Below, in pieces: positions 1 to 64,000 of a stretch of 64,000 nt of DNA. Position numbers and translations under genes: made by a program. The notes under the pieces are model-generated. The model saw only the letters and a program-made list of their open reading frames with translations. It searched no databases and was not told the DNA's origin. Position 1 is the first letter of the stretch; every line of letters begins with the position of its first letter. This DNA comes from Hymenobacter nivis. Its GTDB lineage: Bacteria; Bacteroidota; Bacteroidia; Cytophagales; Hymenobacteraceae. The stretch is from contig NZ_RCYZ01000006.1 in assembly GCF_006439025.1 (NCBI RefSeq), positions 1 to 64,000 on the forward strand, read 5' to 3'.

Positions 1-3246
<3,246 letters not shown>

Positions 3247-3253
3247 TTATTGT

Positions 3254-3306
3254 AAGTCCCCTGTCCAATTGCTTTAATCAGCACTGGGCAGGGGACTTTT
3301 GTTTTA
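3254..3306 (+). terminator. rRNA operon terminator
   Basis: A 14-bp stem with one G-T wobble (AAGTCCCCTGTCCA at 3254-3267 with TGGGCAGGGGACTT at 3285-3298) is followed by a T-rich run. It begins only a few bases after the 23S 3' end, so transcription should stop before any 5S gene. Confidence 0.85.
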
Positions 3307-3641
3307 ACCTGTAATTCATGTCACCAGACGCCCATGAAAGAAGGTAACGACTCTAATAAATATTGTAGCGTGAGTATTTATGAATTTGTGTGCTTCTCAC
3401 TACTTGAGCGAGAGTGCTTGATTAACTGATAGTGGTTTGTTGTATGAGTCGGTGCAAATACAAATCGTAGTGGGCGACCCTAATTCAATTCTATACGGGC
3501 TTTAGCAAGGCATGCTTAAATGTAACTATTGTTACTAGGTGAAAGCGTGCTTGGGATTGCTATTTGGCCATCCAGATTGGCTGCCTTATACATCTAAGCC
3601 TTATTCTTTTACGAGCAAGGCCCCCTTATTGTAGGCCACAA
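3307..3641. other. Gene-free region after rRNA operon
   Basis: About 335 AT-rich bases between the rRNA terminator and the next stop codon. No 5S rRNA (no CCGAACTC- or CCGAACAG-type core), no tRNA and no convincing reading frame could be found on either strand. Composition differs sharply from the GC-rich coding DNA that follows. Confidence 0.6.
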
Positions 3642-5117
3642 TTACTCATGAGCACCCGTGTGCCGGTACAGGTTTGGTGATCCGGTGGTGGATACATAAG
3701 TGCCAAATACGCTGGGTAACAAGTGTCGTAGCTGTGGAAATAGATGACTTTGGTCTACTATGTAAGCGGGTGGTCTAGCTCCTACTTGCCGGCCAATGCG
3801 GACTACAGCAGCATACTGGTCGAGATGGCCGAAATCGCGCAGAGCTAAATTCCAGTTGAGGTAAGGTGTGGCTGAAGTGTTGGTGAGGTAGGCGCGGCGG
3901 TCGGGGCCCAGTACGAGTACGCGGTGGTTACGCAAGTCGGATAAAGCCGGATCGGGGCGGAGGGCGAAGCTGCTTTCGGCAGGCAAGCGTAATACGGTTT
4001 CGAGGCCGGGCACCAGGGACCGGTATCGTACTACCGCCACGGCAGCCAAGAGCACTAGGAAAGTCACTTCAGGGGCCCAGGCTGGCCGGCCGGCTTGCCA
4101 TAGGAATAGGCTGAAGTACGCCAACGGCGGTAAGAGCAGTACCAAGGCCCCGGGGGCAGTACCCCCGCCGCCCGCCAATATTAGCAGCGCGGTTAGCAGC
4201 CAAGCTACCATTAGCTGCCGGAATTTGGCCTGAAAAACGGGGCCTAGTGGTGCGCCCAGCCCCCGCAGTACGGCGAGTAGCAGCACCGCTGCTGGCAGGG
4301 CCAGCAGCCGCAATTGCAAAGCCAACGGCAATCCGCTGGGGGCCCCAGCGCGGAAGCTGTGCCAGCCCGGTTCGAGGTGAAACTGCACAAAGTTGGGCAG
4401 GGCCCCGGCATAAAGAAAATACGTGGCCACCACTGCGTAGGGAAACAGTAACCCGCACAGCAATAGCAAAAAGCTGCGAAACGCGTTGGCCGCAAAGATG
4501 ATAACGGCAAACAGCCCCACGCCCGCAAATAATACCAGCGGCAGGTAGCACAAGCCGGCTAACCCCACCAAAAAACCGGCTCGGAATAGGCGGCGGTTGT
4601 CATAGCCCTCGCGTGAGGTCGGGATAAGGGCGCTGAGAGCGAACACTACAAAGGTGTGCCCTACTAACAGCGGTGATAGTGCATCGAGGTCGGTGCTGAT
4701 GCAGCTTACCACCAAGTACACGAGGGCCACCAAGTAGCCGCGGTCAGGAAAGGCGTCGGCTCGGTCGAGCACGAAGTTGAGGCGCAGGGCTTGTAGCAGC
4801 AGCATGACCAGCGCCAGGGCCCGGTATAGGAATACCGGCCGGGTGCCTAACCAATCGAGTCCGCCGAATAAATACGATACCAGCGGCGCCGTACCGTCGT
4901 ATAGGTCGCGGTAGGGCAGGGCCCCGCCGTGCACCCGCTCGCCCACCAACAGGGCCCCTAGCTCGCCGCCGGTGAGGGGCAGGCCTTGCAGGGCCAGCAA
5001 GGGCAGACGCAGGGCCAGCAGCAGGGCCAGCAGTCCCAGCAGTTGGGCGGGCAACGAGCCCCGGAAAAAGCGCAGCACGGCGAAAAGTGAAAAAGAAGAG
5101 TGGAATTGTTCCGACAA
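3642..5117 (-). CDS. Polytopic membrane protein, GT-C-like
   Basis: A 491-residue protein made almost entirely of hydrophobic helices, about ten to twelve predicted membrane segments, with a short soluble C-terminal tail. Near residues 58-80 it has the pattern ERVHGGALPYRDLYDGTAPL. This resembles the first periplasmic loop of GT-C glycosyltransferases and the related DUF6427 proteins of Bacteroidota, where acidic residues lie between helices 1 and 2. That suggests an inner-membrane role in transferring or handling lipid-linked sugars, but no acceptor or donor can be named. It stands alone, divergent from rbfA. The start is the ATG at 5117; the other strand shows no competing gene. Confidence 0.75.
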   Translation of the reverse strand: MSEQFHSSFSLFAVLRFFRGSLPAQLLGLLALLLALRLPLLALQGLPLTGGELGALLVGERVHGGALPYRDLYDGTAPLVSYLFGGLDWLGTRPVFLYRALALVMLLLQALRLNFVLDRADAFPDRGYLVALVYLVVSCISTDLDALSPLLVGHTFVVFALSALIPTSREGYDNRRLFRAGFLVGLAGLCYLPLVLFAGVGLFAVIIFAANAFRSFLLLLCGLLFPYAVVATYFLYAGALPNFVQFHLEPGWHSFRAGAPSGLPLALQLRLLALPAAVLLLAVLRGLGAPLGPVFQAKFRQLMVAWLLTALLILAGGGGTAPGALVLLLPPLAYFSLFLWQAGRPAWAPEVTFLVLLAAVAVVRYRSLVPGLETVLRLPAESSFALRPDPALSDLRNHRVLVLGPDRRAYLTNTSATPYLNWNLALRDFGHLDQYAAVVRIGRQVGARPPAYIVDQSHLFPQLRHLLPSVFGTYVSTTGSPNLYRHTGAHE

Positions 5118-5209
5118 AGGTATTCGCCACCCGGTGGGGCCCCCACTGGTTGCGGCCAGGGGTTACAGCTTCGTTGCGCAACGGCGTTCGGGCTGGCTTC
5201 CCGCGGGCG

Positions 5210-5217
5210 TACCTTTG
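5210..5217 (+). promoter_or_regulatory. -7 element for rbfA
   Basis: TACCTTTG matches the Bacteroidota sigma-A -7 consensus TAnnTTTG. It ends 8 bases before the rbfA ATG, so the transcript would start at or next to the start codon. Confidence 0.65.
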
Positions 5218-5225
5218 CAAACTAT

Positions 5226-5660
5226 ATGGAAAGCAAACGACAGCAAAAAATGGCCAGCCTGCTCCAGCAGGAACTGGCCTCCGTGTTGCAGCGCGACCTG
5301 CCGCACTTGTTCGGTGGCGGGCTGGCCCCAAGCATCAGCCTAGTGAAGATGACGCCCGACTTGGGCCAGGCCCGGGTGTACCTGAGCCTGCTGCTGGGCA
5401 ACGACGCCGATGCCCGCCTAGCCTTGGTGCGCGACAGTGCCAAGGAGATTCGCCAGGCCCTGGCCAAGCGCATCCGCAAAACGGCCCGCGTGGTGCCCGA
5501 GCTCACCTTCTTCCACGACGACAGCGCCGCTTACGCCGCGCACATGGACGGCGTGCTTGGCCAGTTGCACATCCCGCCCGCCCCGCCGGCGGCTCCCGAC
5601 GCCGGGGAGGGCCCCGGCGAGTTGCCCGCGCCACGCCCGCGCCTGTTCAAAGGTGAATGA
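5226..5660 (+). CDS. rbfA: 30S ribosome-binding factor RbfA
   Basis: A 144-residue protein of the RbfA family, a KH-fold factor that binds the 30S subunit and assists late 16S rRNA maturation, especially in the cold. Visible family features are the N-terminal ESKRQQKMASLLQQELASVL helix, the central VKMTPDLGQARVYLSLL strand pair and the KEIRQALAKRIRKTARVVPEL segment. The C-terminal 35 residues are a proline- and alanine-rich tail beyond the core. The start at 5226 is chosen because it gives the usual N-terminus and lies just behind a TACCTTTG element; an in-frame start at 5100 would only add unrelated residues. The stop codon is embedded in an inverted repeat. Confidence 0.92.
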   Translation: MESKRQQKMASLLQQELASVLQRDLPHLFGGGLAPSISLVKMTPDLGQARVYLSLLLGNDADARLALVRDSAKEIRQALAKRIRKTARVVPELTFFHDDSAAYAAHMDGVLGQLHIPPAPPAAPDAGEGPGELPAPRPRLFKGE

Positions 5661-5750
5661 GTGAATGCGTAAACGAGCGGAGGGCCCCCTGCGGCCTGCG
5701 CTCGTTTACGCGTTTGACCATTCACTCATTCACTCATTCGCTCATTCACC
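5654..5750. repeat. Inverted repeat with 8-bp tandem array
   Basis: GTGAATGAGTGAATG (5654-5668, overlapping the next segment by one base) and CGTAAACGAGCG (5668-5679) are mirrored perfectly by CGCTCGTTTACG (5699-5710) and CATTCACTCATTCAC (5719-5733). The result is a long stem with an 8-base bulge. The right arm extends into four copies of an 8-mer CATTCRCY (5719-5750). The left arm contains the rbfA stop codon, and the array ends 4 bases before the probable start of the next gene. Confidence 0.85.
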
Positions 5751-5754
5751 GTCC

Positions 5755-6564
5755 TTGTACTACGACCCGATTAAGAAGACGCTCGGCGAGGTGTTCAACC
5801 GCACCCCGGGCCTGCGCCGGTTGTTTTACCACTTGCTCGATTTGCTGCTGCTACGCACCTGGCACGTGCACCGCGAGCTGCGCCAGTGGGCCCGGGGCCG
5901 CACCCAAGAGCCGCTGAACATCCTCGACGCGGGGGCCGGCTATGGCCAGTACAGCTACTGGCTGAGTGGCCTGGGCCGGGCCTGGCACATCTTAGCCGTG
6001 GATGTTAAGGAGGAGCAGGTCGCCGACTCGAACCGCTTTTTTCGCCAGATTGGGCGACCCAACGTGCAGTTTGCCGTGCAAGACTTGGTGCTGTACCAAG
6101 AGCCTAATAGCTTCGACCTGGCCCTGTCCGTGGACGTGATGGAGCACATTGTGGAGGATGTGGAGGTGTTCCGCAACATCCACGCCTCGCTGAAGGACGG
6201 CGGGATGCTGCTCATCTCCACGCCCAGTGACCAAGGCGGCTCCGACGTGCACGACGACGCCGAAACCAGCTTCATCGAGGAGCACGTGCGCGACGGCTAC
6301 AACATCCACGAAATCCAGCAGAAGTTGCGCACGGCTGGCTTCGAGCGCATCGAGGCCCGCTACAGTTACGGCGAGCCCGGCCAGGTATCGTGGCGCCTGA
6401 GCATGAAGTACCCCATCCTGATGCTGGGCAAGTCGCGGCTGTTTTTCGTGCTGCTGCCGTTCTACTACGCCGTCGTGTTTCCCTTTTGCCTGGTGCTGAA
6501 CTGGCTCGACGCCCGCTCGGCCCACGATTCGGGCACAGGCCTGATTGTGAAAGCCTGGAAATAG
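5755..6564 (+). CDS. Class I SAM-dependent methyltransferase
   Basis: A 269-residue protein with a Rossmann-type methyltransferase core: motif I ILDAGAGYGQYS at about residues 57-68, an acidic ribose-binding position in LAVDVKEEQV, and the post-motif FDLALSVDVMEHI. Two hydrophobic helices near the C-terminus (about 215-250) suggest association with the inner membrane. The substrate cannot be inferred. The TTG at 5755 is preferred as start, giving MYYDPIKKTLGEVF; an ATG at 5665 would translate the intergenic repeat into a histidine- and serine-rich leader. It follows rbfA in the same direction but is separated from it by that repeat. Confidence 0.82.
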   Translation: MYYDPIKKTLGEVFNRTPGLRRLFYHLLDLLLLRTWHVHRELRQWARGRTQEPLNILDAGAGYGQYSYWLSGLGRAWHILAVDVKEEQVADSNRFFRQIGRPNVQFAVQDLVLYQEPNSFDLALSVDVMEHIVEDVEVFRNIHASLKDGGMLLISTPSDQGGSDVHDDAETSFIEEHVRDGYNIHEIQQKLRTAGFERIEARYSYGEPGQVSWRLSMKYPILMLGKSRLFFVLLPFYYAVVFPFCLVLNWLDARSAHDSGTGLIVKAWK

Positions 6565-6646
6565 GGCCCCGGGGCCCTCGCCGCCGTGGGCAAAAGCCCG
6601 TATCTTGCTTTCGTTTCGTTCCGACCACCGTTTGCCGCCCCGCTTG

Positions 6647-7033
6647 ATGGACCCCAGCAACTTTCAGATTTTTATGGATGCGCTGTTGAACCGGACGGAG
6701 CAGCAGGAGGCGCGGGCCGCTACGACCAACGAGCTATTGCTGCAAGTGGTGCAAGAGCAGCGCAGTGCCCGGCAAGACAACCAGAAGTTTCAGCAGCAGC
6801 AAAGCGTATTCAACCAGCGCCTGCTGGAATGGACGGACCGCCAGGAGAAGTTCAATGAGCGCCAGGAGAAATTCAACGAGCGCCAGGACCAATTCAATAT
6901 CATTTTTTTAGATGAAATCCGGGGCATGAAGAAAGACATCAAAGAATTGTCTGATGTCGTGTTAAAACAGCACGAAACCCGCCTCAAGCGCTTGGAGGAC
7001 TTCATGGACGGCTTTCTCCGCAAAGCCGGCTAA
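6647..7033 (+). CDS. Small coiled-coil protein
   Basis: A 128-residue, glutamine- and charge-rich protein of unknown function. Nearly the whole chain is predicted to be helical coiled coil. The central part has three consecutive seven-residue repeats (RQEKFNE, RQEKFNE, RQDQFNI; residues 65-85), one heptad each, also visible as a 21-bp DNA repeat at 6839-6898. No signal peptide or membrane segment is seen. The gene ends 9 bases before the LolC/E-type permease start, so the two may share a transcript, which could place it as an envelope-associated spacer or adaptor; that is only contextual. Confidence 0.7.
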   Translation: MDPSNFQIFMDALLNRTEQQEARAATTNELLLQVVQEQRSARQDNQKFQQQQSVFNQRLLEWTDRQEKFNERQEKFNERQDQFNIIFLDEIRGMKKDIKELSDVVLKQHETRLKRLEDFMDGFLRKAG

Positions 7034-7042
7034 TCCGACTCC

Positions 7043-8272
7043 GTGAACGTTCCCTTCCTCATTGCCCGGCGCTACTTTTCCTCGAAGAAAAAGCGCAACA
7101 TCATCTCCATCATCTCCAACATTTCGATGATTGGGGTGGCGGTGGGCACCATGTCGCTCATCATCGTGCTCTCGGTCTTCAACGGGCTCGAAGACTTGGT
7201 GCGCACCCTCTACGGCAAATCCGACCCCAACCTTGTCATCACGGCCACCAAGGGCAAGTCCTTTGTCGTCAATGCGCCGCTGCTGCAGCGCATCCAGGCC
7301 ACGCCCGGCGTGGCCCTGCTCACGCAGGTAATTGAGGACAACGCCCTGCTGCAATACCACGACCGCCGGATGGTGGTGAAGATGCGCGGCCTGAGCGAAA
7401 ACTACTTCGGCCAGAGCGGCATCGACGCCAGCATCCGCGAGGGCGACCACCGCCTCTACCACGACAGCATCGACTTTGCCCTCATCGGGGCCGGCGTGCA
7501 GCACGAGCTCAGCGTGACGCTCAAAAACGGCCTCACGCCCATGCGCATGCTCTACCCGCGCAACACCGCCGGCAAAACCCTGAGCATGGACCCCAGCAAG
7601 GCCTTCAACGAGGAGAACCTGCAGGCCGGGGGCGTGTTCCTCATCGAGCAGCACATGGACGACAGCTACGTGTTTGTGCCCCTGCGCTTTGCCCAGCGCC
7701 TGCTGGGCTACGGCAGCCGCCGCACGGGCCTCTACGTGAAGGTGGGCGACAGCTTTAAGGTTGAGACCGTGAAGCAGGAGCTGCGCGACAAGCTGGGGCC
7801 CCAGTTTACGGTGCTCGACTCCGACGAGCAGCACGTGAGCCTGCTCAAGGCCATCAAAATTGAGAAGCTGTTCGTGTTCATCACCTTCGCCTTCATCCTG
7901 CTCATTGCCTCGCTCAACATCTTCTTTTCGCTCTCGATGCTGGTCATTGACAAGAAAAAGGACATTGCCGTGCTGATGGCGATGGGCGCAACGGAGGAGA
8001 TTGTGCGCAAAACCTTCCTGGGCGTGGGGGCCATTGTGGCGCTGGTGGGCGCGGTGGTGGGGCTTGTTTTGGGTGTAGGCATTTGCTGGGCCCAGCAGCG
8101 GTTTGGGCTGGTAAGCATGGGCATGGCCACGAGCATCGTCGATGCGTACCCGGTGAAGATGAAGCTGTCCGATATTCTACTCACGAGCTTGGCCATTGTG
8201 CTTATCACGCTGGCCGTGAGCATCCGGCCCGCCCTGAACGCCGGCCGCCTGGTATTGCGCGATAACCTGTAG
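7043..8272 (+). CDS. LolC/LolE-type ABC transporter permease
   Basis: A 409-residue inner-membrane protein of the MacB/FtsX superfamily, resembling LolC/LolE, which extract lipoproteins from the inner membrane for delivery to the outer membrane. The N-terminal ARRYFSSKKKRNIISIISNI and first helix (about 20-45) are followed by a periplasmic domain to about 265. The C-terminal FtsX domain has three helices and the cytoplasmic coupling segment DKKKDIAVLMAMGA (about 306-319). The matching ATPase is not in the window. The start is a GTG at 7043. Bacteroidota usually encode one such permease rather than a C/E pair, so no symbol is assigned. Confidence 0.88.
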   Translation: MNVPFLIARRYFSSKKKRNIISIISNISMIGVAVGTMSLIIVLSVFNGLEDLVRTLYGKSDPNLVITATKGKSFVVNAPLLQRIQATPGVALLTQVIEDNALLQYHDRRMVVKMRGLSENYFGQSGIDASIREGDHRLYHDSIDFALIGAGVQHELSVTLKNGLTPMRMLYPRNTAGKTLSMDPSKAFNEENLQAGGVFLIEQHMDDSYVFVPLRFAQRLLGYGSRRTGLYVKVGDSFKVETVKQELRDKLGPQFTVLDSDEQHVSLLKAIKIEKLFVFITFAFILLIASLNIFFSLSMLVIDKKKDIAVLMAMGATEEIVRKTFLGVGAIVALVGAVVGLVLGVGICWAQQRFGLVSMGMATSIVDAYPVKMKLSDILLTSLAIVLITLAVSIRPALNAGRLVLRDNL

Positions 8273-8402
8273 GCCGGGCCGGCCGTAAGGCCTCGCAAGC
8301 TCCGCAATAGGGCCCTAATCCATTTTTCGGCGCGATAAAGTCCAAAAAATATGCGGTGCGAACCCACGCGGGGCCCTAACTTGCGCCCTCCCGTGGCCGC
8401 CT

Positions 8403-11375
8403 ATGAAAGTATCGTCTACCGAACCTTTTCAGATTGTTTACTCGCTCTTCGAGCACGAGTTCCTGGGCCACTTATTTGCGGCCTACTTGGTGCAGCGCGG
8501 GCCCAAGGGCCAACTTACGCTGCTGCACCAAACGGCCTCGGCCCGCAATGCGCCCGAGTTTGCCTGTGGCCTTGATGCGGTTGATTTTGAGCTGATTGAG
8601 CTCTGCGACCAGCTTCAGCAAGAAGCAGTCATCAAGGAATTCTGGCCCCGCAAGATCGCGGCGGCCGACTTTTTTCTGAAAACGTACAATCCCGACAAGG
8701 GCGACAAGCCGCTGCAAGACGCCGTGGCGCGCTATGTGCAAACGCGCATGGCCGCCGTGCTGGCCCGCCTGCACGGCAAGCAAGTGTTCATCATGGGGCG
8801 CGACGGCGAGCCCACCTGGCGCGAAATTGCGCTGGCCCCGGTGCCGGCCTCGGTGCTGTTCCACTTCCGGCGCAACGACGATGGCACGCACTACTTCCCT
8901 ACCATCCAGTACCAAAACCAGAAGCTGGACTTCCAGTACAAGGGGGCCCTACTGGTATGCCAGCAGCCGGCCTGGTTGCTGCTGGATGGCATCATCTACT
9001 CGTTCCACAACGACGTGGACGGCCGCAAGCTCCAGCCGTTCCTCAACAAGAAGTTCATTGTGGTGCCCCGGCAGGTGGAGGCCAGTTATTTCCAGAAGTT
9101 TGTGGCCCCGCTCATGGAAGCGTTTGATGTGCACGCCCGCGGCGTGGGCTTCGCCGTCGTCACGGACCGCTACCGGGCCCAGCCGCGCCTTACTTTCAGC
9201 GACGTGCCGCCCGCCGGGGCCCTGCCCGAGGTGCCCGAACGGCCCCCGGGGCCCCCACGCCGCGGCCGCGTGCCCCAGCCCAAGCCCGCCGCCGCGCCCA
9301 GCACCGACCGCCTGTACTTCCACCTGGGCTTCCGCTACGGCGATGCCCAGGTGCCCTTCGACCCCGGCAAGCGCGTGAGTGTGCGCCTGGAGCAAACTGC
9401 CGACAGCTATACCTTCCACCGCTTGCTGCGCAGCGCCGACGAAGAGCGCGCCGCCCTGGCCGCCCTGGCCGCCCGCGGCTTGGCCCTGCCCGACGGCCGC
9501 GCAGAACTTGACCGGGCCACTGCCTTCCAGTGGCTGCACGACAACGCGGAGGCACTGGTGGCCGAGGGCTTTGCCGTGGAGCCCGCCGCCGGGGCCAGCC
9601 AGCCCTACTTTTTGGGGCCTGTGCGCGTCGAGCTGGGCATTCAGGAAGCCGGCGACTGGTTCGACGTGCGGGGCACGGTGTACTTCGGTGATATTGCGGT
9701 GCCGTTCATTCGGCTGCGGGGGCACATTTTGCAGCGCCGGCGCGAGTTCCGGCTGCCCAACGGCCAGGTGGCCATCATCCCCGAAGCCTGGTTTACCGAC
9801 TACCTGGAGCTATTTGCCTTTGCCGAGGAGCAGGACGAAACCCTGTCGCTGCGCCGCCACCACCTCGCCCTCGTGGCCGATTTGCAGAGCAACGAGCTGG
9901 CCACCGTGACGCTGGGCCGCAAGCTGGAAAAGCTGCGCGACTTTGCCGAGGTGGAGGACCACCCGCTGCCCGTGGGCTTTCGCGGCGAGCTGCGCTCCTA
10001 CCAAAAGGCCGGCTACAACTGGCTGCGCTTCGTGCAGGACTACCATTTTGGCGGCTGCCTGGCCGACGACATGGGGCTGGGCAAGACGGTGCAGACGCTG
10101 GCCATGCTCCAGCAGCGGGCAGAGAGCGGGGCAGCGCAGGGCGCGGCATCGCTGCTGGCACTGCCTACCTCGCTGGTGTACAACTGGTTGAACGAAGCGC
10201 AGAAATTTACGCCTGGCCTGCGGCTGCTCGTGTACACGGGTACCTACCGCAACAAGGACGTGGCCCAGTTTGCCGATTATGACGTGGTGCTGACCAGCTA
10301 CGGCATCGTGCGGCTGGACGCCGAGCTGCTGGCCAGCTACAAGTTCGACTACGTGATTCTGGACGAGTCGCAGGCCATCAAAAACCCGTCGAGTACCACC
10401 TCGCAGGCCGTACGGCAGCTGCACTCCAAGCACCGGCTCATCCTCACGGGCACGCCGGTGGAGAACAGCACGATGGACTTATGGTCCCAGATGTCGTTCA
10501 TCAACCCCGGGTTGCTGGGTACGCAGGCGTTTTTCCGCAAGGAATTTCTCAAGCCCATCGAGCAGCACCGCGACGAGGGCCGCACGCGCCGCCTGCACGC
10601 GCTCATCAAGCCGTTTATCCTGCGCCGCCACAAGGAGCAAGTAGCCAAAGAGTTGCCGGCAAAAACTGAGCAGCTCAGCTACTGCGACATGACGCCCGAG
10701 CAGGCCCAGGCCTACGAGGAAACCAAGAGCTTCTACCGCAACAAAATCCTGCAAAACCTCGACGAGCACGGGCCCGCCAGCACGCAGTTCCTGCTGCTCC
10801 AGGGCCTCACGCGCCTACGCCAGATGGCCAACCACCCGCACCTCGCCGACCCCACCTACACCCACGAGTCGGGCAAGCTGCGCGAGGTGCTGCGCATGGT
10901 GCGCAACGTGGTGGCCGAAGGGCATAAAGTGCTGGTGTTTAGTCAGTTTGTTCAACACCTAGCCCTGGTGCGCGCCGCCCTCGACGAGCGCCAGCTGCCC
11001 TACGCTTACCTCGACGGCAACACCCGCGACCGGGCCGCCGAGGTGGCCCGCTTCCAAGAAAACGACGCGCTGCAAATCTTCCTCATCAGCCTGAAAGCTG
11101 GCGGCGTGGGCCTTAACCTTACCGCCGCCGACTACGTGTTCCTGCTCGACCCGTGGTGGAACCCAGCGGTGGAGGCCCAGGCCGTGGACCGGGCCCACCG
11201 CATCGGCCAGCAGCGGCCGGTGTTCGTGTACAAGTTCATTACCCAGCACACGGTGGAGGAAAAAATCCTGGCCCTGCAACAGCGCAAGCTCAACCTGGTC
11301 AGCGAGTTGATAGCTACTGACGAAGCGGTTATCAAAACTTTGACGCGGGCCGATATCGAGGAGCTGCTGGGGTAG
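8403..11375 (+). CDS. SNF2-family DNA-dependent ATPase/helicase
   Basis: A 990-residue protein with a long unassigned N-terminal half (about 1-520) and a C-terminal SNF2/Swi2 motor. Visible motor motifs are the Walker A DDMGLGKT (about 555), the DESQ Walker B (VILDESQAIKNPSS), LTGTPVENS, the helicase C segment QFVQH with YLDGNTRDR, LISLKAGGVGLNLTAADYV and the arginine-finger region QAVDRAHRIGQ. Such proteins translocate on double-stranded DNA and remodel DNA-protein or transcription complexes; the bacterial paralogue here is distinct from RapA. It is monocistronic, with no methylase or nuclease partner that would suggest a defence island. The start is the ATG at 8403. Confidence 0.92.
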   Translation: MKVSSTEPFQIVYSLFEHEFLGHLFAAYLVQRGPKGQLTLLHQTASARNAPEFACGLDAVDFELIELCDQLQQEAVIKEFWPRKIAAADFFLKTYNPDKGDKPLQDAVARYVQTRMAAVLARLHGKQVFIMGRDGEPTWREIALAPVPASVLFHFRRNDDGTHYFPTIQYQNQKLDFQYKGALLVCQQPAWLLLDGIIYSFHNDVDGRKLQPFLNKKFIVVPRQVEASYFQKFVAPLMEAFDVHARGVGFAVVTDRYRAQPRLTFSDVPPAGALPEVPERPPGPPRRGRVPQPKPAAAPSTDRLYFHLGFRYGDAQVPFDPGKRVSVRLEQTADSYTFHRLLRSADEERAALAALAARGLALPDGRAELDRATAFQWLHDNAEALVAEGFAVEPAAGASQPYFLGPVRVELGIQEAGDWFDVRGTVYFGDIAVPFIRLRGHILQRRREFRLPNGQVAIIPEAWFTDYLELFAFAEEQDETLSLRRHHLALVADLQSNELATVTLGRKLEKLRDFAEVEDHPLPVGFRGELRSYQKAGYNWLRFVQDYHFGGCLADDMGLGKTVQTLAMLQQRAESGAAQGAASLLALPTSLVYNWLNEAQKFTPGLRLLVYTGTYRNKDVAQFADYDVVLTSYGIVRLDAELLASYKFDYVILDESQAIKNPSSTTSQAVRQLHSKHRLILTGTPVENSTMDLWSQMSFINPGLLGTQAFFRKEFLKPIEQHRDEGRTRRLHALIKPFILRRHKEQVAKELPAKTEQLSYCDMTPEQAQAYEETKSFYRNKILQNLDEHGPASTQFLLLQGLTRLRQMANHPHLADPTYTHESGKLREVLRMVRNVVAEGHKVLVFSQFVQHLALVRAALDERQLPYAYLDGNTRDRAAEVARFQENDALQIFLISLKAGGVGLNLTAADYVFLLDPWWNPAVEAQAVDRAHRIGQQRPVFVYKFITQHTVEEKILALQQRKLNLVSELIATDEAVIKTLTRADIEELLG

Positions 11376-11417
11376 GGTGGGGGCCCTGGCAATTGCTGGG
11401 GCCCTCCAGGAGTTGCC

Positions 11418-12272
11418 TTGAGCCATCATAATCCCTGCTTCGTGCGTCCGTTCCTGCTAGAGTTCGTTGATTCGGCCTTTTTTCAGGCGTTCATGATTGG
11501 TCTGATGATCGTCGTGGGGCTTGGCGTGCTTGGCGCTGCCGCGGTGCTGTGGGTGCTGGCGCGGGACGGGCTGCGGGGGTGGCGCAACTTGCGGGCCGCC
11601 CCGGGGCCCCTGCCGTGGGCGCAGCGGCTGGAAGCGGTGAGGTTGCTGCTGCCTGTTGCGTTGGTGGGCCTATTGGCGGCGGGAAAAGGGGGGCAATACC
11701 TTTACCAAAGCGACCAAGAAGGGCAGCGGTGGGGGGCTTTGCAAACCCAGAAAGTTGCCCTGCAAAGCCGGGCTCCGGGCCGTTACTTCTTGGCTGATAC
11801 CCTGCTGCGAAGCAAGCCCTACCCAAAATTGGTGCACCGCCTTTCGAAAGCCAACTGGCCTTTGCCCGATACCACCGTGCTGGTGGCGGGCCAGCCGTAC
11901 AGCCAGGGCGTAGAAGGCCGCCGGCGACCCACGCCCTACGCCGAGCTGACACTGCGCGCGAACGGTACGTTTGACTACCACAGCAACATTGAGGACGACG
12001 CCACCGGCAACCAAGCGGCGGGCATCTGGAAGGTGGAGTGCGTGGCGTGCCAGGCGCTGCCTTCGGCGTCCGCGTACGACATCAGCAGCTACGCCCCGCT
12101 TTTTTACGTTACTGACCGCCTGACGGGCGAGTACGCGCCAACGGGTGGGGCCCTGGCGGCGCGCTTCGAAAATGGTCGCCTCATCTTTTGGGGCAGCCGT
12201 TACGACGGCGGACGCCTGTCGCAGTTCGAGCTAAAAGCCGCTGCCCCCGGGGCCCCGGCAACGGGTTGGTGA
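11418..12272 (+). CDS. Hypothetical membrane protein
   Basis: A 284-residue protein that I do not recognise. Two hydrophobic helices near the N-terminus (about 22-48 and 74-90) are followed by a soluble domain of about 190 residues. This domain contains tyrosine- and glycine-rich stretches such as YAELTLRANGTFDYHSN and ends with GRLIFWGSRYDGGRL. The latter half looks like a small beta-barrel or lipocalin-type fold in which a value is printed or compared, but this is only impression. A single Cys pair (CVAC) occurs near residue 210. The start is a TTG at 11418, 42 bases behind the helicase gene. Confidence 0.6.
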   Translation: MSHHNPCFVRPFLLEFVDSAFFQAFMIGLMIVVGLGVLGAAAVLWVLARDGLRGWRNLRAAPGPLPWAQRLEAVRLLLPVALVGLLAAGKGGQYLYQSDQEGQRWGALQTQKVALQSRAPGRYFLADTLLRSKPYPKLVHRLSKANWPLPDTTVLVAGQPYSQGVEGRRRPTPYAELTLRANGTFDYHSNIEDDATGNQAAGIWKVECVACQALPSASAYDISSYAPLFYVTDRLTGEYAPTGGALAARFENGRLIFWGSRYDGGRLSQFELKAAAPGAPATGW

Positions 12273-12378
12273 GATGAACAGTAACGCCGCTGGCCCGCCC
12301 TACTAGAACCACTCAAACCCCGGGCTCGCCCCCGCGGTTGCTATGCCTCCTGGGGTCCCACTGGCCCCCTCAACCGAT

Positions 12379-13500
12379 ATGCTTTCCGAACCCACTTACC
12401 TGGCCGCCCGCATGGTGGCCCCCGCCCTCGAAAACCACTTTTTGCAGCACCTGGCGGCGGCCCGCCAGCTGGGGGCCGAGCTAGGCGAGGTGCCGCCAGC
12501 TGGCCTCATGGAGGTGGTGATTGACGTGGCGTTCTGGGCCAGCCTGCGGCGCGAAGAGGGCCGGCCGCCGCGCATCTCGCTGGCGCTGCTGCCTCCTACC
12601 GACGCTGCGGGGCCCCTGGTGTTTGGGCACCGGCCGCGGCTTACGCCCCAGGCTCTCATTAAGTTGGCCCCGGCCGTGGAGCATCCTGGCGTGCACTTGG
12701 GCGTGTGGCACGACGACGACGGCCTGTACCTGTGGGGGGCCGCCACGCGCATCCCGCCGGTGTGCTTCGTGGTGGAAGTGGTGGAGCCGGGCCTGCTGGT
12801 GGTGAAGCACCGCCGGGCCGACGGTTTCGGCAAGTTTGTGAACGTGGCCGTGCTGAGCGGCGACCAGGTGCGCATCGTGGACGAAGAAAACCTGGGCTTG
12901 GACGAGTACCCGGAGCTGCGGGCGTCGCTGCCCAGCATCCCGGCCCCGGTGGGCGCCACCACCATCGACGTGCTGGTGGAGCTGGCTTCGGCCATGCGGG
13001 CCCACGGCCGCGGCGGCCTGGTGCTGGTGGTGCCGCCCGGCTCGGCGCGCTGGGAAGGCTCGGTGGTGCAGCCCTTGAGCTACCCGGTGCTGCCGGCCTA
13101 CCCGGGCATTACGGCCGCGCTGGCCCAGGCCGGCCCCGAGGGCCCCGAGGCCACGCTGCGGGCCATCGAAATCGTGGGCGGCTTCACGGCCGTCGATGGG
13201 GCCACCGTCATCAGCCAGGACTACGAATTGCTGGCCTTCGGTGCCAAGGTGACGCGCGCCGCCCACAGCCGGCCCGTCGAGCACCTCATCGTGACCGAGC
13301 CCGTGCTGGGCAGCACCGCCCTGCGCACCCACCCGGCCCAGAACGGCGGCACGCGCCACCTGGCCGCCGCCCAGTTTGTGCACGACCAGCGCGACGCCTT
13401 GGCGCTGGTGGCCTCCCAGGACGGCAACTTCACCGTGTTCGTGTGGTCTGAAGGCCTCCAGCAGGTGCACGCCCACCGCATCGACGTGCTGCTGCTGTGA
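12379..13500 (+). CDS. Diadenylate-cyclase-like protein (DACNV sensor + DAC)
   Basis: A 373-residue two-domain protein. The N-terminal part (about 1-260, with the stretch VIDVAFWASLRREEGRPPRI) resembles the predicted sensor domain called DACNV. The last 105 residues match the DisA/CdaA-type DAC domain that condenses two ATP to cyclic di-AMP: VDGATVIS holds the DGA motif (about 273-275) and GGTRHLAAAQF the second catalytic motif (about 324-330). In characterised cyclases the latter reads RHR; here it is RHL. The in-frame ATG at 12343 is possible, but 12379 gives the better N-terminus. It converges on the BioF-like gene. Activity is probable but not proven by sequence. Confidence 0.8.
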   Translation: MLSEPTYLAARMVAPALENHFLQHLAAARQLGAELGEVPPAGLMEVVIDVAFWASLRREEGRPPRISLALLPPTDAAGPLVFGHRPRLTPQALIKLAPAVEHPGVHLGVWHDDDGLYLWGAATRIPPVCFVVEVVEPGLLVVKHRRADGFGKFVNVAVLSGDQVRIVDEENLGLDEYPELRASLPSIPAPVGATTIDVLVELASAMRAHGRGGLVLVVPPGSARWEGSVVQPLSYPVLPAYPGITAALAQAGPEGPEATLRAIEIVGGFTAVDGATVISQDYELLAFGAKVTRAAHSRPVEHLIVTEPVLGSTALRTHPAQNGGTRHLAAAQFVHDQRDALALVASQDGNFTVFVWSEGLQQVHAHRIDVLLL

Positions 13501-13517
13501 GCCGGCCCGCTGGGCCC

Positions 13518-14591
13518 CTAGCGCGCCGCGGCAAAAGCCTGGCAGGCGGCGGCCACCTGCGCCACGTCGGCCGGGGTGTGCAGGGCGTTGAGGACCACGC
13601 GGGTAATGCAGGCATCGGCCGGGGTAGGGTAGGCAAAGCTGGAAACCACGATGCTGCGCGCTTCCAAAAAAGGGGCTAGTGCGTTGGCCTCGGTGTAGAA
13701 TACCGGGAAGCCTGGCTGGTGGCGAAACAAGCCCAGGGGCCCCACGGCGGCGGCAAACTGCGCCACCCGGGCCCCCAGCCGCTGCCGCGCCTCGGCGTAC
13801 AGCCCCGCCTTTTCGGCCGCCAAAAACGCCCACAAGTAGGCCGGCACCGCCGGCGAGCTGGCCCCAAAAAAGGCAGAGCCCCGCAGCTGGGCAATGAACG
13901 CCGCATCGGCCAGCACCGCGCCGGCTGGCACCCCCAGCGCCTTGCCCAACGAGCTGACCACCACCAGCCGCACATGCGGCGGCAACCGCGGCAGGCGCGT
14001 GGCGATGCCGGCCCCGCCGCGCCCGGTCAGGCCCAGGCCGTGCGAGTCGTCGAGCAGCAGCGTCACGGGGCGGTCGGAGGGCAGGTGGGCGGCCCAGGCA
14101 AAATTGTAGGGTTCCAGCCGCAGCGGGTCGAGCGAGTTGCTGACGATAACCACCGGGCCCGGCACTTCGGCGGCCAGGCGGGCCAGTAGGTGCACGGCCC
14201 ACGCGGTGTGGGGCCCCGGGGGCACCGGCGCGGCCTGGCCCGCCAGCCAGGCCGCCGGGTGGGTGCCGGGCGCATACTCGAAGCGGCCGGCGCCGGCCAG
14301 GGCAGCCACTGCCATTTGCCCCGCCAGGTAGCCCGACGATACCGTGAGGGCCCCCGCCGTGCCCGCCCAGGCGGCCAGGTGCGCCTCGGCTTCGGCAAAG
14401 ATTTGCAGCTGGATGCCCGACCCGCGCGAGCTGGAATAGTTGGTGCCGTAGCGGGCCAGCCCCTCGGCCAGCAGGGCGGCGAAGGCGGGGCTGCGGGCCA
14501 CGCCCAGGTAGCCGGTGCCGCTGCAAAACAGGTACTCGCGGCCCGCGGCCGTGCGCAGGGTGCGGCCGGGCAAGTGGTCAGTGTCGAACAT
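13518..14591 (-). CDS. BioF-like PLP-dependent acyltransferase
   Basis: A 357-residue member of the alpha-oxoamine synthase family (8-amino-7-oxononanoate synthase, 2-amino-3-ketobutyrate CoA ligase). These enzymes decarboxylatively condense an amino acid with an acyl-CoA or acyl-ACP using pyridoxal phosphate. Visible features are the N-terminal GTGYLGVARSP, SSSRGSGIQ, the PLP-contacting DDSHGLGLTGRGG and the Schiff-base lysine in SSLGKALGVPAG. It is slightly shorter than typical BioF (about 380-390), and no other biotin gene is adjacent, so the substrate stays open. A CACCTTTG element (14602-14609, minus strand), one base off the -7 consensus, ends 10 bases before the ATG. Confidence 0.82.
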   Translation of the reverse strand: MFDTDHLPGRTLRTAAGREYLFCSGTGYLGVARSPAFAALLAEGLARYGTNYSSSRGSGIQLQIFAEAEAHLAAWAGTAGALTVSSGYLAGQMAVAALAGAGRFEYAPGTHPAAWLAGQAAPVPPGPHTAWAVHLLARLAAEVPGPVVIVSNSLDPLRLEPYNFAWAAHLPSDRPVTLLLDDSHGLGLTGRGGAGIATRLPRLPPHVRLVVVSSLGKALGVPAGAVLADAAFIAQLRGSAFFGASSPAVPAYLWAFLAAEKAGLYAEARQRLGARVAQFAAAVGPLGLFRHQPGFPVFYTEANALAPFLEARSIVVSSFAYPTPADACITRVVLNALHTPADVAQVAAACQAFAAAR

Positions 14592-14671
14592 GGCGCGGCG
14601 GCAAAGGTGGCTGGCAAGTTAGGTGGGGCCCTGGCTGCCAACCAAACCTGAGCCCCGGCGTAAGCCCGGGT

Positions 14672-15112
14672 ATGCGCGTCATCCTTCGTACTGCTGTGGG
14701 CCAGGGCCCTGCCCAGGTAATGGCGGGCTTCACCCGCGAGCTGTTTTTGGCGCTGGCCCCGCCGTTTCCGAAGCTGAAGCTGGTGCGCTACGACGGCAGC
14801 CGCACCGGCGACGTGGTGGAAATTGAGCTGAACACGGGCATCAAAAAGCTGCCCTGGACGTCCCTCATCACCGACGACGGCGTGCGGCCCGACGGCACCC
14901 ACTACTTCGTGGACGAGGGCCAGCGGCTGCCCCCGCCGCTGCGCTACTGGAAGCATCGCCACCTTATCGAGCCGGGGCCCCGGGGCGGCAGCATCATTGT
15001 GGACAACCTGGAGTACCGCACCGCTTTTAGGGCCCTGGACGTGCTGATTTACCCGGCCATGTGGGCGCAGTTTGCCTGGCGCAAGCCCATTTACCGGCGC
15101 TGGTTCCGGTAG
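14672..15112 (+). CDS. SRPBCC-type ligand-binding protein
   Basis: A 146-residue cytoplasmic protein that fits the small SRPBCC (START-like) family common in Cytophagales. The cues are the N-terminal RTAVGQGPAQVMAGFTREL, a central beta-rich part containing GDVVEIELNTG, and a terminal helix LDVLIYPAMWAQFAWRKPIY. Such folds bind hydrophobic ligands; the ligand is unknown. It is divergent from the BioF-like gene (80 bases between starts) and lies 19 bases before the rlmI start codon. A fresh promoter lies between it and rlmI. Confidence 0.65.
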   Translation: MRVILRTAVGQGPAQVMAGFTRELFLALAPPFPKLKLVRYDGSRTGDVVEIELNTGIKKLPWTSLITDDGVRPDGTHYFVDEGQRLPPPLRYWKHRHLIEPGPRGGSIIVDNLEYRTAFRALDVLIYPAMWAQFAWRKPIYRRWFR

Positions 15113-15116
15113 GGCG

Positions 15117-15124
15117 TACCTTTG
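15117..15124 (+). promoter_or_regulatory. -7 element for rlmI
   Basis: TACCTTTG begins 4 bases after the upstream stop codon and ends 7 bases before the rlmI ATG, again predicting a transcript with almost no leader. Confidence 0.6.
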
Positions 15125-15131
15125 CGGGCCT

Positions 15132-16340
15132 ATGAGCTACCCGACTTCGCCCGCCACCCTCGTCCTCAAAAACGGAAAAGACCACTCCTTGCGCCGCCGC
15201 CACCCCTGGGTTTTCTCGGGGGCCATTGCCCGCCTCAAGGGCGAGGCGGGCGAAGGCGACGCCGTGCGCGTGGAAGCTGCCGACGGCGAGCTGCTGGGCG
15301 TGGGCCACTTTTCGGGCGGCGGCTCCATCGCCGTGCGCATGCTCGATTTCGGTGCCGAAGCTGAGTTGCCGACGCCCGATTTCTGGGTGCGGAAGCTGGG
15401 CAATGCTTACCAGTTGCGCCAGCGCCTGGCCCTCACCGGCGCGGCCGATACCAACGTGTTCCGCCTAGTGCACGCCGAGGGCGACGGCCTGCCCGGCCTC
15501 ATCATCGACGTGTACGGCGACGTGGCCGTGGTGCAGGCGCACAGCGTGGGTATGTACCGTGCTCGCCCCGAAATTGCTGATGCCCTGCGCGTTGTGTTCG
15601 GCGATAAGCTGCGCGCCATCTTCGATAAAAGCGCCGAAACCGTGCCCGGCAACGCCGTGCCGGATGCGAAAAACGGCTACCTGTTCGGCGAAAGCACCGG
15701 CACCGAGCACCTCGTGACCGAGAACGGCCACCAGTTTGCCATCGATTGGGAGACGGGCCAAAAAACTGGCTTTTTCATCGACCAGCGCGACAACCGGGCC
15801 CTGCTGGCGCGCTACGCCGCCGGCCGCCGCGTGCTGAACACGTTCTGTTACACGGGTGGCTTCTCGGTGTACGCGCTGGCCGCCGGGGCTGAGGTGGTGC
15901 ACTCCGTCGATTCGAGCAAGAAAGCCATTGCCCTCACCGAGCGCAACGCCGCCTTGGCGCCCCACGCCGACCGACACGCCGCCTACGCCGACGACGTGCT
16001 TGGCTTCCTCAAAAACCACCCCGCCGAGTACGACCTGCTCGTGCTCGACCCGCCCGCTTTCGCCAAGCATATGGGGGCCCGGCACGCCGCCCTCATGGGC
16101 TACAAGCGCCTCAACGCCTCGGGCATTGCGCACCTGGCGCCGGGCGGGTTGCTCTTCACGTTCAGCTGCTCGCAAGTGGTTAGCCCCGAGCTGTTTGAGG
16201 GCGCTGTGCTGGCCGCTGCCATTGAGGCCGGCCGCCCCGCCCGCATCCTGCACCGCCTCACCCAGCCCGCCGACCACCCCGTGAGCCTCTTCCACCCCGA
16301 AGGCGCGTACCTGAAAGGACTGGTGCTGGCCGTAGAATAG
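15132..16340 (+). CDS. rlmI: 23S rRNA m5C1962-type methyltransferase RlmI
   Basis: A 402-residue protein of the RlmI family, which methylates a cytosine of 23S rRNA (C1962 in E. coli numbering). An N-terminal PUA-type RNA-binding domain (KDHSLRRRHPWVFSGAI, about 15-32) leads into a central linker. The class I methyltransferase domain follows, with NTFCYTGGFSVYAL (motif I, about 236-250), an acidic SAM-binding residue in VDSSKKAI, the catalytic-loop signature LDPPAFAKH and FSCSQ. Length agrees with the family (about 396). The start at 15132 follows a -7 element closely; an earlier in-frame ATG at 15072 would overlap the previous gene. Confidence 0.93.
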   Translation: MSYPTSPATLVLKNGKDHSLRRRHPWVFSGAIARLKGEAGEGDAVRVEAADGELLGVGHFSGGGSIAVRMLDFGAEAELPTPDFWVRKLGNAYQLRQRLALTGAADTNVFRLVHAEGDGLPGLIIDVYGDVAVVQAHSVGMYRARPEIADALRVVFGDKLRAIFDKSAETVPGNAVPDAKNGYLFGESTGTEHLVTENGHQFAIDWETGQKTGFFIDQRDNRALLARYAAGRRVLNTFCYTGGFSVYALAAGAEVVHSVDSSKKAIALTERNAALAPHADRHAAYADDVLGFLKNHPAEYDLLVLDPPAFAKHMGARHAALMGYKRLNASGIAHLAPGGLLFTFSCSQVVSPELFEGAVLAAAIEAGRPARILHRLTQPADHPVSLFHPEGAYLKGLVLAVE

Positions 16341-16377
16341 CCGAATGAAACGGAGCGACCCGCGGGCCGCGCAACAA

Positions 16378-16431
16378 AACCCAGGGCCCTCGCTCTTCGC
16401 ACTCAGCGAGAGCAGAGGGCCCTGGTTTTTT
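16378..16431. terminator. Bidirectional terminator rlmI / thioesterase
   Basis: A long perfect-type hairpin, CCAGGGCCCTCGCTCTTCGC against GCGAGAGCAGAGGGCCCTGG (small offset in the middle), is flanked by AAA on the left and TTTTTT on the right. It serves the convergent rlmI and thioesterase genes; the stop codon of the latter overlaps its edge. Confidence 0.85.
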
Positions 16432-16846
16432 ACAGCGCCGCCACCACCGGCCGGATGGGGGTGGGGCGGCGGTTGTCGTCCACGGCGACGAAGGTGAACG
16501 AGCCGGTGACGGCCAGCAGGCGCTCCTCGGAATACATCTGCTCGACGTAGAGCTCGACGCGCACTTGCAGGCTAGTATTGCCCACGCGCACCACGTTGCC
16601 GATGAGCTCGACCAGCGTGCCGCCGGGAATGGGGTGGGTGAAATCGACCCGGTCGGACGAAACGGTGACCATTTTGAGGCGCGAGAAGCGGGTGGCCGTT
16701 ATAAAGGCCACTTCGTCCATCATATGCAGCGTGGCTCCGCCAAAGAGCGTGTCGTAGTGATTGGTGGTGCCGGGGAAAACGGCTTTGAAGATGCGCGTTT
16801 CGGCGCGGGCAATCTGGTCGGCGAGGGCTTGCATGAAGCTGAGCAT
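16430..16846 (-). CDS. Acyl-CoA thioesterase (hotdog fold, YciA-like)
   Basis: A 138-residue hotdog-fold protein that hydrolyses acyl-CoA thioesters. Family marks are the N-terminal FPGTTNHYDTLFGGATLHMM (about residues 22-41), where the Asn and Asp lie in the active-site loop of the BFIT/YciA group, followed by DEVAFITATRFS, and VSSDRVDFTHPI with VRVGNTSLQVRVELY in the second half. The ATG at 16846 (MLSFMQALADQ) is chosen; a longer reading frame to 16990 would add only low-complexity Gly/Pro/Arg. It is unusual that a cobalamin riboswitch lies upstream in the same orientation, although about 170 bases separate the two. Confidence 0.88.
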   Translation of the reverse strand: MLSFMQALADQIARAETRIFKAVFPGTTNHYDTLFGGATLHMMDEVAFITATRFSRLKMVTVSSDRVDFTHPIPGGTLVELIGNVVRVGNTSLQVRVELYVEQMYSEERLLAVTGSFTFVAVDDNRRPTPIRPVVAAL

Positions 16847-17018
16847 GAGGTGGAAAAGCGGCGGGCGCTGGCCCGTTTTCTTGCTTCCTTGCCCAGTGGT
16901 GCGCGTGCCCAGGCGCGGCCGCGCCGGCCCCGGCTGCCGGGGTGCGGAAGCCGGCGTGCCGGCGGTGCCAAACCTGATGCGGGGCCCCAAAACGCGAGGG
17001 AAGCATCAAATGGCGGCC

Positions 17019-17190
17019 GGCAGGTCTCCTGACTTTGTGCCGCCGGCGCCCTTCCTTCTCAGCCGCCCGGGGGCTGGCCAATGGAAAACTAGGGGCCCCG
17101 GCCGGGGTGGCACTTACAGTAGCGCGTCTGTTCGGGAGTTGCACCCGATTCCCTTTTCATTCCGGCCCGAAGGCCCGAAACCGGCCGCTG
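17019..17190 (-). promoter_or_regulatory. Cobalamin (B12) riboswitch
   Basis: Read on the minus strand from 17190, the sequence shows the adenosylcobalamin riboswitch signatures in order: ATGAAAAGGGAATCGGGTGC, GCGCTACTGTAAGTGCC, a variable GC-rich stem, GAGAAGGAAGGGCGCC, and the B12-box end AAGTCAGGAGACCTGCC (17019-17035). The switch would normally lower expression of the gene below it when cobalamin is plentiful, through transcription or translation. The next frame downstream is the acyl-CoA thioesterase at 16846; the DNA between shows no recognisable B12 transport or synthesis gene. The 5' border is approximate. It is divergent from the carotenoid desaturase. Confidence 0.9.
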
Positions 17191-17295
17191 GTTGATTTAG
17201 AAAAATCGAAGCAGCGGTAACCTGCCGCGAAGGTAACCCGCATTTTCAGGCCCGGGGCCCAAACTTTTACCCCCGGGCCCGCGGTTGGCAAGGCA

Positions 17296-18792
17296 GTGAA
17301 GACACAACAGAAAAACCGAGCGCCCGTGCGGCAGCCCGTGGCCGTGATTGGCGCGGGGGTGGCGGGGCTAGCCGCGGCCGCACGCCTGGCCGTGGCGGGG
17401 CACGCCGTCACGGTGTTCGAGGCGGGGCCCTCGTTTGGCGGCAAAATGCACCAGTTTGAGCTGCCCGGCGGCTACCGCTTCGACGCGGGCCCCTCGCTCT
17501 TCACCCTGCCGCAGCTGGTGGACGACGTGTTCCGCCTGGCCCACCGCGCGCCGGCCGATTACTTCCGCTACGAGCGACTAGACCCGATTACCAACTACTT
17601 CTTCGCCGACGGCACGCGCCTGGCGGCCTGGGCCGAAGCGGGCCAGTTTGCCGCCGAGGTGGAGGAGAAGCTGGGGGCCCCGGCGGCGGCCGTCACGCAG
17701 TTTCTGGCGCGCAGCGGCCGGGCGTACGACGCCACGGCGGGCACGTTTTTACACAAGTCGCTGCACAAGGCGGGCACCTACTTCAGCCCCGAAACGCTGA
17801 AGGCCGTGGGGGCCCTGCCGGCGCTGGGCCTGCTTGGCACCATGCACCAGCGCCACGCCAAGGCCTTCGCCGACCCGCGCCTGGTGCAGCTCTTCGACCG
17901 CTACGCCACCTACAACGGCTCCGACCCCTACCAAGCCCCCGCCACGCTGAGCATGATTCCGCACCTCGAGCACGGCATCGGCGCGTTTTACCCGGTGGGC
18001 GGCATCTACGCCATTGCCGAAAGCCTGCACCGCTTGGCTGAGGAATTTGGGGTAAAATTTCGGTTCAACGAGCCGGTGGAGGAAATTCTCGTGGCCGACA
18101 AGCACGTCACGGGCCTGCGCACGGCGCAGGACGTGTACGATTTCGGCCAGGTGGTGAGCAACATGGACGTGGTGCCCACCTACCGCCGCCTGCTGCCCAC
18201 CCAGCCCGCGCCCGAGCGCACGCTGGCCCAGCCGCGCTCCTCCTCGGCGCTGATTTTCTACTGGGGTATCGCCCGGGAGTTTCCCGAGCTGGACTTGCAC
18301 AACATCTTCTTTTCCAGCGATTACCAGCAGGAATTTAAGGCCATTTTCGAAGGCAAAACCGTGGGCGACGACGTGACGGTGTACGTCAACGTCACATCCA
18401 AAAAGACGCCTGCCGACGCCCCGGCCGGCCACGAAAACTGGTTTGTGATGGTGAATGTGCCCCACGACGAAGGCCAGGACTGGGACGCCCTCACCCAAAA
18501 AACGCGCCGCCTCGTGCTCACTCGCTTGTCGGGGGCCCTGGGCGTGGCCATCGAGCCGCTCATAAAAGCCGAAAAAATTTGGACGCCGCCCGGCATTGCC
18601 GCCGACACGTCGTCGTTCGGCGGAGCCCTGTACGGCAGCTCCAGCAACAACCCGCTGGCGGCCTTCCTGCGCCACCCCAACTTCTCGGGCCGCCTCAGCG
18701 GCCTGTACTTCTGCGGCGGCTCGGTGCACCCCGGCGGCGGCATCCCGCTGTGCCTGCTCTCGGCCAAAATTGTGGCGGAGCTGATCGGCTGA
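17296..18792 (+). CDS. crtD: Carotenoid desaturase, CrtD-like
   Basis: A 498-residue FAD-dependent amine-oxidase-fold protein of the phytoene desaturase family. The dinucleotide-binding motif VIGAGVAGLAAAARLA is at about 17-32. It is followed by FEAGPSFGGKMHQFELPGGY and DAGPSLFTLP, and the C-terminal FAD motif reads GLYFCGGSVHPGGGIPLCLL. The pattern GGK plus FDAGPSLFT fits the Bacteroidota 1-hydroxycarotenoid 3,4-desaturases (CrtD) better than lycopene-forming CrtI; that assignment is from memory of the families. No other carotenoid gene is near. The start is a GTG at 17296. Pigments of this pathway give Hymenobacter its red colour. Confidence 0.78.
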   Translation: MKTQQKNRAPVRQPVAVIGAGVAGLAAAARLAVAGHAVTVFEAGPSFGGKMHQFELPGGYRFDAGPSLFTLPQLVDDVFRLAHRAPADYFRYERLDPITNYFFADGTRLAAWAEAGQFAAEVEEKLGAPAAAVTQFLARSGRAYDATAGTFLHKSLHKAGTYFSPETLKAVGALPALGLLGTMHQRHAKAFADPRLVQLFDRYATYNGSDPYQAPATLSMIPHLEHGIGAFYPVGGIYAIAESLHRLAEEFGVKFRFNEPVEEILVADKHVTGLRTAQDVYDFGQVVSNMDVVPTYRRLLPTQPAPERTLAQPRSSSALIFYWGIAREFPELDLHNIFFSSDYQQEFKAIFEGKTVGDDVTVYVNVTSKKTPADAPAGHENWFVMVNVPHDEGQDWDALTQKTRRLVLTRLSGALGVAIEPLIKAEKIWTPPGIAADTSSFGGALYGSSSNNPLAAFLRHPNFSGRLSGLYFCGGSVHPGGGIPLCLLSAKIVAELIG

Positions 18793-18833
18793 GGTTCCGA
18801 CGGTTAGGTAAAACACAAAGGGTTATTCAACAC

Positions 18834-18873
18834 AAAAGGGGCCCCGCGCTACGTAGCGCGGGGCCCCTTTTTC
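18834..18873. terminator. Bidirectional terminator after crtD
   Basis: A 38-base perfect palindrome (18834-18871) has AAAAGGGGCCCCGCGCTAC as its left arm and ends in a T run. It lies between the convergent crtD and a small leftward gene and can act in both directions. Confidence 0.88.
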
Positions 18874-18890
18874 GCTTTTAAGCCGCAACA

Positions 18891-19097
18891 TTAGTCGTAG
18901 GCCGGCTTATCAATGTTGGGTTTGTCGTGGCCGCGGTTGGGGTGGGTGATGCCGGCGTCCAGGGCATCCTGTTCCAACTGGTCTTCCTTGGCTTCGCTGA
19001 AATCATCCACCGGCAGCGCGTCGGCCTTGTGGTGGCCTTCGAGGTTACGCTTGTCGGGGTTCTCGCTGTCCTTCTGGTTGTTGTGGTGGGTAGGCAT
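18891..19097 (-). CDS. Small hydrophilic hypothetical protein
   Basis: A 68-residue protein, very polar, rich in Asp, Asn, His and Lys (MPTHHNNQKDSENPDKRN and so on), with no membrane segment, signal peptide or cysteine. It is probably disordered. Its composition resembles the next leftward gene (19218-19736), and both read like small stress-related hydrophilins, but no function can be given. It is kept because it sits tidily between a terminator and an intergenic repeat and starts with ATG. Confidence 0.55.
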   Translation of the reverse strand: MPTHHNNQKDSENPDKRNLEGHHKADALPVDDFSEAKEDQLEQDALDAGITHPNRGHDKPNIDKPAYD

Positions 19098-19128
19098 GGC
19101 AGAAGTGAGTTAGGTGGGAGAAGTTAAT

Positions 19129-19211
19129 TGTCGGTTGTTAGTTGCTCGTTTTCAGTTAGTAATTGTCCATCAGAACGAACCAACAACTGACAACGAGCAG
19201 CTGACAACTAA
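19129..19211. repeat. Imperfect intergenic inverted repeat
   Basis: The arm beginning TTGTTAGTTGCTCGTTTTCA (19134-19159) pairs with the complement of the segment ending at about 19207 at 21 of 26 positions. It is AT-rich in a GC-rich neighbourhood and fills most of the gap between two leftward genes for polar proteins. Such variants of a TTGTTAGTTGTCAGTTGTT theme are typical repetitive spacer DNA in Cytophagales. Confidence 0.6.
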
Positions 19212-19217
19212 GAAAAG

Positions 19218-19736
19218 CTACTGGTCGATGGCCGTGTCGGAGGCGTTGAAGTCGGTCAGCTCAGCGTTGGTATCGGTGCCGGTGATGGGCTTGAGGGGCT
19301 TGGGCTCCATCTCGCCCATGCCCACGTTCGACTTGGGGTTTTCCATCTCGTCGGGGCCCTTGCGGCGGTCGTCGGCGTCGAGCTCGTCCACGGGGCCCCC
19401 GGCGTTGTGCACGGCCACCAGGTCGGGGTCGTCGTCGTAGGTGGCGCGGGCGGGCAGGTCCTGGTTGGCGCGGTCGGCGCGGCCCTCGTCGTCCGAGCGC
19501 ATGTTGTCGGCGGGGGGCGCCATGTCGTCGGCGTTCTCGTTCACGCCCAGGGCCGTCGAGCCGCCAGCCGTGTCGGAGCCGAAGCCCTGCTTGCCGTCGC
19601 GGTTGCCGAAGCCCCCGCGGGCGGCCTCGTTCTTGGGCGGGTCGGCGTTGGGAATGTGGTGGCCGGCGCGCATTTCCTCGTCGGTGGTGTCGTCGTTGAT
19701 GACGCGTATGGGGCGGTTGTTCGGGTCGACGGGCAT
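19218..19736 (-). CDS. Acidic, probably disordered hypothetical protein
   Basis: A 172-residue protein rich in Asp, Asn, Gly, Pro and Glu, with almost no hydrophobic stretches. It begins MPVDPNNRPIRVINDDTTDE and ends TDTNAELTDFNASDTAIDQ. The repeated short acidic segments (ADDMAPPADN, DDEGRADRAN, DELDADDRRK) point to an extended, soluble chain. No domain is recognised. The ATG at 19736 is the sensible start; the same frame stays open upstream for more than 1 kb, but that part is the complement of rsmI and lacks protein-like composition. It may be co-expressed with the 68-residue neighbour. Confidence 0.6.
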   Translation of the reverse strand: MPVDPNNRPIRVINDDTTDEEMRAGHHIPNADPPKNEAARGGFGNRDGKQGFGSDTAGGSTALGVNENADDMAPPADNMRSDDEGRADRANQDLPARATYDDDPDLVAVHNAGGPVDELDADDRRKGPDEMENPKSNVGMGEMEPKPLKPITGTDTNAELTDFNASDTAIDQ

Positions 19737-19832
19737 AGCGATTAGGGTTAAAGTTGAAAGCAACGGGTGGGAGTAGGGTGTACTACGGTTGGGGCCTTTG
19801 GGTTGTAGGGCCCCCAACTTGGGGCCCGCCCG

Positions 19833-19840
19833 TACCTTTG
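19833..19840 (+). promoter_or_regulatory. -7 element for rsmI
   Basis: TACCTTTG ends only 4 bases before the rsmI ATG. With the usual distance of several bases from -7 element to start point, the transcript should be leaderless. Confidence 0.65.
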
Positions 19841-19844
19841 CTTT

Positions 19845-20669
19845 ATGCCCGACGCCCCCGCCCTCACCCTCGTCCCCACGCCCATCGGCAACCTTGAGGA
19901 CATCACCCTGCGGGCCATCCGCGTGCTGGGCGAAGCCGACCTGGTGCTGGCCGAAGACACCCGCGTGAGCGGCCGCCTGCTCCAGCACCTGGGCCTGAAA
20001 AAACCGCTCCTCAGCTACCACCTCCACAACGAACACCAGCAGGTGCCGCGCCTGCTGGAGCGCCTCGAAAAAGGCGAAAAGATGGCCTTGGTGAGCGACG
20101 CCGGCACGCCCGGCATCTCCGACCCCGGCTTCCTGCTGGTGCGCGAGTGCCTGGCCCGCGGCCTGGCCGTGGAGTGCCTGCCGGGGCCCACCGCCCTGGT
20201 GCCGGCCCTGCTCAAGTCGGGCTTCGGGGCCGAGCGGTTCACCTTCGAGGGGTTTCTGCCCGTCAAGAAAGGCCGCCAAACCCGCCTGCTGGAGCTGGTG
20301 CCCGAGCCCCGGACGATGATTTTTTACGAGTCGCCGCACCGCTTGGTGAAAACCCTGGGGCAGCTGGCCGAAGTGCTGGGGGCCCAGCGCCCAGCCTCCG
20401 TCAGCCGCGAGCTCACCAAGCTGTTTGAGGAAACCGTGACCGGCACGCTCGCCAGCCTGGCCGCCGATTTTGGGGCCCGGGCCGCCATCAAGGGCGAAAT
20501 TGTGCTGGTGGTGGCCGGCAACCCCACCCCGCCGGCCCGCCCCGGCAAAGCCAGCCGCTACGCCCGCGGCGAGGAAGACGAAGTAGACGATTCCCTTGGA
20601 AACGAAGCGAATAACCCCAACGAATTTGGCCCCGACGATTTTGAATCCGACGAGTTTGGCGAAGACTAG
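19845..20669 (+). CDS. rsmI: 16S rRNA 2'-O-methyltransferase RsmI
   Basis: A 274-residue protein of the tetrapyrrole-methylase fold that 2'-O-methylates C1402 of 16S rRNA in the P site. Family motifs are clear: TPIGNLEDITLRAIRVL (about 11-27), AEDTRVSGRLL, SDAGTPGISDPG (about 86-97), LPGPTALVPAL, FEGFLP, FYESPHRL and EIVLVVAG. The core ends near residue 230. A 40-residue acidic tail (EEDEVDDSLGNEANNPNEFG and onward) is an addition not needed for the fold. The final bases overlap the beginning of lnt. Confidence 0.95.
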   Translation: MPDAPALTLVPTPIGNLEDITLRAIRVLGEADLVLAEDTRVSGRLLQHLGLKKPLLSYHLHNEHQQVPRLLERLEKGEKMALVSDAGTPGISDPGFLLVRECLARGLAVECLPGPTALVPALLKSGFGAERFTFEGFLPVKKGRQTRLLELVPEPRTMIFYESPHRLVKTLGQLAEVLGAQRPASVSRELTKLFEETVTGTLASLAADFGARAAIKGEIVLVVAGNPTPPARPGKASRYARGEEDEVDDSLGNEANNPNEFGPDDFESDEFGED

Positions 20670-22374
20670 CCCCGGGGCCCACCCCGCCGTGCTGGCCGTA
20701 CTGGGCGCCGCCCTGCTCTGGACCGGCTGGTCCACCAGCGCCACCCTCTGGCCCCTGGGCCTGTTTGTGGGCTGGGTGCCCTACCTGCTCATGGAGCGCC
20801 GCTTCACGCAGCAGGGAGCCCGCAAGGGCCGCGTGTTTGCCGGCACTTACCTGTTTGTGCTGCTCTGGAACGCCAGCACCACCTGGTGGGTGAGCTACGC
20901 CGACCTGGCCGCCGGCATCGCCGCCGTGGTGCTGAACGCGCTGCTCATGTGCCTGCCGCTCATGGCCTTCCGCCAAACCAAGAAGCGCCTGGGGCCCCTG
21001 GTTGGCTACCTCACGCTGCCCGTGTACTGGATTGCCTTCGAGCAGCTGCACCTGCGTTGGGACATTACCTGGCCCTGGCTCACGCTGGGCAACGGCTTTG
21101 CCGCCGTGCCGCAGTGGGTGCAGTGGTACGAGTACACCGGCTTCCTCGGCGGCTCGGTGTGGGTGTGGGTGGTGAACTTGCTGATTTTCTTTGCGATAGT
21201 TGACGGGCAGTTAAAAGTTAAAAGCGAAGAGCTAAAAGGCGGCGGGGAGTTGCTGGCCCAGGGCCCCAAGGCCGATTCTTTAACTTTTAACCCAAAACTT
21301 TTAATGCCCCTGCTGGCCGTTGCGCTGCCGCTGCTGGCCTCCTTCGCCATCGGGGCCACCTACCAGGAGCAGGGCCCCGGGGCCGAAGTGGTGGTGGTGC
21401 AGCCCAACGTGGACCCCTACACCGAGAAGTTCGCGGGGGCCGCCAATTTCGTTTCCTACGACGAACAGCTCACGCGGCTCCTGACGCTCAGCACCCAGCA
21501 GCTCACGCCCCGCACCCGGCTCGTGCTCTGGCCCGAAACCAGCCTGCAAGGCCACTACCAGGAAAAAACCGTTGACCTGGACCCCCGCATCCAGCGCATC
21601 CGGGCCTGGCTGGGGCAGCACCCGGGCGTGGCCCTCATCACGGGCATGACCAGCATCGTGACCTACCCGAGCAAGGAAGCAGCCAGTGAAACAGCCGTTT
21701 ACCGCGACGACCTCGGCTACTACGACGTGTGCAACACGGCCGCCTACCTCGCCGGGCCCGCCGCGCCGATGCAGTTCTACCACAAGGAGCGGCTGGTGCC
21801 GGGCGTCGAGAAAGTGCCGACGTTTCTCACCGCCCTCATCAGCCACATCGACCTGGGTGGCTACGTGGGCAGCTACGGCACGGTGCCCGAAACCAAGCTG
21901 TTCCGCGTGTCCGGCGCCCCCGCTTTGGTGGTGCGGCCGCTGGTGTGCTACGAGTCCATCTACGGCGATTTCACGGCCCAATACGTGCGCGACGGGGCCA
22001 ACCTACTGGGCCTGGTCACCAACGACGCCTGGTGGTACGACACGCCCGGCTACCGCCAGCTGCTGCGCCTGGGGGCCCTGCGCGCCATCGAAACCCGCCG
22101 CGACCTGGCCCGCGCCGCCAACACCGGCTTCACCGGCTTCATCAACCAGAAGGGCGAATTGGCCCAGCTGGCCCCCACCTGGGTGCCCGCCGCCAGCCGC
22201 GCCACGGTGCACCTGAACGATAAAATGACCTTTTACACCCGCGTGGGCGAGTACATCGGCCGCGGCTGCCAGGCCCTGGCCCTGCTGCTGCTCGGCTGGG
22301 TCATCGTCCGCGCCGTGGCCGATTCCAAAAGCCAACCGCAGCCGCGCCGCGCGGAACCCGTTAAAGCATCTTAA
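20656..22374 (+). CDS. lnt: Apolipoprotein N-acyltransferase Lnt
   Basis: A 572-residue inner-membrane enzyme that adds the third acyl chain to the N-terminal cysteine of lipoproteins. Six or so hydrophobic helices come first, then a nitrilase domain with the catalytic triad in WPETS (Glu), YHKERLVPG (Lys) and CYESIYG (Cys), and a last helix near the C-terminus. The TTG at 20656 is preferred, overlapping rsmI by 14 bases; an earlier TTG at 20596 would read the rsmI tail in another frame. Between the last N-terminal helix and the nitrilase domain lies a lysine- and glycine-rich stretch encoded by an AT-rich inverted repeat. It forms an operon with rsmI and the phosphatase behind. Confidence 0.92.
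   Translation: MAKTSPGAHPAVLAVLGAALLWTGWSTSATLWPLGLFVGWVPYLLMERRFTQQGARKGRVFAGTYLFVLLWNASTTWWVSYADLAAGIAAVVLNALLMCLPLMAFRQTKKRLGPLVGYLTLPVYWIAFEQLHLRWDITWPWLTLGNGFAAVPQWVQWYEYTGFLGGSVWVWVVNLLIFFAIVDGQLKVKSEELKGGGELLAQGPKADSLTFNPKLLMPLLAVALPLLASFAIGATYQEQGPGAEVVVVQPNVDPYTEKFAGAANFVSYDEQLTRLLTLSTQQLTPRTRLVLWPETSLQGHYQEKTVDLDPRIQRIRAWLGQHPGVALITGMTSIVTYPSKEAASETAVYRDDLGYYDVCNTAAYLAGPAAPMQFYHKERLVPGVEKVPTFLTALISHIDLGGYVGSYGTVPETKLFRVSGAPALVVRPLVCYESIYGDFTAQYVRDGANLLGLVTNDAWWYDTPGYRQLLRLGALRAIETRRDLARAANTGFTGFINQKGELAQLAPTWVPAASRATVHLNDKMTFYTRVGEYIGRGCQALALLLLGWVIVRAVADSKSQPQPRRAEPVKAS
21209..21299. repeat. AT-rich inverted repeat inside lnt
   Basis: GTTAAAAGTTAAA (21210-21222) is inverted exactly at 21279-21291 (TTTAACTTTTAAC), with a further AACTTTTAA half copy at 21297-21305. 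The segment is read in frame as part of lnt and falls at the junction between the membrane and nitrilase domains. Confidence 0.75.
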
Positions 22375-22392
22375 AATCCCTGGTTTTTTCCA

Positions 22393-23193
22393 ATGACCGA
22401 TTACCTCGCCCTTTCGCACCAAGTAGCCGCGCTTTGCCGCGAAACTGCCCAGTTCATCCTGCACGAAGCCAAAACCTTCGACCCCAACAAGATCGAGAAC
22501 AAGGGCTTGCACGACATGGTGAGCTACGTGGACCAGGAGGCCGAGCGCCGACTGGTGGCCGGGCTGCGCGAAATCCTGCCCGCCGCCGGCTTCATCACCG
22601 AGGAAGGCACCGCCGGGGCCCCCGACGAAACCCAAGAGTTCACCTGGATCATCGACCCGCTCGACGGCACCACCAACTTCATCCACTCGCTGCCGGTGTT
22701 TGCCGTGAGCGTGGCCCTGCTCCACGGCCCCGAGCTGGTGGCGGGCGTGGTGCACGAGGCCAACCGCGACGAGAGCTTCCGCGCCGCCAAGGGCCACGGT
22801 GCCTTCTGCAACGAAAACCAAATCCACGTAACCGGGGCCCCCAAACTGGCCAACTCGCTCATCGCCACCGGCTTCCCCTACACCAAATTTGCCCAGCTCG
22901 ACAAGTACCTGCAGGTGCTGGGCAGCTTCATGCAGCGCACCCACGGCCTGCGCCGCATGGGCTCGGCCGCTACCGACCTGGCCTACGTGGCCGCCGGCCG
23001 CATGGACGGCTACTTCGAGTTCAACATCAACTCCTACGACGTGGCCGCGGGCCTGCTGCTGGTCACCGAAGCCGGCGGCCGCGTCACCCAGTTCCTCGAA
23101 GACGGCGACCCGCTCTTCGGCCGCGAAGTGGTGGCCAGCAACGGCCACCTGCACGACGAGATGCAGGCCACGATTCGGGAGTTTTGGGCGTAG
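22393..23193 (+). CDS. Inositol monophosphatase family protein
   Basis: A 266-residue Mg-dependent phosphatase of the inositol monophosphatase/SuhB family. The metal-binding motifs are visible: EEGT in the first metal site (about 75), the hallmark IDPLDGTTNF (about 89-98), and the C-terminal NSYDVAAGLLLVTEAGG (about 215-231), which supplies the last Asp. The substrate could be inositol phosphate, another sugar phosphate, or 3'-phosphoadenosine phosphate; sequence does not decide. It begins 18 bases after lnt and is likely in the rsmI-lnt transcript. Confidence 0.92.
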   Translation: MTDYLALSHQVAALCRETAQFILHEAKTFDPNKIENKGLHDMVSYVDQEAERRLVAGLREILPAAGFITEEGTAGAPDETQEFTWIIDPLDGTTNFIHSLPVFAVSVALLHGPELVAGVVHEANRDESFRAAKGHGAFCNENQIHVTGAPKLANSLIATGFPYTKFAQLDKYLQVLGSFMQRTHGLRRMGSAATDLAYVAAGRMDGYFEFNINSYDVAAGLLLVTEAGGRVTQFLEDGDPLFGREVVASNGHLHDEMQATIREFWA

Positions 23194-23302
23194 TTAGGGC
23201 CCCAGTGGGGCCCCGCAATGTGCTCCCAGGCTTTGTACGCTGCCCTTCTGGTGAGCTGATAACCAGGGGTGTGGTTTGAAACATTAACTCATAACCAGCG
23301 CT

Positions 23303-24067
23303 ATGTCAATTACTTCGGAAGTAGAGTTAGCCGGGCTCCAGAAAATCAGCGAGGCCGTGGGCACCGTGCTGCGGCAGATGCGGGCCTACGCCGCCCCGGG
23401 CATGAGCACCTACGAGCTGGACGAGTACGGGGGCGGCCTGCTGGCGGCCTGGGGGGCCAAATCCGCTCCCCGGCTCACCTACAACTTCCCCGGCTGGACG
23501 TGCATCAGCGTGAACCAGGAAGCGGCCCACGGCATCCCGTCGCGCCGGCGCTTGCTGCAAGCAGGCGACCTGCTCAACATCGACGTGTCGGCCGAACTCG
23601 GCGGCTACTGGGCCGACAACGGCGGCTCGTTTGTGCTGGGGCCCGACGTGCACCGCCACCAGCCGCTGGTCGATGCCTCGCGGCAGATATTGCGCACCGC
23701 GCTCCAGCACATCCAAGGCGGCGTCCGCATCAGCGAGGTGGGGGGGCTCATCGAGGCGGAAGCCAAGAAAAGGGGCTTCAGCGTTATCAAAAACCTGGTG
23801 GGCCACGGCATCGGCCGCAGCCTGCACGAGGAGCCCAAGGAAATCCCCTGCTTCCACGACCGCTTCAATACCAAGCGGTTCCGCAAACACTCGGTCGTGG
23901 CGGTGGAAACGTTTATCTCCACCCGCGCCACCTACGTGCACGAGCAAAGCGACGGGTGGACGATGAAGGCCAAGGACGGCAGCTTTGTGGCCCAGCACGA
24001 GCACACCATCGTAGTCACGGACGGCGCGCCCCTGATCCTAACCGCTAGCAACGGCATCTGGGACTGA
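23303..24067 (+). CDS. map: Type I methionine aminopeptidase
   Basis: A 254-residue pita-bread-fold peptidase that removes the initiator methionine. The dinuclear-metal ligands appear in order: first Asp in NIDVSAELGGYWADNGG together with the second Asp, His in GHGIGRSLHEEP, Glu in VAVETFIS and Glu in AQHEHTIVV. Length matches the family. Several positions differ from the usual housekeeping enzyme (the metal loop lacks the common DVT pattern, and the tail AQHEHT replaces the common AQ-E-T form). It may therefore be a second, specialised copy; the usual ribosomal-protein neighbours are absent. Likely cytoplasmic. The ATG at 23303 gives a standard N-terminus. Confidence 0.88.
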   Translation: MSITSEVELAGLQKISEAVGTVLRQMRAYAAPGMSTYELDEYGGGLLAAWGAKSAPRLTYNFPGWTCISVNQEAAHGIPSRRRLLQAGDLLNIDVSAELGGYWADNGGSFVLGPDVHRHQPLVDASRQILRTALQHIQGGVRISEVGGLIEAEAKKRGFSVIKNLVGHGIGRSLHEEPKEIPCFHDRFNTKRFRKHSVVAVETFISTRATYVHEQSDGWTMKAKDGSFVAQHEHTIVVTDGAPLILTASNGIWD

Positions 24068-24222
24068 GTGTTACCTGTTGTAAGCCAGTCTGTAAGGCAG
24101 GAGCTGCCCGCTGAATCCAGTTGGTTTTTGCGACTAGCTCCCACCCCCGCCACCCCCGTCCCCAACGCAGCCTGGGGCCCCGGCGCAAACTTTTGCTGGG
24201 GCCCCGGCGTTTTCAAACCGCT

Positions 24223-24405
24223 ATGCTAGTTCAATATATCCTCGTGGCCGCCATTGTGCTGGGGGCCCTGTTTTTCCTGGGCCGCCGGGCTTGGCGGGCC
24301 TTCTTCTCGAAAGAACAGGTGGGCTGCGCCAAGGGCTGCGGGGCTTGCGGTGGCATTGATGTGGACCGCCTGGAGCGCACCATCGCGGCCCGCGCCGGGC
24401 GCTGA
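24223..24405 (+). CDS. FeoB-associated Cys-rich membrane protein
   Basis: A 60-residue protein with a single N-terminal membrane helix (residues 3-20), a basic stretch and the cysteine cluster CAKGCGACGGID (about 36-47). This architecture matches the small FeoB-associated Cys-rich family, often encoded beside ferrous-iron transporter genes; here no feoA or feoB is adjacent. The four cysteines could bind iron or another metal at the cytoplasmic membrane face. The ATG at 24223 lies about 26 bases after AACTTTTG, a near match to the -7 element. Confidence 0.72.
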   Translation: MLVQYILVAAIVLGALFFLGRRAWRAFFSKEQVGCAKGCGACGGIDVDRLERTIAARAGR

Positions 24406-24510
24406 GGCCGGGCCCCAACGATTTAGGGGCCCCGGGGCAACCCCGGGCGGCCCGGGGGCCGTATAGCCGGGTAGCCGCTGCCCTTCCGGCGGGGCTTTCC
24501 CTTACCCCTC

Positions 24511-24864
24511 ATGCCCCGCGCCATGCAAGACAAAGAAGAAGAACGCTCGCTCGTCAACGTTGAAAAAAAGTTGAGCAAAGATGGTTACGACCAGGACTTT
24601 ACGGTGAGTGAAGGCCGCTTGCACACCATGGATTCGAGCACTACGAAGACCTACGCCCCCGATGAAGTAACCATCGTGGACTTTTACCGCTTCGAAGGCG
24701 AAAGCAACCCCGACGACACGTCCATTCTCTACGCCATCGAGGCCAACGACGGCGTGAAAGGCACCATCTCGTCGGCCTACGGCGTGTACGCCGACACCGA
24801 CACCGACGACTTCCTCAAAAAAGTAGAAGACCTAGGTAAAAACCTGACCAAGAAGGATAAATAA
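24511..24864 (+). CDS. Conserved Bacteroidota small protein
   Basis: A 117-residue soluble protein. The core VDFYRFEGESNPDDTSILYA and GTISSAYGVYADTDTDDFLKK (about 55-108) belongs to a small family widespread in Bacteroidota. Databases often label its members phosphoribosylpyrophosphate synthetase, but they are far too short for that enzyme and lack its motifs, so the name should not be used. Function is unknown. A second ATG at 24523 (MQDKEEER) could be the real start. It ends before a strong bidirectional terminator. Confidence 0.75.
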   Translation: MPRAMQDKEEERSLVNVEKKLSKDGYDQDFTVSEGRLHTMDSSTTKTYAPDEVTIVDFYRFEGESNPDDTSILYAIEANDGVKGTISSAYGVYADTDTDDFLKKVEDLGKNLTKKDK

Positions 24865-24892
24865 GCTGCTTCGGCAAGCTGAACGCTAACAG

Positions 24893-24929
24893 AAACGGCC
24901 CGCCGCACCAAGTGCAGCGGGCCGTTTTG
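24893..24929. terminator. Bidirectional terminator
   Basis: AAACGGCCCGCCGCAC pairs with TGCAGCGGGCCGTTTT around a short loop (one bulged position). It lies between the convergent small conserved gene and the OmpA-family gene. Confidence 0.82.
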
Positions 24930-24946
24930 GCGCTTAGGGCCCCGGG

Positions 24947-27022
24947 CTACTTCTTCGTAATTGTAAACTCCACCCGGCGGTTGAGGGCGCGGGTTTCTTC
25001 CTGGTCGTTGCTCGCCACGGGCTTTTCGCCGCCGTAGCCCTCGGTGGTGATGCGCGAGGGCGTGATGCCCTTGCTGATGATGTACTTCTTCACCTCGTTC
25101 ACCCGGTCGAGGCTCAGCTTGAGGTTAAGGGCGGGGTCGCCCTGGTTGTCGGTGTGGCCGCCGATTTTGATTTCCACCGTGGGGTAGTCGCGCATGATGC
25201 GCACGAGGCGGGCCAGCTCGGGGTAGGAGTTGGTGCGCAGGTAGTATTTGCTCTGCTGGAAGAAAATGTTGTTGAGCTTCACCGTCTGGCCCACCGCGAA
25301 GGGCACCATGAACAGGTCCTGGGTTTGCTCCGAGTACTTGTCGCGGGCCGTCACGTCGAGGTTGGCGTTTTCGGCGATGTAGTTGGCGGCCTCGGCGCGG
25401 TAGCCGTACTGCACGCCGCTGGGCAGCACAATGGTGTAGGAGCCGTCGGCGGGGTCGGTTTCGGCGGTGCCGATTTCCTCGCCCGTCAGCAGGTTTTCGT
25501 AGTGAATGACGGCCTTAATGGGCTTCTTGGTGGCGGCGTCGAGCACCTGGCCGCGCACCAGCGTCACGGCCTCGGGCTTGAAGGCGGGGGCCAGGGCCAC
25601 GCGGAAAATGTCCTTCGAGCCGCCCATGCCGTTGCGCGCCGATACCAAGTAAGCATCGTCGCCGGCCGCCGACACGGTGTAGTAGGCGTCGAAATCGGGC
25701 GAGTTCACCACGCTGCCCAGGTTGCGGGGCGGGCTCCAGTTCGTCCAGGTATCGTCGAGACGCTTAGAATAGAAAATATCGGACTTGCCGTAGCCGCCGC
25801 GGCCCTCGCTGGCGAAGTACAGCGTCTTCTCATCGGGGGCTAGGAAGGGGGCGAAGTCGGCTTTCTTGGTGTTCACGTTGGGCCCCAGGTTGCGGGGGCG
25901 CGTCCACGTCACGGGCTGGCCGGGGGGGCTGGGCTTCTGGAAGCTCACGTACAGGTCTTGCTCGCCCAGGCCGTCGGTGCGCTCCACGGCCATGAGCAGG
26001 GCCTTGCCCGAGGTAGAGAGAAAGTAGTCGGCGTGCTCGTCGTCGTTGTTGTAGAAGTCCTCAATGGTCACATCGGCCGGCTGCGACCAGCCGCCCGGGC
26101 GGTGCTCCGACGTGCTGGGGCCCTTGGGAATCAGGCCCTCCGGCGTGTAGTGGCCCAGTAGCAGCAGGCGCTGCCCATTGGCCGACACCGAGGCCAGGCC
26201 GTTGGGGAAGCCGGCGGTGTTCACGGGGCCGCCCATGTTTTTGGCGGGGCCCCAGGCCTTGGCGCTGGCGCTTTGCAGGGTCGAGTACCACACGTCCTGC
26301 GGGTCCGTTTTGCCGCCGATGTTGCCTGGGTGGTTCTGGCGGGCAAAGTACAGGGTGCGGCCATCGGGCGAAATCACAGGGTGCGTATCCACCGAGGAGC
26401 TGTTCACAGAGGGCCCCAGGTTCACGAGCGACGAGTCGAAGCGGGCCACGCCGGCCGCGTCGGCGTCGGGGGCCTTGAAGTCCTTCTTCACCATCGTCTG
26501 CGTCACGTCGGCCACGCCGATGGCGTCGAGCTGGTTCACGCCCTCCACCTTGGCCGTGTTCAGGTGTACCACCGCCCCGATGGTGCGATAGGCGGGCTTG
26601 GCCGGGGCAATTTTCACCTCCAGCGTGCGGTACGAGTCGGGCAGGGGCCCCGGGTTGTCGTTGGTGTACACATCGTGGTGCACGCCTTTGGTATCAATGA
26701 GCTCGATCTTGGTCACGGAGCCGGGGTTGAAGTTCTCGACCACCGTAATCTGCTGGGCCAGCACCGAGCGGGCAAAGCGCACTTCGATGAACTCGTCGCG
26801 GCCTTCCTTCTTCGGAATCCAAGCCTTGTCGTTAATCTGGCCCAGCGGCAGAGCATTGGGGGCCCCCAGTACCTGCTCGGGCGAAAATGCTTCCTTACCC
26901 GCTGCTTTCTGCGACGATACCGCCGTCACCTTGCTGGCCCACAGCGCGTGCTGGGCGCGCGCAGCCGGGGCCCCTAGCCCCAGGGCAGCTACCAGGGCAA
27001 AAGAAAAAACGGGAATTTTCAT
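24947..27022 (-). CDS. OmpA-family protein with PD40 beta-propeller
   Basis: A 691-residue exported protein. A signal peptide (about 1-23, ending ARAQ) is followed by a beta-rich domain (about 35-180) containing FSPEQVLGAPNALP. Next come PD40/WD40-like propeller repeats (about 205-470, seen as PDGRTLYFA, DEKTLYFASEGRGGYGKSDI) and a carboxypeptidase-regulatory-like segment (about 490-560). The C-terminal OmpA peptidoglycan-binding domain has GHTDNQGDP and a terminal ALNRRVEF. It probably anchors the outer membrane to peptidoglycan from the periplasm. The order propeller-regulatory-OmpA is also that of the PorE-like protein at 49817-51730, but here there is no lipobox or TPR. Confidence 0.9.
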   Translation of the reverse strand: MKIPVFSFALVAALGLGAPAARAQHALWASKVTAVSSQKAAGKEAFSPEQVLGAPNALPLGQINDKAWIPKKEGRDEFIEVRFARSVLAQQITVVENFNPGSVTKIELIDTKGVHHDVYTNDNPGPLPDSYRTLEVKIAPAKPAYRTIGAVVHLNTAKVEGVNQLDAIGVADVTQTMVKKDFKAPDADAAGVARFDSSLVNLGPSVNSSSVDTHPVISPDGRTLYFARQNHPGNIGGKTDPQDVWYSTLQSASAKAWGPAKNMGGPVNTAGFPNGLASVSANGQRLLLLGHYTPEGLIPKGPSTSEHRPGGWSQPADVTIEDFYNNDDEHADYFLSTSGKALLMAVERTDGLGEQDLYVSFQKPSPPGQPVTWTRPRNLGPNVNTKKADFAPFLAPDEKTLYFASEGRGGYGKSDIFYSKRLDDTWTNWSPPRNLGSVVNSPDFDAYYTVSAAGDDAYLVSARNGMGGSKDIFRVALAPAFKPEAVTLVRGQVLDAATKKPIKAVIHYENLLTGEEIGTAETDPADGSYTIVLPSGVQYGYRAEAANYIAENANLDVTARDKYSEQTQDLFMVPFAVGQTVKLNNIFFQQSKYYLRTNSYPELARLVRIMRDYPTVEIKIGGHTDNQGDPALNLKLSLDRVNEVKKYIISKGITPSRITTEGYGGEKPVASNDQEETRALNRRVEFTITKK

Positions 27023-27114
27023 AGAGGTTAGGCGAATAATACCGCCGCGGGCATAAAAGCGCGCAACAAAGGCGAACAGAACAGATAGGACACGTTTTAG
27101 CCTTGCTAAATTAG

Positions 27115-27163
27115 GGAAAAGCCGCGGCCCGGCCGCGCCTCAGCACTGGCCAAACCGCGGCTT
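27115..27163 (-). terminator. Terminator of the nucleotide-sugar operon
   Basis: AAGCCGCGG (27119-27127) and CCGCGGCTT (27155-27163) form a 9-bp stem with a GC-rich internal loop. On the minus strand the stem is followed by TTTTCCC. It lies 30 bases past the rfbA stop codon. Confidence 0.6.
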
Positions 27164-27192
27164 GCCGCTACTCGTAAGCTGGGGCCGGGGCC

Positions 27193-28074
27193 CTATTGCG
27201 CGCCCAGCACCAGCTGCTCGGGCAGGTTGAGCAGGTAGTCGCCGTAGCCGCTCTTGCGCAGCGGCAGGGCCAGGGCCCGCAGCTCGTCGGCGGTGATGAA
27301 GCCCTGGCGGTAGGCCACTTCCTCGATGGCGCCCACCTTCAGGCCCTGGCGCTGCTCGATCACGCGCACGTACTCGCCGGCCTGCATCAGGCTCTCGAAG
27401 GTGCCCGTGTCGAGCCAGGCCGTGCCCCGGCTCAGAATGCCCACCTTGAGCTTGCCGCGGCGCAGGTACTCTTTGTTCACATCGGTAATCTCGTACTCGC
27501 CGCGGGGGCTGATTTCCAGGTTCTTGGCAATTTCCACCACGCTGTTGTCGTAGAAGTACAGGCCCGGCACGGCGTAGTTGCTCTTGGGCTTGGCCGGCTT
27601 CTCCTCGATGCTCAAGGCCTTCTTGTCGGCGTCAAACTCCACCACGCCGTAGCGCTCGGGGTCGTGCACGTGATAGGCGTACACCACGCCGCCGTCGGGG
27701 TTGTTGTTCGACTTCAGCAGCTCTTCCAGGCCCGCGCCGTAGAAAATGTTGTCGCCCAGCACCAGCGCCACGCTGTCCTGGCCGATGAAATCGGCCCCCA
27801 GTACGAAGGCCTGCGCCAGCCCATTAGGCACCTCCTGCACCACGTATTGGAAGTCGCAGCCCAGGTTTTTGCCGTCACCGAGCAGCTTTTTAAACTGCGC
27901 CTGGTCGTGGGGCGTGGTGATAATCAGCACTTCCCGGATGCCCGCCATCAGCAGGATGCTCAGCGGGTAGTAGATCATGGGTTTGTCGTACACCGGCATC
28001 AGCTGCTTGCTGACGGCCAACGTGAGGGGGTGCAACCGGGTGCCGGAGCCGCCGGCGAGGATAATACCTTTCAT
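27193..28074 (-). CDS. rfbA: Glucose-1-phosphate thymidylyltransferase
   Basis: A 293-residue nucleotidyltransferase that makes dTDP-glucose from glucose-1-phosphate and dTTP, the first step of dTDP-deoxysugar synthesis. Signatures: [20 protein letters not shown] (nucleotide binding, residues 3-22), [36 protein letters not shown] with the metal-binding Asp, and [11 protein letters not shown]. Length matches RmlA. It is the last gene of the leftward operon, separated from the wbpP-like gene by a REP-like inverted repeat. The partner dehydratase rfbB is three positions upstream in the same operon; rfbC and rfbD are not in the window. Confidence 0.96.
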
Positions 28075-28104
28075 AGATGTAGAGGATGTATTAAGAAGTT
28101 TGAA

Positions 28105-28200
28105 AACGTCATGCTGAGCGCAGCCGAAGCATCTCTACTGCGGCAGTACTTCTGATTAGTTGCTCAGTAGAGATGCTTCGGCTGCGCTCAGCACGACGTT
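28105..28200. repeat. REP-like inverted repeat, 36-bp arms
   Basis: Arms 28105-28140 and 28165-28200 are inverted copies over 36 bp with a single mismatch, separated by a 24-base loop; a part reads GCTGAGCGCAGCCGAAGCAT. It fills the whole gap between rfbA and the wbpP-like gene. The theme is a familiar dispersed intergenic element in this group. Confidence 0.9.
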
Positions 28201-28203
28201 CAA

Positions 28204-29211
28204 TTAATTGCGTTCCTTGATAAACTCCTGGTTGGCCTTGAACCAGTCCAGCGTTTGCTGCAAGCCCTCGCGGATGCGGATTTGGGGCGCATAGCCGAGC
28301 AGGTTATTGGCCTTGCTGATGTCGGCCAGCGAGTCGCGGATGTCGCCTGCGCGGTCAGGGCCGAACTGCGGGGCCAGGTCCGAGCCGGCTTCCTCGCGGA
28401 GGATGTCGTACATCTGCACCAGCGAGGTGCGGTCGCCCACGGCGATGTTGTACACCTGGTTTAGGGCCCCCGGGTTGGTGGTGAGGGCGGCGCGGATGTT
28501 GGCCTGCACGCAGTTCTCCACGAAGGTGAAGTCGCGGGTTTGGCCACCGTCGCCGTTCAACGTGGGGGCCTGGTTTTCCAGAATAGCATCGATGAACAGC
28601 GGAATCACGGCCGCGTAGGCCCCGCCCGGGTCTTGCCGGGGCCCAAAGATGTTGAAGTAGCGCAAGCCAATGATTTCCATGCCGTAAGTGCGGCCAAACA
28701 CGTCGGCGTACAGCTCGTTGGCATACTTGGTGACGGCGTAGGGCGAGAGCGGCTTGCCGATGCGGTCCTCCACTTTGGGTAGGCCGGGGTGGTCGCCGTA
28801 GGTGCTGCTGGAAGCCGCGTATACGAAGCGCTTCACGCCCGCGTCCTTGGCGGCGGTCAGCATCTGCACGAAGCCGCCCACGTTCACGTCGTTGGTCAGC
28901 ACGGGGTCTTTGATGGAACGTGGCACCGAGCCCAGGGCGGCTTGGTGCAGCACCACGTCGACGCCGGCGCAAGCGGCCGCGCACGTTTCGGCGTTGCGGA
29001 TGTCGCCGTCCACGATTTCCAGGGCCGGGTCGACCTCAAACATCGCCAGGTTTTTGCGGAAGCCGTTGGAGTAGTTATCCAAAGTCCGTACTTTTTTGGC
29101 GCCGTACTTCAGCAGGTATTCCACCAGGTTGGAGCCGATGAAGCCCGCGCCACCGGTGACGAGAAACGTAGTGTCCGACAGCGGTCGGTCGTGGAAAGGA
29201 GTATCGTACAT
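28204..29211 (-). CDS. UDP-GlcNAc C4-epimerase, WbpP-like
   Basis: A 335-residue extended short-chain dehydrogenase/reductase. It has the NAD-binding FLVTGGAGFIGSNLVEYLL at about 14-32, the catalytic Ser-Tyr-Lys set in ASSSTYGDHPG and PLSPYAVTKYANELYA, and LRYFNIFGPRQDPGGAYAAV. These segments match WbpP/TviC-type enzymes that interconvert UDP-GlcNAc and UDP-GalNAc. The start at 29211 (MYDTPFHDRPL) is chosen because the open frame upstream is only translation of a repeat. REP-like repeats flank it on both sides. With the dehydrogenase at 31528-32823 it would supply a UDP-GalNAcA-type precursor for a surface polysaccharide. Confidence 0.9.
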   Translation of the reverse strand: MYDTPFHDRPLSDTTFLVTGGAGFIGSNLVEYLLKYGAKKVRTLDNYSNGFRKNLAMFEVDPALEIVDGDIRNAETCAAACAGVDVVLHQAALGSVPRSIKDPVLTNDVNVGGFVQMLTAAKDAGVKRFVYAASSSTYGDHPGLPKVEDRIGKPLSPYAVTKYANELYADVFGRTYGMEIIGLRYFNIFGPRQDPGGAYAAVIPLFIDAILENQAPTLNGDGGQTRDFTFVENCVQANIRAALTTNPGALNQVYNIAVGDRTSLVQMYDILREEAGSDLAPQFGPDRAGDIRDSLADISKANNLLGYAPQIRIREGLQQTLDWFKANQEFIKERN

Positions 29212-29225
29212 AATTTTTCTTTTGT

Positions 29226-29352
29226 CATTGCGAGCGCAACGAAGTGAAGCGCGGCAATCTTTTCTACACGTTGATTTGGTAATTAAATAAGACGAAATTG
29301 AGCACAAGGCAAGAACGATTGCCGCGCTTTAGCTGCGCGCGCAATAGCAAAG
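29226..29352. repeat. Second REP-like inverted repeat
   Basis: CATTGCGAGCGCAACGAAGT (start of left arm, 29226-29259) and an arm at 29317-29352 are imperfect inverted copies; the best block is AAGCGCGGCAATC against GATTGCCGCGCTT. The arms are separated by an AT-rich spacer of about 57 bases. It occupies the gap between rfbB and the wbpP-like gene and has a sequence unlike the repeat on the other side of that gene. Confidence 0.8.
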
Positions 29353-29356
29353 GCCA

Positions 29357-30412
29357 CTAGCGCCCAGCGTATTGCTTAGTATTGTAGTCCTGGTAAGCGC
29401 CGCTGGTCACACTGTTCAGCCACTCCTCGTTTTCCAGGTACCAGTCCACGGTTTGGGCCAAGCCTTGCTCGAACGTGACGGACGGTTTCCAGCCCAGCTC
29501 GTTCATGATCTTGCTGCTGTCGATGGCGTAGCGCATGTCGTGGCCGGCGCGGTCGGTTACGAACTTGATGAGCTGGCGCGAGGTGCCGGGGCCCTGGCCG
29601 GTCTTCTCGTCCACCACGTCGCAGAGCAGTTCGATGAGTTTCAGGTTCTGCCACTCGTTTACGCCGCCGATGTTGTAGGTATCGCCCAGCTTGCCGTTGT
29701 GGAACACCGCGTCGATGGCTGTGGCGTGGTCCTTCACAAAAAGCCAGTCGCGCACGTTTTCGCCCTTGCCATACACCGGCACCGGCTGGCCGGTGCGCAG
29801 GCGGTGGATGGCCAGCGGAATTAGCTTCTCGGGGAAGTGGTTGGGGCCGTAGTTATTGGAGCAGTTGCTGAGCTTGATGGGCAGGCCGTAGGTGTGGTGC
29901 CAGGCGCGCACAAAGTGGTCGGAGCTAGCCTTGGAGGCCGAGTACGGCGAGCGCGGGTCGTAGCTGGTTTCCTCGGTAAACATCTCGGGGCCGAAGTCCA
30001 GTGAGCCGTACACCTCGTCGGTGCTCACGTGGTAGAAGGTGTGGCCGGCGTAGCCGCCCGGCTGCCACAAGTTGCGCGCCGCGTTCAGCAAATTCACGGT
30101 GCCAATGACGTTGGTTTTTACAAACGCCATGGGGTCAGTGATGCTGCGGTCGACGTGGCTCTCAGCGGCGAGGTGAATCACGGCGTCGGGCTCCTCGCGG
30201 GCAAACAGCTCGTCGATGAACGCCTGGTCGGAAATGTCGCCCTTCACGAAGCGGTAATTGGGGGCCCCTTCCACGTCGCGCAGGTTCTCCAGGTTGCCCG
30301 CGTAGGTCAGCGCATCCAGGTTAATGATCTGATAATCGGGGTACTTCGTAACAAACAGCCGCACCACGTGCGAACCAATGAAGCCGGCCCCGCCGGTGAT
30401 GATAATTTTCAT
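29357..30412 (-). CDS. rfbB: dTDP-glucose 4,6-dehydratase
   Basis: A 351-residue NAD-dependent SDR enzyme that converts dTDP-glucose to dTDP-4-keto-6-deoxyglucose. Visible are IITGGAGFIGSHVVRLFV, HLAAESHVDRSITDP, FYHVSTDEVYGSL with the active-site Thr-Asp-Glu, YSASKASSDHFVRAWHHTYG with Tyr and Lys, and SNCSNNYGP. All match RmlB and the length is typical. It sits between galE and the wbpP-like gene in the leftward operon. The downstream enzymes that would decide between rhamnose and another deoxysugar are not in the window. Confidence 0.96.
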   Translation of the reverse strand: MKIIITGGAGFIGSHVVRLFVTKYPDYQIINLDALTYAGNLENLRDVEGAPNYRFVKGDISDQAFIDELFAREEPDAVIHLAAESHVDRSITDPMAFVKTNVIGTVNLLNAARNLWQPGGYAGHTFYHVSTDEVYGSLDFGPEMFTEETSYDPRSPYSASKASSDHFVRAWHHTYGLPIKLSNCSNNYGPNHFPEKLIPLAIHRLRTGQPVPVYGKGENVRDWLFVKDHATAIDAVFHNGKLGDTYNIGGVNEWQNLKLIELLCDVVDEKTGQGPGTSRQLIKFVTDRAGHDMRYAIDSSKIMNELGWKPSVTFEQGLAQTVDWYLENEEWLNSVTSGAYQDYNTKQYAGR

Positions 30413-30488
30413 AATTTTTAAGGGGTGAGGGGGTAGGGGGAAGAAGGCAAGAGGGATGGCAGGTAGTAATTCCTGACCGCACCCCCTC

Positions 30489-31508
30489 CTAGCCTAAAGT
30501 TTGCTGCCATTTCCAAGCGCTGGCGAGCGAGTCGAGCAGCGAGGTTTCGGTTTTGAAGCCGAGCACGGTTTCGGCCTTGGTGGCGTCGGCGTAGATGGCG
30601 GGCACATCGCCGGGGCGCCGGGGCCCAATGCTGTAGTTCAGCTGTTGGCCGCTGGCTTGCTCAAAGGCCTGCACCACTTCCAGCACCGTGTTGCCGTGGC
30701 CGGTGCCCACGTTGAAGGTTTCCACGGTGTCGGGGGCTTTGCGGTCGAGCAGGCGTTGCACGGCCACTACGTGCGCCTTGGCCAGGTCCACCACGTGGAT
30801 GTAGTCGCGCACGTTGGTGCCGTCGGGGGTGGCGTAGTCGTCGCCGAAAATCGTCAGCTTCTCGCGGATGCCCGCCGCAGTCTGGGTGATGAAGGGCACC
30901 AGGTTGTTGGGCGTGCCCAAGGGCAGCTCGCCAATCTTAGCCGAGGCGTGGGCCCCGATGGGGTTGAAGTAGCGCAGCAAAATGGTGCGCAGCTTATTGC
31001 TGCTGGCCCCCGATACGTCGTGCACAATGTCTTCGCACATCTGCTTAGTGCGGCCGTAAGGCGAGGTGGCCGGCTTGGTGGGCGTGGCCTCCGTCACGGG
31101 CAGCGCGTCTGGGTTGCCGTACACGGTGCACGACGACGAGAACACCAAGTTCTCCACCCCGAACTCAGGCATCACTTGCAGCAGCGTCAGCAGCGAGCCC
31201 ACGTTGTTGTGGAAGTAGGCCAGCGGCTTCTGCACCGATTCGCCCACCGCCTTGAACGCGGCGAAATGGATGACGCCCGCAATGTTGCCTTCCTGCCGAA
31301 ACACCCCGCGCAGGGCCTCCGCGTCGCCGCAGTCGACGTGGTGGCATGGCACGTCGCGCCCCAAAATGGCGCGCAGCCCGGCCAGTACCGACTCCTTCGA
31401 GTTGCTGAAATCGTCGACGATGACGGGCTCGTAGCCCGCCTGGGCCAGCTCCACCACCGCGTGGGAACCAATGTAGCCGGCGCCGCCGGTGACAAGAATC
31501 TTGCTCAT
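30489..31508 (-). CDS. galE: UDP-glucose 4-epimerase GalE
   Basis: A 339-residue SDR epimerase interconverting UDP-glucose and UDP-galactose. It has ILVTGGAGYIGSHAVVELAQ, VIHFAAFKAVGESVQKPL, FSSSCTVYGNPDALPVTE, SPYGRTKQMCEDI (Tyr and Lys), LRYFNPIGAH and GTNVRDYIHVVDLAKAH, all typical of GalE. The start at 31508 (MSKILV) is preferred over an in-frame ATG five codons upstream. It is third in the operon, and the gap to rfbB contains a short G-rich stretch but no strong terminator. Confidence 0.95.
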   Translation of the reverse strand: MSKILVTGGAGYIGSHAVVELAQAGYEPVIVDDFSNSKESVLAGLRAILGRDVPCHHVDCGDAEALRGVFRQEGNIAGVIHFAAFKAVGESVQKPLAYFHNNVGSLLTLLQVMPEFGVENLVFSSSCTVYGNPDALPVTEATPTKPATSPYGRTKQMCEDIVHDVSGASSNKLRTILLRYFNPIGAHASAKIGELPLGTPNNLVPFITQTAAGIREKLTIFGDDYATPDGTNVRDYIHVVDLAKAHVVAVQRLLDRKAPDTVETFNVGTGHGNTVLEVVQAFEQASGQQLNYSIGPRRPGDVPAIYADATKAETVLGFKTETSLLDSLASAWKWQQTLG

Positions 31509-31527
31509 AGTATTGTTAAACAATTAA

Positions 31528-32823
31528 TTACAGGCTCCAGTAGTGCAGCTCCTGCATCTGGCCGCGGTACAGGCCCTTGATGTCGACCAGCACGGCGTTG
31601 TCGGCCGTGATGGACTGGAAATAAGCCTCGTCTTTCGCGGCGTAGGGCTTGTGGCCCACGGCCACAATCACGGCGTCGTAGTCGTCGCGGATGTCGTCGT
31701 TGGCCGTTAGGCGGAAGCCGTACTCGTGCAGCAGCTCGTCGGAATCGGCGTGGGGGTCCACGATGTCCACGTTCACCGAGAAGTTTTTCAGCTCCTGGAT
31801 CACATCGGCCACCTTCGAGTTGCGGATGTCCTCCACGTTCTCCTTGAAGGTGGCGCCCATCACCAGCACGCGGCTTTTGGCCACGTCCTTGCCCTTCTTA
31901 ATCATCATCTGCACCGTTTTGCGGGCGATGTAGGCCCCCATGTTGTCGTTGGTGGTGCGGCCGCTCAGGATCACCTTGGCGTCGTAGCCCAGCTCCTTGG
32001 CCTTGTAGGTCAGGTAGTACGGGTCCACGCCGATGCAGTGGCCGCCCACCAGGCCGGGGCTGAACTTGAGGAAGTTCCACTTCGTGCCGGCCGCCTCCAG
32101 CACCTCGTAGGTGTTGATGTTCATGCGGTCGAAAATCATCGACAGCTCGTTCATCAGCGCGATGTTGACGTCGCGCTGGGTGTTTTCGATGATTTTAGCG
32201 GCCTCGGCCACCCGGATGCTGCTGGCGCGGTGCACGCCGGCGTCCACCACCAGCTCGTACACTTTGGCCACCGTTTCCAGGGCCTCGGCGTCGTTGCCGC
32301 TCACCACCTTCACAATGCGGCGCAGCGTGTGCTCCTTATCGCCGGGATTGATGCGCTCGGGCGAGTAGCCTACTTTGAAGTCGTTCGGAAATTTCAGGCC
32401 CGAGAGCTTTTCCATCACCGGAATGCAGTCCTCCTCGGTGCAGCCCGGGTACACAGTGCTCTCAAATACCACGTAATCGCCCTTTTTCAGCACCTTGCCC
32501 ACCGAGGCCGAGGCCCCCAGCAGCGGCCGCAGGTCGGGCTGGGCGTGCTCGTCGATGGGCGTGGGCACGGCCACGATGTAGAACTGCGCCTGCCGCAGCA
32601 CCTCCAGCGAATCGGTGAAAGCGATGTCGCAGCCCTCAAAGTCTTTGGCCTCCAGCTCGCCGCTGGGGTCGATGGCCTGCTGCATCTGGGCCACGCGCCC
32701 GGCGTTGATGTCGAAGCCGATGACTTTGAGCTGCTTGGCAAACTCGAGGGCGATGGGCAGGCCTACGTAGCCGAGGCCGATAACGGCCAGCGTGGCCTCC
32801 TTGCGCAATAATTGGTCGTACAT
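31528..32823 (-). CDS. UDP-HexNAc 6-dehydrogenase, TviB/WbpO-like
   Basis: A 431-residue nucleotide-sugar dehydrogenase of the UDP-glucose/GDP-mannose dehydrogenase family. It has an N-terminal NAD domain (AVIGLGYVGLPIALEFA), a central helical part with AEAAKIIENTQRDVNIALMN, the catalytic cysteine in PGLVGGHCIGVDPYYL, and a C-terminal domain beginning VLVMGATFKENVEDIRNS. The GHCIGVDPYYLTYKA form is typical of the Vi-antigen TviB/WbpO subgroup that oxidises UDP-GlcNAc or UDP-GalNAc. In combination with the WbpP-like epimerase it would give UDP-N-acetylgalactosaminuronic acid. Substrate remains inference. Confidence 0.92.
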   Translation of the reverse strand: MYDQLLRKEATLAVIGLGYVGLPIALEFAKQLKVIGFDINAGRVAQMQQAIDPSGELEAKDFEGCDIAFTDSLEVLRQAQFYIVAVPTPIDEHAQPDLRPLLGASASVGKVLKKGDYVVFESTVYPGCTEEDCIPVMEKLSGLKFPNDFKVGYSPERINPGDKEHTLRRIVKVVSGNDAEALETVAKVYELVVDAGVHRASSIRVAEAAKIIENTQRDVNIALMNELSMIFDRMNINTYEVLEAAGTKWNFLKFSPGLVGGHCIGVDPYYLTYKAKELGYDAKVILSGRTTNDNMGAYIARKTVQMMIKKGKDVAKSRVLVMGATFKENVEDIRNSKVADVIQELKNFSVNVDIVDPHADSDELLHEYGFRLTANDDIRDDYDAVIVAVGHKPYAAKDEAYFQSITADNAVLVDIKGLYRGQMQELHYWSL

Positions 32824-32933
32824 TATTTATTATTAAATTGTTGGCGGTTAAATTGTTGTCGTTTCGCAGGCACTGGCCGGCCCGGAAACCGAGCAGCAAT
32901 TCAGCGATTTACCCAGCTGCTAATTTTAATGGC

Positions 32934-33530
32934 TTACTCTTTTAATAGCTTGACGACCATGTTTTTGAGCTCATAGGTTTCGTCGGTTTCGGGGCAGGTG
33001 GCGCGGCCCTGCTTGTCGAAGCGCAGGCGGTGGCCGGCGGCGCTCATCCAGCCCTGGGGCCGGGCGGGGTTGCCGTACACCAGGGCGTAGGCCGGCACGT
33101 CGCGCGTGACGACGCTGCCCGCCCCCACGAAGGCGTAGCGCCCCAGCCGCACCCCGCACACGATGGTGGCGTTGGCCCCCACGCTGGCGCCCTGCGCCAG
33201 GTGCGTGGTTTGGTAGTGGCCGGGGCCCTGGCGGGGCACGGCGCTGCGCGGGTTTTTCACGTTCGTGAACACCACCGAGGGCCCCAGAAACACATCGTCT
33301 TCGCAGACCACGCCGCCGTAGAGGCTCACGTTGTTTTGCACTTTCACGTTGCGGCCCAGCGTCACGCCGTCGGCCACAAACACGTTTTGGCCCAGGTTGC
33401 AGTCCTCGCCGATGTCGGCCCCGGCGCACACGTGGCAAAAGTGCCATACGCGGCTTCCACGCCCAATTTGGCAGCCTTCGTCGAGCACGGCCGTGGGGTG
33501 GGCGTAAAAATCAGGGGCGGCGTGGGGCAT
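32934..33530 (-). CDS. Left-handed beta-helix N-acetyltransferase
   Basis: A 198-residue hexapeptide-repeat acyltransferase. Successive coils (IGRGSRVWHFCHVCAGADIG, CNLGQNVFVADGVTLGRNVK, VSLYGGVVCEDDVFLGPSVV) build the beta helix. The C-terminal end CPETDETYELKNM resembles the WbpD/WlbB enzymes that N-acetylate UDP-3-amino-GlcNAcA. If so, the operon could make a diacetamido uronic acid, but the 3-aminotransferase and oxidase (WbpE, WbpB) are not present here, so another amino sugar is possible. It is the first gene of the leftward operon, just behind a -7 element. Confidence 0.85.
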   Translation of the reverse strand: MPHAAPDFYAHPTAVLDEGCQIGRGSRVWHFCHVCAGADIGEDCNLGQNVFVADGVTLGRNVKVQNNVSLYGGVVCEDDVFLGPSVVFTNVKNPRSAVPRQGPGHYQTTHLAQGASVGANATIVCGVRLGRYAFVGAGSVVTRDVPAYALVYGNPARPQGWMSAAGHRLRFDKQGRATCPETDETYELKNMVVKLLKE

Positions 33531-33553
33531 GCGGGCCAGTGGGGTTGCGCGGG

Positions 33554-33561
33554 CAAAGGTA
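33554..33561 (-). promoter_or_regulatory. -7 element of the nucleotide-sugar operon
   Basis: TACCTTTG on the minus strand, 23 bases before the acetyltransferase ATG. It is the best promoter candidate for the six-gene operon running down to 27193. Confidence 0.6.
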
Positions 33562-33687
33562 AGGCCGGGAGCGGGTTAGGAACCAGCAGGGCCCCGGGTT
33601 GAATTTTTGGACAAATCCCCACCACCGCTGCCCGTGGGGTCCCCGGCTCTTGTCGCCCGGGTTTCGCCCGCCGACGGCCGGCCGCGG

Positions 33688-35208
33688 CTACGGCGCCAGC
33701 ACCTCGGCGGGGTTGCGCACGGGGCCCCGGCGGGCAAAAATCACGAGCTGGGCGTCTTCGTAGTACACCCGGAAATCGGGGCGCTGGCGCAGCTGGGCCA
33801 GGGCTTGCAGGCTCTGCTCGGGGCGCAGGGGCCAGGCAGCGGCCATACTAGGCTGGCGCAGCAGCACCACATACCGGGCGTCGTGCAGGGCCGGAAACAG
33901 GTAGAGCCGCCGGGGCACGGGCAGCTGGGGCGTGAGGTTGGACTGCGTGCTGACCGGGCCCCCGGCCGGCAAATGGGCCAAGGCGGCCCGCAGCGCGGCC
34001 CGGTCGTAGGGCGCGCGGTAGTGGCGGCCGGTGAGAAAATTGGTGGTGGTGCGGTCGTACCACTTGCTCTGGCGGGTGTAGAGCGTGACGAGCGTGAAGG
34101 CCGCCGCGCCGGCCAGCGCCAGCCGCCCGGCAAGCCGGCGCGCCGGGGCCCCGGCGGGCCAGCGCCGCAGGGCATCGGCCAGGGCCAAGGCCAGCACCGG
34201 GGCAAACTCGATGGAATACTGAGAGTTGATGCCCCACAGGGCCGGGTCGTTGGCCAGCAGCTTCTGGCCGATGACGGGGGCCAGCATCAGCGCGTACCAA
34301 GGCCGCCGCAGCAGCGCCAGCCCGCCCGAGCAGAGCAGCGCCAGCCAAAACTCCAGCTTGACGTAGTTGTAGGCCGGGTCGGGCGTCGTGTTCTGGAACA
34401 GGGCCGTCCACAGCAGGGCTGGGTGGCGCAGCAGGTTGGCCGCCGCCGCGGGCACCGTGGGGCCCCACTGCTGGTAGCGCACCGCCTGCCCAAACGGCCG
34501 GTGGGCCGCGTCGAGGGCCGGCATGGCCCAGCGCGTAATCAGCAGGAAGTAGCCCAGGGCCCCCGCCGCGGCCAGCCCCAGGCCTAGCGCCACGCCCCGG
34601 CGGCCCCGGTGCTGCCAGGCCAGCCCCAGCAGCACAAACACCAGCCACAGGGCCATGTTCTCCTTGCTGACGAGCAGCAGCCCGCCCGCCGCCGCTGCGG
34701 GGCCCCAGCGGCCCTGCGCCACCCATAGGGCCAGCCAGGGCAGGGCCATGGCCCCCACCACATTGTCGTGGTAATCAAACCCCAACGCCGAAAACAGGCC
34801 CCACTGCACGCTGAAAAACGCTAGGGCCCACTGCGCTTCGGCACCGCTGGCCCCCCGGGCGCGGGCGTAGCGCCACACGCCCAGCCCCCCCAGCAGCACG
34901 GCCCCCAACTGCACCAGCAGCAGGGCCCAGGCTGCCCCCACCAGCCAGTACAGCGGCACGGCCAGGGCCGGCGTCAGGCTGAAGTGCACGGACAGGAAAT
35001 TGGTCGGCGGCGAATCGAGCAGCAGGGTGGTAATGGCCGGGCGCAGGTGCGCCCAGTCGCCCACCACCTGCGCGGCCAGGCCCAGGTCGAGGGCCGCCGT
35101 GCGGAAGTTGTAGTGGTTGACGAGCGAGACCAGCGCGTACACGGCCCCGGCCAGGGCCAGGAGCACGGCCGGGCGTTGGGGCCAGGGCAGGGGCGCAGCA
35201 GCGGCCAT
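33688..35208 (-). CDS. DUF2079 family polytopic membrane protein
   Basis: A 506-residue protein with about ten membrane helices. The first periplasmic part reads HYNFRTAALDLGLAAQVVGD and NFLSVHFSLTPALAVPLYWL. The acidic residue followed by a Gln and the serine-histidine-phenylalanine pattern match DUF2079, a GT-C-related family. The C-terminal 120 residues are a soluble domain. It likely uses or transfers lipid-linked sugars at the inner membrane, but no substrate is known. The ATG at 35208 is used; a longer frame adds only prolines. It is divergent from the GtrB-like gene. Confidence 0.82.
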   Translation of the reverse strand: MAAAAPLPWPQRPAVLLALAGAVYALVSLVNHYNFRTAALDLGLAAQVVGDWAHLRPAITTLLLDSPPTNFLSVHFSLTPALAVPLYWLVGAAWALLLVQLGAVLLGGLGVWRYARARGASGAEAQWALAFFSVQWGLFSALGFDYHDNVVGAMALPWLALWVAQGRWGPAAAAGGLLLVSKENMALWLVFVLLGLAWQHRGRRGVALGLGLAAAGALGYFLLITRWAMPALDAAHRPFGQAVRYQQWGPTVPAAAANLLRHPALLWTALFQNTTPDPAYNYVKLEFWLALLCSGGLALLRRPWYALMLAPVIGQKLLANDPALWGINSQYSIEFAPVLALALADALRRWPAGAPARRLAGRLALAGAAAFTLVTLYTRQSKWYDRTTTNFLTGRHYRAPYDRAALRAALAHLPAGGPVSTQSNLTPQLPVPRRLYLFPALHDARYVVLLRQPSMAAAWPLRPEQSLQALAQLRQRPDFRVYYEDAQLVIFARRGPVRNPAEVLAP

Positions 35209-35350
35209 CGGGGAAGGGGGGAGAAGGGAAGGCGGCCGGGGCGGCCAGGGGTGGGCAGTGAACGAAAAGGCCCGCAATAACGCGGGGAAACGGGGGTTTT
35301 CTGCGCACGCCGGGGCCCCGGGGGCCGGTTTGGACCCCCGGGGCCGGGCC

Positions 35351-35358
35351 TATCTTTG
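35351..35358 (+). promoter_or_regulatory. -7 element for the GtrB-like gene
   Basis: TATCTTTG ends 4 bases before the ATG at 35363, predicting a leaderless transcript. Confidence 0.6.
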
Positions 35359-35362
35359 CCGC

Positions 35363-36292
35363 ATGGCCGCCCCGCTCCTCTCCCTCGTTGTTCCGGTGTA
35401 TAACGAAGAGGCGCTCGTGGGGCCCCTGGTGGCGCGGTGCGTGGCGGCGCTGGCCGGCCTCACGGCCGACTTCGAGCTCATCTGCGTCGACGATGGTAGC
35501 CGCGACGACACCCTGCCCCGGCTGCTGGCCGCCCGCGCCGCCGAGCCCCGCCTCAAAGTGCTGGCCCTCTCGCGCAACTTCGGCCACCAGGCTGCCTTCA
35601 CGGCCGGCCTGCACGCCGCCCAGGGCCAGTACGTGGCCACGATGGACGGCGACCTGCAAGACCCGCCCGAGCTGCTGCCCCGCATGTGGGCGCTGCTGCG
35701 CCACGACGCCCACGACGTGGCCTACGGCCACCGCACCGACCGCGAGGAGGGCTGGGGCCGGCAGGTGCTGATCAAAGTGTTTCACCGCTTGTTCCGCGAT
35801 TTCTCGAAGTTGCAGGAGGCCGACAACGTGGGCAACTTCGCCATGCTGAACCGCCGCGCCCTGGGGGCCCTGCTGGGGCTGCACGAAAAAAACCGCTACC
35901 TGCCCGGGCTGCGCTCGTTCATCGGCTTCCGGCAGGTGGCCGTGCCCTACGCCCGCCAGGCCCGGCCCAACGGCTCGACGCCCAAAATGGGCTATGGCCG
36001 CCTCTTCGCCCTGGCCCTCGACGCGCTGTTTTCCTTCTCCGACCTGCCCATCAAGGTCTGCCTCTACGCGGGCTTGTTCGGCATGGTGGTGTTTTTGCTG
36101 GCCGGGGTGTACGCCCTGGGCAGCAAGGCCCTGGGCCTGGCCCCATTCGGGTGGACGTCGCTGGAGCTGAGCATCTACTTCATGGGCTCCATCCAGCTGC
36201 TGTTTTTGGGCATCACGGGCGAGTACGTGTTCCGCATCTACCGCGAAAGCCAAAACCGGCCCCTCTACTTCGTGCAGCAGTACTACGCCTGA
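35363..36292 (+). CDS. Polyprenyl-phosphate glycosyltransferase, GtrB/ArnC-type
   Basis: A 309-residue family 2 glycosyltransferase that charges undecaprenyl phosphate with a sugar. The GT-A domain shows SLVVPVYNEEALV (about 7-19), CVDDGSRDDT, SRNFGHQAAFTAGL and the DGDLQDPPEL metal-binding segment. Two C-terminal helices (about 230-290) and the terminal FRIYRESQNRPLYFVQ complete the DPM1/GtrB pattern. The sugar is probably glucose or an amino sugar. Its product could be the donor for the neighbouring GT-C-like membrane proteins at 33688-35208 and 36336-38120. Confidence 0.9.
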   Translation: MAAPLLSLVVPVYNEEALVGPLVARCVAALAGLTADFELICVDDGSRDDTLPRLLAARAAEPRLKVLALSRNFGHQAAFTAGLHAAQGQYVATMDGDLQDPPELLPRMWALLRHDAHDVAYGHRTDREEGWGRQVLIKVFHRLFRDFSKLQEADNVGNFAMLNRRALGALLGLHEKNRYLPGLRSFIGFRQVAVPYARQARPNGSTPKMGYGRLFALALDALFSFSDLPIKVCLYAGLFGMVVFLLAGVYALGSKALGLAPFGWTSLELSIYFMGSIQLLFLGITGEYVFRIYRESQNRPLYFVQQYYA

Positions 36293-36335
36293 TACGCCCC
36301 GCCGGGGCCCCACCGCCTGATGCCCCGCCGGGGCC

Positions 36336-38120
36336 CTACGGCCGGGGGCTGAGCACGGCGTAGCCCTGCACCAGCTGCTCCTGGTAGGTGCCGGGGGGCA
36401 GCAGGCTGCGCACCACCTGGTGCACGGGTTTGTTGAGCAGGGGCGGGGGCACCACAAACGTGGCGGCCGGGTAACGGTGCCAAAAGGCCTCGACCTGGGC
36501 CGCGGTGGGGGGCGGCGCCAAGGCTAGCGAATCGGGGCGGCGCTGGGCCAGCAGCAGGCGGGCCAGCACCGGCTCGTGGGCAAAGGCGGCGAAGGTGGCG
36601 GCCGGCACCCGCGAGATGTAGGCCCCCGGCAGGGCCTTGCCGTGCCGGGTTTGGTAAAACAGCTCGGCCGGGTCCAGTGCACCCACCGCGTGGTAGCCGT
36701 CGAGCACGCCCAGCGGGAGCGGAAACACTACGGGCCCCGGCTGGGCCGCCGCCACGCGGTAGGCCGCCGGCACGTCGGCCAGGCGAATGAGCGGGTAGGC
36801 GTCGGGCTGAAACTCGAAGAACAGCACCGCCGCCAGTACCGCCGCCAGGGCCCAGCCCCGGCCCGCGGGGCCCCGCCGCAGCCAGCCATCCAGCCCGATG
36901 CAGGTGGCCAGCGGCAGCAGCAGCGAGAGCAGCAGCACGTGCCGCGTGGGGCACCGAATGTTGTTGAGAAACGGCACGTAGTGCACCACGCTGGTGGGCA
37001 GGCGCAGGCCGCCGTGGCCCAGCAGCCGCAGCTCGGGCAGGGTGAGCATGGCAAACAGCACGGCCAGGGCCCAAAAAGGCCGGGTTTCGGGGGGCCGGGC
37101 GGGGTCAGGGGCCCCGGCGCGGCCCGCCCGGCCCGCCGCCACGGCCAGCACCAGCGCCAGCAGCGGCAGCAAGTAGCCCACAAACAGCACGTTCTCAACC
37201 GAGCCGGGGGTGTGGAAGTGGGGGCTGCGCCAGAGCGCATCGGTGGCCGCCGTGGCCAGCCAGCGGTTGCCGAGCGGCGGCACGAGGTAGCCGGCCAAGT
37301 CGCCGCCCCACCAGAAGCCGTCGTTGTCGGGGAGCCCGGCCCGGCCCAGGCCCCGCGACACGAAGTGGCCCAGCACCAGCACCACCCCCGCCACCGCCCA
37401 CGGCTGCCAGCTCCGCCAGCGGACCTGGCCCAGCTGCAGGCCCCACCAGGCCGCGTAGCCCACCGAGAAATACACTAGGCCCGCCAGGGTGTAATAATCA
37501 CTGAACAAGGTAATTAGCAGCAGCGCCGCCGCCCAGCCCACCTGCCCCGGGCGGCGCACTCGCGGCCACCAGCGCCCGGGCCGAAACGCCAGCCCGTCGA
37601 GGTAAGCCATGATATAAAACGGCACCGTGGCCGTGAGCAGCAGGTGGTAGTGCTCGGGCCAGTGGGCCAGTTTGTAGGGCGAAAACGCGAAGGCGTAGCC
37701 CACCAGCCCGCACAGCAGCGGCTGCCGCACCCAGCGCCCCGCCAGCCGCGCCGCGCCCACGCCGCTCAGCACAAAGCTCAGCAGCAGCCCCCCGTTCACG
37801 GCCCAAAACTCCTGGCGCAGCAGCAGATTCAGGGCCCCCAGCACCGGGGTGTAGGTGTGCAGCCACAGGCCGGTGCCGGCCGGAAACAGCAGCAGCGGCG
37901 TGAAAAACGGGTTGTGCCCGCTGGCCACCTGCCGCTGGAAGTTCCACACGTTCCACACGTACTGGTTGGCGTCGTGGTGCGGAATGCCCACGAAGGCCGT
38001 GCTCCACTCGCGGGCCAGCGGCCACGAGTACCAGGCAAACAGGGCGGCGTAGGCCAGGCCGGCCAGCAGCAGGCCGCGCACCCGGAGGGCATTGGCGGGC
38101 GGGGGAGGGGCAATCGGCAT
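36336..38120 (-). CDS. Large GT-C-like membrane protein
   Basis: A 594-residue protein with about 12 hydrophobic helices in the first 430 residues and a soluble C-terminal domain. The first periplasmic loop has FVGIPHHDANQYVWNVWNFQ (about 43-62), containing acidic and aromatic residues as in GT-C glycosyltransferases. Further on, LNNIRCPTRHVLLLSLLLPL (about 383-402) is a conserved-looking block. It probably transfers a sugar from a polyprenyl-phosphate donor, and the GtrB-like gene next door could make that donor. No named family was recognised. Confidence 0.75.
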   Translation of the reverse strand: MPIAPPPPANALRVRGLLLAGLAYAALFAWYSWPLAREWSTAFVGIPHHDANQYVWNVWNFQRQVASGHNPFFTPLLLFPAGTGLWLHTYTPVLGALNLLLRQEFWAVNGGLLLSFVLSGVGAARLAGRWVRQPLLCGLVGYAFAFSPYKLAHWPEHYHLLLTATVPFYIMAYLDGLAFRPGRWWPRVRRPGQVGWAAALLLITLFSDYYTLAGLVYFSVGYAAWWGLQLGQVRWRSWQPWAVAGVVLVLGHFVSRGLGRAGLPDNDGFWWGGDLAGYLVPPLGNRWLATAATDALWRSPHFHTPGSVENVLFVGYLLPLLALVLAVAAGRAGRAGAPDPARPPETRPFWALAVLFAMLTLPELRLLGHGGLRLPTSVVHYVPFLNNIRCPTRHVLLLSLLLPLATCIGLDGWLRRGPAGRGWALAAVLAAVLFFEFQPDAYPLIRLADVPAAYRVAAAQPGPVVFPLPLGVLDGYHAVGALDPAELFYQTRHGKALPGAYISRVPAATFAAFAHEPVLARLLLAQRRPDSLALAPPPTAAQVEAFWHRYPAATFVVPPPLLNKPVHQVVRSLLPPGTYQEQLVQGYAVLSPRP

Positions 38121-38160
38121 GGGCGGGCGGGCGAAGGGGCCCCGGCGCCCGGGGCCCCAA

Positions 38161-38168
38161 CAAAAGTA
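38161..38168 (-). promoter_or_regulatory. -7 element, leftward
   Basis: TACTTTTG on the minus strand, 40 bases before the start of the GT-C-like gene at 38120. It lies 16 bases from a rightward -7 element of the opposite orientation. Confidence 0.5.
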
Positions 38169-38184
38169 GGCCGGCGCTGGTAGC

Positions 38185-38192
38185 TAGCTTTG
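38185..38192 (+). promoter_or_regulatory. -7 element for nbaC
   Basis: TAGCTTTG, 25 bases before the ATG of the dioxygenase gene. The upstream part of this promoter overlaps the leftward one. Confidence 0.5.
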
Positions 38193-38217
38193 CCGCTTCC
38201 CTTTTACGCCCGCCGCC

Positions 38218-38754
38218 ATGCCCATTGCCCGCCCCTTCAACTTCCAAAAGTGGATCGACGAACACCGCCACCTGCTGAAGCCGCCGGTGGGCAACCAGCA
38301 GGTGTTCAAGGATAACCAGGATTTCATCGTGATGGTGGTTGGGGGCCCCAACGCCCGCAAAGACTACCACGTGGACGCGGGCGAGGAGCTTTTTTTGCAA
38401 ATCGAAGGCACGATGACGCTGAAAATCATCGACGACGGCCAGCCCGTGGACCTGGAAATTGGGCCCGGCGACATGTTCCTGCTGCCGCCCAATACACCGC
38501 ACTCGCCGCGCCGCCCGGCCGGCGGCGTGGGCCTGGTGCTGGAGCGCTACCGGGCCCCCGGCGAACTCGACGGCTTCCAGTGGTACTGCGAAAACTGCGG
38601 CAATAAATTGCACGAGGAGTTCGCCGAAATCACCGACATCGTGGCCCAGCTGCCGCCTATCATGAACCGCTTCTGGGCCGACGATGCCCTGCGCACCTGC
38701 CAGGTGTGCGGCACCTACCTCGAAGCGCCCGCCCCGGCGCCGGCCCAGCCGTAG
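38218..38754 (+). CDS. nbaC: 3-hydroxyanthranilate 3,4-dioxygenase
   Basis: A 178-residue cupin that opens the ring of 3-hydroxyanthranilate with Fe(II), giving the precursor of quinolinate. Family features are RPFNFQKWIDEHRHLLKPPV at the N-terminus, the cupin metal ligands in DYHVDAGEELFLQIEG (about 43-58) and PNTPHSPRRP (His), and the C-terminal rubredoxin-like cysteine pairs CENCGNKL and CQVCGTYL. Complete and of typical length. It is followed by kynU, so the pair channels kynurenine-derived 3-hydroxyanthranilate onward, either to NAD synthesis or tryptophan breakdown. Confidence 0.95.
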   Translation: MPIARPFNFQKWIDEHRHLLKPPVGNQQVFKDNQDFIVMVVGGPNARKDYHVDAGEELFLQIEGTMTLKIIDDGQPVDLEIGPGDMFLLPPNTPHSPRRPAGGVGLVLERYRAPGELDGFQWYCENCGNKLHEEFAEITDIVAQLPPIMNRFWADDALRTCQVCGTYLEAPAPAPAQP

Positions 38755-38819
38755 GATTCCCGCGGCGGTATCAACCACGTTATTATGGCCTGAATACACC
38801 CGGCCGGGGGCCCCAGCCG

Positions 38820-38827
38820 TACCTTTG
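38820..38827 (+). promoter_or_regulatory. -7 element for kynU
   Basis: TACCTTTG ends 3 bases before the kynU ATG, the closest spacing of all such elements in this window. Confidence 0.6.
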
Positions 38828-38830
38828 GGC

Positions 38831-40111
38831 ATGCCCTCCGCCCTCCTCGACCCCACCCACGCCGCCGCCCTCGACGCCGCCGATCCGCTGGCCGCTTTTC
38901 GTTCCGAATTCCTGTTTCCCGCCGGGCCCGACGGCCAGCCGGTGGCCTACTTCTGCGGCAACTCGCTGGGCTTGCAGCCCAAGGCCACCCGCGCCGCCCT
39001 CGACGCCGAGCTGACGAACTGGGCCGAGTTGGCCGTAGAAGGCCACTTCCACGGCACCGCGCCCTGGATGCACTCCCACGGGCCCCTGGCCGCGGCCAGC
39101 GCCCCGGTAGTAGGGGCCTTGCCGCACGAAGTGGTGATAATGAACGGCTTGAGCGTGAACCTGCACCTGCTGCTGGTGTCCTTCTACCGCCCCACCGCCA
39201 CCCGCTACAAGGTGCTGATGGAAGGCGGCGCGTTCCCCTCCGACCAGTACGCCCTCGAAACCCAGGCCCGCCTGCACGGCCTCGACCCCGCCGACGCCAT
39301 TGTGGAGCTGGAGCCCCGCCCCGGCGAGCACACGCTGCGCACGGAAGACATCACCGCCAAAATTGCCGAGCTGGGCGACTCACTCGCCACCGTGCTGCTC
39401 GGGGGCCTCAACTACTACACCGGGCAGGTGTTCGACATGGCCGCCGTGACGGCCGCCGGGCACGCGGTGGGCGCCACCGTGGGCTTCGACCTGGCCCACG
39501 CCGCCGGCAACGTGCCGCTGCACCTGCACGATTGGGACGTGGACTTTGCCTGCTGGTGCACCTACAAGTACCTCAACTCGGGGCCCGGCGGCATTGCCGG
39601 GGCCTACGTGCACGAGCGGTTTGCCAACCGGCCCGACCTGCTGCGCCTCGCCGGCTGGTGGGGCCAGGAGCCGGCCGAGCGCTTCCAGATGAAAAAAGGC
39701 TTCCGCCCCACGCCCGGGGCCGACGGCTGGCTTCTGTCGAACTCGCCGGTGCTGCTGCTGGCTCCCCTGCGCGCCAGCCTCGAAATGGTGGCCCGCGCCG
39801 GGGGCATGCCCGCCCTGCGCGCCAAAAGCGAGCCGCTCACCGCCTACCTCGAAAGCCTGATCAGGGCCCTGGGCCTGCCCGCCGACCAGCTCGAAATTAT
39901 CACCCCCGCCGACCCCGCCCAGCGCGGCTGCCAGCTCTCGGTGCTGGTGCACCAGCGCGGGCGCGAACTGTTTGATTTCCTGGCCGCCCGGGGCGTGGTG
40001 GCCGACTGGCGCGAGCCGAACGTGATCCGTCTTTCGCCCGTGCCGCTCTACAATTCGTTTGAAGACGTGCGGCGGGCCGGGGCGGCGCTGCACGAGTTTT
40101 TCGGCGCTTAG
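38831..40111 (+). CDS. kynU: Kynureninase
   Basis: A 426-residue PLP enzyme that cleaves kynurenine or 3-hydroxykynurenine to (3-hydroxy)anthranilate and alanine. Characteristic segments are YFCGNSLGLQPKATRAAL (about 37-54), GHFHGTAPWMHSH, VIMNGLSVNLHLLLVSFYRP, the PLP-binding GFDLAHAAGNVPL, and the lysine-bearing WCTYKYLNSGPGGIAGAYVH (Schiff-base Lys in TYKY). Length is usual for the family. An in-frame start at 38684 inside the upstream gene is rejected in favour of the ATG immediately behind the -7 element. Confidence 0.95.
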   Translation: MPSALLDPTHAAALDAADPLAAFRSEFLFPAGPDGQPVAYFCGNSLGLQPKATRAALDAELTNWAELAVEGHFHGTAPWMHSHGPLAAASAPVVGALPHEVVIMNGLSVNLHLLLVSFYRPTATRYKVLMEGGAFPSDQYALETQARLHGLDPADAIVELEPRPGEHTLRTEDITAKIAELGDSLATVLLGGLNYYTGQVFDMAAVTAAGHAVGATVGFDLAHAAGNVPLHLHDWDVDFACWCTYKYLNSGPGGIAGAYVHERFANRPDLLRLAGWWGQEPAERFQMKKGFRPTPGADGWLLSNSPVLLLAPLRASLEMVARAGGMPALRAKSEPLTAYLESLIRALGLPADQLEIITPADPAQRGCQLSVLVHQRGRELFDFLAARGVVADWREPNVIRLSPVPLYNSFEDVRRAGAALHEFFGA

Positions 40112-40224
40112 CTATTGGCAGCCAAGGATTAGTACAATTTAAGCCAACTAAAAGGGGGTGTTTCGGGTATTAAAACCCGGGCCCAACCAAGCGCCACGCC
40201 CCAACCAAGCACCAAGCACCCCCG

Positions 40225-40956
40225 ATGGAAGACTACGCGGCGAAAATGCAAGCCAAGAGCTTGGCCGAGCTGCAGCAATACGTGAGCGGCTACACCCAGT
40301 ACCGCGACGATGCCGTGCTGGCCGCCCTGGCCGAGCTGCGCCGCCGCGGCCAGCCCGCCCCCGAGGAGGAGGCCCTGCGCCCCGGCCTCGAAACCGCCGT
40401 GGCCCAGCAGCGCGTGGACGAAGCCGCCGTGGAAACCATGCGCCGCCGCGAAGCCCCCTTCGACCCCGACACGGCCGACGGCCCCGAGCTGTTTTCGCCC
40501 GGTACCATCGTGCTGTTTTCGCTCATGTTTTCGATGCTGGCCGGCGGCGTGCTGCTGGGCATCAACCTGTTCCGGCTGCGGCGCACGCAGGCTTTGGCGG
40601 GGCTGGCGGCGTTTCTGCTGGGCTGCCTGCTGGCGGGCGGCTACGCCCTGAAGTGGGCCGCCGCCGCCAACAACTCCACCGCCCTGCTGCTGGTGCCGGT
40701 GGCGGTGAACGTGGTGGCCGTGGCCGCGTTTTTCCTCTGGTTTTGGCCGCGCTACGTGGGGCCCGAGCCCTACCGCAGCCGCAGCTGGCTGCTGCCGTTC
40801 CTGCTATGCATGGCGGTGGTGCTGGTGCTGCGCAGCTTCCTGCCCATGCTGAAGGACGATAAAGGAAACCCCATCGTGCCCGGGAGTGCGCCGGCCGCGC
40901 CCAGCGCCGCGCCAGGGCCCCCAGCCGCAACAGCGGCCGATGCCAAGGTAGTTTAG
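40225..40956 (+). CDS. Hypothetical membrane protein
   Basis: A 243-residue protein not recognised. Residues 1-80 are charged and helical (SLAELQQYVSGYTQYRDDAV, probably a coiled or helical bundle). Four hydrophobic helices follow at about 91-113, 119-139, 148-170 and 188-205. The last 35 residues are a Pro/Ala tail. The N-terminal part resembles short segments found ahead of membrane domains in other Bacteroidota proteins. It stands alone between kynU and the ABC exporter; function unknown. Confidence 0.65.
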   Translation: MEDYAAKMQAKSLAELQQYVSGYTQYRDDAVLAALAELRRRGQPAPEEEALRPGLETAVAQQRVDEAAVETMRRREAPFDPDTADGPELFSPGTIVLFSLMFSMLAGGVLLGINLFRLRRTQALAGLAAFLLGCLLAGGYALKWAAAANNSTALLLVPVAVNVVAVAAFFLWFWPRYVGPEPYRSRSWLLPFLLCMAVVLVLRSFLPMLKDDKGNPIVPGSAPAAPSAAPGPPAATAADAKVV

Positions 40957-41003
40957 GGCCCTGGGGCCCTAAATCGGTCCTGCCAAAAGGCAGCCTGTGC
41001 CTT

Positions 41004-42797
41004 TTAGCTGGCCTCGCCGATGGCGTACTGCATGCGGTAGAGCTGGGCGTAGTAGCCGTTCTCCAGGCGCAGCAGTTCCTCGTGGGTGCCCACTTCCTTG
41101 ATTTCGCCCTTGTCGAGGACGATGATTTGGTCGGCTTTCTGGATGGTGCTGAGGCGGTGGGCGATGACGAGTGAGGTGCGGCCCTGCATCAGCTTCTCAA
41201 TGGCGTTCTGGATCATTTCCTCCGTCTCGGAATCCACCGATGAGGTAGCCTCGTCGAGCACAATTACGCGCGGCTGGTACACCAGGGCCCGCACGAAGCT
41301 GATGAGCTGCCGCTGGCCCACCGAGAGCGTTGCGCCGCGCTCCATCACCGGGTAATCCAGGGCCCCGGGCAGGCGCTCCATGAAGCGCCGGGCCCCCACG
41401 AGGTCGGCCGCCTCCCAAATCTGGGCGTCGCTTATCTCGCTGCTGCCCAGCGTAATGTTGTCGCGGATGCTGCCCGCAAATAGGAACACGTCTTGCAGCA
41501 CCACGCCAATCTGGCGGCGTAGCACGCTCAGGTCGTAGTCCTGCAGGTCGCGCCCGTCCACCAGAATACGGCCTTCCTGGATGTCGTAGAACCGGCTCAG
41601 CAAGTTGATGATGCTGGTTTTGCCCGCCCCGGTGGCCCCCACAAAGGCAATGGTCTGGCCCGGCTTGGCGTGGAAGCTGATGTCTTTCAGCACCCACTCG
41701 GGCGGGTTGTAGGCAAATTTCACGTGGTCGAAGCGCACGTCGCCTTCCAGCGGCGCGGCGGGCACGTAGGTGCCGGTGGTGGCCACCAGGTCGTGGCTGT
41801 CGAGCAGCTTCAGCAGGCGCTCGGTGCTCACCAAGCCCAGTTGAAGGGTGTTGAAGCGGTCAGCAATTTGGCGAATGGGCCGGAAAAACAGCGCGTTGTA
41901 CATGATGAACGCAATGAGGGCCCCCTTGGAAATCGTGCCCTCGATCTGGCCCTGGGCCGCGTACCACACCAGCAGCCCCACGCCAATGGCGGCCAGCACT
42001 TCGGCCACCGGGAAGTAAATCGAGTAGTAGAGCACCGAGCGGATATTGGCGTCGGTGTGCTCGCGGTTTATTTTCTCAAACTTCTTGAACTCGCGCTGCT
42101 CGTTGCCAAAAATCTGCACCACGCTCATGCCCGTCAGGTGCTCCTGCACAAACGAGTTGAGCTTGGCCACGGCGTTGCGCACGTCCTGAAACGATACTTT
42201 TACCTTCTCCTTGAACACATAGGTGGAGAAAATCAGCGGCGGAATCACCGACAAGCTGATGAGCGTCAGGCGCCAGTCGATGTAAAACATGAACCCCATG
42301 ATGAACAGGATTTGCAGGATGTCGCCCACCATCGCCGCCAATCCTTCGCTGAACACGTCGGACAGCGTTTCCACGTCCGAGATGTTGCGCGTCACGAGCA
42401 CGCCAATGGGCGTGCGGTCAAAGAAGCTCAGCTTGAGGCCCAGCAGGTGCTGGTAGAGGTCGGTGCGGATGTCGCGCACGATGTACTGGCCCAGCCAGCC
42501 GCCGTAGTACGTCTGCAAGTAGCTCACGCCGGCGTGGGCCACCAGCAGGCCCAGCAGCCACAAAAACATGCGGTTCAGGCCGGTGCGGTCGCCCTGCTCG
42601 ATGCTCACGTCCACCATCTTCTGGATGAGGAAGGGCCGCAGGGTGCCCAGCGCGGCCGTGGCCACGGTGAGCACAATCAAGCCGATGAACACGCCGCGGT
42701 AGGGCCGCACGTAGCTGAGCAGGCGGCGCAGCACTTGCCAGTCGAACACCTGGCCGGTGGTGGGGGAAGCAGCGGGTTGGGGTTGCATAGGGTACAA
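41004..42797 (-). CDS. ABC exporter, fused permease/ATPase (MsbA-like)
   Basis: A 597-residue half-transporter that should work as a homodimer. The six-helix membrane domain spans about 25-330. The nucleotide-binding domain follows, with Walker A FVGATGAGKTSIINL (about 390), Q-loop GVVLQDVFLFAGS, signature LSVGQRQL, Walker B PRVIVLDEATSSVD and the H-loop IAHRLSTI. The signature is LSVGQ instead of LSGGQ, a common natural variant. It could export lipid A, a lipid or a drug; nothing nearby decides. On its upstream side GACCTTTG, a near match to the -7 element, ends 6 bases before the ATG. Confidence 0.93.
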   Translation of the reverse strand: MYPMQPQPAASPTTGQVFDWQVLRRLLSYVRPYRGVFIGLIVLTVATAALGTLRPFLIQKMVDVSIEQGDRTGLNRMFLWLLGLLVAHAGVSYLQTYYGGWLGQYIVRDIRTDLYQHLLGLKLSFFDRTPIGVLVTRNISDVETLSDVFSEGLAAMVGDILQILFIMGFMFYIDWRLTLISLSVIPPLIFSTYVFKEKVKVSFQDVRNAVAKLNSFVQEHLTGMSVVQIFGNEQREFKKFEKINREHTDANIRSVLYYSIYFPVAEVLAAIGVGLLVWYAAQGQIEGTISKGALIAFIMYNALFFRPIRQIADRFNTLQLGLVSTERLLKLLDSHDLVATTGTYVPAAPLEGDVRFDHVKFAYNPPEWVLKDISFHAKPGQTIAFVGATGAGKTSIINLLSRFYDIQEGRILVDGRDLQDYDLSVLRRQIGVVLQDVFLFAGSIRDNITLGSSEISDAQIWEAADLVGARRFMERLPGALDYPVMERGATLSVGQRQLISFVRALVYQPRVIVLDEATSSVDSETEEMIQNAIEKLMQGRTSLVIAHRLSTIQKADQIIVLDKGEIKEVGTHEELLRLENGYYAQLYRMQYAIGEAS

Positions 42798-42923
42798 AGG
42801 TCGGCAGGAACGCCCGGAGCCAGGCCGTGGGTAACCGGCCAGGAGGCGGGGTAGTTGGGAAAGGGCAGTTGGAATTCGAGCCGGCGCGGCATCTTTAGGG
42901 CCCCAACCTTCCCCTGTGCTACC

Positions 42924-44015
42924 ATGACGCCACTTTTTCGCCGATTGTTCCTCTTGGCCGGCCTGCTACTGGCGGCGGCTCCCAGCTGGGCCCAAACCGT
43001 CAACGTCGAGGCCGTGACCCGCTACTGGGAAATAACGGACGCGCTACGCCGCAACGAGCCGCTGACCGACCAAGTGTGGCACAATTTCCTGGAGCTGCCC
43101 GGCAATAAGGCGTACGTGCGCTCGGTGTACGACGCCGAAGACTTGGCCCGCTACCGCAAAGCCGTGGAGGTGGCCTACATGCCTCTCTACGATTCGCTGC
43201 TGCAAGCCAAGATCAAGGCCGGGGCGTGGTACTACATTCTGGCGAACGACTACAAGCAGCGCGAACAAGAATACCGGGCCTACGTGGCCCAAACAGCCAA
43301 AAGCCCCGCCTACTTAGATTTGATGTATGCCAATGCCTACGCTTGGTTGCCCGCCCGTAACCACACCAAAGTAGCCGACCTGCATTTATACTACGTCTCG
43401 ATTGGCAACGATGCTACGTCGCAAAAAGAAGGCATTTTCTACAGTATGCGCGCGTCAGTCGACTATGCCAAAATCAAGCCCGGCATCTTGGAAGGACACG
43501 AAATGCACCACCAGTTGCACCCCCCAAAGGATTTTGGTACGGTGGATCCTGCCGATGAGGGAGTGCTAGGGATATTGCATGATATTGAAAATGAAGGGCT
43601 TGCTGACCAAGTTGATAAACGATACGAGATGATGACTAGCGATTCGCTTGAATTGCGCAACTGGCTCTTGGCCCCGGCCCCCGCCGTCATTCATAAAATG
43701 GATTCCCTTATCCAAATTCAGGTACGAGGTGGGGCCCCGAGCAGCCGGAAGCAATACCGCCGCCTAACCAATGGCTCCAACGGCCACCTCCCCGGCTTCT
43801 ACATGTCGTCGGTCATCGTAAAAAACGGCTACGCTAAACAGATGATTGACCACGCCGGCGACCAAGTGGCTTTTGTCCTGCTCTATCAGAAAGCCGCCAA
43901 AAAAGACAAGTCCCACGCGCCGCTCTTTTCCGACGTTTCAATCCGCCATTTTAAGCAATTGGCACGCAAGTACGCCAAGCTCCGGCCGGCTCCGGTTGCG
44001 CTCGCGCCCAAGTAA
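42924..44015 (+). CDS. DUF5700-type putative Zn metalloprotease
   Basis: A 363-residue secreted protein. A signal peptide (residues 1-24, ending PSWAQ) is followed by a helical domain. The segment GILEGHEMHHQLHPP near residue 193 contains HEMHH, which fits the HExxH zinc-binding motif of gluzincin-type peptidases, and EGLADQVDKRY about 50 residues later could supply the third ligand Glu. This corresponds to the Bacteroidota DUF5700 group described as putative Zn-dependent proteases. Substrate unknown. The codon use in the second half is more AT-rich than its neighbours, perhaps a sign of slower amelioration. Confidence 0.8.
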   Translation: MTPLFRRLFLLAGLLLAAAPSWAQTVNVEAVTRYWEITDALRRNEPLTDQVWHNFLELPGNKAYVRSVYDAEDLARYRKAVEVAYMPLYDSLLQAKIKAGAWYYILANDYKQREQEYRAYVAQTAKSPAYLDLMYANAYAWLPARNHTKVADLHLYYVSIGNDATSQKEGIFYSMRASVDYAKIKPGILEGHEMHHQLHPPKDFGTVDPADEGVLGILHDIENEGLADQVDKRYEMMTSDSLELRNWLLAPAPAVIHKMDSLIQIQVRGGAPSSRKQYRRLTNGSNGHLPGFYMSSVIVKNGYAKQMIDHAGDQVAFVLLYQKAAKKDKSHAPLFSDVSIRHFKQLARKYAKLRPAPVALAPK

Positions 44016-44106
44016 AGCATTGCATAGCAATCTGTTGGATTTATGGGCCTCCGGCAGCTACTCCCCGGGAACCAGCCCCGGCTCGTACTTCAACCAACCC
44101 AGGCCC

Positions 44107-44475
44107 CTAAACGGCCGCCGCCGCGATGCCCGGTACGTCCTGGAGGCGGTGGTACACGGGCAGCCCGCGCGCCTGGGCGATGCGCACATCTTCGTCGGCC
44201 CCGGCTGATTTGCCTTCCAGGCGCAGGACCGCGTCGCAGCGGTCCAGGAGGTAGTGCGCGACGGGGTAGAGAATTTCCTCGTAGGCCGCGTCGCCCGGCC
44301 GGGTAGAGCCCGCCAGCCGCAGCAGCGGCAGGGCCACCCATTCGCCAATAAGCGGCAGGTGGCCGGCCCGAAACAGGGGCAGCGCGGCGGCTTCGAGGCG
44401 GTGCAGGTTGTCGGCCATGCGGGCCGGGTCGTCGTGGGTGCCGCTGCGGTAGGGCCCCGCAATGAGAATCAGCAT
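44107..44475 (-). CDS. DUF4406-like small hydrolase-fold protein
   Basis: A 122-residue soluble protein beginning LILIAGPYRSGTHDDP and containing RLEAAALPLFRAGHLPLIGE and LDRCDAVLRLEGKSAGADED. This pattern (IAGPY..., central helix, D-A-V-L-R-L) is that of the DUF4406 family, related to nucleoside 2-deoxyribosyltransferases. A role in nucleoside or nucleotide handling is plausible but untested. It lies 30 bases downstream of the NUDIX gene in the same direction and is likely cotranscribed with it. Confidence 0.75.
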   Translation of the reverse strand: MLILIAGPYRSGTHDDPARMADNLHRLEAAALPLFRAGHLPLIGEWVALPLLRLAGSTRPGDAAYEEILYPVAHYLLDRCDAVLRLEGKSAGADEDVRIAQARGLPVYHRLQDVPGIAAAAV

Positions 44476-44505
44476 GCTATTGGGTTTAGAGAAGTAAAAA
44501 ATACG

Positions 44506-45081
44506 CTAACCACCAAGCTGTTGCAGGCGCAGGTGCTGCAAGAGCATGATGGTTTTGCCGTCCTGAATCTCGCCGGTTGCCACCATCGCCAGGGCCTGGG
44601 TTAGCGGCAGCTCCAGCACCTCAATTTCCTCTTCGTCGATGCCGCCGCCGGCCCGGCGCTCGGTGGCCGCCGAGTATTCGGCCAGGTAAAAAAACAAGCG
44701 CTCCGTTACCGAGCCCGGGCTCATGTAGGCCTCCATCACCTTCTGCACGGCGGTGAGGCGGTAGCCGGTTTCCTCCTCCGTTTCGCGCACGATGGCTGCA
44801 TCGGGGTGCTCGTCGTCGAGCAACCCGGCGCAGGTTTCGATGAGCATGCCCGACGGATTGCCGTTGACGAAGGTGGGCAAGCGGAACTGCCGGGTGAGGA
44901 CGACCGTGCCGGCGGCGGGGTTGTGCAGCAGAATGGTGGCCCCGTTGCCGCGGTCGTAGGCCTCGCGCGATTGGGTTTCCCAGGCCCCATTTTTTCGCTG
45001 ATAGTCGAAGGTGACCTTGCGCAAGGTGTACCAATTATCCGACAAAACTTGTTGTTCCCGGAGGCGAATGCGTTCGTTCAT
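44506..45081 (-). CDS. nudK: NUDIX hydrolase, NudK-like
   Basis: A 191-residue hydrolase. The NUDIX box is visible as GLLDDEHPDAAIVRETEEETG (residues 86-106, one G-x5-E spacing shift), with preceding LTRQFRLPTFVNGNPSG and following AYMSPGSVTERLFFYLAEY. These segments and the length match NudK, which hydrolyses GDP-mannose to GMP and mannose-1-phosphate. The activity on this or another nucleotide sugar is inference. It is divergent from the DeoR-type regulator with 71 bases between start codons. Confidence 0.83.
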   Translation of the reverse strand: MNERIRLREQQVLSDNWYTLRKVTFDYQRKNGAWETQSREAYDRGNGATILLHNPAAGTVVLTRQFRLPTFVNGNPSGMLIETCAGLLDDEHPDAAIVRETEEETGYRLTAVQKVMEAYMSPGSVTERLFFYLAEYSAATERRAGGGIDEEEIEVLELPLTQALAMVATGEIQDGKTIMLLQHLRLQQLGG

Positions 45082-45152
45082 GCAAAAGCGAAAGTTCGTT
45101 TGAGTTCGATTATGTTTCTTTGTGATTGTTTAAGGCAATCTACGGCAAAGGC

Positions 45153-45905
45153 ATGAACTTCCAACTACGCAAACACTACATCCTGACCACCTTGGAGCAG
45201 CAGCGTAGCCTGTCCGTGGCCGAGGTGGCCCAGCATTTAAAGGCCACGCCCATCACCATCCGGCGCGATTTGGCTCAACTGGCGGGCCAGGGCCTGTTGG
45301 TGCGCACCCACGGTGGGGCCGTGCTGCCAAGCGTGGCCAAGCATCCGGTGGCCTTCGCCCGCAAAGCCACCGCCAACAGTGCCCAGAAAGAATACATTTG
45401 CCGGTTGGCGGCCCGCCACATTGCCGACGGCGATTTTATTTTCATCGACTGCGGGAGCACGACTTTCCAGCTGTGCGCCCTCATCCGGCACCTGAAAATC
45501 CGTGTGCTCACCAACTCCTTGCCTGTGCTGGGGGCCCTGGTGGGCTCTGCCGTGCAGGTGGTCCTGGCCGGGGGCGAAGTGGACGCCGAGCGGCAGGCGG
45601 TGCACGGGGCAACGGCGGCCGAGCACCTCCGGCGCTACGCCGTGGACAAAGCCTTCCTGGGCGTGGACGGGCTTTCGCTGCAACGGGGCCTAAGCGCCAA
45701 CAGCGAGCAGGAAGCCACCATCAGCCAGGCGGTGATGGCCGGGGCCCGGCACGTGTTTTTACTGTGCGATTCGAGCAAGCTGGAGCAGGAAAAATACGTG
45801 CAGTTTGCTCCCCTGTCCGCCGTGGGCACCCTGGTAACGGACCCGCAGGCCCCCCCCGCATTAATGGCTCAGTACCGGGAAACGGGGTTGCGGGTGCTCT
45901 GCTAG
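45153..45905 (+). CDS. DeoR/GlpR-family transcriptional regulator
   Basis: A 250-residue repressor-type protein. The N-terminal winged helix (about 6-57) has LSVAEVAQHLKATPITIRRD, the recognition helix of the DeoR class, followed by LVRTHGGAVL. The C-terminal sensor domain (about 75-240) shows FIDCGSTTFQLC, RVLTNSLPV, VLAGGEVD and AFLGVDGLS, which bind a phosphorylated sugar. The target and ligand are unknown; the divergent nudK gene and itself are first candidates. The short intergenic region holds two AGTTCG direct repeats near 45092-45106. The ATG at 45153 is chosen over a TTG at 45126. Confidence 0.88.
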   Translation: MNFQLRKHYILTTLEQQRSLSVAEVAQHLKATPITIRRDLAQLAGQGLLVRTHGGAVLPSVAKHPVAFARKATANSAQKEYICRLAARHIADGDFIFIDCGSTTFQLCALIRHLKIRVLTNSLPVLGALVGSAVQVVLAGGEVDAERQAVHGATAAEHLRRYAVDKAFLGVDGLSLQRGLSANSEQEATISQAVMAGARHVFLLCDSSKLEQEKYVQFAPLSAVGTLVTDPQAPPALMAQYRETGLRVLC

Positions 45906-46029
45906 CCTGCTACTGCCGTGCCCGGCGCAGCTCCGCAAGCCCATCGGAATGACAGTCCCTTATTCGAAAATACTTCTTGTAGTGCCAACAATACGGACTC
46001 AATTCGGTGTGTGCTGAATCCTGGGGGCC

Positions 46030-46782
46030 CTATTCTGGTATCAAGCCTGGCTCGTATTCCACCCGGCTCAGGAACAGCCCCTGGGCCGGGGCCGCCGTGC
46101 CGGCTGCCACCCGCTGCTGCGCCCACAGCAGCTGCTGGAACTGCGCCGGCGAGTGCTTGCCGCGGCCCACGTCGAGCAGGGTGCCTACCACCAGCCGCAC
46201 CATGCCGCGCACGAAACGGTTGGCCCGGATGCGGAACACCCAGCCGCCCGGCACGGGGTGCCAGGCCGCCTCGGTGCAGCGGCACACGTAGTGCGTTTCG
46301 GCCCCCTTGGCCTTCGAAAACGTGGTGAAATCGAACTGCCCCACCAGGTGGGCGGCGGCAGCGTTCATCAGGGCCACGTCGGGGACCCTATCCAGGTACA
46401 GGGCCTGGTCGCGCCGAAAGGGGTCGGGCGCGCTCAGCAAAAAATACTCGTAGGTGCGGGCCTCGGCGTCGAAGCGGGCGTTGGCCGACGGCGGCACGGA
46501 GTGCAGGCGCAGCGGGGCCACGTCGGCGGGCAGGGTGCGGCGCAGGCGGTAAAGCAGCAGGGCCTCGTCCATGCCGGCCGGCAGTTCGGCGTCGAAGTGC
46601 GCTATCTGGTGGCGGGCGTGCACACCGGCGTCGGTGCGCCCGCTGCCCAGGGTAGTTATCGGCTGGCGCAACACCTTGGCCAGGGCCCCATTGAGGGCCG
46701 CCTGCACGGTGGGCGCGTTGGGCTGCACCTGCCAGCCGGAGTACGCCGTGCCGTCGTAGGCGAGGTGAAGAAAGTAGCGCAT
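46030..46782 (-). CDS. truA: tRNA pseudouridine synthase A
   Basis: A 250-residue enzyme that makes pseudouridine at positions 38-40 of the tRNA anticodon arm. The catalytic Asp is in TLGSGRTDAGVHARHQIAHF (about 49-68). Other marks are the N-terminal YFLHLAYDGTAYSGWQVQPN and the C-terminal FRIRANRFVRGMVRLVVGTL. Length matches bacterial TruA. The ATG at 46782 (MRYFLHL) is better than one five codons earlier. It follows the leftward thiolase gene, with about 90 bases between. Confidence 0.95.
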   Translation of the reverse strand: MRYFLHLAYDGTAYSGWQVQPNAPTVQAALNGALAKVLRQPITTLGSGRTDAGVHARHQIAHFDAELPAGMDEALLLYRLRRTLPADVAPLRLHSVPPSANARFDAEARTYEYFLLSAPDPFRRDQALYLDRVPDVALMNAAAAHLVGQFDFTTFSKAKGAETHYVCRCTEAAWHPVPGGWVFRIRANRFVRGMVRLVVGTLLDVGRGKHSPAQFQQLLWAQQRVAAGTAAPAQGLFLSRVEYEPGLIPE

Positions 46783-46869
46783 AGGAGCCCTAAACAACGA
46801 ACTGGGGGCCGCTGGCCAGCTGGCAGTTTGCCAACGCCAACGGCCCCCAGCTAACGGTTTACTAAAAAA

Positions 46870-48069
46870 TTAAGCCTTTTCGTAAATCACGGCGGCGCCT
46901 TGTCCCACGCCCACGCACATGGCAGCGAGGCCGTAGCGGGCCCCTTCGCGGCGCTGCATCTCGTGCAGCAAGGTAGCCGTGATGCGCGAGCCCGACGAGC
47001 CCAGCGGGTGGCCAATGGCGATGGAGCCGCCGTTCACATTCATCTTGTCGGTGTCCAGGCCCAGCTCGCGGATGCAGGCAATGGTCTGGGCCGCAAAGGC
47101 TTCGTTCAACTCGATCAGGTCCATGTCGGCCAGCGTGAGGCCGGCGCGCGCCAGCACCTTGCGGATGGCGGTGATGGGCCCCAGGCCCATTACGGCGGGG
47201 TCCACGCCGACCACGGCCGAGGTCACCACCTTCGCCATCGGCTTGAGGTTGTAGCGTTTCAGGGCATCGTCGCTCACCATCAGCACGGCCGCCGCGCCGT
47301 CGTTGATGCCGGTCGAGTTGCCGGCCGTCACGGTGCCATCGGTTTGAAACACGGGCTTGAGGGAGGCCAGCTTCTCCAAGGTGGAAATGCGCGGCTGCTC
47401 GTCGGTGTCGAACAGGGCCGTGTCGCCGATGGGCTGGGGCAGGAACACGGGCACGATTTCCTTGCGGAAACGCCCTTTTTCGGCCGCGCGGTGGTACTTG
47501 CGCTGGCTCTCGAAGGCAAAGGCGTCCTGCTCTTCGCGGGTCACGTTGAACTGCTTAGCCACGTTTTCGGCCGTCTGCCCCATGTTGTAGGGGAAGTGCA
47601 TGCGGTTCAGCTTGGGGTTGGTGAAGCGCGAGCCGAGCGTGGTGTCGTGGGCCGTAAAGTCGCGGGCGTAGGCCGTTTCCGACTTGGCCATCACGAAGGG
47701 GGCCCGGGTCATGCTCTCCGAGCCGCCGGCTAGGTACACGTCGCCTTCCCCAGCCTTGATGGCCCGCGAAGCATCCATGATGCTCTGCAAGCCGCTGGCA
47801 CACAAGCGGTTCACCGTCACGCCGGGCACCGTGATGGGCAGGCCCGCCAGCAGGGCCGCCATGCGGGCCACGTTGCGGTTGTCTTCGCCGGCCTGGTTCG
47901 CGGCGCCCATGATGACGTCCTCCACGGCGTTTTTGTCGAGCGTGGGGTTGCGGCGCAGGAGCTCGCGCAACACGAGCGCGGCCAGGTCGTCGGGGCGGAC
48001 GCTGCTCAGCGCGCCGCCGAATTTTCCAATCGGGGTCCGCACCGCGTCCACGATGTAAGCACTTGGCAT
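46870..48069 (-). CDS. Acetyl-CoA C-acyltransferase (thiolase)
   Basis: A 399-residue thiolase, the last enzyme of beta-oxidation or of a related degradative route. The acyl-accepting Cys is in TVNRLCASGLQSI (about 88-100), the second active site in GGSIAIGHPLGSSGSRI (His), and the C-terminal MCVGVGQGAAVIYE holds the proton-shuttling Cys. The N-terminal YIVDAVRTPIGKFGGALSSV resembles degradative (PaaJ/PcaF/FadA) rather than biosynthetic thiolases. The ATG at 48069 gives the standard start. The acyl-CoA dehydrogenase and FadL of the same pathway lie 13-15 kb away. Confidence 0.94.
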   Translation of the reverse strand: MPSAYIVDAVRTPIGKFGGALSSVRPDDLAALVLRELLRRNPTLDKNAVEDVIMGAANQAGEDNRNVARMAALLAGLPITVPGVTVNRLCASGLQSIMDASRAIKAGEGDVYLAGGSESMTRAPFVMAKSETAYARDFTAHDTTLGSRFTNPKLNRMHFPYNMGQTAENVAKQFNVTREEQDAFAFESQRKYHRAAEKGRFRKEIVPVFLPQPIGDTALFDTDEQPRISTLEKLASLKPVFQTDGTVTAGNSTGINDGAAAVLMVSDDALKRYNLKPMAKVVTSAVVGVDPAVMGLGPITAIRKVLARAGLTLADMDLIELNEAFAAQTIACIRELGLDTDKMNVNGGSIAIGHPLGSSGSRITATLLHEMQRREGARYGLAAMCVGVGQGAAVIYEKA

Positions 48070-48110
48070 CAGCAAGAAGAATTGTGGGGCGCGAAGCCCC
48101 CGGTACAGGC

Positions 48111-48118
48111 TAAATTTG
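48111..48118 (+). promoter_or_regulatory. -7 element for the DUF4293 gene
   Basis: TAAATTTG, 45 bases before the ATG at 48164, so this transcript would carry a leader, unlike several other genes here. Confidence 0.5.
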
Positions 48119-48163
48119 CGGCCCGGCCCCGTACGGGCCGGCCTCCTAACCACAACGACAAAG

Positions 48164-48640
48164 ATGATACAAAGAATCCAAAGCGTGTTTTTACTGCTGC
48201 TGGCCCTGGCCATGCTGGCCATGTTGGCACTGCCCTTATGGTCCAAAACCGACCCAATCAGCCACGCTAGCCTCACCCTCACGGCCTTTCAGCTCTACCG
48301 CGGGGCCACGCCCGAGGCGGGTGCCGTAGTGGCTTCGGCTTGGCCCATTGGCGCGCTGGCGCTCACGGCGGCGGCCACGGCCATCTACGCCGTCTTCCAG
48401 TTTCGCCGCCGCTCGGTGCAGCTGTTGCTGTGCTCGCTCAACTTGCTGCTGGTGGTGGCCACGCTGGGGGCCGCTTTCCTGTATTCGAGCCGCGCCGATG
48501 CCATGCTGAACGTGAAAATGGAAGGCCGCTACCTGGCCGGCTTCTACCTGCCCACCCTGGCGCTGGTGCTCAACCTGCTGGCCAGCCGCTACATCCGCCG
48601 CGACGAGCGCCTCGTGCGCAGCATGGACCGCCTGCGCTAG
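48164..48640 (+). CDS. DUF4293 family membrane protein
   Basis: A 158-residue inner-membrane protein with four hydrophobic helices (about 8-27, 58-78, 87-107 and 124-141). The beginning MIQRIQSVFLLLLALAMLAM and the terminal NLLASRYIRRDERLVRSMDR, with its charged RRDE/RSxDRLR end, match the Bacteroidota DUF4293 family. Members are often encoded near rho or ribosomal-function genes, but the role is unknown. It is divergent from the thiolase gene. Confidence 0.85.
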   Translation: MIQRIQSVFLLLLALAMLAMLALPLWSKTDPISHASLTLTAFQLYRGATPEAGAVVASAWPIGALALTAAATAIYAVFQFRRRSVQLLLCSLNLLLVVATLGAAFLYSSRADAMLNVKMEGRYLAGFYLPTLALVLNLLASRYIRRDERLVRSMDRLR

Positions 48641-48660
48641 GGCCCCACGGCAACGCCAGC

Positions 48661-48709
48661 AAAAAGGGCGGGCCGCTTCTCATCATCGAGAAGCGGCCCG
48701 CCCTTTTTT
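48661..48709. terminator. Bidirectional terminator
   Basis: A perfect stem, with left arm AAAAAGGGCGGGCCGCTTCT, a six-base loop ATCATC and a trailing TTTTTT. It lies between the convergent DUF4293 and DUF4476 genes. Confidence 0.92.
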
Positions 48710-48727
48710 GAGGGTGCCCGTGGGGCC

Positions 48728-49651
48728 CTAGTGCGGCAGACCCAGTGCCTGCTGCACTTCCCGCACGCTTGTTGCGAAGGTGAAGGCTTGGTACACGCGG
48801 TAAAAGTTTTGCGGGTCGGCCAAGTGGTTGTAGCCGAAGATGGCCAGTTCTTTTTGTGATTTGTCGAACGACAACGTGTGCACCAAGGAGGCTAGTTCGC
48901 TGGCCCGCAGGCTGCTGCGCTCCAAGGCCTGGTGGGCAATGCCCAGCCGCTGCTCGTCGAACGGGTACCGGCTCATGGCCTGGGCTAAATCGGCGGCATC
49001 GCGGGGGCTCATAGGAGCCAGGTAGTTGCCGCCTGGGGCCGGCGCGCCGTAGCCCGGGGCGGGGTAGCCGGGTGCGTTATTCGGGCCCGGATAGCTAGGC
49101 GCGTTGCCCGGGTAGGTGGGTGCGCTGCCCGGCGCGGGGTAATTGGGCGCAGGGTAGCCGCCCGGCCCAGCGGGCGGGTAGTTACCGCCGTAGTTACCCG
49201 GGTCGCCGTTGCCGCCGTAGGGGCCCTGGTTGGGGTCCTGGTCGGGGCTGTAGTCGTCGGGGCCGGGGGCCCAGGCGGGGTAGTCGTGGGGCAGCACGGG
49301 GCCCCGGCTTACTTGCCGCAGCTGCGCGGGCCGGCCGGGGCGTAGCACCAGCACAAAACTGGTTTCGAGGCCTGGCTCCAGCCACAAGCTCACCCGCTCG
49401 CGTTGCAGGCCCCCCGCCGCGGGCACGCTGAACTCGGCCCAGTGCTGGCCTGGGGCCAGGTAGTCGAGGTGCAGCGCGCGCACCACCGGGGCGGCCAGCA
49501 GCTGCCCATCCAGCACGAGGCCAAACGGCACCCCGCGCTCCGAGGTGATATTGACGGCCGTGGGCGGCGGGCCCACGGGCTGGGCTTGGCCGGCCGTGGC
49601 CAGCCCAAACGCGAGCCAGCCCGCGGCCGCAAGGGTAAAAAGCGTTTTCAT
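48728..49651 (-). CDS. DUF4476 domain secreted protein
   Basis: A 307-residue exported protein. A signal peptide (about 1-23, ending GQAQ) leads to a beta-rich domain (about 30-110, with GVPFGLVLDGQLL). It is followed by a Pro/Gly/Tyr/Asn low-complexity linker (about 125-220, YPAPGYGAPAP-type units) and a C-terminal helical DUF4476 domain (about 225-305) with ALERSSLRASELASLVHTLS and FAT-SVREVQQALGL. The function of DUF4476 is not known; the linker suggests a surface or periplasmic spacer. The ATG at 49651 (MKTLFTLAAAG) is the start. Confidence 0.85.
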   Translation of the reverse strand: MKTLFTLAAAGWLAFGLATAGQAQPVGPPPTAVNITSERGVPFGLVLDGQLLAAPVVRALHLDYLAPGQHWAEFSVPAAGGLQRERVSLWLEPGLETSFVLVLRPGRPAQLRQVSRGPVLPHDYPAWAPGPDDYSPDQDPNQGPYGGNGDPGNYGGNYPPAGPGGYPAPNYPAPGSAPTYPGNAPSYPGPNNAPGYPAPGYGAPAPGGNYLAPMSPRDAADLAQAMSRYPFDEQRLGIAHQALERSSLRASELASLVHTLSFDKSQKELAIFGYNHLADPQNFYRVYQAFTFATSVREVQQALGLPH

Positions 49652-49756
49652 GGCAGTGCGAAAGGCAGGGCAGCGCGGGAGTGCGGCCGCCCGCCCCACC
49701 CAAATCCAAACGCCGTGCCAGGGCAAACCCCGCCCCGCCCACTGGGGCCCCCACCA

Positions 49757-49791
49757 CCAAAAAGACCCAGCCGGCCGGGCTGGGTCTTCTT
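49757..49791 (-). terminator. Terminator of the PorE-like gene
   Basis: AAGACCCAGCC (49762-49772) and GGCTGGGTCTT (49778-49788) form an 11-bp stem; on the minus strand it is followed by TTTTTGG. Confidence 0.8.
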
Positions 49792-49816
49792 ATAAGAGGT
49801 GCTCGTAATGAGCGGC

Positions 49817-51730
49817 TTACTTGTCAATGCGCGTCACTTTGAATTCGGTGCGGCGGTTGCGCTGGTACTCGGCTTCCGAGGTGGGCTTGGCGATGATCGG
49901 GCGGGTTTCGCCGTAGCCGCGGGCCGTGATGCGGGTGCGGGCAATGCCCTTGCTCACGATGTATTCCACCGCCGATTCAGCCCGGCGCTGCGAGAGCTTG
50001 AGGTTGTAGGCGTCTTTGCCGCGCTGGTCGGTGTGCGAGCTCAGCTCAATGTTGATTTTGGGGTTGTCGGCCAGCGTTTGCACCAGCGTATCGAGGCGGA
50101 TGGCGGCGTCGGGCCGGATGTTGGATTTGTCGTAATCGTAGAAAATGTCCTTCACCTCGATGGCCCGGTTCACGATGATCTTATTCAGCGTGAGGGTCAC
50201 CGGCAGGCGGATATCGGTCTGGGGCTGGGTGAGTTGGCTCTGGGCGGGCTTGCGGCCCACGGTGCTCACGGCGGCGCGGGCCGTGAAGTAGCCGGCCCGG
50301 TCGCTGATGAACGCGTAGCTGGTCACCGAGTCGAGTGGGGCCGTAAACTTGCCGTCGGGGCCCGTCAGCACGTCGGTTTTGCGGCCCTTGCTGTCGGTGA
50401 TGGTCACCGTTTCGCCGGAGATTGGCGCGGTGGTGTTCAGCTTGGCATCGCGCCCCAGCACGGTGCCGTCCACGAAGAAATTGACCGTTTTAAGGTTCTT
50501 TTTCTGGTACGCATACAGGTCGTCGGAGCCCTTGCCGCCGGCGCGGTTCGAACTGAACACGCCCGCTTCCGCACTCATCGGCAGCGGCGCGAAGTCATCG
50601 GCGGGGCCGTTCACGTCGGGGCCCAAATTGACCGGCTTGCCGGCCTGCACCATAAAAATATCGAGCTTGCCGTAGCCCGGCCGCCCGTCCGATGAGAAGT
50701 AAAGCGTGCCGTCGGGAGCTACGCCGGGGAAGTTGTCGTTGCCGGCCGTATTGATGGCGTCGCCCAGGTTCTCAGCCGCCGAAAAACGCCCGTTGGGCCC
50801 CAGCGTGGCCCGGAACAAGTCGTTGCCGCCCAGCCCGCTGCGGCGGCCCGAGGCGAAGTATAGCGTCACGCCGTCGGGCGCAAATACCGGCGAAAAGTCA
50901 TCGGCCGTCCGGTCGTTGATGTTGGCTAGGACGGGCTCCGTCCACGCGCCAGCCCGGAAGTACGAAATCCACAAATCGACGCTCAGGTAGCCCTTTTTGC
51001 TGCCATCGTTCGAGCGGGCAAACACCACCGTTTTGCCGTCGGGCGTGTAGGTGGCGCTGGCTTCCAGGCGGCCGGGGGTATTGAAGGGCCCCGGCAGCGG
51101 GGCCACTGCGCCGCCGGTCATGGCCGCGGCATCGGCAAACTTGACGGTGTACAAATCGGTGAAATTCTCGCCGTTGCCAAGGAATTTCTTACCCGTGCGC
51201 CCCGAGGCAAACACGAATTCCTTGGTGTCGGGCTTGACGGTAGCCCCAAACTCCGAGGCGGCCGTGTTCAGCGAATCGAGCGGACGCACGGCGTAGCCGC
51301 TGGCCTGGCCCACCAACTCCTTGCTGGCCAGGGCGTTTTTGGCGTCGGTTTCGGCGCGGGCGGCCAGGGTCCGGTTGGTGCCGCTGGTGGCGTAAGCACT
51401 GAACTGCGCGGCGGCTTCGTCAAACTTGCCGTTGGCCCGCAGCGCCTCGGCGTAGCGGAAGCCAGCATCGGCGGCGCGCACTTTACCGTCGAGGGCCGCC
51501 TTGTAAAACGGCTCGGCTTGCTCGACGCGGTTGGACAAGCGGTACGACTCAGCGATGCGGTAGTTGGCCACCGGGGCCGTTTTGCCCTTGGCTACCTGTG
51601 CTTTGTAGAGGCCAATTGCGGCTTCGTACTCGCCGCGGGCAAAACGTTTGTCGGCGTTGCCGCTCGCCGCGCAGCCACTCAGCAGCGCTGCCGAGCCGGC
51701 CGCCGCGCATACGAACAAGGTATTTCTCAT
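49817..51730 (-). CDS. PorE-like lipoprotein (TPR, PD40, OmpA)
   Basis: A 637-residue lipoprotein. The signal peptide ends in the lipobox LLSGC (about 16-20). TPR-like repeats (about 25-120) with EAAIGLYKAQVAKGKTAPVA and RYAEALRANGKFDEAAAQF come next, then a PD40 propeller (about 165-420, with DGVTLYFASGRRSGLGGNDL), a regulatory-like domain (about 440-500), and a C-terminal OmpA domain with SSHTDQRGKDAYNLKLSQRR and ARGYGETRP. The order is that of PorE, which ties the type IX secretion complex to peptidoglycan; other TPR-OmpA proteins share it, so the assignment is tentative. No other T9SS gene is near. Confidence 0.85.
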   Translation of the reverse strand: MRNTLFVCAAAGSAALLSGCAASGNADKRFARGEYEAAIGLYKAQVAKGKTAPVANYRIAESYRLSNRVEQAEPFYKAALDGKVRAADAGFRYAEALRANGKFDEAAAQFSAYATSGTNRTLAARAETDAKNALASKELVGQASGYAVRPLDSLNTAASEFGATVKPDTKEFVFASGRTGKKFLGNGENFTDLYTVKFADAAAMTGGAVAPLPGPFNTPGRLEASATYTPDGKTVVFARSNDGSKKGYLSVDLWISYFRAGAWTEPVLANINDRTADDFSPVFAPDGVTLYFASGRRSGLGGNDLFRATLGPNGRFSAAENLGDAINTAGNDNFPGVAPDGTLYFSSDGRPGYGKLDIFMVQAGKPVNLGPDVNGPADDFAPLPMSAEAGVFSSNRAGGKGSDDLYAYQKKNLKTVNFFVDGTVLGRDAKLNTTAPISGETVTITDSKGRKTDVLTGPDGKFTAPLDSVTSYAFISDRAGYFTARAAVSTVGRKPAQSQLTQPQTDIRLPVTLTLNKIIVNRAIEVKDIFYDYDKSNIRPDAAIRLDTLVQTLADNPKINIELSSHTDQRGKDAYNLKLSQRRAESAVEYIVSKGIARTRITARGYGETRPIIAKPTSEAEYQRNRRTEFKVTRIDK

Positions 51731-51811
51731 GGGCAAGGGAAGGGAGGCAGCCCCGGGGGCCCAAGTGGGCACCGTTTTGGGTTAGCAATAATACTACGTT
51801 TCGGCAGGGTT

Positions 51812-52333
51812 TCAGGCCCGTGCGGGGGGCCCGGCGGGCGCGGCGGCCGGCGCAAAATAGCGCGCCAGCCAGGTGCGGCCGGCCGGCGCGGGCCACCGGG
51901 CGTCCAGTTCGGCCTTGGTGGCCACGGTGTTGTCGAAGTAGGGCGTGTTGGGGCCCAGGGTGCCGGCGGCCACGGCGGGCTTTAGGGCACTGCGCTCCAG
52001 CAGCGCCAGCCCCGCGGGGCCCCTAAAGGCTAAGTGCGCCTTGTCGAGCAGGCTAATACTGAGCGCACTTTCCAGCGCCTGCACGAAGCGCACCGAGGCG
52101 TCGATGGAACAACCGCTGGCGCCGGCTACTGCCTCATCGAGCCCAATAATTAAAAACTGCCGGTGCCGAAACTCGACCGCCGCGCTCAGGGCCGCGCCGT
52201 GGCTGGTCCAGGCGGTGGCAAACTGGGCCAGCTGGGGCCCCACGGCGGCCAGCTCGGCCTCGGTCAGGGGCCGGTTGGCTTGGTAAATCCAGACCCGTGC
52301 GGTGGGGGGCAAGGCGTCGAAGGTCACGTTCAT
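51812..52333 (-). CDS. Conserved Bacteroidota protein of unknown function
   Basis: A 173-residue soluble protein with LPPTARVWIYQANRPLTEAE near the start, VEFRHRQFLIIGLDEA, ASGCSIDASVRFVQALE and GPNTPYFDNTVATKAELDAR. These blocks define a small Cytophagales family that databases often call ABC transporter ATPase, although it contains no Walker motif and cannot be one. It follows the Fe-S oxidoreductase gene in the same direction and may share its transcript. The ATG at 52333 lies exactly at the edge of an inverted repeat. Confidence 0.75.
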   Translation of the reverse strand: MNVTFDALPPTARVWIYQANRPLTEAELAAVGPQLAQFATAWTSHGAALSAAVEFRHRQFLIIGLDEAVAGASGCSIDASVRFVQALESALSISLLDKAHLAFRGPAGLALLERSALKPAVAAGTLGPNTPYFDNTVATKAELDARWPAPAGRTWLARYFAPAAAPAGPPARA

Positions 52334-52495
52334 AAATCGCAGATTTTGCAGATTTTCAAGAAGATTTCGCAGATTTTTGGCCTGCTTTAGCGCAACAGCT
52401 TTTTTCTCCCAAACAGTGCCGCCCGGCGAAGGAGAAAACAAAAATTGCCCAGAAAATCTGCGAAATCCGTCAAATCGGCAAAATCTGCGATTTTA
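52334..52495. repeat. Inverted repeat bounding two gene ends
   Basis: Left arm 52334-52380 (starting AAATCGCAGATTTTGCAGAT) and right arm 52449-52495 (ending AAATCTGCGATTTTA) are mirror copies with a few mismatches, around a 68-base middle. The right end supplies the TAA stop codon of the upstream gene, and the left end abuts the start codon of the downstream one. Confidence 0.85.
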
Positions 52496-53392
52496 GGCGT
52501 TAATGCCCTCGGCCGAAGCCACCAGCTCGGCCAGGTCGAACACTTGCACCTTGCTTTCCTGCTCCTTGTTTTTCACGCCGTCGCTCATCATCGTCATGCA
52601 GAACGGGCACGATACGGCGATGATGCTGCCTTGTAGGTCGTGGGGCCCCGGGGCGGCGGTTTCGGTTTCCACGCCGCCCAGGTTGGCCAGGGCTTCGGCC
52701 TTGCCGCTGAGCGTGGCCAGGGCCTCTTCGGTGCGCTCGATGTTGATTTCCTTCTTGCCGGGCTCGGCTTCCTTCCACATTTGGGCCCCGCCGGCGCCGC
52801 AGCACAAGCCGTTGGCGCGGCTGCGCTTCATCTCCACCAAGTCGGCGTCGAGGGCGGCCAGCACGTCGCGCGGGGCCTCGTAGATGTTGTTGGCGCGGCC
52901 TAGGTAGCATGAGTCGTGGAAGGTGATGCGGCGGCCCTTGAAGCTCTCGCCCCCGGTCACGCCCACCTTGCCCTCGTTGATGAGCTGCTGCAAGTACGTG
53001 CTGTGGTGAATCACCTCGTACTCACCGCCCAGCGCCGGGTACTCGTTCTTGATGGTGTTGAAGCAATGCGGGCAGGCCGTCACGATTTTCTTGATGCCGT
53101 AGCCGTTCAGGGTTGTGATGTTCTGCATGGCCTGCATTTGAAACAGGAATTCGTTGCCAGCGCGCTTGGCGGGGTCACCGGTGCACGATTCTTCCAGGCC
53201 CAGCACCGCGTACTTGGTGCCCACATGGTCGAGAATGCGCACAAAGGCGCGTGTCACGCGCTTGTAGCGGTCATCGAAAGCACCGGCGCAGCCCACCCAA
53301 AACAGGATTTCGGGCGACTCGTTGCGGGCCGCCAAGTCGGCCATTACGGGAACGGTAATCTGGCGCGGGGCCGGGGCAGTTTCGGGCAGCAT
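52493..53392 (-). CDS. Fe-S oxidoreductase subunit, HdrB-like (CCG domains)
   Basis: A 299-residue protein with two cysteine-rich CCG-type domains, as in HdrB, GlpC and LutA. Key cysteines are C35 in WVGCAGAFDDRY, C70 in EESCTGDPAKRAG, C107 and C110 in ACPHCFNTIKNEYP, C162 in HDSCYLGRANN, the C197-C198 pair in GLCCGAGGAQMW and a final SCPFCMTMM. These usually hold non-cubane or 4Fe-4S clusters that pass electrons. It works with the membrane Fe-S subunit at 53723-55126. In Bacteroidota this pair has been suspected to accept electrons from acyl-CoA dehydrogenase through ETF; here it is inference. Confidence 0.9.
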   Translation of the reverse strand: MLPETAPAPRQITVPVMADLAARNESPEILFWVGCAGAFDDRYKRVTRAFVRILDHVGTKYAVLGLEESCTGDPAKRAGNEFLFQMQAMQNITTLNGYGIKKIVTACPHCFNTIKNEYPALGGEYEVIHHSTYLQQLINEGKVGVTGGESFKGRRITFHDSCYLGRANNIYEAPRDVLAALDADLVEMKRSRANGLCCGAGGAQMWKEAEPGKKEINIERTEEALATLSGKAEALANLGGVETETAAPGPHDLQGSIIAVSCPFCMTMMSDGVKNKEQESKVQVFDLAELVASAEGINA

Positions 53393-53440
53393 ACAGGCAG
53401 AAAAGGCAGACGGGCCAGTGGGGCCCGGGGTGGGAGGGTA

Positions 53441-53662
53441 TCAGCGGGCGAACAAGCGGCGCACGTCGGCGTCGGGGGCCCCCCCGGGCAGGGTGCGGGC
53501 GGCACGGGCCTGGCGGCGGGCCATTTCAAACGCTTCGGCAGGCCCTTCGAGGTACTGGCGGAACGTGGCCACCGGCGAGCCGGGGCGCGTGGTGGTGGTG
53601 GTAAATCCCGCAGACGAATCGGTCGAAGCGGCGGATTGCGAGGAATCGGTGGTCTTTTGCAT
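53441..53662 (-). CDS. Small hypothetical protein in the Fe-S operon
   Basis: A 73-residue protein with a Ser/Thr-rich start (MQKTTDSSQSAASTDSSAGF) and a basic, helical second half (FRQYLEGPAEAFEMARRQAR, ending RRLFAR). No cysteine, no membrane segment. It lies between the two Fe-S subunit genes, same direction, with 60 and 48 base gaps, which supports translation. It may be an assembly or regulatory partner; no family is known to me. Confidence 0.5.
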   Translation of the reverse strand: MQKTTDSSQSAASTDSSAGFTTTTTRPGSPVATFRQYLEGPAEAFEMARRQARAARTLPGGAPDADVRRLFAR

Positions 53663-53722
53663 GGCGCGAAACGGAAAAAGGGTGGGATTTTTAGAAATAC
53701 CAGGCGAGTCGCGCGTGCGCAG

Positions 53723-55126
53723 CTACACCGGGGCGGTTTCTGGGGTGGGGCCTTTTACGTATAAATCGTCGGCCCAGTTGAATCGGTCGGAGGGCGAAAA
53801 AGCCCAGGGGGCCCCGTTGTTCTCAATGTTGGAGAACATCACATTGAGCGAGTTTGGTGCCGCCGATTCTTCAAGCACCAAAAAGCGGCGCATCTCGATG
53901 ATGCTTTCGAGCGGGTTGATGTTCACGGGGCAGCTTTCCACGCAGGCGTTGCAGGTGGTGCAGGCCCACAGCTCCTCGGGCGTCACCTTGCCGCGCAGCA
54001 GCGTGGCGTTGGCCAGGTCCGTGATGGGCGCGTGCCCGGCTTCCTCGCCGTACACGTTGGGCCGGAAGATGAGGGGCGAGTTGTACTTCTCCTCCATCCG
54101 GTCGCGGGTGTCCATGATGATCTTGCGGGGCGAGAGCAGCTTGCCCGTCAGGTTGGCCGGGCATACCGAGGTGCAGCGGCCGCACTCGGTGCAGGAGTAG
54201 GCGCTCAGCAAGTTGGTCCAGGGCAGGTCGTCCACGTCTTTGGCCCCGAAGGGCGCGGGGGCCAGCGCCACCCCGTCGGGGCCCACCGGCGCGGCGGGCA
54301 CCTCGTAGGCGGGGTCCATCATGGCTTTCACCTCGTGGGTGATGCTCTCCACGTTCGAAAACTGCCCCTGCGGCACTAGGCGTGAATACCACACGTTGGG
54401 GAAAGCCAAGATGATGTGGAAGTGCTTGGAGCTAGGCAAATAGTTGAGAAACAACAGGATGCCTGTAATGTGCGCCCACCACCCAATGCGCTCCAGCACG
54501 TGCAGCGTGCCCTGGCTGGTGGGCAGCAGCCCCACCAGCAGGTTGCTGATCGGGAAGGTGCCGGGCAGGTCTTCTCCGCGCATCTGGTGCAGCTTGAGGT
54601 CGGCCGTGTTCATGAAAAACAGGGCCACCATCAGCACCACTTCGATGTAAAGAATGATGTTGGCGTCGAGCTTGGGCCACATCCGCAGTTCGGGGCCCGT
54701 GAAGCGCTTGAGCGGCGGGTGGCTGTTGCGGCGCCACCAAAACGCGGCCACCGCCACAATCACCAGCGCGGCCAGCACCTCGTTGGTGGCCATCAGCCCG
54801 TCGTAGAGGGGCCCCAGGAACTGCAGCGAGCGGTGAAACCCGAACAGGTTGCCAAACAGCCCGTCGATGACAATTTCAATTACCTCGATGTTGATGACCA
54901 GAAAGCCCACGTACACCACCAGGTGCAGCAGCGCCGGGGTGAGGCGCTTGAACATCTTTTGCTGCCCGAAGGCCACGAGCAGGGTTTTGCGCAGGCGCTC
55001 GGCCGGGTGGCCGCCGGCGGCCCGGGCGCGCCCGACGAGCACGTTGGCCCGGATTTTCCGGACCTGCCAGGCAAATAGGCCGAACGCGGCCACCAATAGC
55101 AGCGCAAAGAGAAGGGATTGCAACAT
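53723..55126 (-). CDS. Membrane Fe-S oxidoreductase subunit, HdrD/NarI-like
   Basis: A 467-residue protein. About six hydrophobic helices (residues 2-290) resemble the cytochrome-b-type NarI fold, with candidate heme histidines in LLHLVVYVGFL and WWAHITGILLFL. A ferredoxin domain follows, with two 4Fe-4S motifs, CTECGRCTSVCP (about 333-344) and CTTCNACVESCP (about 407-418). It would carry electrons between the quinone pool and the soluble HdrB-like partner. Start: the ATG at 55126; an upstream open frame through the tRNA gene is spurious. An 18/20 match to a motif near acyl-CoA dehydrogenase lies about 40 bases upstream. Confidence 0.9.
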   Translation of the reverse strand: MLQSLLFALLLVAAFGLFAWQVRKIRANVLVGRARAAGGHPAERLRKTLLVAFGQQKMFKRLTPALLHLVVYVGFLVINIEVIEIVIDGLFGNLFGFHRSLQFLGPLYDGLMATNEVLAALVIVAVAAFWWRRNSHPPLKRFTGPELRMWPKLDANIILYIEVVLMVALFFMNTADLKLHQMRGEDLPGTFPISNLLVGLLPTSQGTLHVLERIGWWAHITGILLFLNYLPSSKHFHIILAFPNVWYSRLVPQGQFSNVESITHEVKAMMDPAYEVPAAPVGPDGVALAPAPFGAKDVDDLPWTNLLSAYSCTECGRCTSVCPANLTGKLLSPRKIIMDTRDRMEEKYNSPLIFRPNVYGEEAGHAPITDLANATLLRGKVTPEELWACTTCNACVESCPVNINPLESIIEMRRFLVLEESAAPNSLNVMFSNIENNGAPWAFSPSDRFNWADDLYVKGPTPETAPV

Positions 55127-55164
55127 AGCAGTAAATATAACCCACCGGGGCCGTTTGGGCCCGC

Positions 55165-55184
55165 AATTTAGTAGGCATGCCGAA
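55165..55184. promoter_or_regulatory. Putative operator, copy 1
   Basis: AATTTAGTAGGCATGCCGAA is identical at 18 of 20 positions to 62138-62157. Its centre TNGGCATGCCNA is palindromic, as expected for a dimeric repressor such as a TetR-type protein. It lies 39 bases before the start codon of the membrane Fe-S subunit, next to a TACTTTG sequence that could be its -7 element (minus strand). Confidence 0.55.
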
Positions 55185-55232
55185 CAAAGTATGATTAGTA
55201 GGGCCCCCGGTGTATTTTTTTTACTGAAATTC

Positions 55233-55262
55233 TTGCTCCCTTGTTTTGCCTGCTTACCTTTG
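55233..55262 (+). promoter_or_regulatory. Promoter of tRNA-Phe
   Basis: TTG at 55233-55235 and TACCTTTG at 55255-55262 are separated by 19 bases, the canonical Bacteroidota -33/-7 arrangement. The mature tRNA begins 37 bases further on. Confidence 0.72.
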
Positions 55263-55299
55263 CGGTCCCGAAACCAAAGAAAGTTTGGCCCCGGGACCC

Positions 55300-55372
<73 letters not shown>

Positions 55373-55373
55373 C

Positions 55374-55411
55374 GGAAAAAGCCTCTAGCATTGCGCTAGA
55401 GGCTTTTTTTA
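55374..55411 (+). terminator. tRNA-Phe terminator
   Basis: AAAAAGCCTCTAGC pairs with GCTAGAGGCTTTTT around the loop ATTGC, followed by further T residues. It begins 2 bases past the tRNA. Confidence 0.92.
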
Positions 55412-55546
55412 TGCCCGCTAGGGGCCCAAAACCAACTACCCAGGAATGGGCGGGCAGAAAAAAAATACCGTGCCGCAATCCGGCGGGCGCGGCCGTGGCG
55501 TAGGTGGGGTATCAATATCAAACCCCCATTTTAGCTACTTACTCTG

Positions 55547-56116
55547 ATGAAAAAGACGATTTTCTCCCTGGCTACTGTTGTGCTTTTGAGCGCTGGTGTT
55601 TCGACCGCTACGCAGGCCCAATCCATGAAGACCCCCGGCACCGTGATGGTGGGCGGCGCGGCCATGTACCCCACGAAAAACATTGTTGAGAACGCCGTTA
55701 ACTCGAAAGACCACACCACGCTGGTGGCCGCCGTGAAAGCTGCGGGTCTGGTAGAGACGCTGCAAAGCGCCGGTCCTTTCACCGTATTCGCTCCTACCAA
55801 CGAAGCTTTCAACAAGCTGCCCGCCGGTACGGTAGAAACCCTGGTGAAGCCCGAGAATAAGGAAACCCTCACCAAAATCCTGACCTACCACGTGGTAGCT
55901 GGCCGCATGACTGCGGCTGACCTCAAGAAAGCCATCAAAGCCGGCAAAGGCAAGGCGGCCCTCAAAACTGTGAGCGGTGGCACCCTGACGGCCATGATGA
56001 AAGGCAAGAACATCGAACTGAAGGACGAGAAAGGCGGCATTTCGACCGTGACCATCGCTGACGTGATGCAGAGCAACGGCGTAATCCACGTAGTTGACAG
56101 CGTGCTGATGCCCTAA
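55547..56116 (+). CDS. Fasciclin (FAS1) domain secreted protein
   Basis: A 189-residue exported protein. A signal peptide (about 1-25, ending TQAQ) precedes one FAS1 domain (about 45-187). Conserved H1 and H2 stretches are visible as GPFTVFAPTNEAFNKLPAGT and the terminal NGVIHVVDSVLMP, with ILTYHVVAGRMTAADL between. FAS1 domains mediate adhesion to matrix or small ligands. It is monocistronic and followed by a strong terminator. Confidence 0.93.
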   Translation: MKKTIFSLATVVLLSAGVSTATQAQSMKTPGTVMVGGAAMYPTKNIVENAVNSKDHTTLVAAVKAAGLVETLQSAGPFTVFAPTNEAFNKLPAGTVETLVKPENKETLTKILTYHVVAGRMTAADLKKAIKAGKGKAALKTVSGGTLTAMMKGKNIELKDEKGGISTVTIADVMQSNGVIHVVDSVLMP

Positions 56117-56141
56117 GTAACGAGCCGCTTGGCTTAAAATT

Positions 56142-56176
56142 AAAACCCCGCCGGCCCAATGCCGGCGGGGTTTTTT
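56142..56176 (+). terminator. Terminator of the fasciclin gene
   Basis: AAAACCCCGCCGGC and GCCGGCGGGGTTTT form a 14-bp perfect stem with the loop CCAAT and a run of T. Confidence 0.92.
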
Positions 56177-56296
56177 GTTTTGCGCTGGGGCCCCTAATCG
56201 TTCTGCTAAGCTGGGCTTGGCCTCGCCTACGCTGCCCTGGAGGCCCTGGGTAAGGCTAGGCCAGGCCCGGCTTCGGCATAATTAGGGCCCCCACCG

Positions 56297-57439
56297 CTAG
56301 GGGCAGTACTGCTCGTAAGCGGGGCCCGCGAAGGCGTAGCCCAGCTCCAACGACCGCCGGAAAAATTCGCACGCCGCTGTGGTATCGCCCAGGTGCTGGG
56401 CCAAGCGGCCGAGCAGGAAGTGTGTCTGGCCGTCGCGGGGGTGGGCCAGCAGGGCGGCTTCGTAAGCGGCGCGGGCCTCGGGGTAGCGGCTCAGCGTGGC
56501 CAGGGCTAGGCCGCGGAGCTGGGCGGCCCGCCAGGGCCCCGGCTGCCCGGCAGCCTGCGCCTGGGCCAGGCTGCGGTCGAAGTCGGCGAGGGCGGCGGCG
56601 GGGCGGCCCAGGTCGAGGAGGCGGCCCTGGCCCCGGGCCAGCCAGGCGGCGCCGAGGGCCGGGGCGCGGACCAGGGCCGCGGAGTACTCCGCATCGGCCC
56701 GGGCGGGGTGGCCCAGGGCGGTTTCGCAGCGGCCGAGGTAGTAGCAGAGCTGGGCCACCACGGCGGGCGGGTTTTCCTGCTGCCGCGCGGCCAGTAGGTC
56801 GGCGCAGGCCGCGGCGGGGTTGTTGAAAGCCAGCAGCTGGAGCTCGCCGCGGCGGCGCAGGGCCCCCGCGGCAGTGGGCCGAAAATCAAGCGCCTGGCTG
56901 AACTCGGAGTAGGCCGCTGTGAACTTGCCGCGCCCGTAGTCGGCCAGGCCTTCGCGGTAGCGGGCATTGGACGTCACGCGGTCCATCGTGGCCTTCACCG
57001 ACAGGCTGAATAGGGCCGTGGCGGCCAGAAAGGCTAGCGTTAGCAGCCAGTCGCGCCGCACGAAGCGCACGCGCTGGCGCGGAATAGTCTGGTAGTGGCG
57101 CTCGCGGCTGCCGGCGGGCGGGCGCGTGCGCAGCGGGGCGGGCGGCGGCATGGGCACGCCGTACACGTGCTGGCCGGCGGGGCGGTACTGCTGTTGGCGG
57201 CGCTCGTCGTCGGCGCGGCGGGTGGCCTGGGCCAGCTGGAAATCGTAGGTAGCGCGGCGGCCGGCGTCGCCCAGCACGCGGTAGGCCGTAGCCACGGCCT
57301 TGAACTGCTCCTCGTAGCGCACGTCGCCGCCGTGCTTATCGGGGTGGTAGCGCACCACCAGCTGCCGGTAGGCACGCTTCACGTCGGCGGCCGACGCGGT
57401 GGGGGCAACGCCCAGCACTTGGTAATGGGTTTGGCTCAC
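56297..57439 (-). CDS. J-domain protein with membrane helix and TPRs
   Basis: A 380-residue protein. An N-terminal J domain (about 3-70) contains the HPD motif in VVRYHPDKHGG, the site that stimulates the ATPase of Hsp70/DnaK. A basic linker and one membrane helix (about 128-148, DWLLTLAFLAATALFSLSV) follow. The rest (about 160-380) is TPR repeats such as FTAAYSEFSQALDFRPTAAG and YPEARAAYEAALLAHPRDGQ. It would recruit DnaK to the membrane and probably place the TPRs on one side of it. The GTG at 57439 gives MSQTHYQVLGV; the longer frame is spurious. Confidence 0.88.
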   Translation of the reverse strand: MSQTHYQVLGVAPTASAADVKRAYRQLVVRYHPDKHGGDVRYEEQFKAVATAYRVLGDAGRRATYDFQLAQATRRADDERRQQQYRPAGQHVYGVPMPPPAPLRTRPPAGSRERHYQTIPRQRVRFVRRDWLLTLAFLAATALFSLSVKATMDRVTSNARYREGLADYGRGKFTAAYSEFSQALDFRPTAAGALRRRGELQLLAFNNPAAACADLLAARQQENPPAVVAQLCYYLGRCETALGHPARADAEYSAALVRAPALGAAWLARGQGRLLDLGRPAAALADFDRSLAQAQAAGQPGPWRAAQLRGLALATLSRYPEARAAYEAALLAHPRDGQTHFLLGRLAQHLGDTTAACEFFRRSLELGYAFAGPAYEQYCP

Positions 57440-57621
57440 GGGAAAACTAGAAGCAGAACGGGGCCCGGGGCCCCACAGCCCACGCAACAGCAAAAGAACC
57501 GGCGGAGTTGCGGCCCCGCCCGGTGCAAAAGTCAGCCCTGGCCGGCAGTTTTGCGTAGAAGTGCCTTGTGCCGCCCGCAAGTACCGGGCATTCACTATAC
57601 GCTGTTTTTTCTCTCCACCTT

Positions 57622-57990
57622 ATGGCCCACGACGACCATTCCTCCGCCCCGCGTCCCGAAACCCTCATCAGTAACCTCACCGGCTACATCGACACGCGCA
57701 TCGACTTGGTGCGCCTGGAGTTGCAGCAGCGCGCCAACGGCTTGTTCATCAGCGTGGTGCACGGCGTGTTTTTGGCTTTTTTCGGGCTGATGTTCTTCCT
57801 GTTTCTCAACCTCTACGCCGCCCTGGCTTTGAACGACGTGTTCGACAGCCCGTCGTTGGGTTTCGCGGCTGTGGCCGGGTTCTACTTATTGCTGCTGGTG
57901 CTGGTGCTGGTGGGCGTCGATAAAAAAGCGTTTCAGGGCTTGGCCGATAAAGCGCTGAAGGACACCATCTACAAATCGGACAAGCACTAA
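57622..57990 (+). CDS. Phage-holin-family (YqjE-like) membrane protein
   Basis: A 122-residue protein with the amphipathic segment LISNLTGYIDTRIDLVRLEL (about 15-34) and two membrane helices (about 43-68 and 78-103). This matches the Holin-X/YqjE group called phage holin family, which is chromosomal and not connected with lysis in most bacteria. It starts an apparent operon with two genes behind. Confidence 0.83.
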   Translation: MAHDDHSSAPRPETLISNLTGYIDTRIDLVRLELQQRANGLFISVVHGVFLAFFGLMFFLFLNLYAALALNDVFDSPSLGFAAVAGFYLLLLVLVLVGVDKKAFQGLADKALKDTIYKSDKH

Positions 57991-58020
57991 TACCCGCCGC
58001 CTCTTCCCCATTCTTTCGCC

Positions 58021-58770
58021 ATGAGTGACCTGCACAACCCGCTTTTCGACAGCGAAAAAGAGTTTCTGGAGCAAAAAAAGCTTGAGTACGAGCGCGCCCT
58101 GCGCGGCGACGTCGAGCAGATCAAAGAAAAAACCGTGCAAGTGGGCAAAGTGGCCCTGGCCGGTGCTGGCCTGGCCGGTAGCGTGTGGCTGATTACTAAG
58201 CTTTTCAGCAGCAAGCCCAAGCCCCGCCGCTACGCCAACGAGAGCGGCCCGGTGACCCCGCCCAAGGGTAAAAAAGACAAGAAGGGCCCCCGCGACCCCA
58301 ACGCACCCAAGTCGGCGGCTGCTTCGGCGGCCGTGTTCCAGGAGGTGCTGGGCTTCGATGCGGCCCCGGCGGCCCCCGCCGCCAGCCACGAGCCCGATCC
58401 TTTTGAGCCCCAGCCGGCCGCGGCGGCCCCCAAGCCCGCCCCCCGGCCCGAGCCTGCTAAAGCAGCCCCCGCCAAGCCGAAGGAAGAATCGTGGTTTAAG
58501 TCGCAAGCAGCCGGCACGCTGGGCTCGCTGGCGAAAGCCGCGTGGCAGTCGGACGTGGCCCGGGGCCTTATTACGCAGGCTGCAGCGGCGGGTGTGGCGG
58601 CGCTGGTAGGCCACAAAGCTGTGAAATCGGCGGTGGAAGACGTGCAAGCGCCCAAAAATCCCGACCTTGCGGCCCGCGCCGACGCGGCTGCCGCTGGTGC
58701 GGGGGCCGCGGGGCCGTTTTCCTCCGCCCAGCCCAGCACCCCGGATGCGCCCCGCCAGCACCCTGCTTGA
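58021..58770 (+). CDS. Hypothetical protein with Pro/Ala-rich linker
   Basis: A 249-residue protein of unknown function. Residues 1-45 are charged and helical (KEFLEQKKLEYERALRGDVE); a weak membrane helix lies at about 43-62 (VALAGAGLAGSVWLITKLF). The middle (about 65-160) is Lys, Pro and Ala rich. A second hydrophobic, alanine-rich part (about 165-210) follows. The pattern helix-TM-disordered resembles YtxH/DUF883-type envelope proteins found with YqjE-like partners. It overlaps the next gene by 26 bases. Confidence 0.65.
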   Translation: MSDLHNPLFDSEKEFLEQKKLEYERALRGDVEQIKEKTVQVGKVALAGAGLAGSVWLITKLFSSKPKPRRYANESGPVTPPKGKKDKKGPRDPNAPKSAAASAAVFQEVLGFDAAPAAPAASHEPDPFEPQPAAAAPKPAPRPEPAKAAPAKPKEESWFKSQAAGTLGSLAKAAWQSDVARGLITQAAAAGVAALVGHKAVKSAVEDVQAPKNPDLAARADAAAAGAGAAGPFSSAQPSTPDAPRQHPA

Positions 58771-59503
58771 TTCGTTTATTGCCCACCGGCAGCACGGCCG
58801 CAAAGCGCTGGCGGTGCTGCTCGACCCCGACGATTTTACCGAAGCTGGCCTGCGCGACCTGCTGGCGCGTGTAGCCGAGCATCCCGTTGATTACTTTTTT
58901 GTGGGGGGCAGCCTGGTGCTAAGCGCGCACCAGGCTGCCCTTTTGGCGTTGCTTAAGGCCCACAGTACCGTGCCGGTGCTGCTCTTCCCCAGCCACAGCC
59001 TGCACCTGGAGGGGCCCGCCGATGGTCTGCTGCTGCTCTCACTTATCTCGGGGCGCAACCCCGAGTTCCTCATCGGGCAGCACGTGGTGGCGGCCCCGCG
59101 CCTGCACGCCAGCGGCCTAGAGCTGCTGCCCACCGGCTACCTGCTCGTGGACAGTGGCCGGCCCACCACGGCCTCTTACATGAGCGGCACCGCCCCGCTG
59201 CCGCACGATAAGCCCGGCATTGCCGCCACCACGGCCTTAGCCGGCGAGCAGTTGGGACTGCGCCTCACCTACCTCGATGCCGGCAGTGGGGCCCTGCATC
59301 CCGTATCGGCGGCCATGATTGCCGCCGTGCGCGCCACCGTAGCCACGCCCCTCATTGTGGGCGGGGGCCTTAACACCGCCGAGAAGCTCACGGCCGCCCT
59401 AGCCGCCGGGGCTGACGTAGTGGTGGTGGGCAATCGCATAGCCGAGGAGCCGGCGTTTCTGGCTGCCGCGGTGGCCGCCGTGCGCAGCAGCGTAGCCGGT
59501 TAG
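58745..59503 (+). CDS. Geranylgeranylglyceryl phosphate synthase family
   Basis: A 252-residue TIM-barrel prenyltransferase of the PcrB/GGGPS family, which joins sn-glycerol-1-phosphate to a polyprenyl diphosphate through an ether bond. Visible are LLDPDDFTEAGL (metal Asp), FVGGSLVLS, FPSHSLHLEGPADGLLLLSL, SGRNPEFLIGQH, and the phosphate-binding VGGGLNTAEKL and VVVGNRIAEEP. Bacteroidota carry such enzymes of the second GGGPS group, with unclear physiological product. The overlap with the preceding membrane-protein gene suggests translational coupling. Confidence 0.93.
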   Translation: MRPASTLLDSFIAHRQHGRKALAVLLDPDDFTEAGLRDLLARVAEHPVDYFFVGGSLVLSAHQAALLALLKAHSTVPVLLFPSHSLHLEGPADGLLLLSLISGRNPEFLIGQHVVAAPRLHASGLELLPTGYLLVDSGRPTTASYMSGTAPLPHDKPGIAATTALAGEQLGLRLTYLDAGSGALHPVSAAMIAAVRATVATPLIVGGGLNTAEKLTAALAAGADVVVVGNRIAEEPAFLAAAVAAVRSSVAG

Positions 59504-59781
59504 CTACCGAAGGGTGTCGGAATCCATTGGCTAAGAGCGAGCCGAGGAAAAAATAGGGCCCCTGGGGCACTGGCCACGGAAATCTGTAAAACGGAGTGGA
59601 CACTTCGTTTGGCACAGGCTACGTACGGGTTCGGTCGCGGAAACGATGTACCACTCTTTGCAGCACGCGCAAAGCACCTCGGGGTTACGGCTAGGGGCCC
59701 AAAACCAGGGGCCCCGTGGAACTAGCGTCCACGGGGCCCCTATTGCTTCGTATTTGTGCTGTAACTGATTGCCAGGCGCTA
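59504..59781. other. Intergenic region before the AraC gene end
   Basis: About 280 bases between convergent genes. Apart from the hairpin at 59707-59741 only minor imperfect repeats are seen (for example AAACGGAGTG and CACTTCGTTT near 59589-59610). No gene or RNA was recognised. Confidence 0.5.
59707..59741 (-). terminator. Hairpin terminator, AraC gene
   Basis: AGGGGCCCCGTGGA and TCCACGGGGCCCCT make a perfect 14-bp stem with a seven-base loop. On the minus strand it is followed by GGTTTTGGG, fitting termination of the AraC-type gene. Confidence 0.75.
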
Positions 59782-60708
59782 TTAGATGTTCATGGCCGAC
59801 TCGCGGCGGCGCATCTTACCGGCCGGAATGCCGAACATCATCTTGAAGCGGCGGCAGAAATAAGCCGTGTCTTTGTAGCCCACGTCCTTGCCGATTTCGC
59901 GGATGCTCTTCTTGGTAGTGCGCAACAAGAACACCGCGCGCTCCATGCGCTGGTACTCGATGTAATCCTGCGGGTTGATGTTGGTCAGCATTTTGAAGTA
60001 CTGGCCCACGTAGTCCTCGCTCACGTTGGCCACGCCGCTGAGCACCTTATTCGACAAGTCGCCGCCGAGGTGCTCCTTGATGTAGTTGAACAAGTCAATC
60101 AGGCGCGGGTCCTTGAAGTAGGTGCTGTTGGTGGCCAGTTGCTCCACAAACATGTTGTTTTGCAGCACGTAGCGCACCACTTCCACCACTAGGTTCTCAG
60201 TGTAGATGCTGATGAGCCGCTCGCGGCCGGGCAGGTCCTGAATGCTTTCCTCGACCACCTGCTTGATGAGGTTGGCCATTTTCTCGTTCTTGCTGATGAG
60301 GAACGCTGGCACGTCGAGCGAGGCGAAGAAGTTCACCGAGTCGAACACCTTGGCGTCGAAGCTCACGAAGCTGTGGCTCTGCTCCGCGTCGCCGATCAGG
60401 TCGATGTGGTCGTTGGAAGAGAAGAACTTGTCTTTATTGGTAATTAGGTCGTCGTTGGTAATCACGCGGCCGCCCGGCTCGTTGCCGTAACCCACGCGGG
60501 TGGCGCGGCCACCGGGCACAAATAGCATTTCACCTTCCTCTACTACGTGCGAGTCTTCGCCGAAAGAGATGCGGCCTTTGTGCAACAGGATAAGGGTGTT
60601 GCCGACATCATAAGAATTGCGCACGGTAAAGGGCTGCTGGAGCACCAAATTCTTGGACTTGATGTAGCGGACGCCTAACGATTCAATGACTTTATTGTAA
60701 TCTTCCAT
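59782..60708 (-). CDS. AraC-family transcriptional regulator
   Basis: A 308-residue regulator. The N-terminal two-thirds (about 1-195) are a cupin-like sensor with YDVGNTLILLHKGRISFGED and EEGEMLFVPGGRATRVGYG. The C-terminal part has two helix-turn-helix motifs: GVANVSEDYVGQYFKMLTN (about 226-244) and SIREIGKDVGYKDTAYFCRR (about 268-287), then FKMMFGIPAGKMRRRE, typical of AraC/XylS. Ligand and targets are unknown; the adjacent leftward acyl-CoA dehydrogenase gene ends upstream of it. Its codon usage has more A/T than average, like many regulators. Confidence 0.92.
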   Translation of the reverse strand: MEDYNKVIESLGVRYIKSKNLVLQQPFTVRNSYDVGNTLILLHKGRISFGEDSHVVEEGEMLFVPGGRATRVGYGNEPGGRVITNDDLITNKDKFFSSNDHIDLIGDAEQSHSFVSFDAKVFDSVNFFASLDVPAFLISKNEKMANLIKQVVEESIQDLPGRERLISIYTENLVVEVVRYVLQNNMFVEQLATNSTYFKDPRLIDLFNYIKEHLGGDLSNKVLSGVANVSEDYVGQYFKMLTNINPQDYIEYQRMERAVFLLRTTKKSIREIGKDVGYKDTAYFCRRFKMMFGIPAGKMRRRESAMNI

Positions 60709-60812
60709 TTTAAAATATCCTTGTGGGGCGGTTAGTTAGTGTAGTTCTAATGCAAATTCTAGTAAATGATACAATCCGAGTACAATACAACAGATAAACA
60801 GCGAGAAAAACT

Positions 60813-60843
60813 AAAAACCCAGCCTTTTTTTAGCTGGGTTTTG
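60813..60843 (-). terminator. Terminator of the acyl-CoA dehydrogenase gene
   Basis: AAAACCCAGC and GCTGGGTTTT form a 10-bp stem with a loop of T residues; on the minus strand it ends in a T run. It lies 32 bases after the stop codon. Confidence 0.8.
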
Positions 60844-60874
60844 TGCAAATAATCTGAAAATGTGGCAATTCGCC

Positions 60875-62035
60875 CTATTTGAGGATTTCCCGCGAGATTA
60901 CAATTTTCTGAATCTCAGAAGTTCCCTCATAAATCTGGGTGATTTTGGCGTCGCGCATCAGGCGTTCGACGTGGTATTCCTTCACAAAGCCGTAACCGCC
61001 GTGAATTTGCACCGCTTCCACCGCTGCGTCCATTGCTGTTTTCGAGGCGAAGAGTTTTGCCATGGCCCCGGATTTAGCATAATCGGCGTGATTGTCCTTG
61101 TCGGCAGCGGCTTGCAAGCACAGCAGTCGGGCAGCGTCGACGTTGGTGGCCATGTCGGCGAGCTTAAATTGGATTGCTTGGTGCTGGGCAATTGGCACGC
61201 CGAAAGCTTTGCGCTCCTTCGCATACTTCAGGCTTAGCTCCAGGGCCCCCGAGGCAATGCCCAGCGCCTGCGCCGCAATGCCGATGCGCCCCCCGGCCAG
61301 CACCTGCATGGCAAACTTGAAGCCGAAGCCGTCGTCACCAATGCGGTTCTCCTTGGGCACTACCACGTCGGTAAACATCAGCGAACACGTATCGGAGCCC
61401 CGGATGCCGAGCTTGTTTTCCTTGGGGCCCTGGATGAAGCCGGGCATGTCCTTGTCCACAATCAACACGTTGATGCCGCGTGACTTGAGCTCGGGGTGGG
61501 TTTGGGCAATGACGAGGTACACCGAGGCCGTGGTGCCGTTGGTGATCCAGTTCTTGGTGCCGTTGAGCAGGTAGTGGTCGCCTTTGTCTTCGGCGGTGGT
61601 GCGCTGGCTGGTGGCGTCGGAGCCAGCCTCGGGCTCGCTCAGGGCGAAGGCCCCGATGATTTCGCCCGAGCACAGGCGCGGCAGGTACTTCTGCTTCTGC
61701 TCTTCGGTGCCGTACTTCTCCAAGCCCCAGCACACCAGCGAGTTGTTCACGCTCATGATCACCGAGCACGAGGCGTCCACTTTGCTGATTTCCTCCATCG
61801 CCAGCACGTAGCTAACGGTGTCGAGGCCCGAGCCGCCGTAGGTGGGGCTCACCATCATGCCCATGAAGCCGAGCTCGCCCATTTTCTTAACTTGCGCGGC
61901 CGGAAATTTCTGGTGCTCGTCGCGCTCAATCACGCCGGCCCACAGCTCGGACTGGGCAAAGTCGCGGGCTGCGTCGCGCACGGCCAGCTGCTCTTCACTT
62001 AGTTGGTAAATAGAGGAAATGACGTCGGGTAGCAT
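60875..62035 (-). CDS. Acyl-CoA dehydrogenase (short-chain type)
   Basis: A 386-residue flavoenzyme that oxidises acyl-CoA to enoyl-CoA and passes electrons to ETF. Domains: N-terminal helices (1-120), central beta barrel with GAFALSEPEAGSDATSQRTT and KNWITNG, and C-terminal helices with RKAFGVPIAQHQAIQFKLAD. The catalytic base is expected to be the Glu in QIYEGTSEIQKIVISREIL, as in butyryl-CoA and short-chain enzymes. The ATG at 62035 (MLPDVISSIY) is the likely start. It is divergent from fadL, with a putative shared operator between. Confidence 0.95.
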   Translation of the reverse strand: MLPDVISSIYQLSEEQLAVRDAARDFAQSELWAGVIERDEHQKFPAAQVKKMGELGFMGMMVSPTYGGSGLDTVSYVLAMEEISKVDASCSVIMSVNNSLVCWGLEKYGTEEQKQKYLPRLCSGEIIGAFALSEPEAGSDATSQRTTAEDKGDHYLLNGTKNWITNGTTASVYLVIAQTHPELKSRGINVLIVDKDMPGFIQGPKENKLGIRGSDTCSLMFTDVVVPKENRIGDDGFGFKFAMQVLAGGRIGIAAQALGIASGALELSLKYAKERKAFGVPIAQHQAIQFKLADMATNVDAARLLCLQAAADKDNHADYAKSGAMAKLFASKTAMDAAVEAVQIHGGYGFVKEYHVERLMRDAKITQIYEGTSEIQKIVISREILK

Positions 62036-62137
62036 AGCGTGGGCGGCCAAGGGCCAGAAATGGAAATGGATGGATGGGAAAGCTCAAAATTACGCGGTAC
62101 GCCGCCTTTCAGTGGTACTAAGATACAAAATCCGAAT

Positions 62138-62157
62138 AATATAGTAGGCACGCCGAA
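62138..62157. promoter_or_regulatory. Putative operator, copy 2
   Basis: AATATAGTAGGCACGCCGAA, 18 of 20 bases identical to 55165-55184. It sits between the divergent acyl-CoA dehydrogenase (103 bases before its start) and fadL (79 bases before its start), where it could control both. Confidence 0.55.
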
Positions 62158-62235
62158 TAGTTTTGGAAATCGATTGCATAATTTGCCGCTACATTTAAGG
62201 TCTGAAATCATTATCTACCCCCTGTTTCCTTTTTT

Positions 62236-63543
62236 ATGATGCTAAAAACTTTACTTCTGGCCGGTGGGGCCCTAATGGGCTGCGCGGCTACGGCCGCGGC
62301 CAGCGGCTTCCAGGTGAACCTGGGCGGGCAGCAAAATATCGGCATGGGCGGCGTGGGCGTGGGCCTTTCGCTCGACCAGGCGGCCATGTTCTACAACCCC
62401 GGGGCCCTGGCTATGGTGCGTGCCAACGGCGTGCAGGTGGGTGCCAACTTTGCCCTGGCCCGCGGAGCCTACACGAGCGCCAGCGGCGGGCCCCAGCGCG
62501 ACTTGCAGCACCTGCTGGTGACGCCCTTCAACCTCTACGCCGCGTTTGGCAAGGAGGGCAAGTACAAGTTTGGCGTGGGCGTGTATACACCCTACGGCAG
62601 CCAGCTGCGCTACGCTGACAACTGGGAGGGCCGCTACAGCCTGACGGAAATCAATTTGCAGTCGGTGTACGTGCAGCCCACGTTCTCCTACGCGTTTTCG
62701 CCGCAGTTCAGCGTGGGCGTGGGCGTGACGATGCTGGCCTATGGCTCGGTGAACTTGCAGAAGGACATTCCGCTGCCCACGGGCCCCGCCCACATCACCC
62801 TCGACGGCACCACCAAGTTCCAGGTGGGCGTCAACGCCGGCCTGTACTTCAAGCCCTCGGACAAGCTGAGCCTGGGCATCAGCTACCGCTCGAAGATTGA
62901 CGCCCAGGTGAAGGGCGGCAACGTGAATTATGCCGGCCTGCCCACCGGGGCTTCGGCCGCCACCATCAACCGAAGCTTCACAGCCACCAACTTCGACGCC
63001 ACGCTGCCGCTGCCGGCCACGGCCTCGGTCGGCGTTGGCATCATGCCCACCGAGAAGCTCACCATCGGCTTCGACGCCTCGCTGGTGTTCTGGAGCGCCT
63101 ACCGCACCCTCGACTTCAACTTCTCGGGCAACAACGGCAACGCCGGCACCCCCACCGACGCTAGCAATGGCCTGGTGGGCGGCAGCAGCACCAGCACTTC
63201 CAAGCGCTTCTACCAGGATGCGCTGGCCTTCCGCGTGGGTGGCCAGTACAAGGCCACCGACCAGCTGATTCTGCGCCTGGGCTCGGCCTACGACTTCGCC
63301 GCGGTGAAGGACGGCTACGTGACCCCCGAAACCCCCGACGCCGACCGCTACATCGCCACCGCCGGCCTCACCTACCAGCCCAACCCGCACCTGGGCATCG
63401 ACGCCTCGTTTCAGTTCGAGCGCTTCGCCAAGCGCAGCCAGTCGCAGGCCGAGCTGCTGAACAACGGCACCACCGACCGCGTGGCCGGCACCTACCGCAC
63501 CGACATCTTCATTCCCGGCATCGGGGTGCGCTACTCGTTCTAA
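62236..63543 (+). CDS. FadL/OmpP1-family outer membrane transporter
   Basis: A 435-residue outer-membrane beta barrel of the FadL family, which takes up long-chain fatty acids or other hydrophobic molecules. After a signal peptide (about 1-23, ending ATAAA-SG) come the N-terminal hatch GFQVNLGGQQNIGMGGVGVG and AMFYNPGALAMV (the family NPA-type motif). Alternating strands run to the end, terminating in the aromatic GVRYSF that marks barrel proteins. The GDSL lipoprotein gene starts 36 bases behind. Proximity to acyl-CoA dehydrogenase supports a fatty-acid role. Confidence 0.93.
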   Translation: MMLKTLLLAGGALMGCAATAAASGFQVNLGGQQNIGMGGVGVGLSLDQAAMFYNPGALAMVRANGVQVGANFALARGAYTSASGGPQRDLQHLLVTPFNLYAAFGKEGKYKFGVGVYTPYGSQLRYADNWEGRYSLTEINLQSVYVQPTFSYAFSPQFSVGVGVTMLAYGSVNLQKDIPLPTGPAHITLDGTTKFQVGVNAGLYFKPSDKLSLGISYRSKIDAQVKGGNVNYAGLPTGASAATINRSFTATNFDATLPLPATASVGVGIMPTEKLTIGFDASLVFWSAYRTLDFNFSGNNGNAGTPTDASNGLVGGSSTSTSKRFYQDALAFRVGGQYKATDQLILRLGSAYDFAAVKDGYVTPETPDADRYIATAGLTYQPNPHLGIDASFQFERFAKRSQSQAELLNNGTTDRVAGTYRTDIFIPGIGVRYSF

Positions 63544-63579
63544 ACCGCCTCATCCTCTTCGCTACAAGCATAAGTATTT

Positions 63580-64000
63580 ATGAACCGGATATTTAACTAT
63601 TCCGCGTCGGTCTTGGGCCTGCTGGGCCTGGCGCTGGGCGGCTGCCAGCCCAACATCGACGCGCCGGCCGCGTCGGCGGGCACGGCCACGTTCACCACGT
63701 ACCTGGCCGTGGGCAACTCGCTCACATCAGGCTACTCCGATGGGGGCCTCTACCGCGAAGGCCAGCTCAACTCGTACCCCAACATCCTCTCGCAGCAATT
63801 TGCCGCGGTGGGCGGCGGCGCGTTCACGCAGCCCCTCTTCACCGAGGCTCAGGCCAACGGCACGGGCTACCTGCGCCTGACGGGCTTCGCCAACGGGGCC
63901 CCCGTGACGGCGGCCGTGACTAGCAACTTGGCCGTGCGGGGCCTGAGTGCCGCCAATGGACAAGTACTCTACACCAAGTTCACCGACCCGGTGAACAACC
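63580..64000 (+). CDS. SGNH/GDSL-type lipoprotein (partial)
   Basis: The first 140 residues of a lipoprotein cut by the window end. The signal peptide ends in the lipobox LALGGCQPN (Cys at about 22). The segment TYLAVGNSLTSGYSDGGLYR (about 40-59) resembles block I of SGNH hydrolases, with Asn in place of Asp before the nucleophile Ser, the form seen in the Bacteroidota lipoproteins paired with FadL. NSYPNILSQQF follows. It should act at the outer membrane as an esterase or lipase that feeds the FadL channel; the catalytic Asp-His pair is outside the window. Confidence 0.85.
   Translation, partial: MNRIFNYSASVLGLLGLALGGCQPNIDAPAASAGTATFTTYLAVGNSLTSGYSDGGLYREGQLNSYPNILSQQFAAVGGGAFTQPLFTEAQANGTGYLRLTGFANGAPVTAAVTSNLAVRGLSAANGQVLYTKFTDPVNN

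Follow-up and report, generated by a model that had tools for sequence, protein, structure and literature searches.

What is a cobalamin riboswitch doing in front of an acyl-CoA thioesterase? In the window, i.e., the whole 64,000-nucleotide stretch of Hymenobacter nivis DNA that was analysed, the first-pass annotation had reported the signatures of a B12 riboswitch on the minus strand, about 170 bases ahead of a YciA-like thioesterase, and had offered two answers: either B12 status controls the thioesterase, or the true target was lost and the switch is stranded. The answer that we have come to favour, and consider reasonably probable, is that a class-I switch induces the thioesterase at B12 shortage and that the enzyme hydrolyses the acyl-CoAs of stalled mutases, freeing CoA. 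The presence of the switch was borne out by an Rfam scan, in which RF00174 matched over its full length (17200-17002, model positions 1-189) and scored 103.8 bits (gathering score 31.5, E 6.8e-25). The leader is made up of the following elements:

17002..17200, minus strand: cobalamin riboswitch aptamer RF00174 (Rfam, 103.8 bits), with loop L5 (GACGCG) at 17123-17128
16975..17008, minus strand: P13 hairpin directly after the aptamer, with outer stem TGATGC/GCATCA and inner stem CCC/GGG
16992-16996, minus strand: L13 loop CGCGT, complementary to L5 ACGCG (17123-17127); putative kissing-loop regulatory helix
16835..16974, minus strand: spacer or expression platform, GC-rich and poorly conserved; a pyrimidine-rich tract precedes the start codon (leader alignment)

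Comparison with relatives suggests that P13 and L13 form the putative kissing element that a functional class-I switch should have. The L5 sequence ACAGACGCGCTACTG is the same in 29/29 Hymenobacter relatives, and the CGCG of L13, to which the invariant L5 is complementary, is likewise invariant in all 29 aligned leaders. The inner stem of P13 shows a compensatory change in this alignment, from U-A to C-G, and the outer stem varies in sequence between clades, yet re-forms in most individual folds; the consensus fold recovers the inner stem only, owing to misalignment of the outer stem from one clade to another. The spacer is a different matter, since its 140 nt are poorly conserved and lack a structural signal, a point that we count against the favoured explanation, and across the leaders the 72 nt that precede the start codon folded into no significant local structure (mean z -0.3). 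A search of the 5.44 Mb genome to which the window belongs found two cobalamin riboswitches, and the second of these (contig C7, 99.9 bits) is followed by an ORF for a periplasmic-binding protein (PF01497), which is the expected kind of target, and then by a gene that we read as a FecCD/BtuC-type permease.

The next gene after the window's switch is indeed a thioesterase, as the first reading had it:

16430..16834, minus strand: acyl-CoA thioesterase of 134 aa (4HBT hotdog, TE6/YciA-like; Pfam, NCBIfam)

Its match to PF03061 (4HBT) has 60.1 bits against a cut-off of 20.6, and its hotdog fold is not in doubt. The best NCBIfam match is YciA (NF007970), yet at 49.8 bits this lies far under the cut-off of 162, and the protein is therefore related to the YciA equivalog by sequence and not classed as YciA itself. 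It shares a single hotdog domain with the YciA/TE6 enzymes (H. influenzae HI0827, E. coli YciA) and differs from them in its low score against the YciA model and in its closest solved relatives, 2gvh and 2eis, neither of which carries an assigned function. We know of no riboswitch control of YciA. The aspartate of the MMDEVAF motif, D40, is invariant in 22/22 aligned thioesterases and, judging by the offset in the profile match, which is gapless, would align by position with the catalytic residue of HI0827, D44 (PMC10560148). Translation probably starts at the ATG at 16834, since relatives align best from this second ATG, the alternative being the ATG at 16846; the distance from aptamer to start is then 167 nt, in agreement with the first estimate. 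A longer ORF with a TTG start (16430-16990) was rejected as the true gene start, and the ORFs of the leader are not conserved. Among the matches to the thioesterase, those in three Hymenobacter drafts (L036:1501-1899, L040:1501-1902 and L057:1501-1887) show in-frame stops in the search table, and it is possible that these copies are pseudogenes or start-region artefacts.

Whether switch and gene belong to one transcript can be judged from the signals at its two ends:

17228..17263, minus strand: predicted Bacteroidota-type promoter TTTG-N24-TTACCTTCG, a pattern match just upstream of the riboswitch
16377..16424, no strand assigned: GC-rich inverted repeat with a T-run after it, CCAGGGCCCTC...GAGGGCCCTGGGTTTT, read from the sequence after the thioesterase stop

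The full two-box promoter pattern, for which 0.89 chance matches are expected in the whole window, was matched in only 2/29 Hymenobacter loci; a -7 box TAnnTTTG (or TACCTTCG) stands just upstream of the aptamer in 28/29 and was found between aptamer and thioesterase in 0/29 spacers. A terminator or a separate promoter between the two would have spoken against the first-pass proposal, and beyond the lack of a -7 box in the 29 leaders, a simple terminator scan called no terminator-like site between switch and thioesterase on the minus strand of the window. The same scan missed the repeat at 16377..16424, which lies between convergent genes and is likely a shared terminator, so that the unit is probably monocistronic. 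The neighbours, on one side a FAD-dependent oxidoreductase read divergently on the plus strand from 17296 (which we take to be phytoene-desaturase-like) and on the other a convergent SAM-dependent methyltransferase (15072-16340), leave the thioesterase as the sole gene of the unit. It is exceedingly improbable, in our judgement, that the switch acts instead on a small unannotated leader product or an antisense RNA and that the thioesterase is transcribed independently: several ORFs do overlap the leader and the spacer is 140 nt long and GC-rich, but neither the spacer sequence nor its ORFs are conserved, the spacers of the 29 loci are free of a -7 box, and conservation is confined to the aptamer, P13 and the thioesterase.

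Strong support for control of the thioesterase by B12, as the first-pass annotation had proposed, comes from gene order in dozens of relatives together with the conserved anatomy of the leader, i.e., from comparative sequence analysis. An orthologue of the thioesterase is present in 43/61 Hymenobacter genomes (76-100% identity), or in 42/60 (76-96% identical) when the window's own genome is set aside, and in 37 of the 43 it is preceded on the same strand, at a distance of 143-203 nt, by a cobalamin riboswitch. In further Hymenobacter genomes the linkage was found in 10/10. The genomes that have no orthologue contain a single riboswitch in 16 of 18 cases, and therefore gene and switch appear to come and go together, and a paralogous thioesterase that served as a control was riboswitch-linked in 0/36. 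Six genomes depart from the direct pairing: the order is riboswitch-metE-thioesterase in L064 and riboswitch-PAS protein-thioesterase in L065, and no riboswitch was found near the thioesterase in the others.

The metE of L064 has a bearing on the second of the early answers, that of a stranded switch. MetE is otherwise rare in the genus (3/61 genomes) and not encoded by the window's genome, and in L066, a Hymenobacter that has neither an intact metE nor a nearby riboswitch, part of the metE catalytic domain (L066:2421-3014), still in open frame, lies upstream of the thioesterase, an apparent intermediate of operon decay. An ancestral riboswitch-metE-thioesterase operon from which metE was lost and in which the thioesterase was kept is probably the parsimonious history. 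As originally put, the stranded switch is refuted, the pair being conserved across the genus; what survives of the idea is the probable loss of metE, a co-target that would have stood between the two. These same loci are what can be said for a stronger version, in which metE was the real target and the thioesterase is merely the next gene and not under functional control. We consider that version very improbable, since an intact aptamer, P13/L13, promoter box and conserved spacing have been kept in 37/43 and 10/10 Hymenobacter genomes, the genomes without the thioesterase are mostly also without a second riboswitch, and in other families the thioesterase is riboswitch-linked without metE.

Those other families widen the picture considerably. 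Across the order, at least 27 of 71 orthologues, from ten families, are preceded by a same-strand riboswitch at no more than 8 kb, where we estimate the chance of such a placement at about 0.2%; the intervening genes are metE in some families and a BtuB-like TonB-dependent receptor in others, with additional genes in a few, and several loci have no gene in between. Among 48 named loci outside Hymenobacter, picked by protein similarity only, a same-strand cobalamin riboswitch precedes the gene in 33, and Rfam confirms 27 of these switches. The orthologue here takes the distal position in operons that begin with the riboswitch and contain metE, for the B12-independent methionine synthase (Pedobacter, Echinicola, Tenacibaculum, Mucilaginibacter and a Chitinophaga MAG), nrdB-nrdA, for the B12-independent ribonucleotide reductase (Sediminibacterium and other genomes), or a BtuB-like TonB receptor (Fulvivirga), and it follows the riboswitch directly in a Pontibacter and in a Flavobacteriales MAG. 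MetE was assigned by TIGR01371 and class-I RNR subunits by TIGR02506, both over cut-off, and the remaining contexts by phmmer against the MetE and RNR proteins so confirmed. In one locus (L194:4824-4924) the element before nrdB-thioesterase is AdoCbl-II (RF01689), which is a separate class of cobalamin riboswitch. Many orthologues elsewhere (e.g., those of families f11 and f15) have no detected linked riboswitch among the matches listed. Placement behind cobalamin riboswitches nonetheless holds in more than one lineage and operon context (Cytophagales, Pedobacter, Tenacibaculum, Chitinophaga, Mucilaginibacter), and that different operons, lineages and switch classes should all lead to one ligand and one thioesterase is difficult to account for unless the gene has a functional tie to cobalamin. 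Such comparisons suggest that Hymenobacter and much of the Bacteroidota make the thioesterase when B12 runs out.

What the enzyme would accomplish then is best approached through the genes with which it travels. The products of metE and nrdAB replace the B12-dependent MetH and NrdJ, and we know of no common B12-independent isozyme for the acyl-CoA mutases. We assume, from the behaviour of known cobalamin riboswitches, that cobalamin switches the thioesterase off: transcription would begin just upstream of the aptamer, the L5-L13 kissing loop would form when cobalamin is bound and lower downstream expression, and the thioesterase would be made when cobalamin is scarce. Acyl-CoA mutases deprived of their cofactor would meanwhile let propionyl-, methylmalonyl- and possibly isobutyryl- or butyryl-CoA pile up, and the thioesterase would hydrolyse these short or branched acyl-CoAs, releasing the CoA; it would be the counterpart for the mutases of what MetE is for MetH and NrdAB for NrdJ. 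Based on this reasoning we infer both its substrate and its role in CoA relief, and the thioesterase probably frees CoA trapped behind a stalled B12-dependent enzyme. The regulatory logic is expected to be that of riboswitch-controlled metE and nrdAB, in whose operons the thioesterase of relatives is distal; the difference is that the thioesterase is no isozyme and, where an isozyme takes over the reaction, it would drain off the blocked substrate. Our opinion is evenly divided on the wider proposition of a Bacteroidota-wide response, in which a riboswitch-induced thioesterase and not an isozyme drains blocked acyl-CoAs, releases CoA and completes the set with MetE and NrdAB.

The distribution of the mutases bears on the CoA-relief role. 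The window's genome encodes MetH and, besides methylmalonyl-CoA mutase, a second mutase that is large and fused, but no MetE. A mutase match was found in 60/61 Hymenobacter genomes, most of which have the methylmalonyl-CoA mutase subunits and a large fused mutase, which we take to be of the IcmF type. In 291 genomes the presence of the thioesterase and that of a mutase are associated (91/104 vs. 121/187, Fisher p 2e-5, uncorrected for shared ancestry), and a mutase is present in 26/27 of the riboswitch-linked genomes listed vs. 34/44 (p 0.04, likewise uncorrected). These counts were read by us from search tables, and the association between thioesterase and mutase may be phylogenetic in origin. 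Moreover, 18 of the 61 Hymenobacter genomes keep mutases without the thioesterase, which is therefore dispensable.

A true member of the B12 regulon could also have a job other than the relief of propionyl- and methylmalonyl-CoA; it may, for example, adjust the pool of fatty-acyl or branched-chain acyl-CoAs, or serve metE, RNR or cobalamin-uptake functions. The closest solved relatives, as noted above, have no assigned function, the gene sits with metE, nrdBA and transporter genes and not with mutase genes, and one Pedobacter operon includes a KAS-III-like enzyme, all of which would fit such a job. We nevertheless think it unlikely, while giving it real weight, since a thioesterase has no evident chemistry in the methionine, deoxynucleotide or cobalamin-uptake pathways, and the acyl-CoA mutases, found in all but one of the 27 riboswitch-linked genomes listed, are the major B12 enzymes without a B12-independent isozyme. 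Experience with YciA itself, a distant relative, bears on CoA relief in both directions. In its favour, the broad-range H. influenzae enzyme is active on a variety of CoA dicarboxylates, methylsuccinyl- and mesaconyl-CoA among them (PMC10560148), and cells engineered with YciA give a higher product yield when cobalt is limiting (PMC9529712). In engineered M. extorquens, on the other hand, YciA did not notably convert CoA esters beyond these two (PMC10560148), and we count this narrow conversion against the CoA-relief explanation.

As a regulatory element, the switch resembles other class-I cobalamin riboswitches (RF00174) in its full aptamer, B12 box, L5-L13 complementarity and predicted upstream promoter, and it differs in its target. 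A large comparative study of cobalamin regulons (PMC3766115), which within the Bacteroidota covers only the Bacteroidaceae, distinguishes four classes of target: synthesis of B12, its transport, the transport of cobalt, and isozymes of B12-dependent enzymes. The open literature, to which our search was confined (the subscription B12-regulon papers of 2003 fell outside its scope), held no report of a thioesterase as a cobalamin-riboswitch target, and apparently this is a known class of riboswitch with an undescribed, widely conserved target. B12 supply is ecologically important in the Bacteroidota, and to our knowledge the ways in which bacteria cope with their acyl-CoA mutases at B12 shortage are poorly described. 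If the CoA-relief role is correct, a riboswitch-controlled thioesterase would be one answer in the Bacteroidota to mutases short of B12, B12-starved cells would be predicted to excrete propionate, methylmalonate or related acids, and a widespread, unnamed group of thioesterases would gain a physiological role.

The company that the thioesterase keeps in these operons includes several other proteins. A small PAS-domain protein recurs between riboswitch and thioesterase in several lineages (L191:5519-5995, L207:5527-5985, L065:2675-3343 and L163:5513-6001); that of L191 has LOV/YtvA-like matches, and in the G046 copy we read an asparagine at the position expected of the photoactive LOV cysteine. 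Cysteine-rich CWC/DUF5522 proteins directly precede the thioesterase in L187 (5573-5923) and similarly in L108, L109, L110, L112 and L125, and in L108 and L109 ORFs of 191 aa run into the thioesterase, with no separate ORF between the CWC/DUF5522 part and the thioesterase. A DUF6580 membrane protein, which looks like a component of a vitamin-type transporter, lies near the thioesterase in L187 (5014-5577) and in L177, where it is followed by what are presumably cobalamin biosynthesis genes (cobT/cobS-like). The KAS-III-like (FabH) gene of Pedobacter (L160:4981-5991) separates metE from the thioesterase in an operon whose riboswitch is about 3.6 kb upstream.
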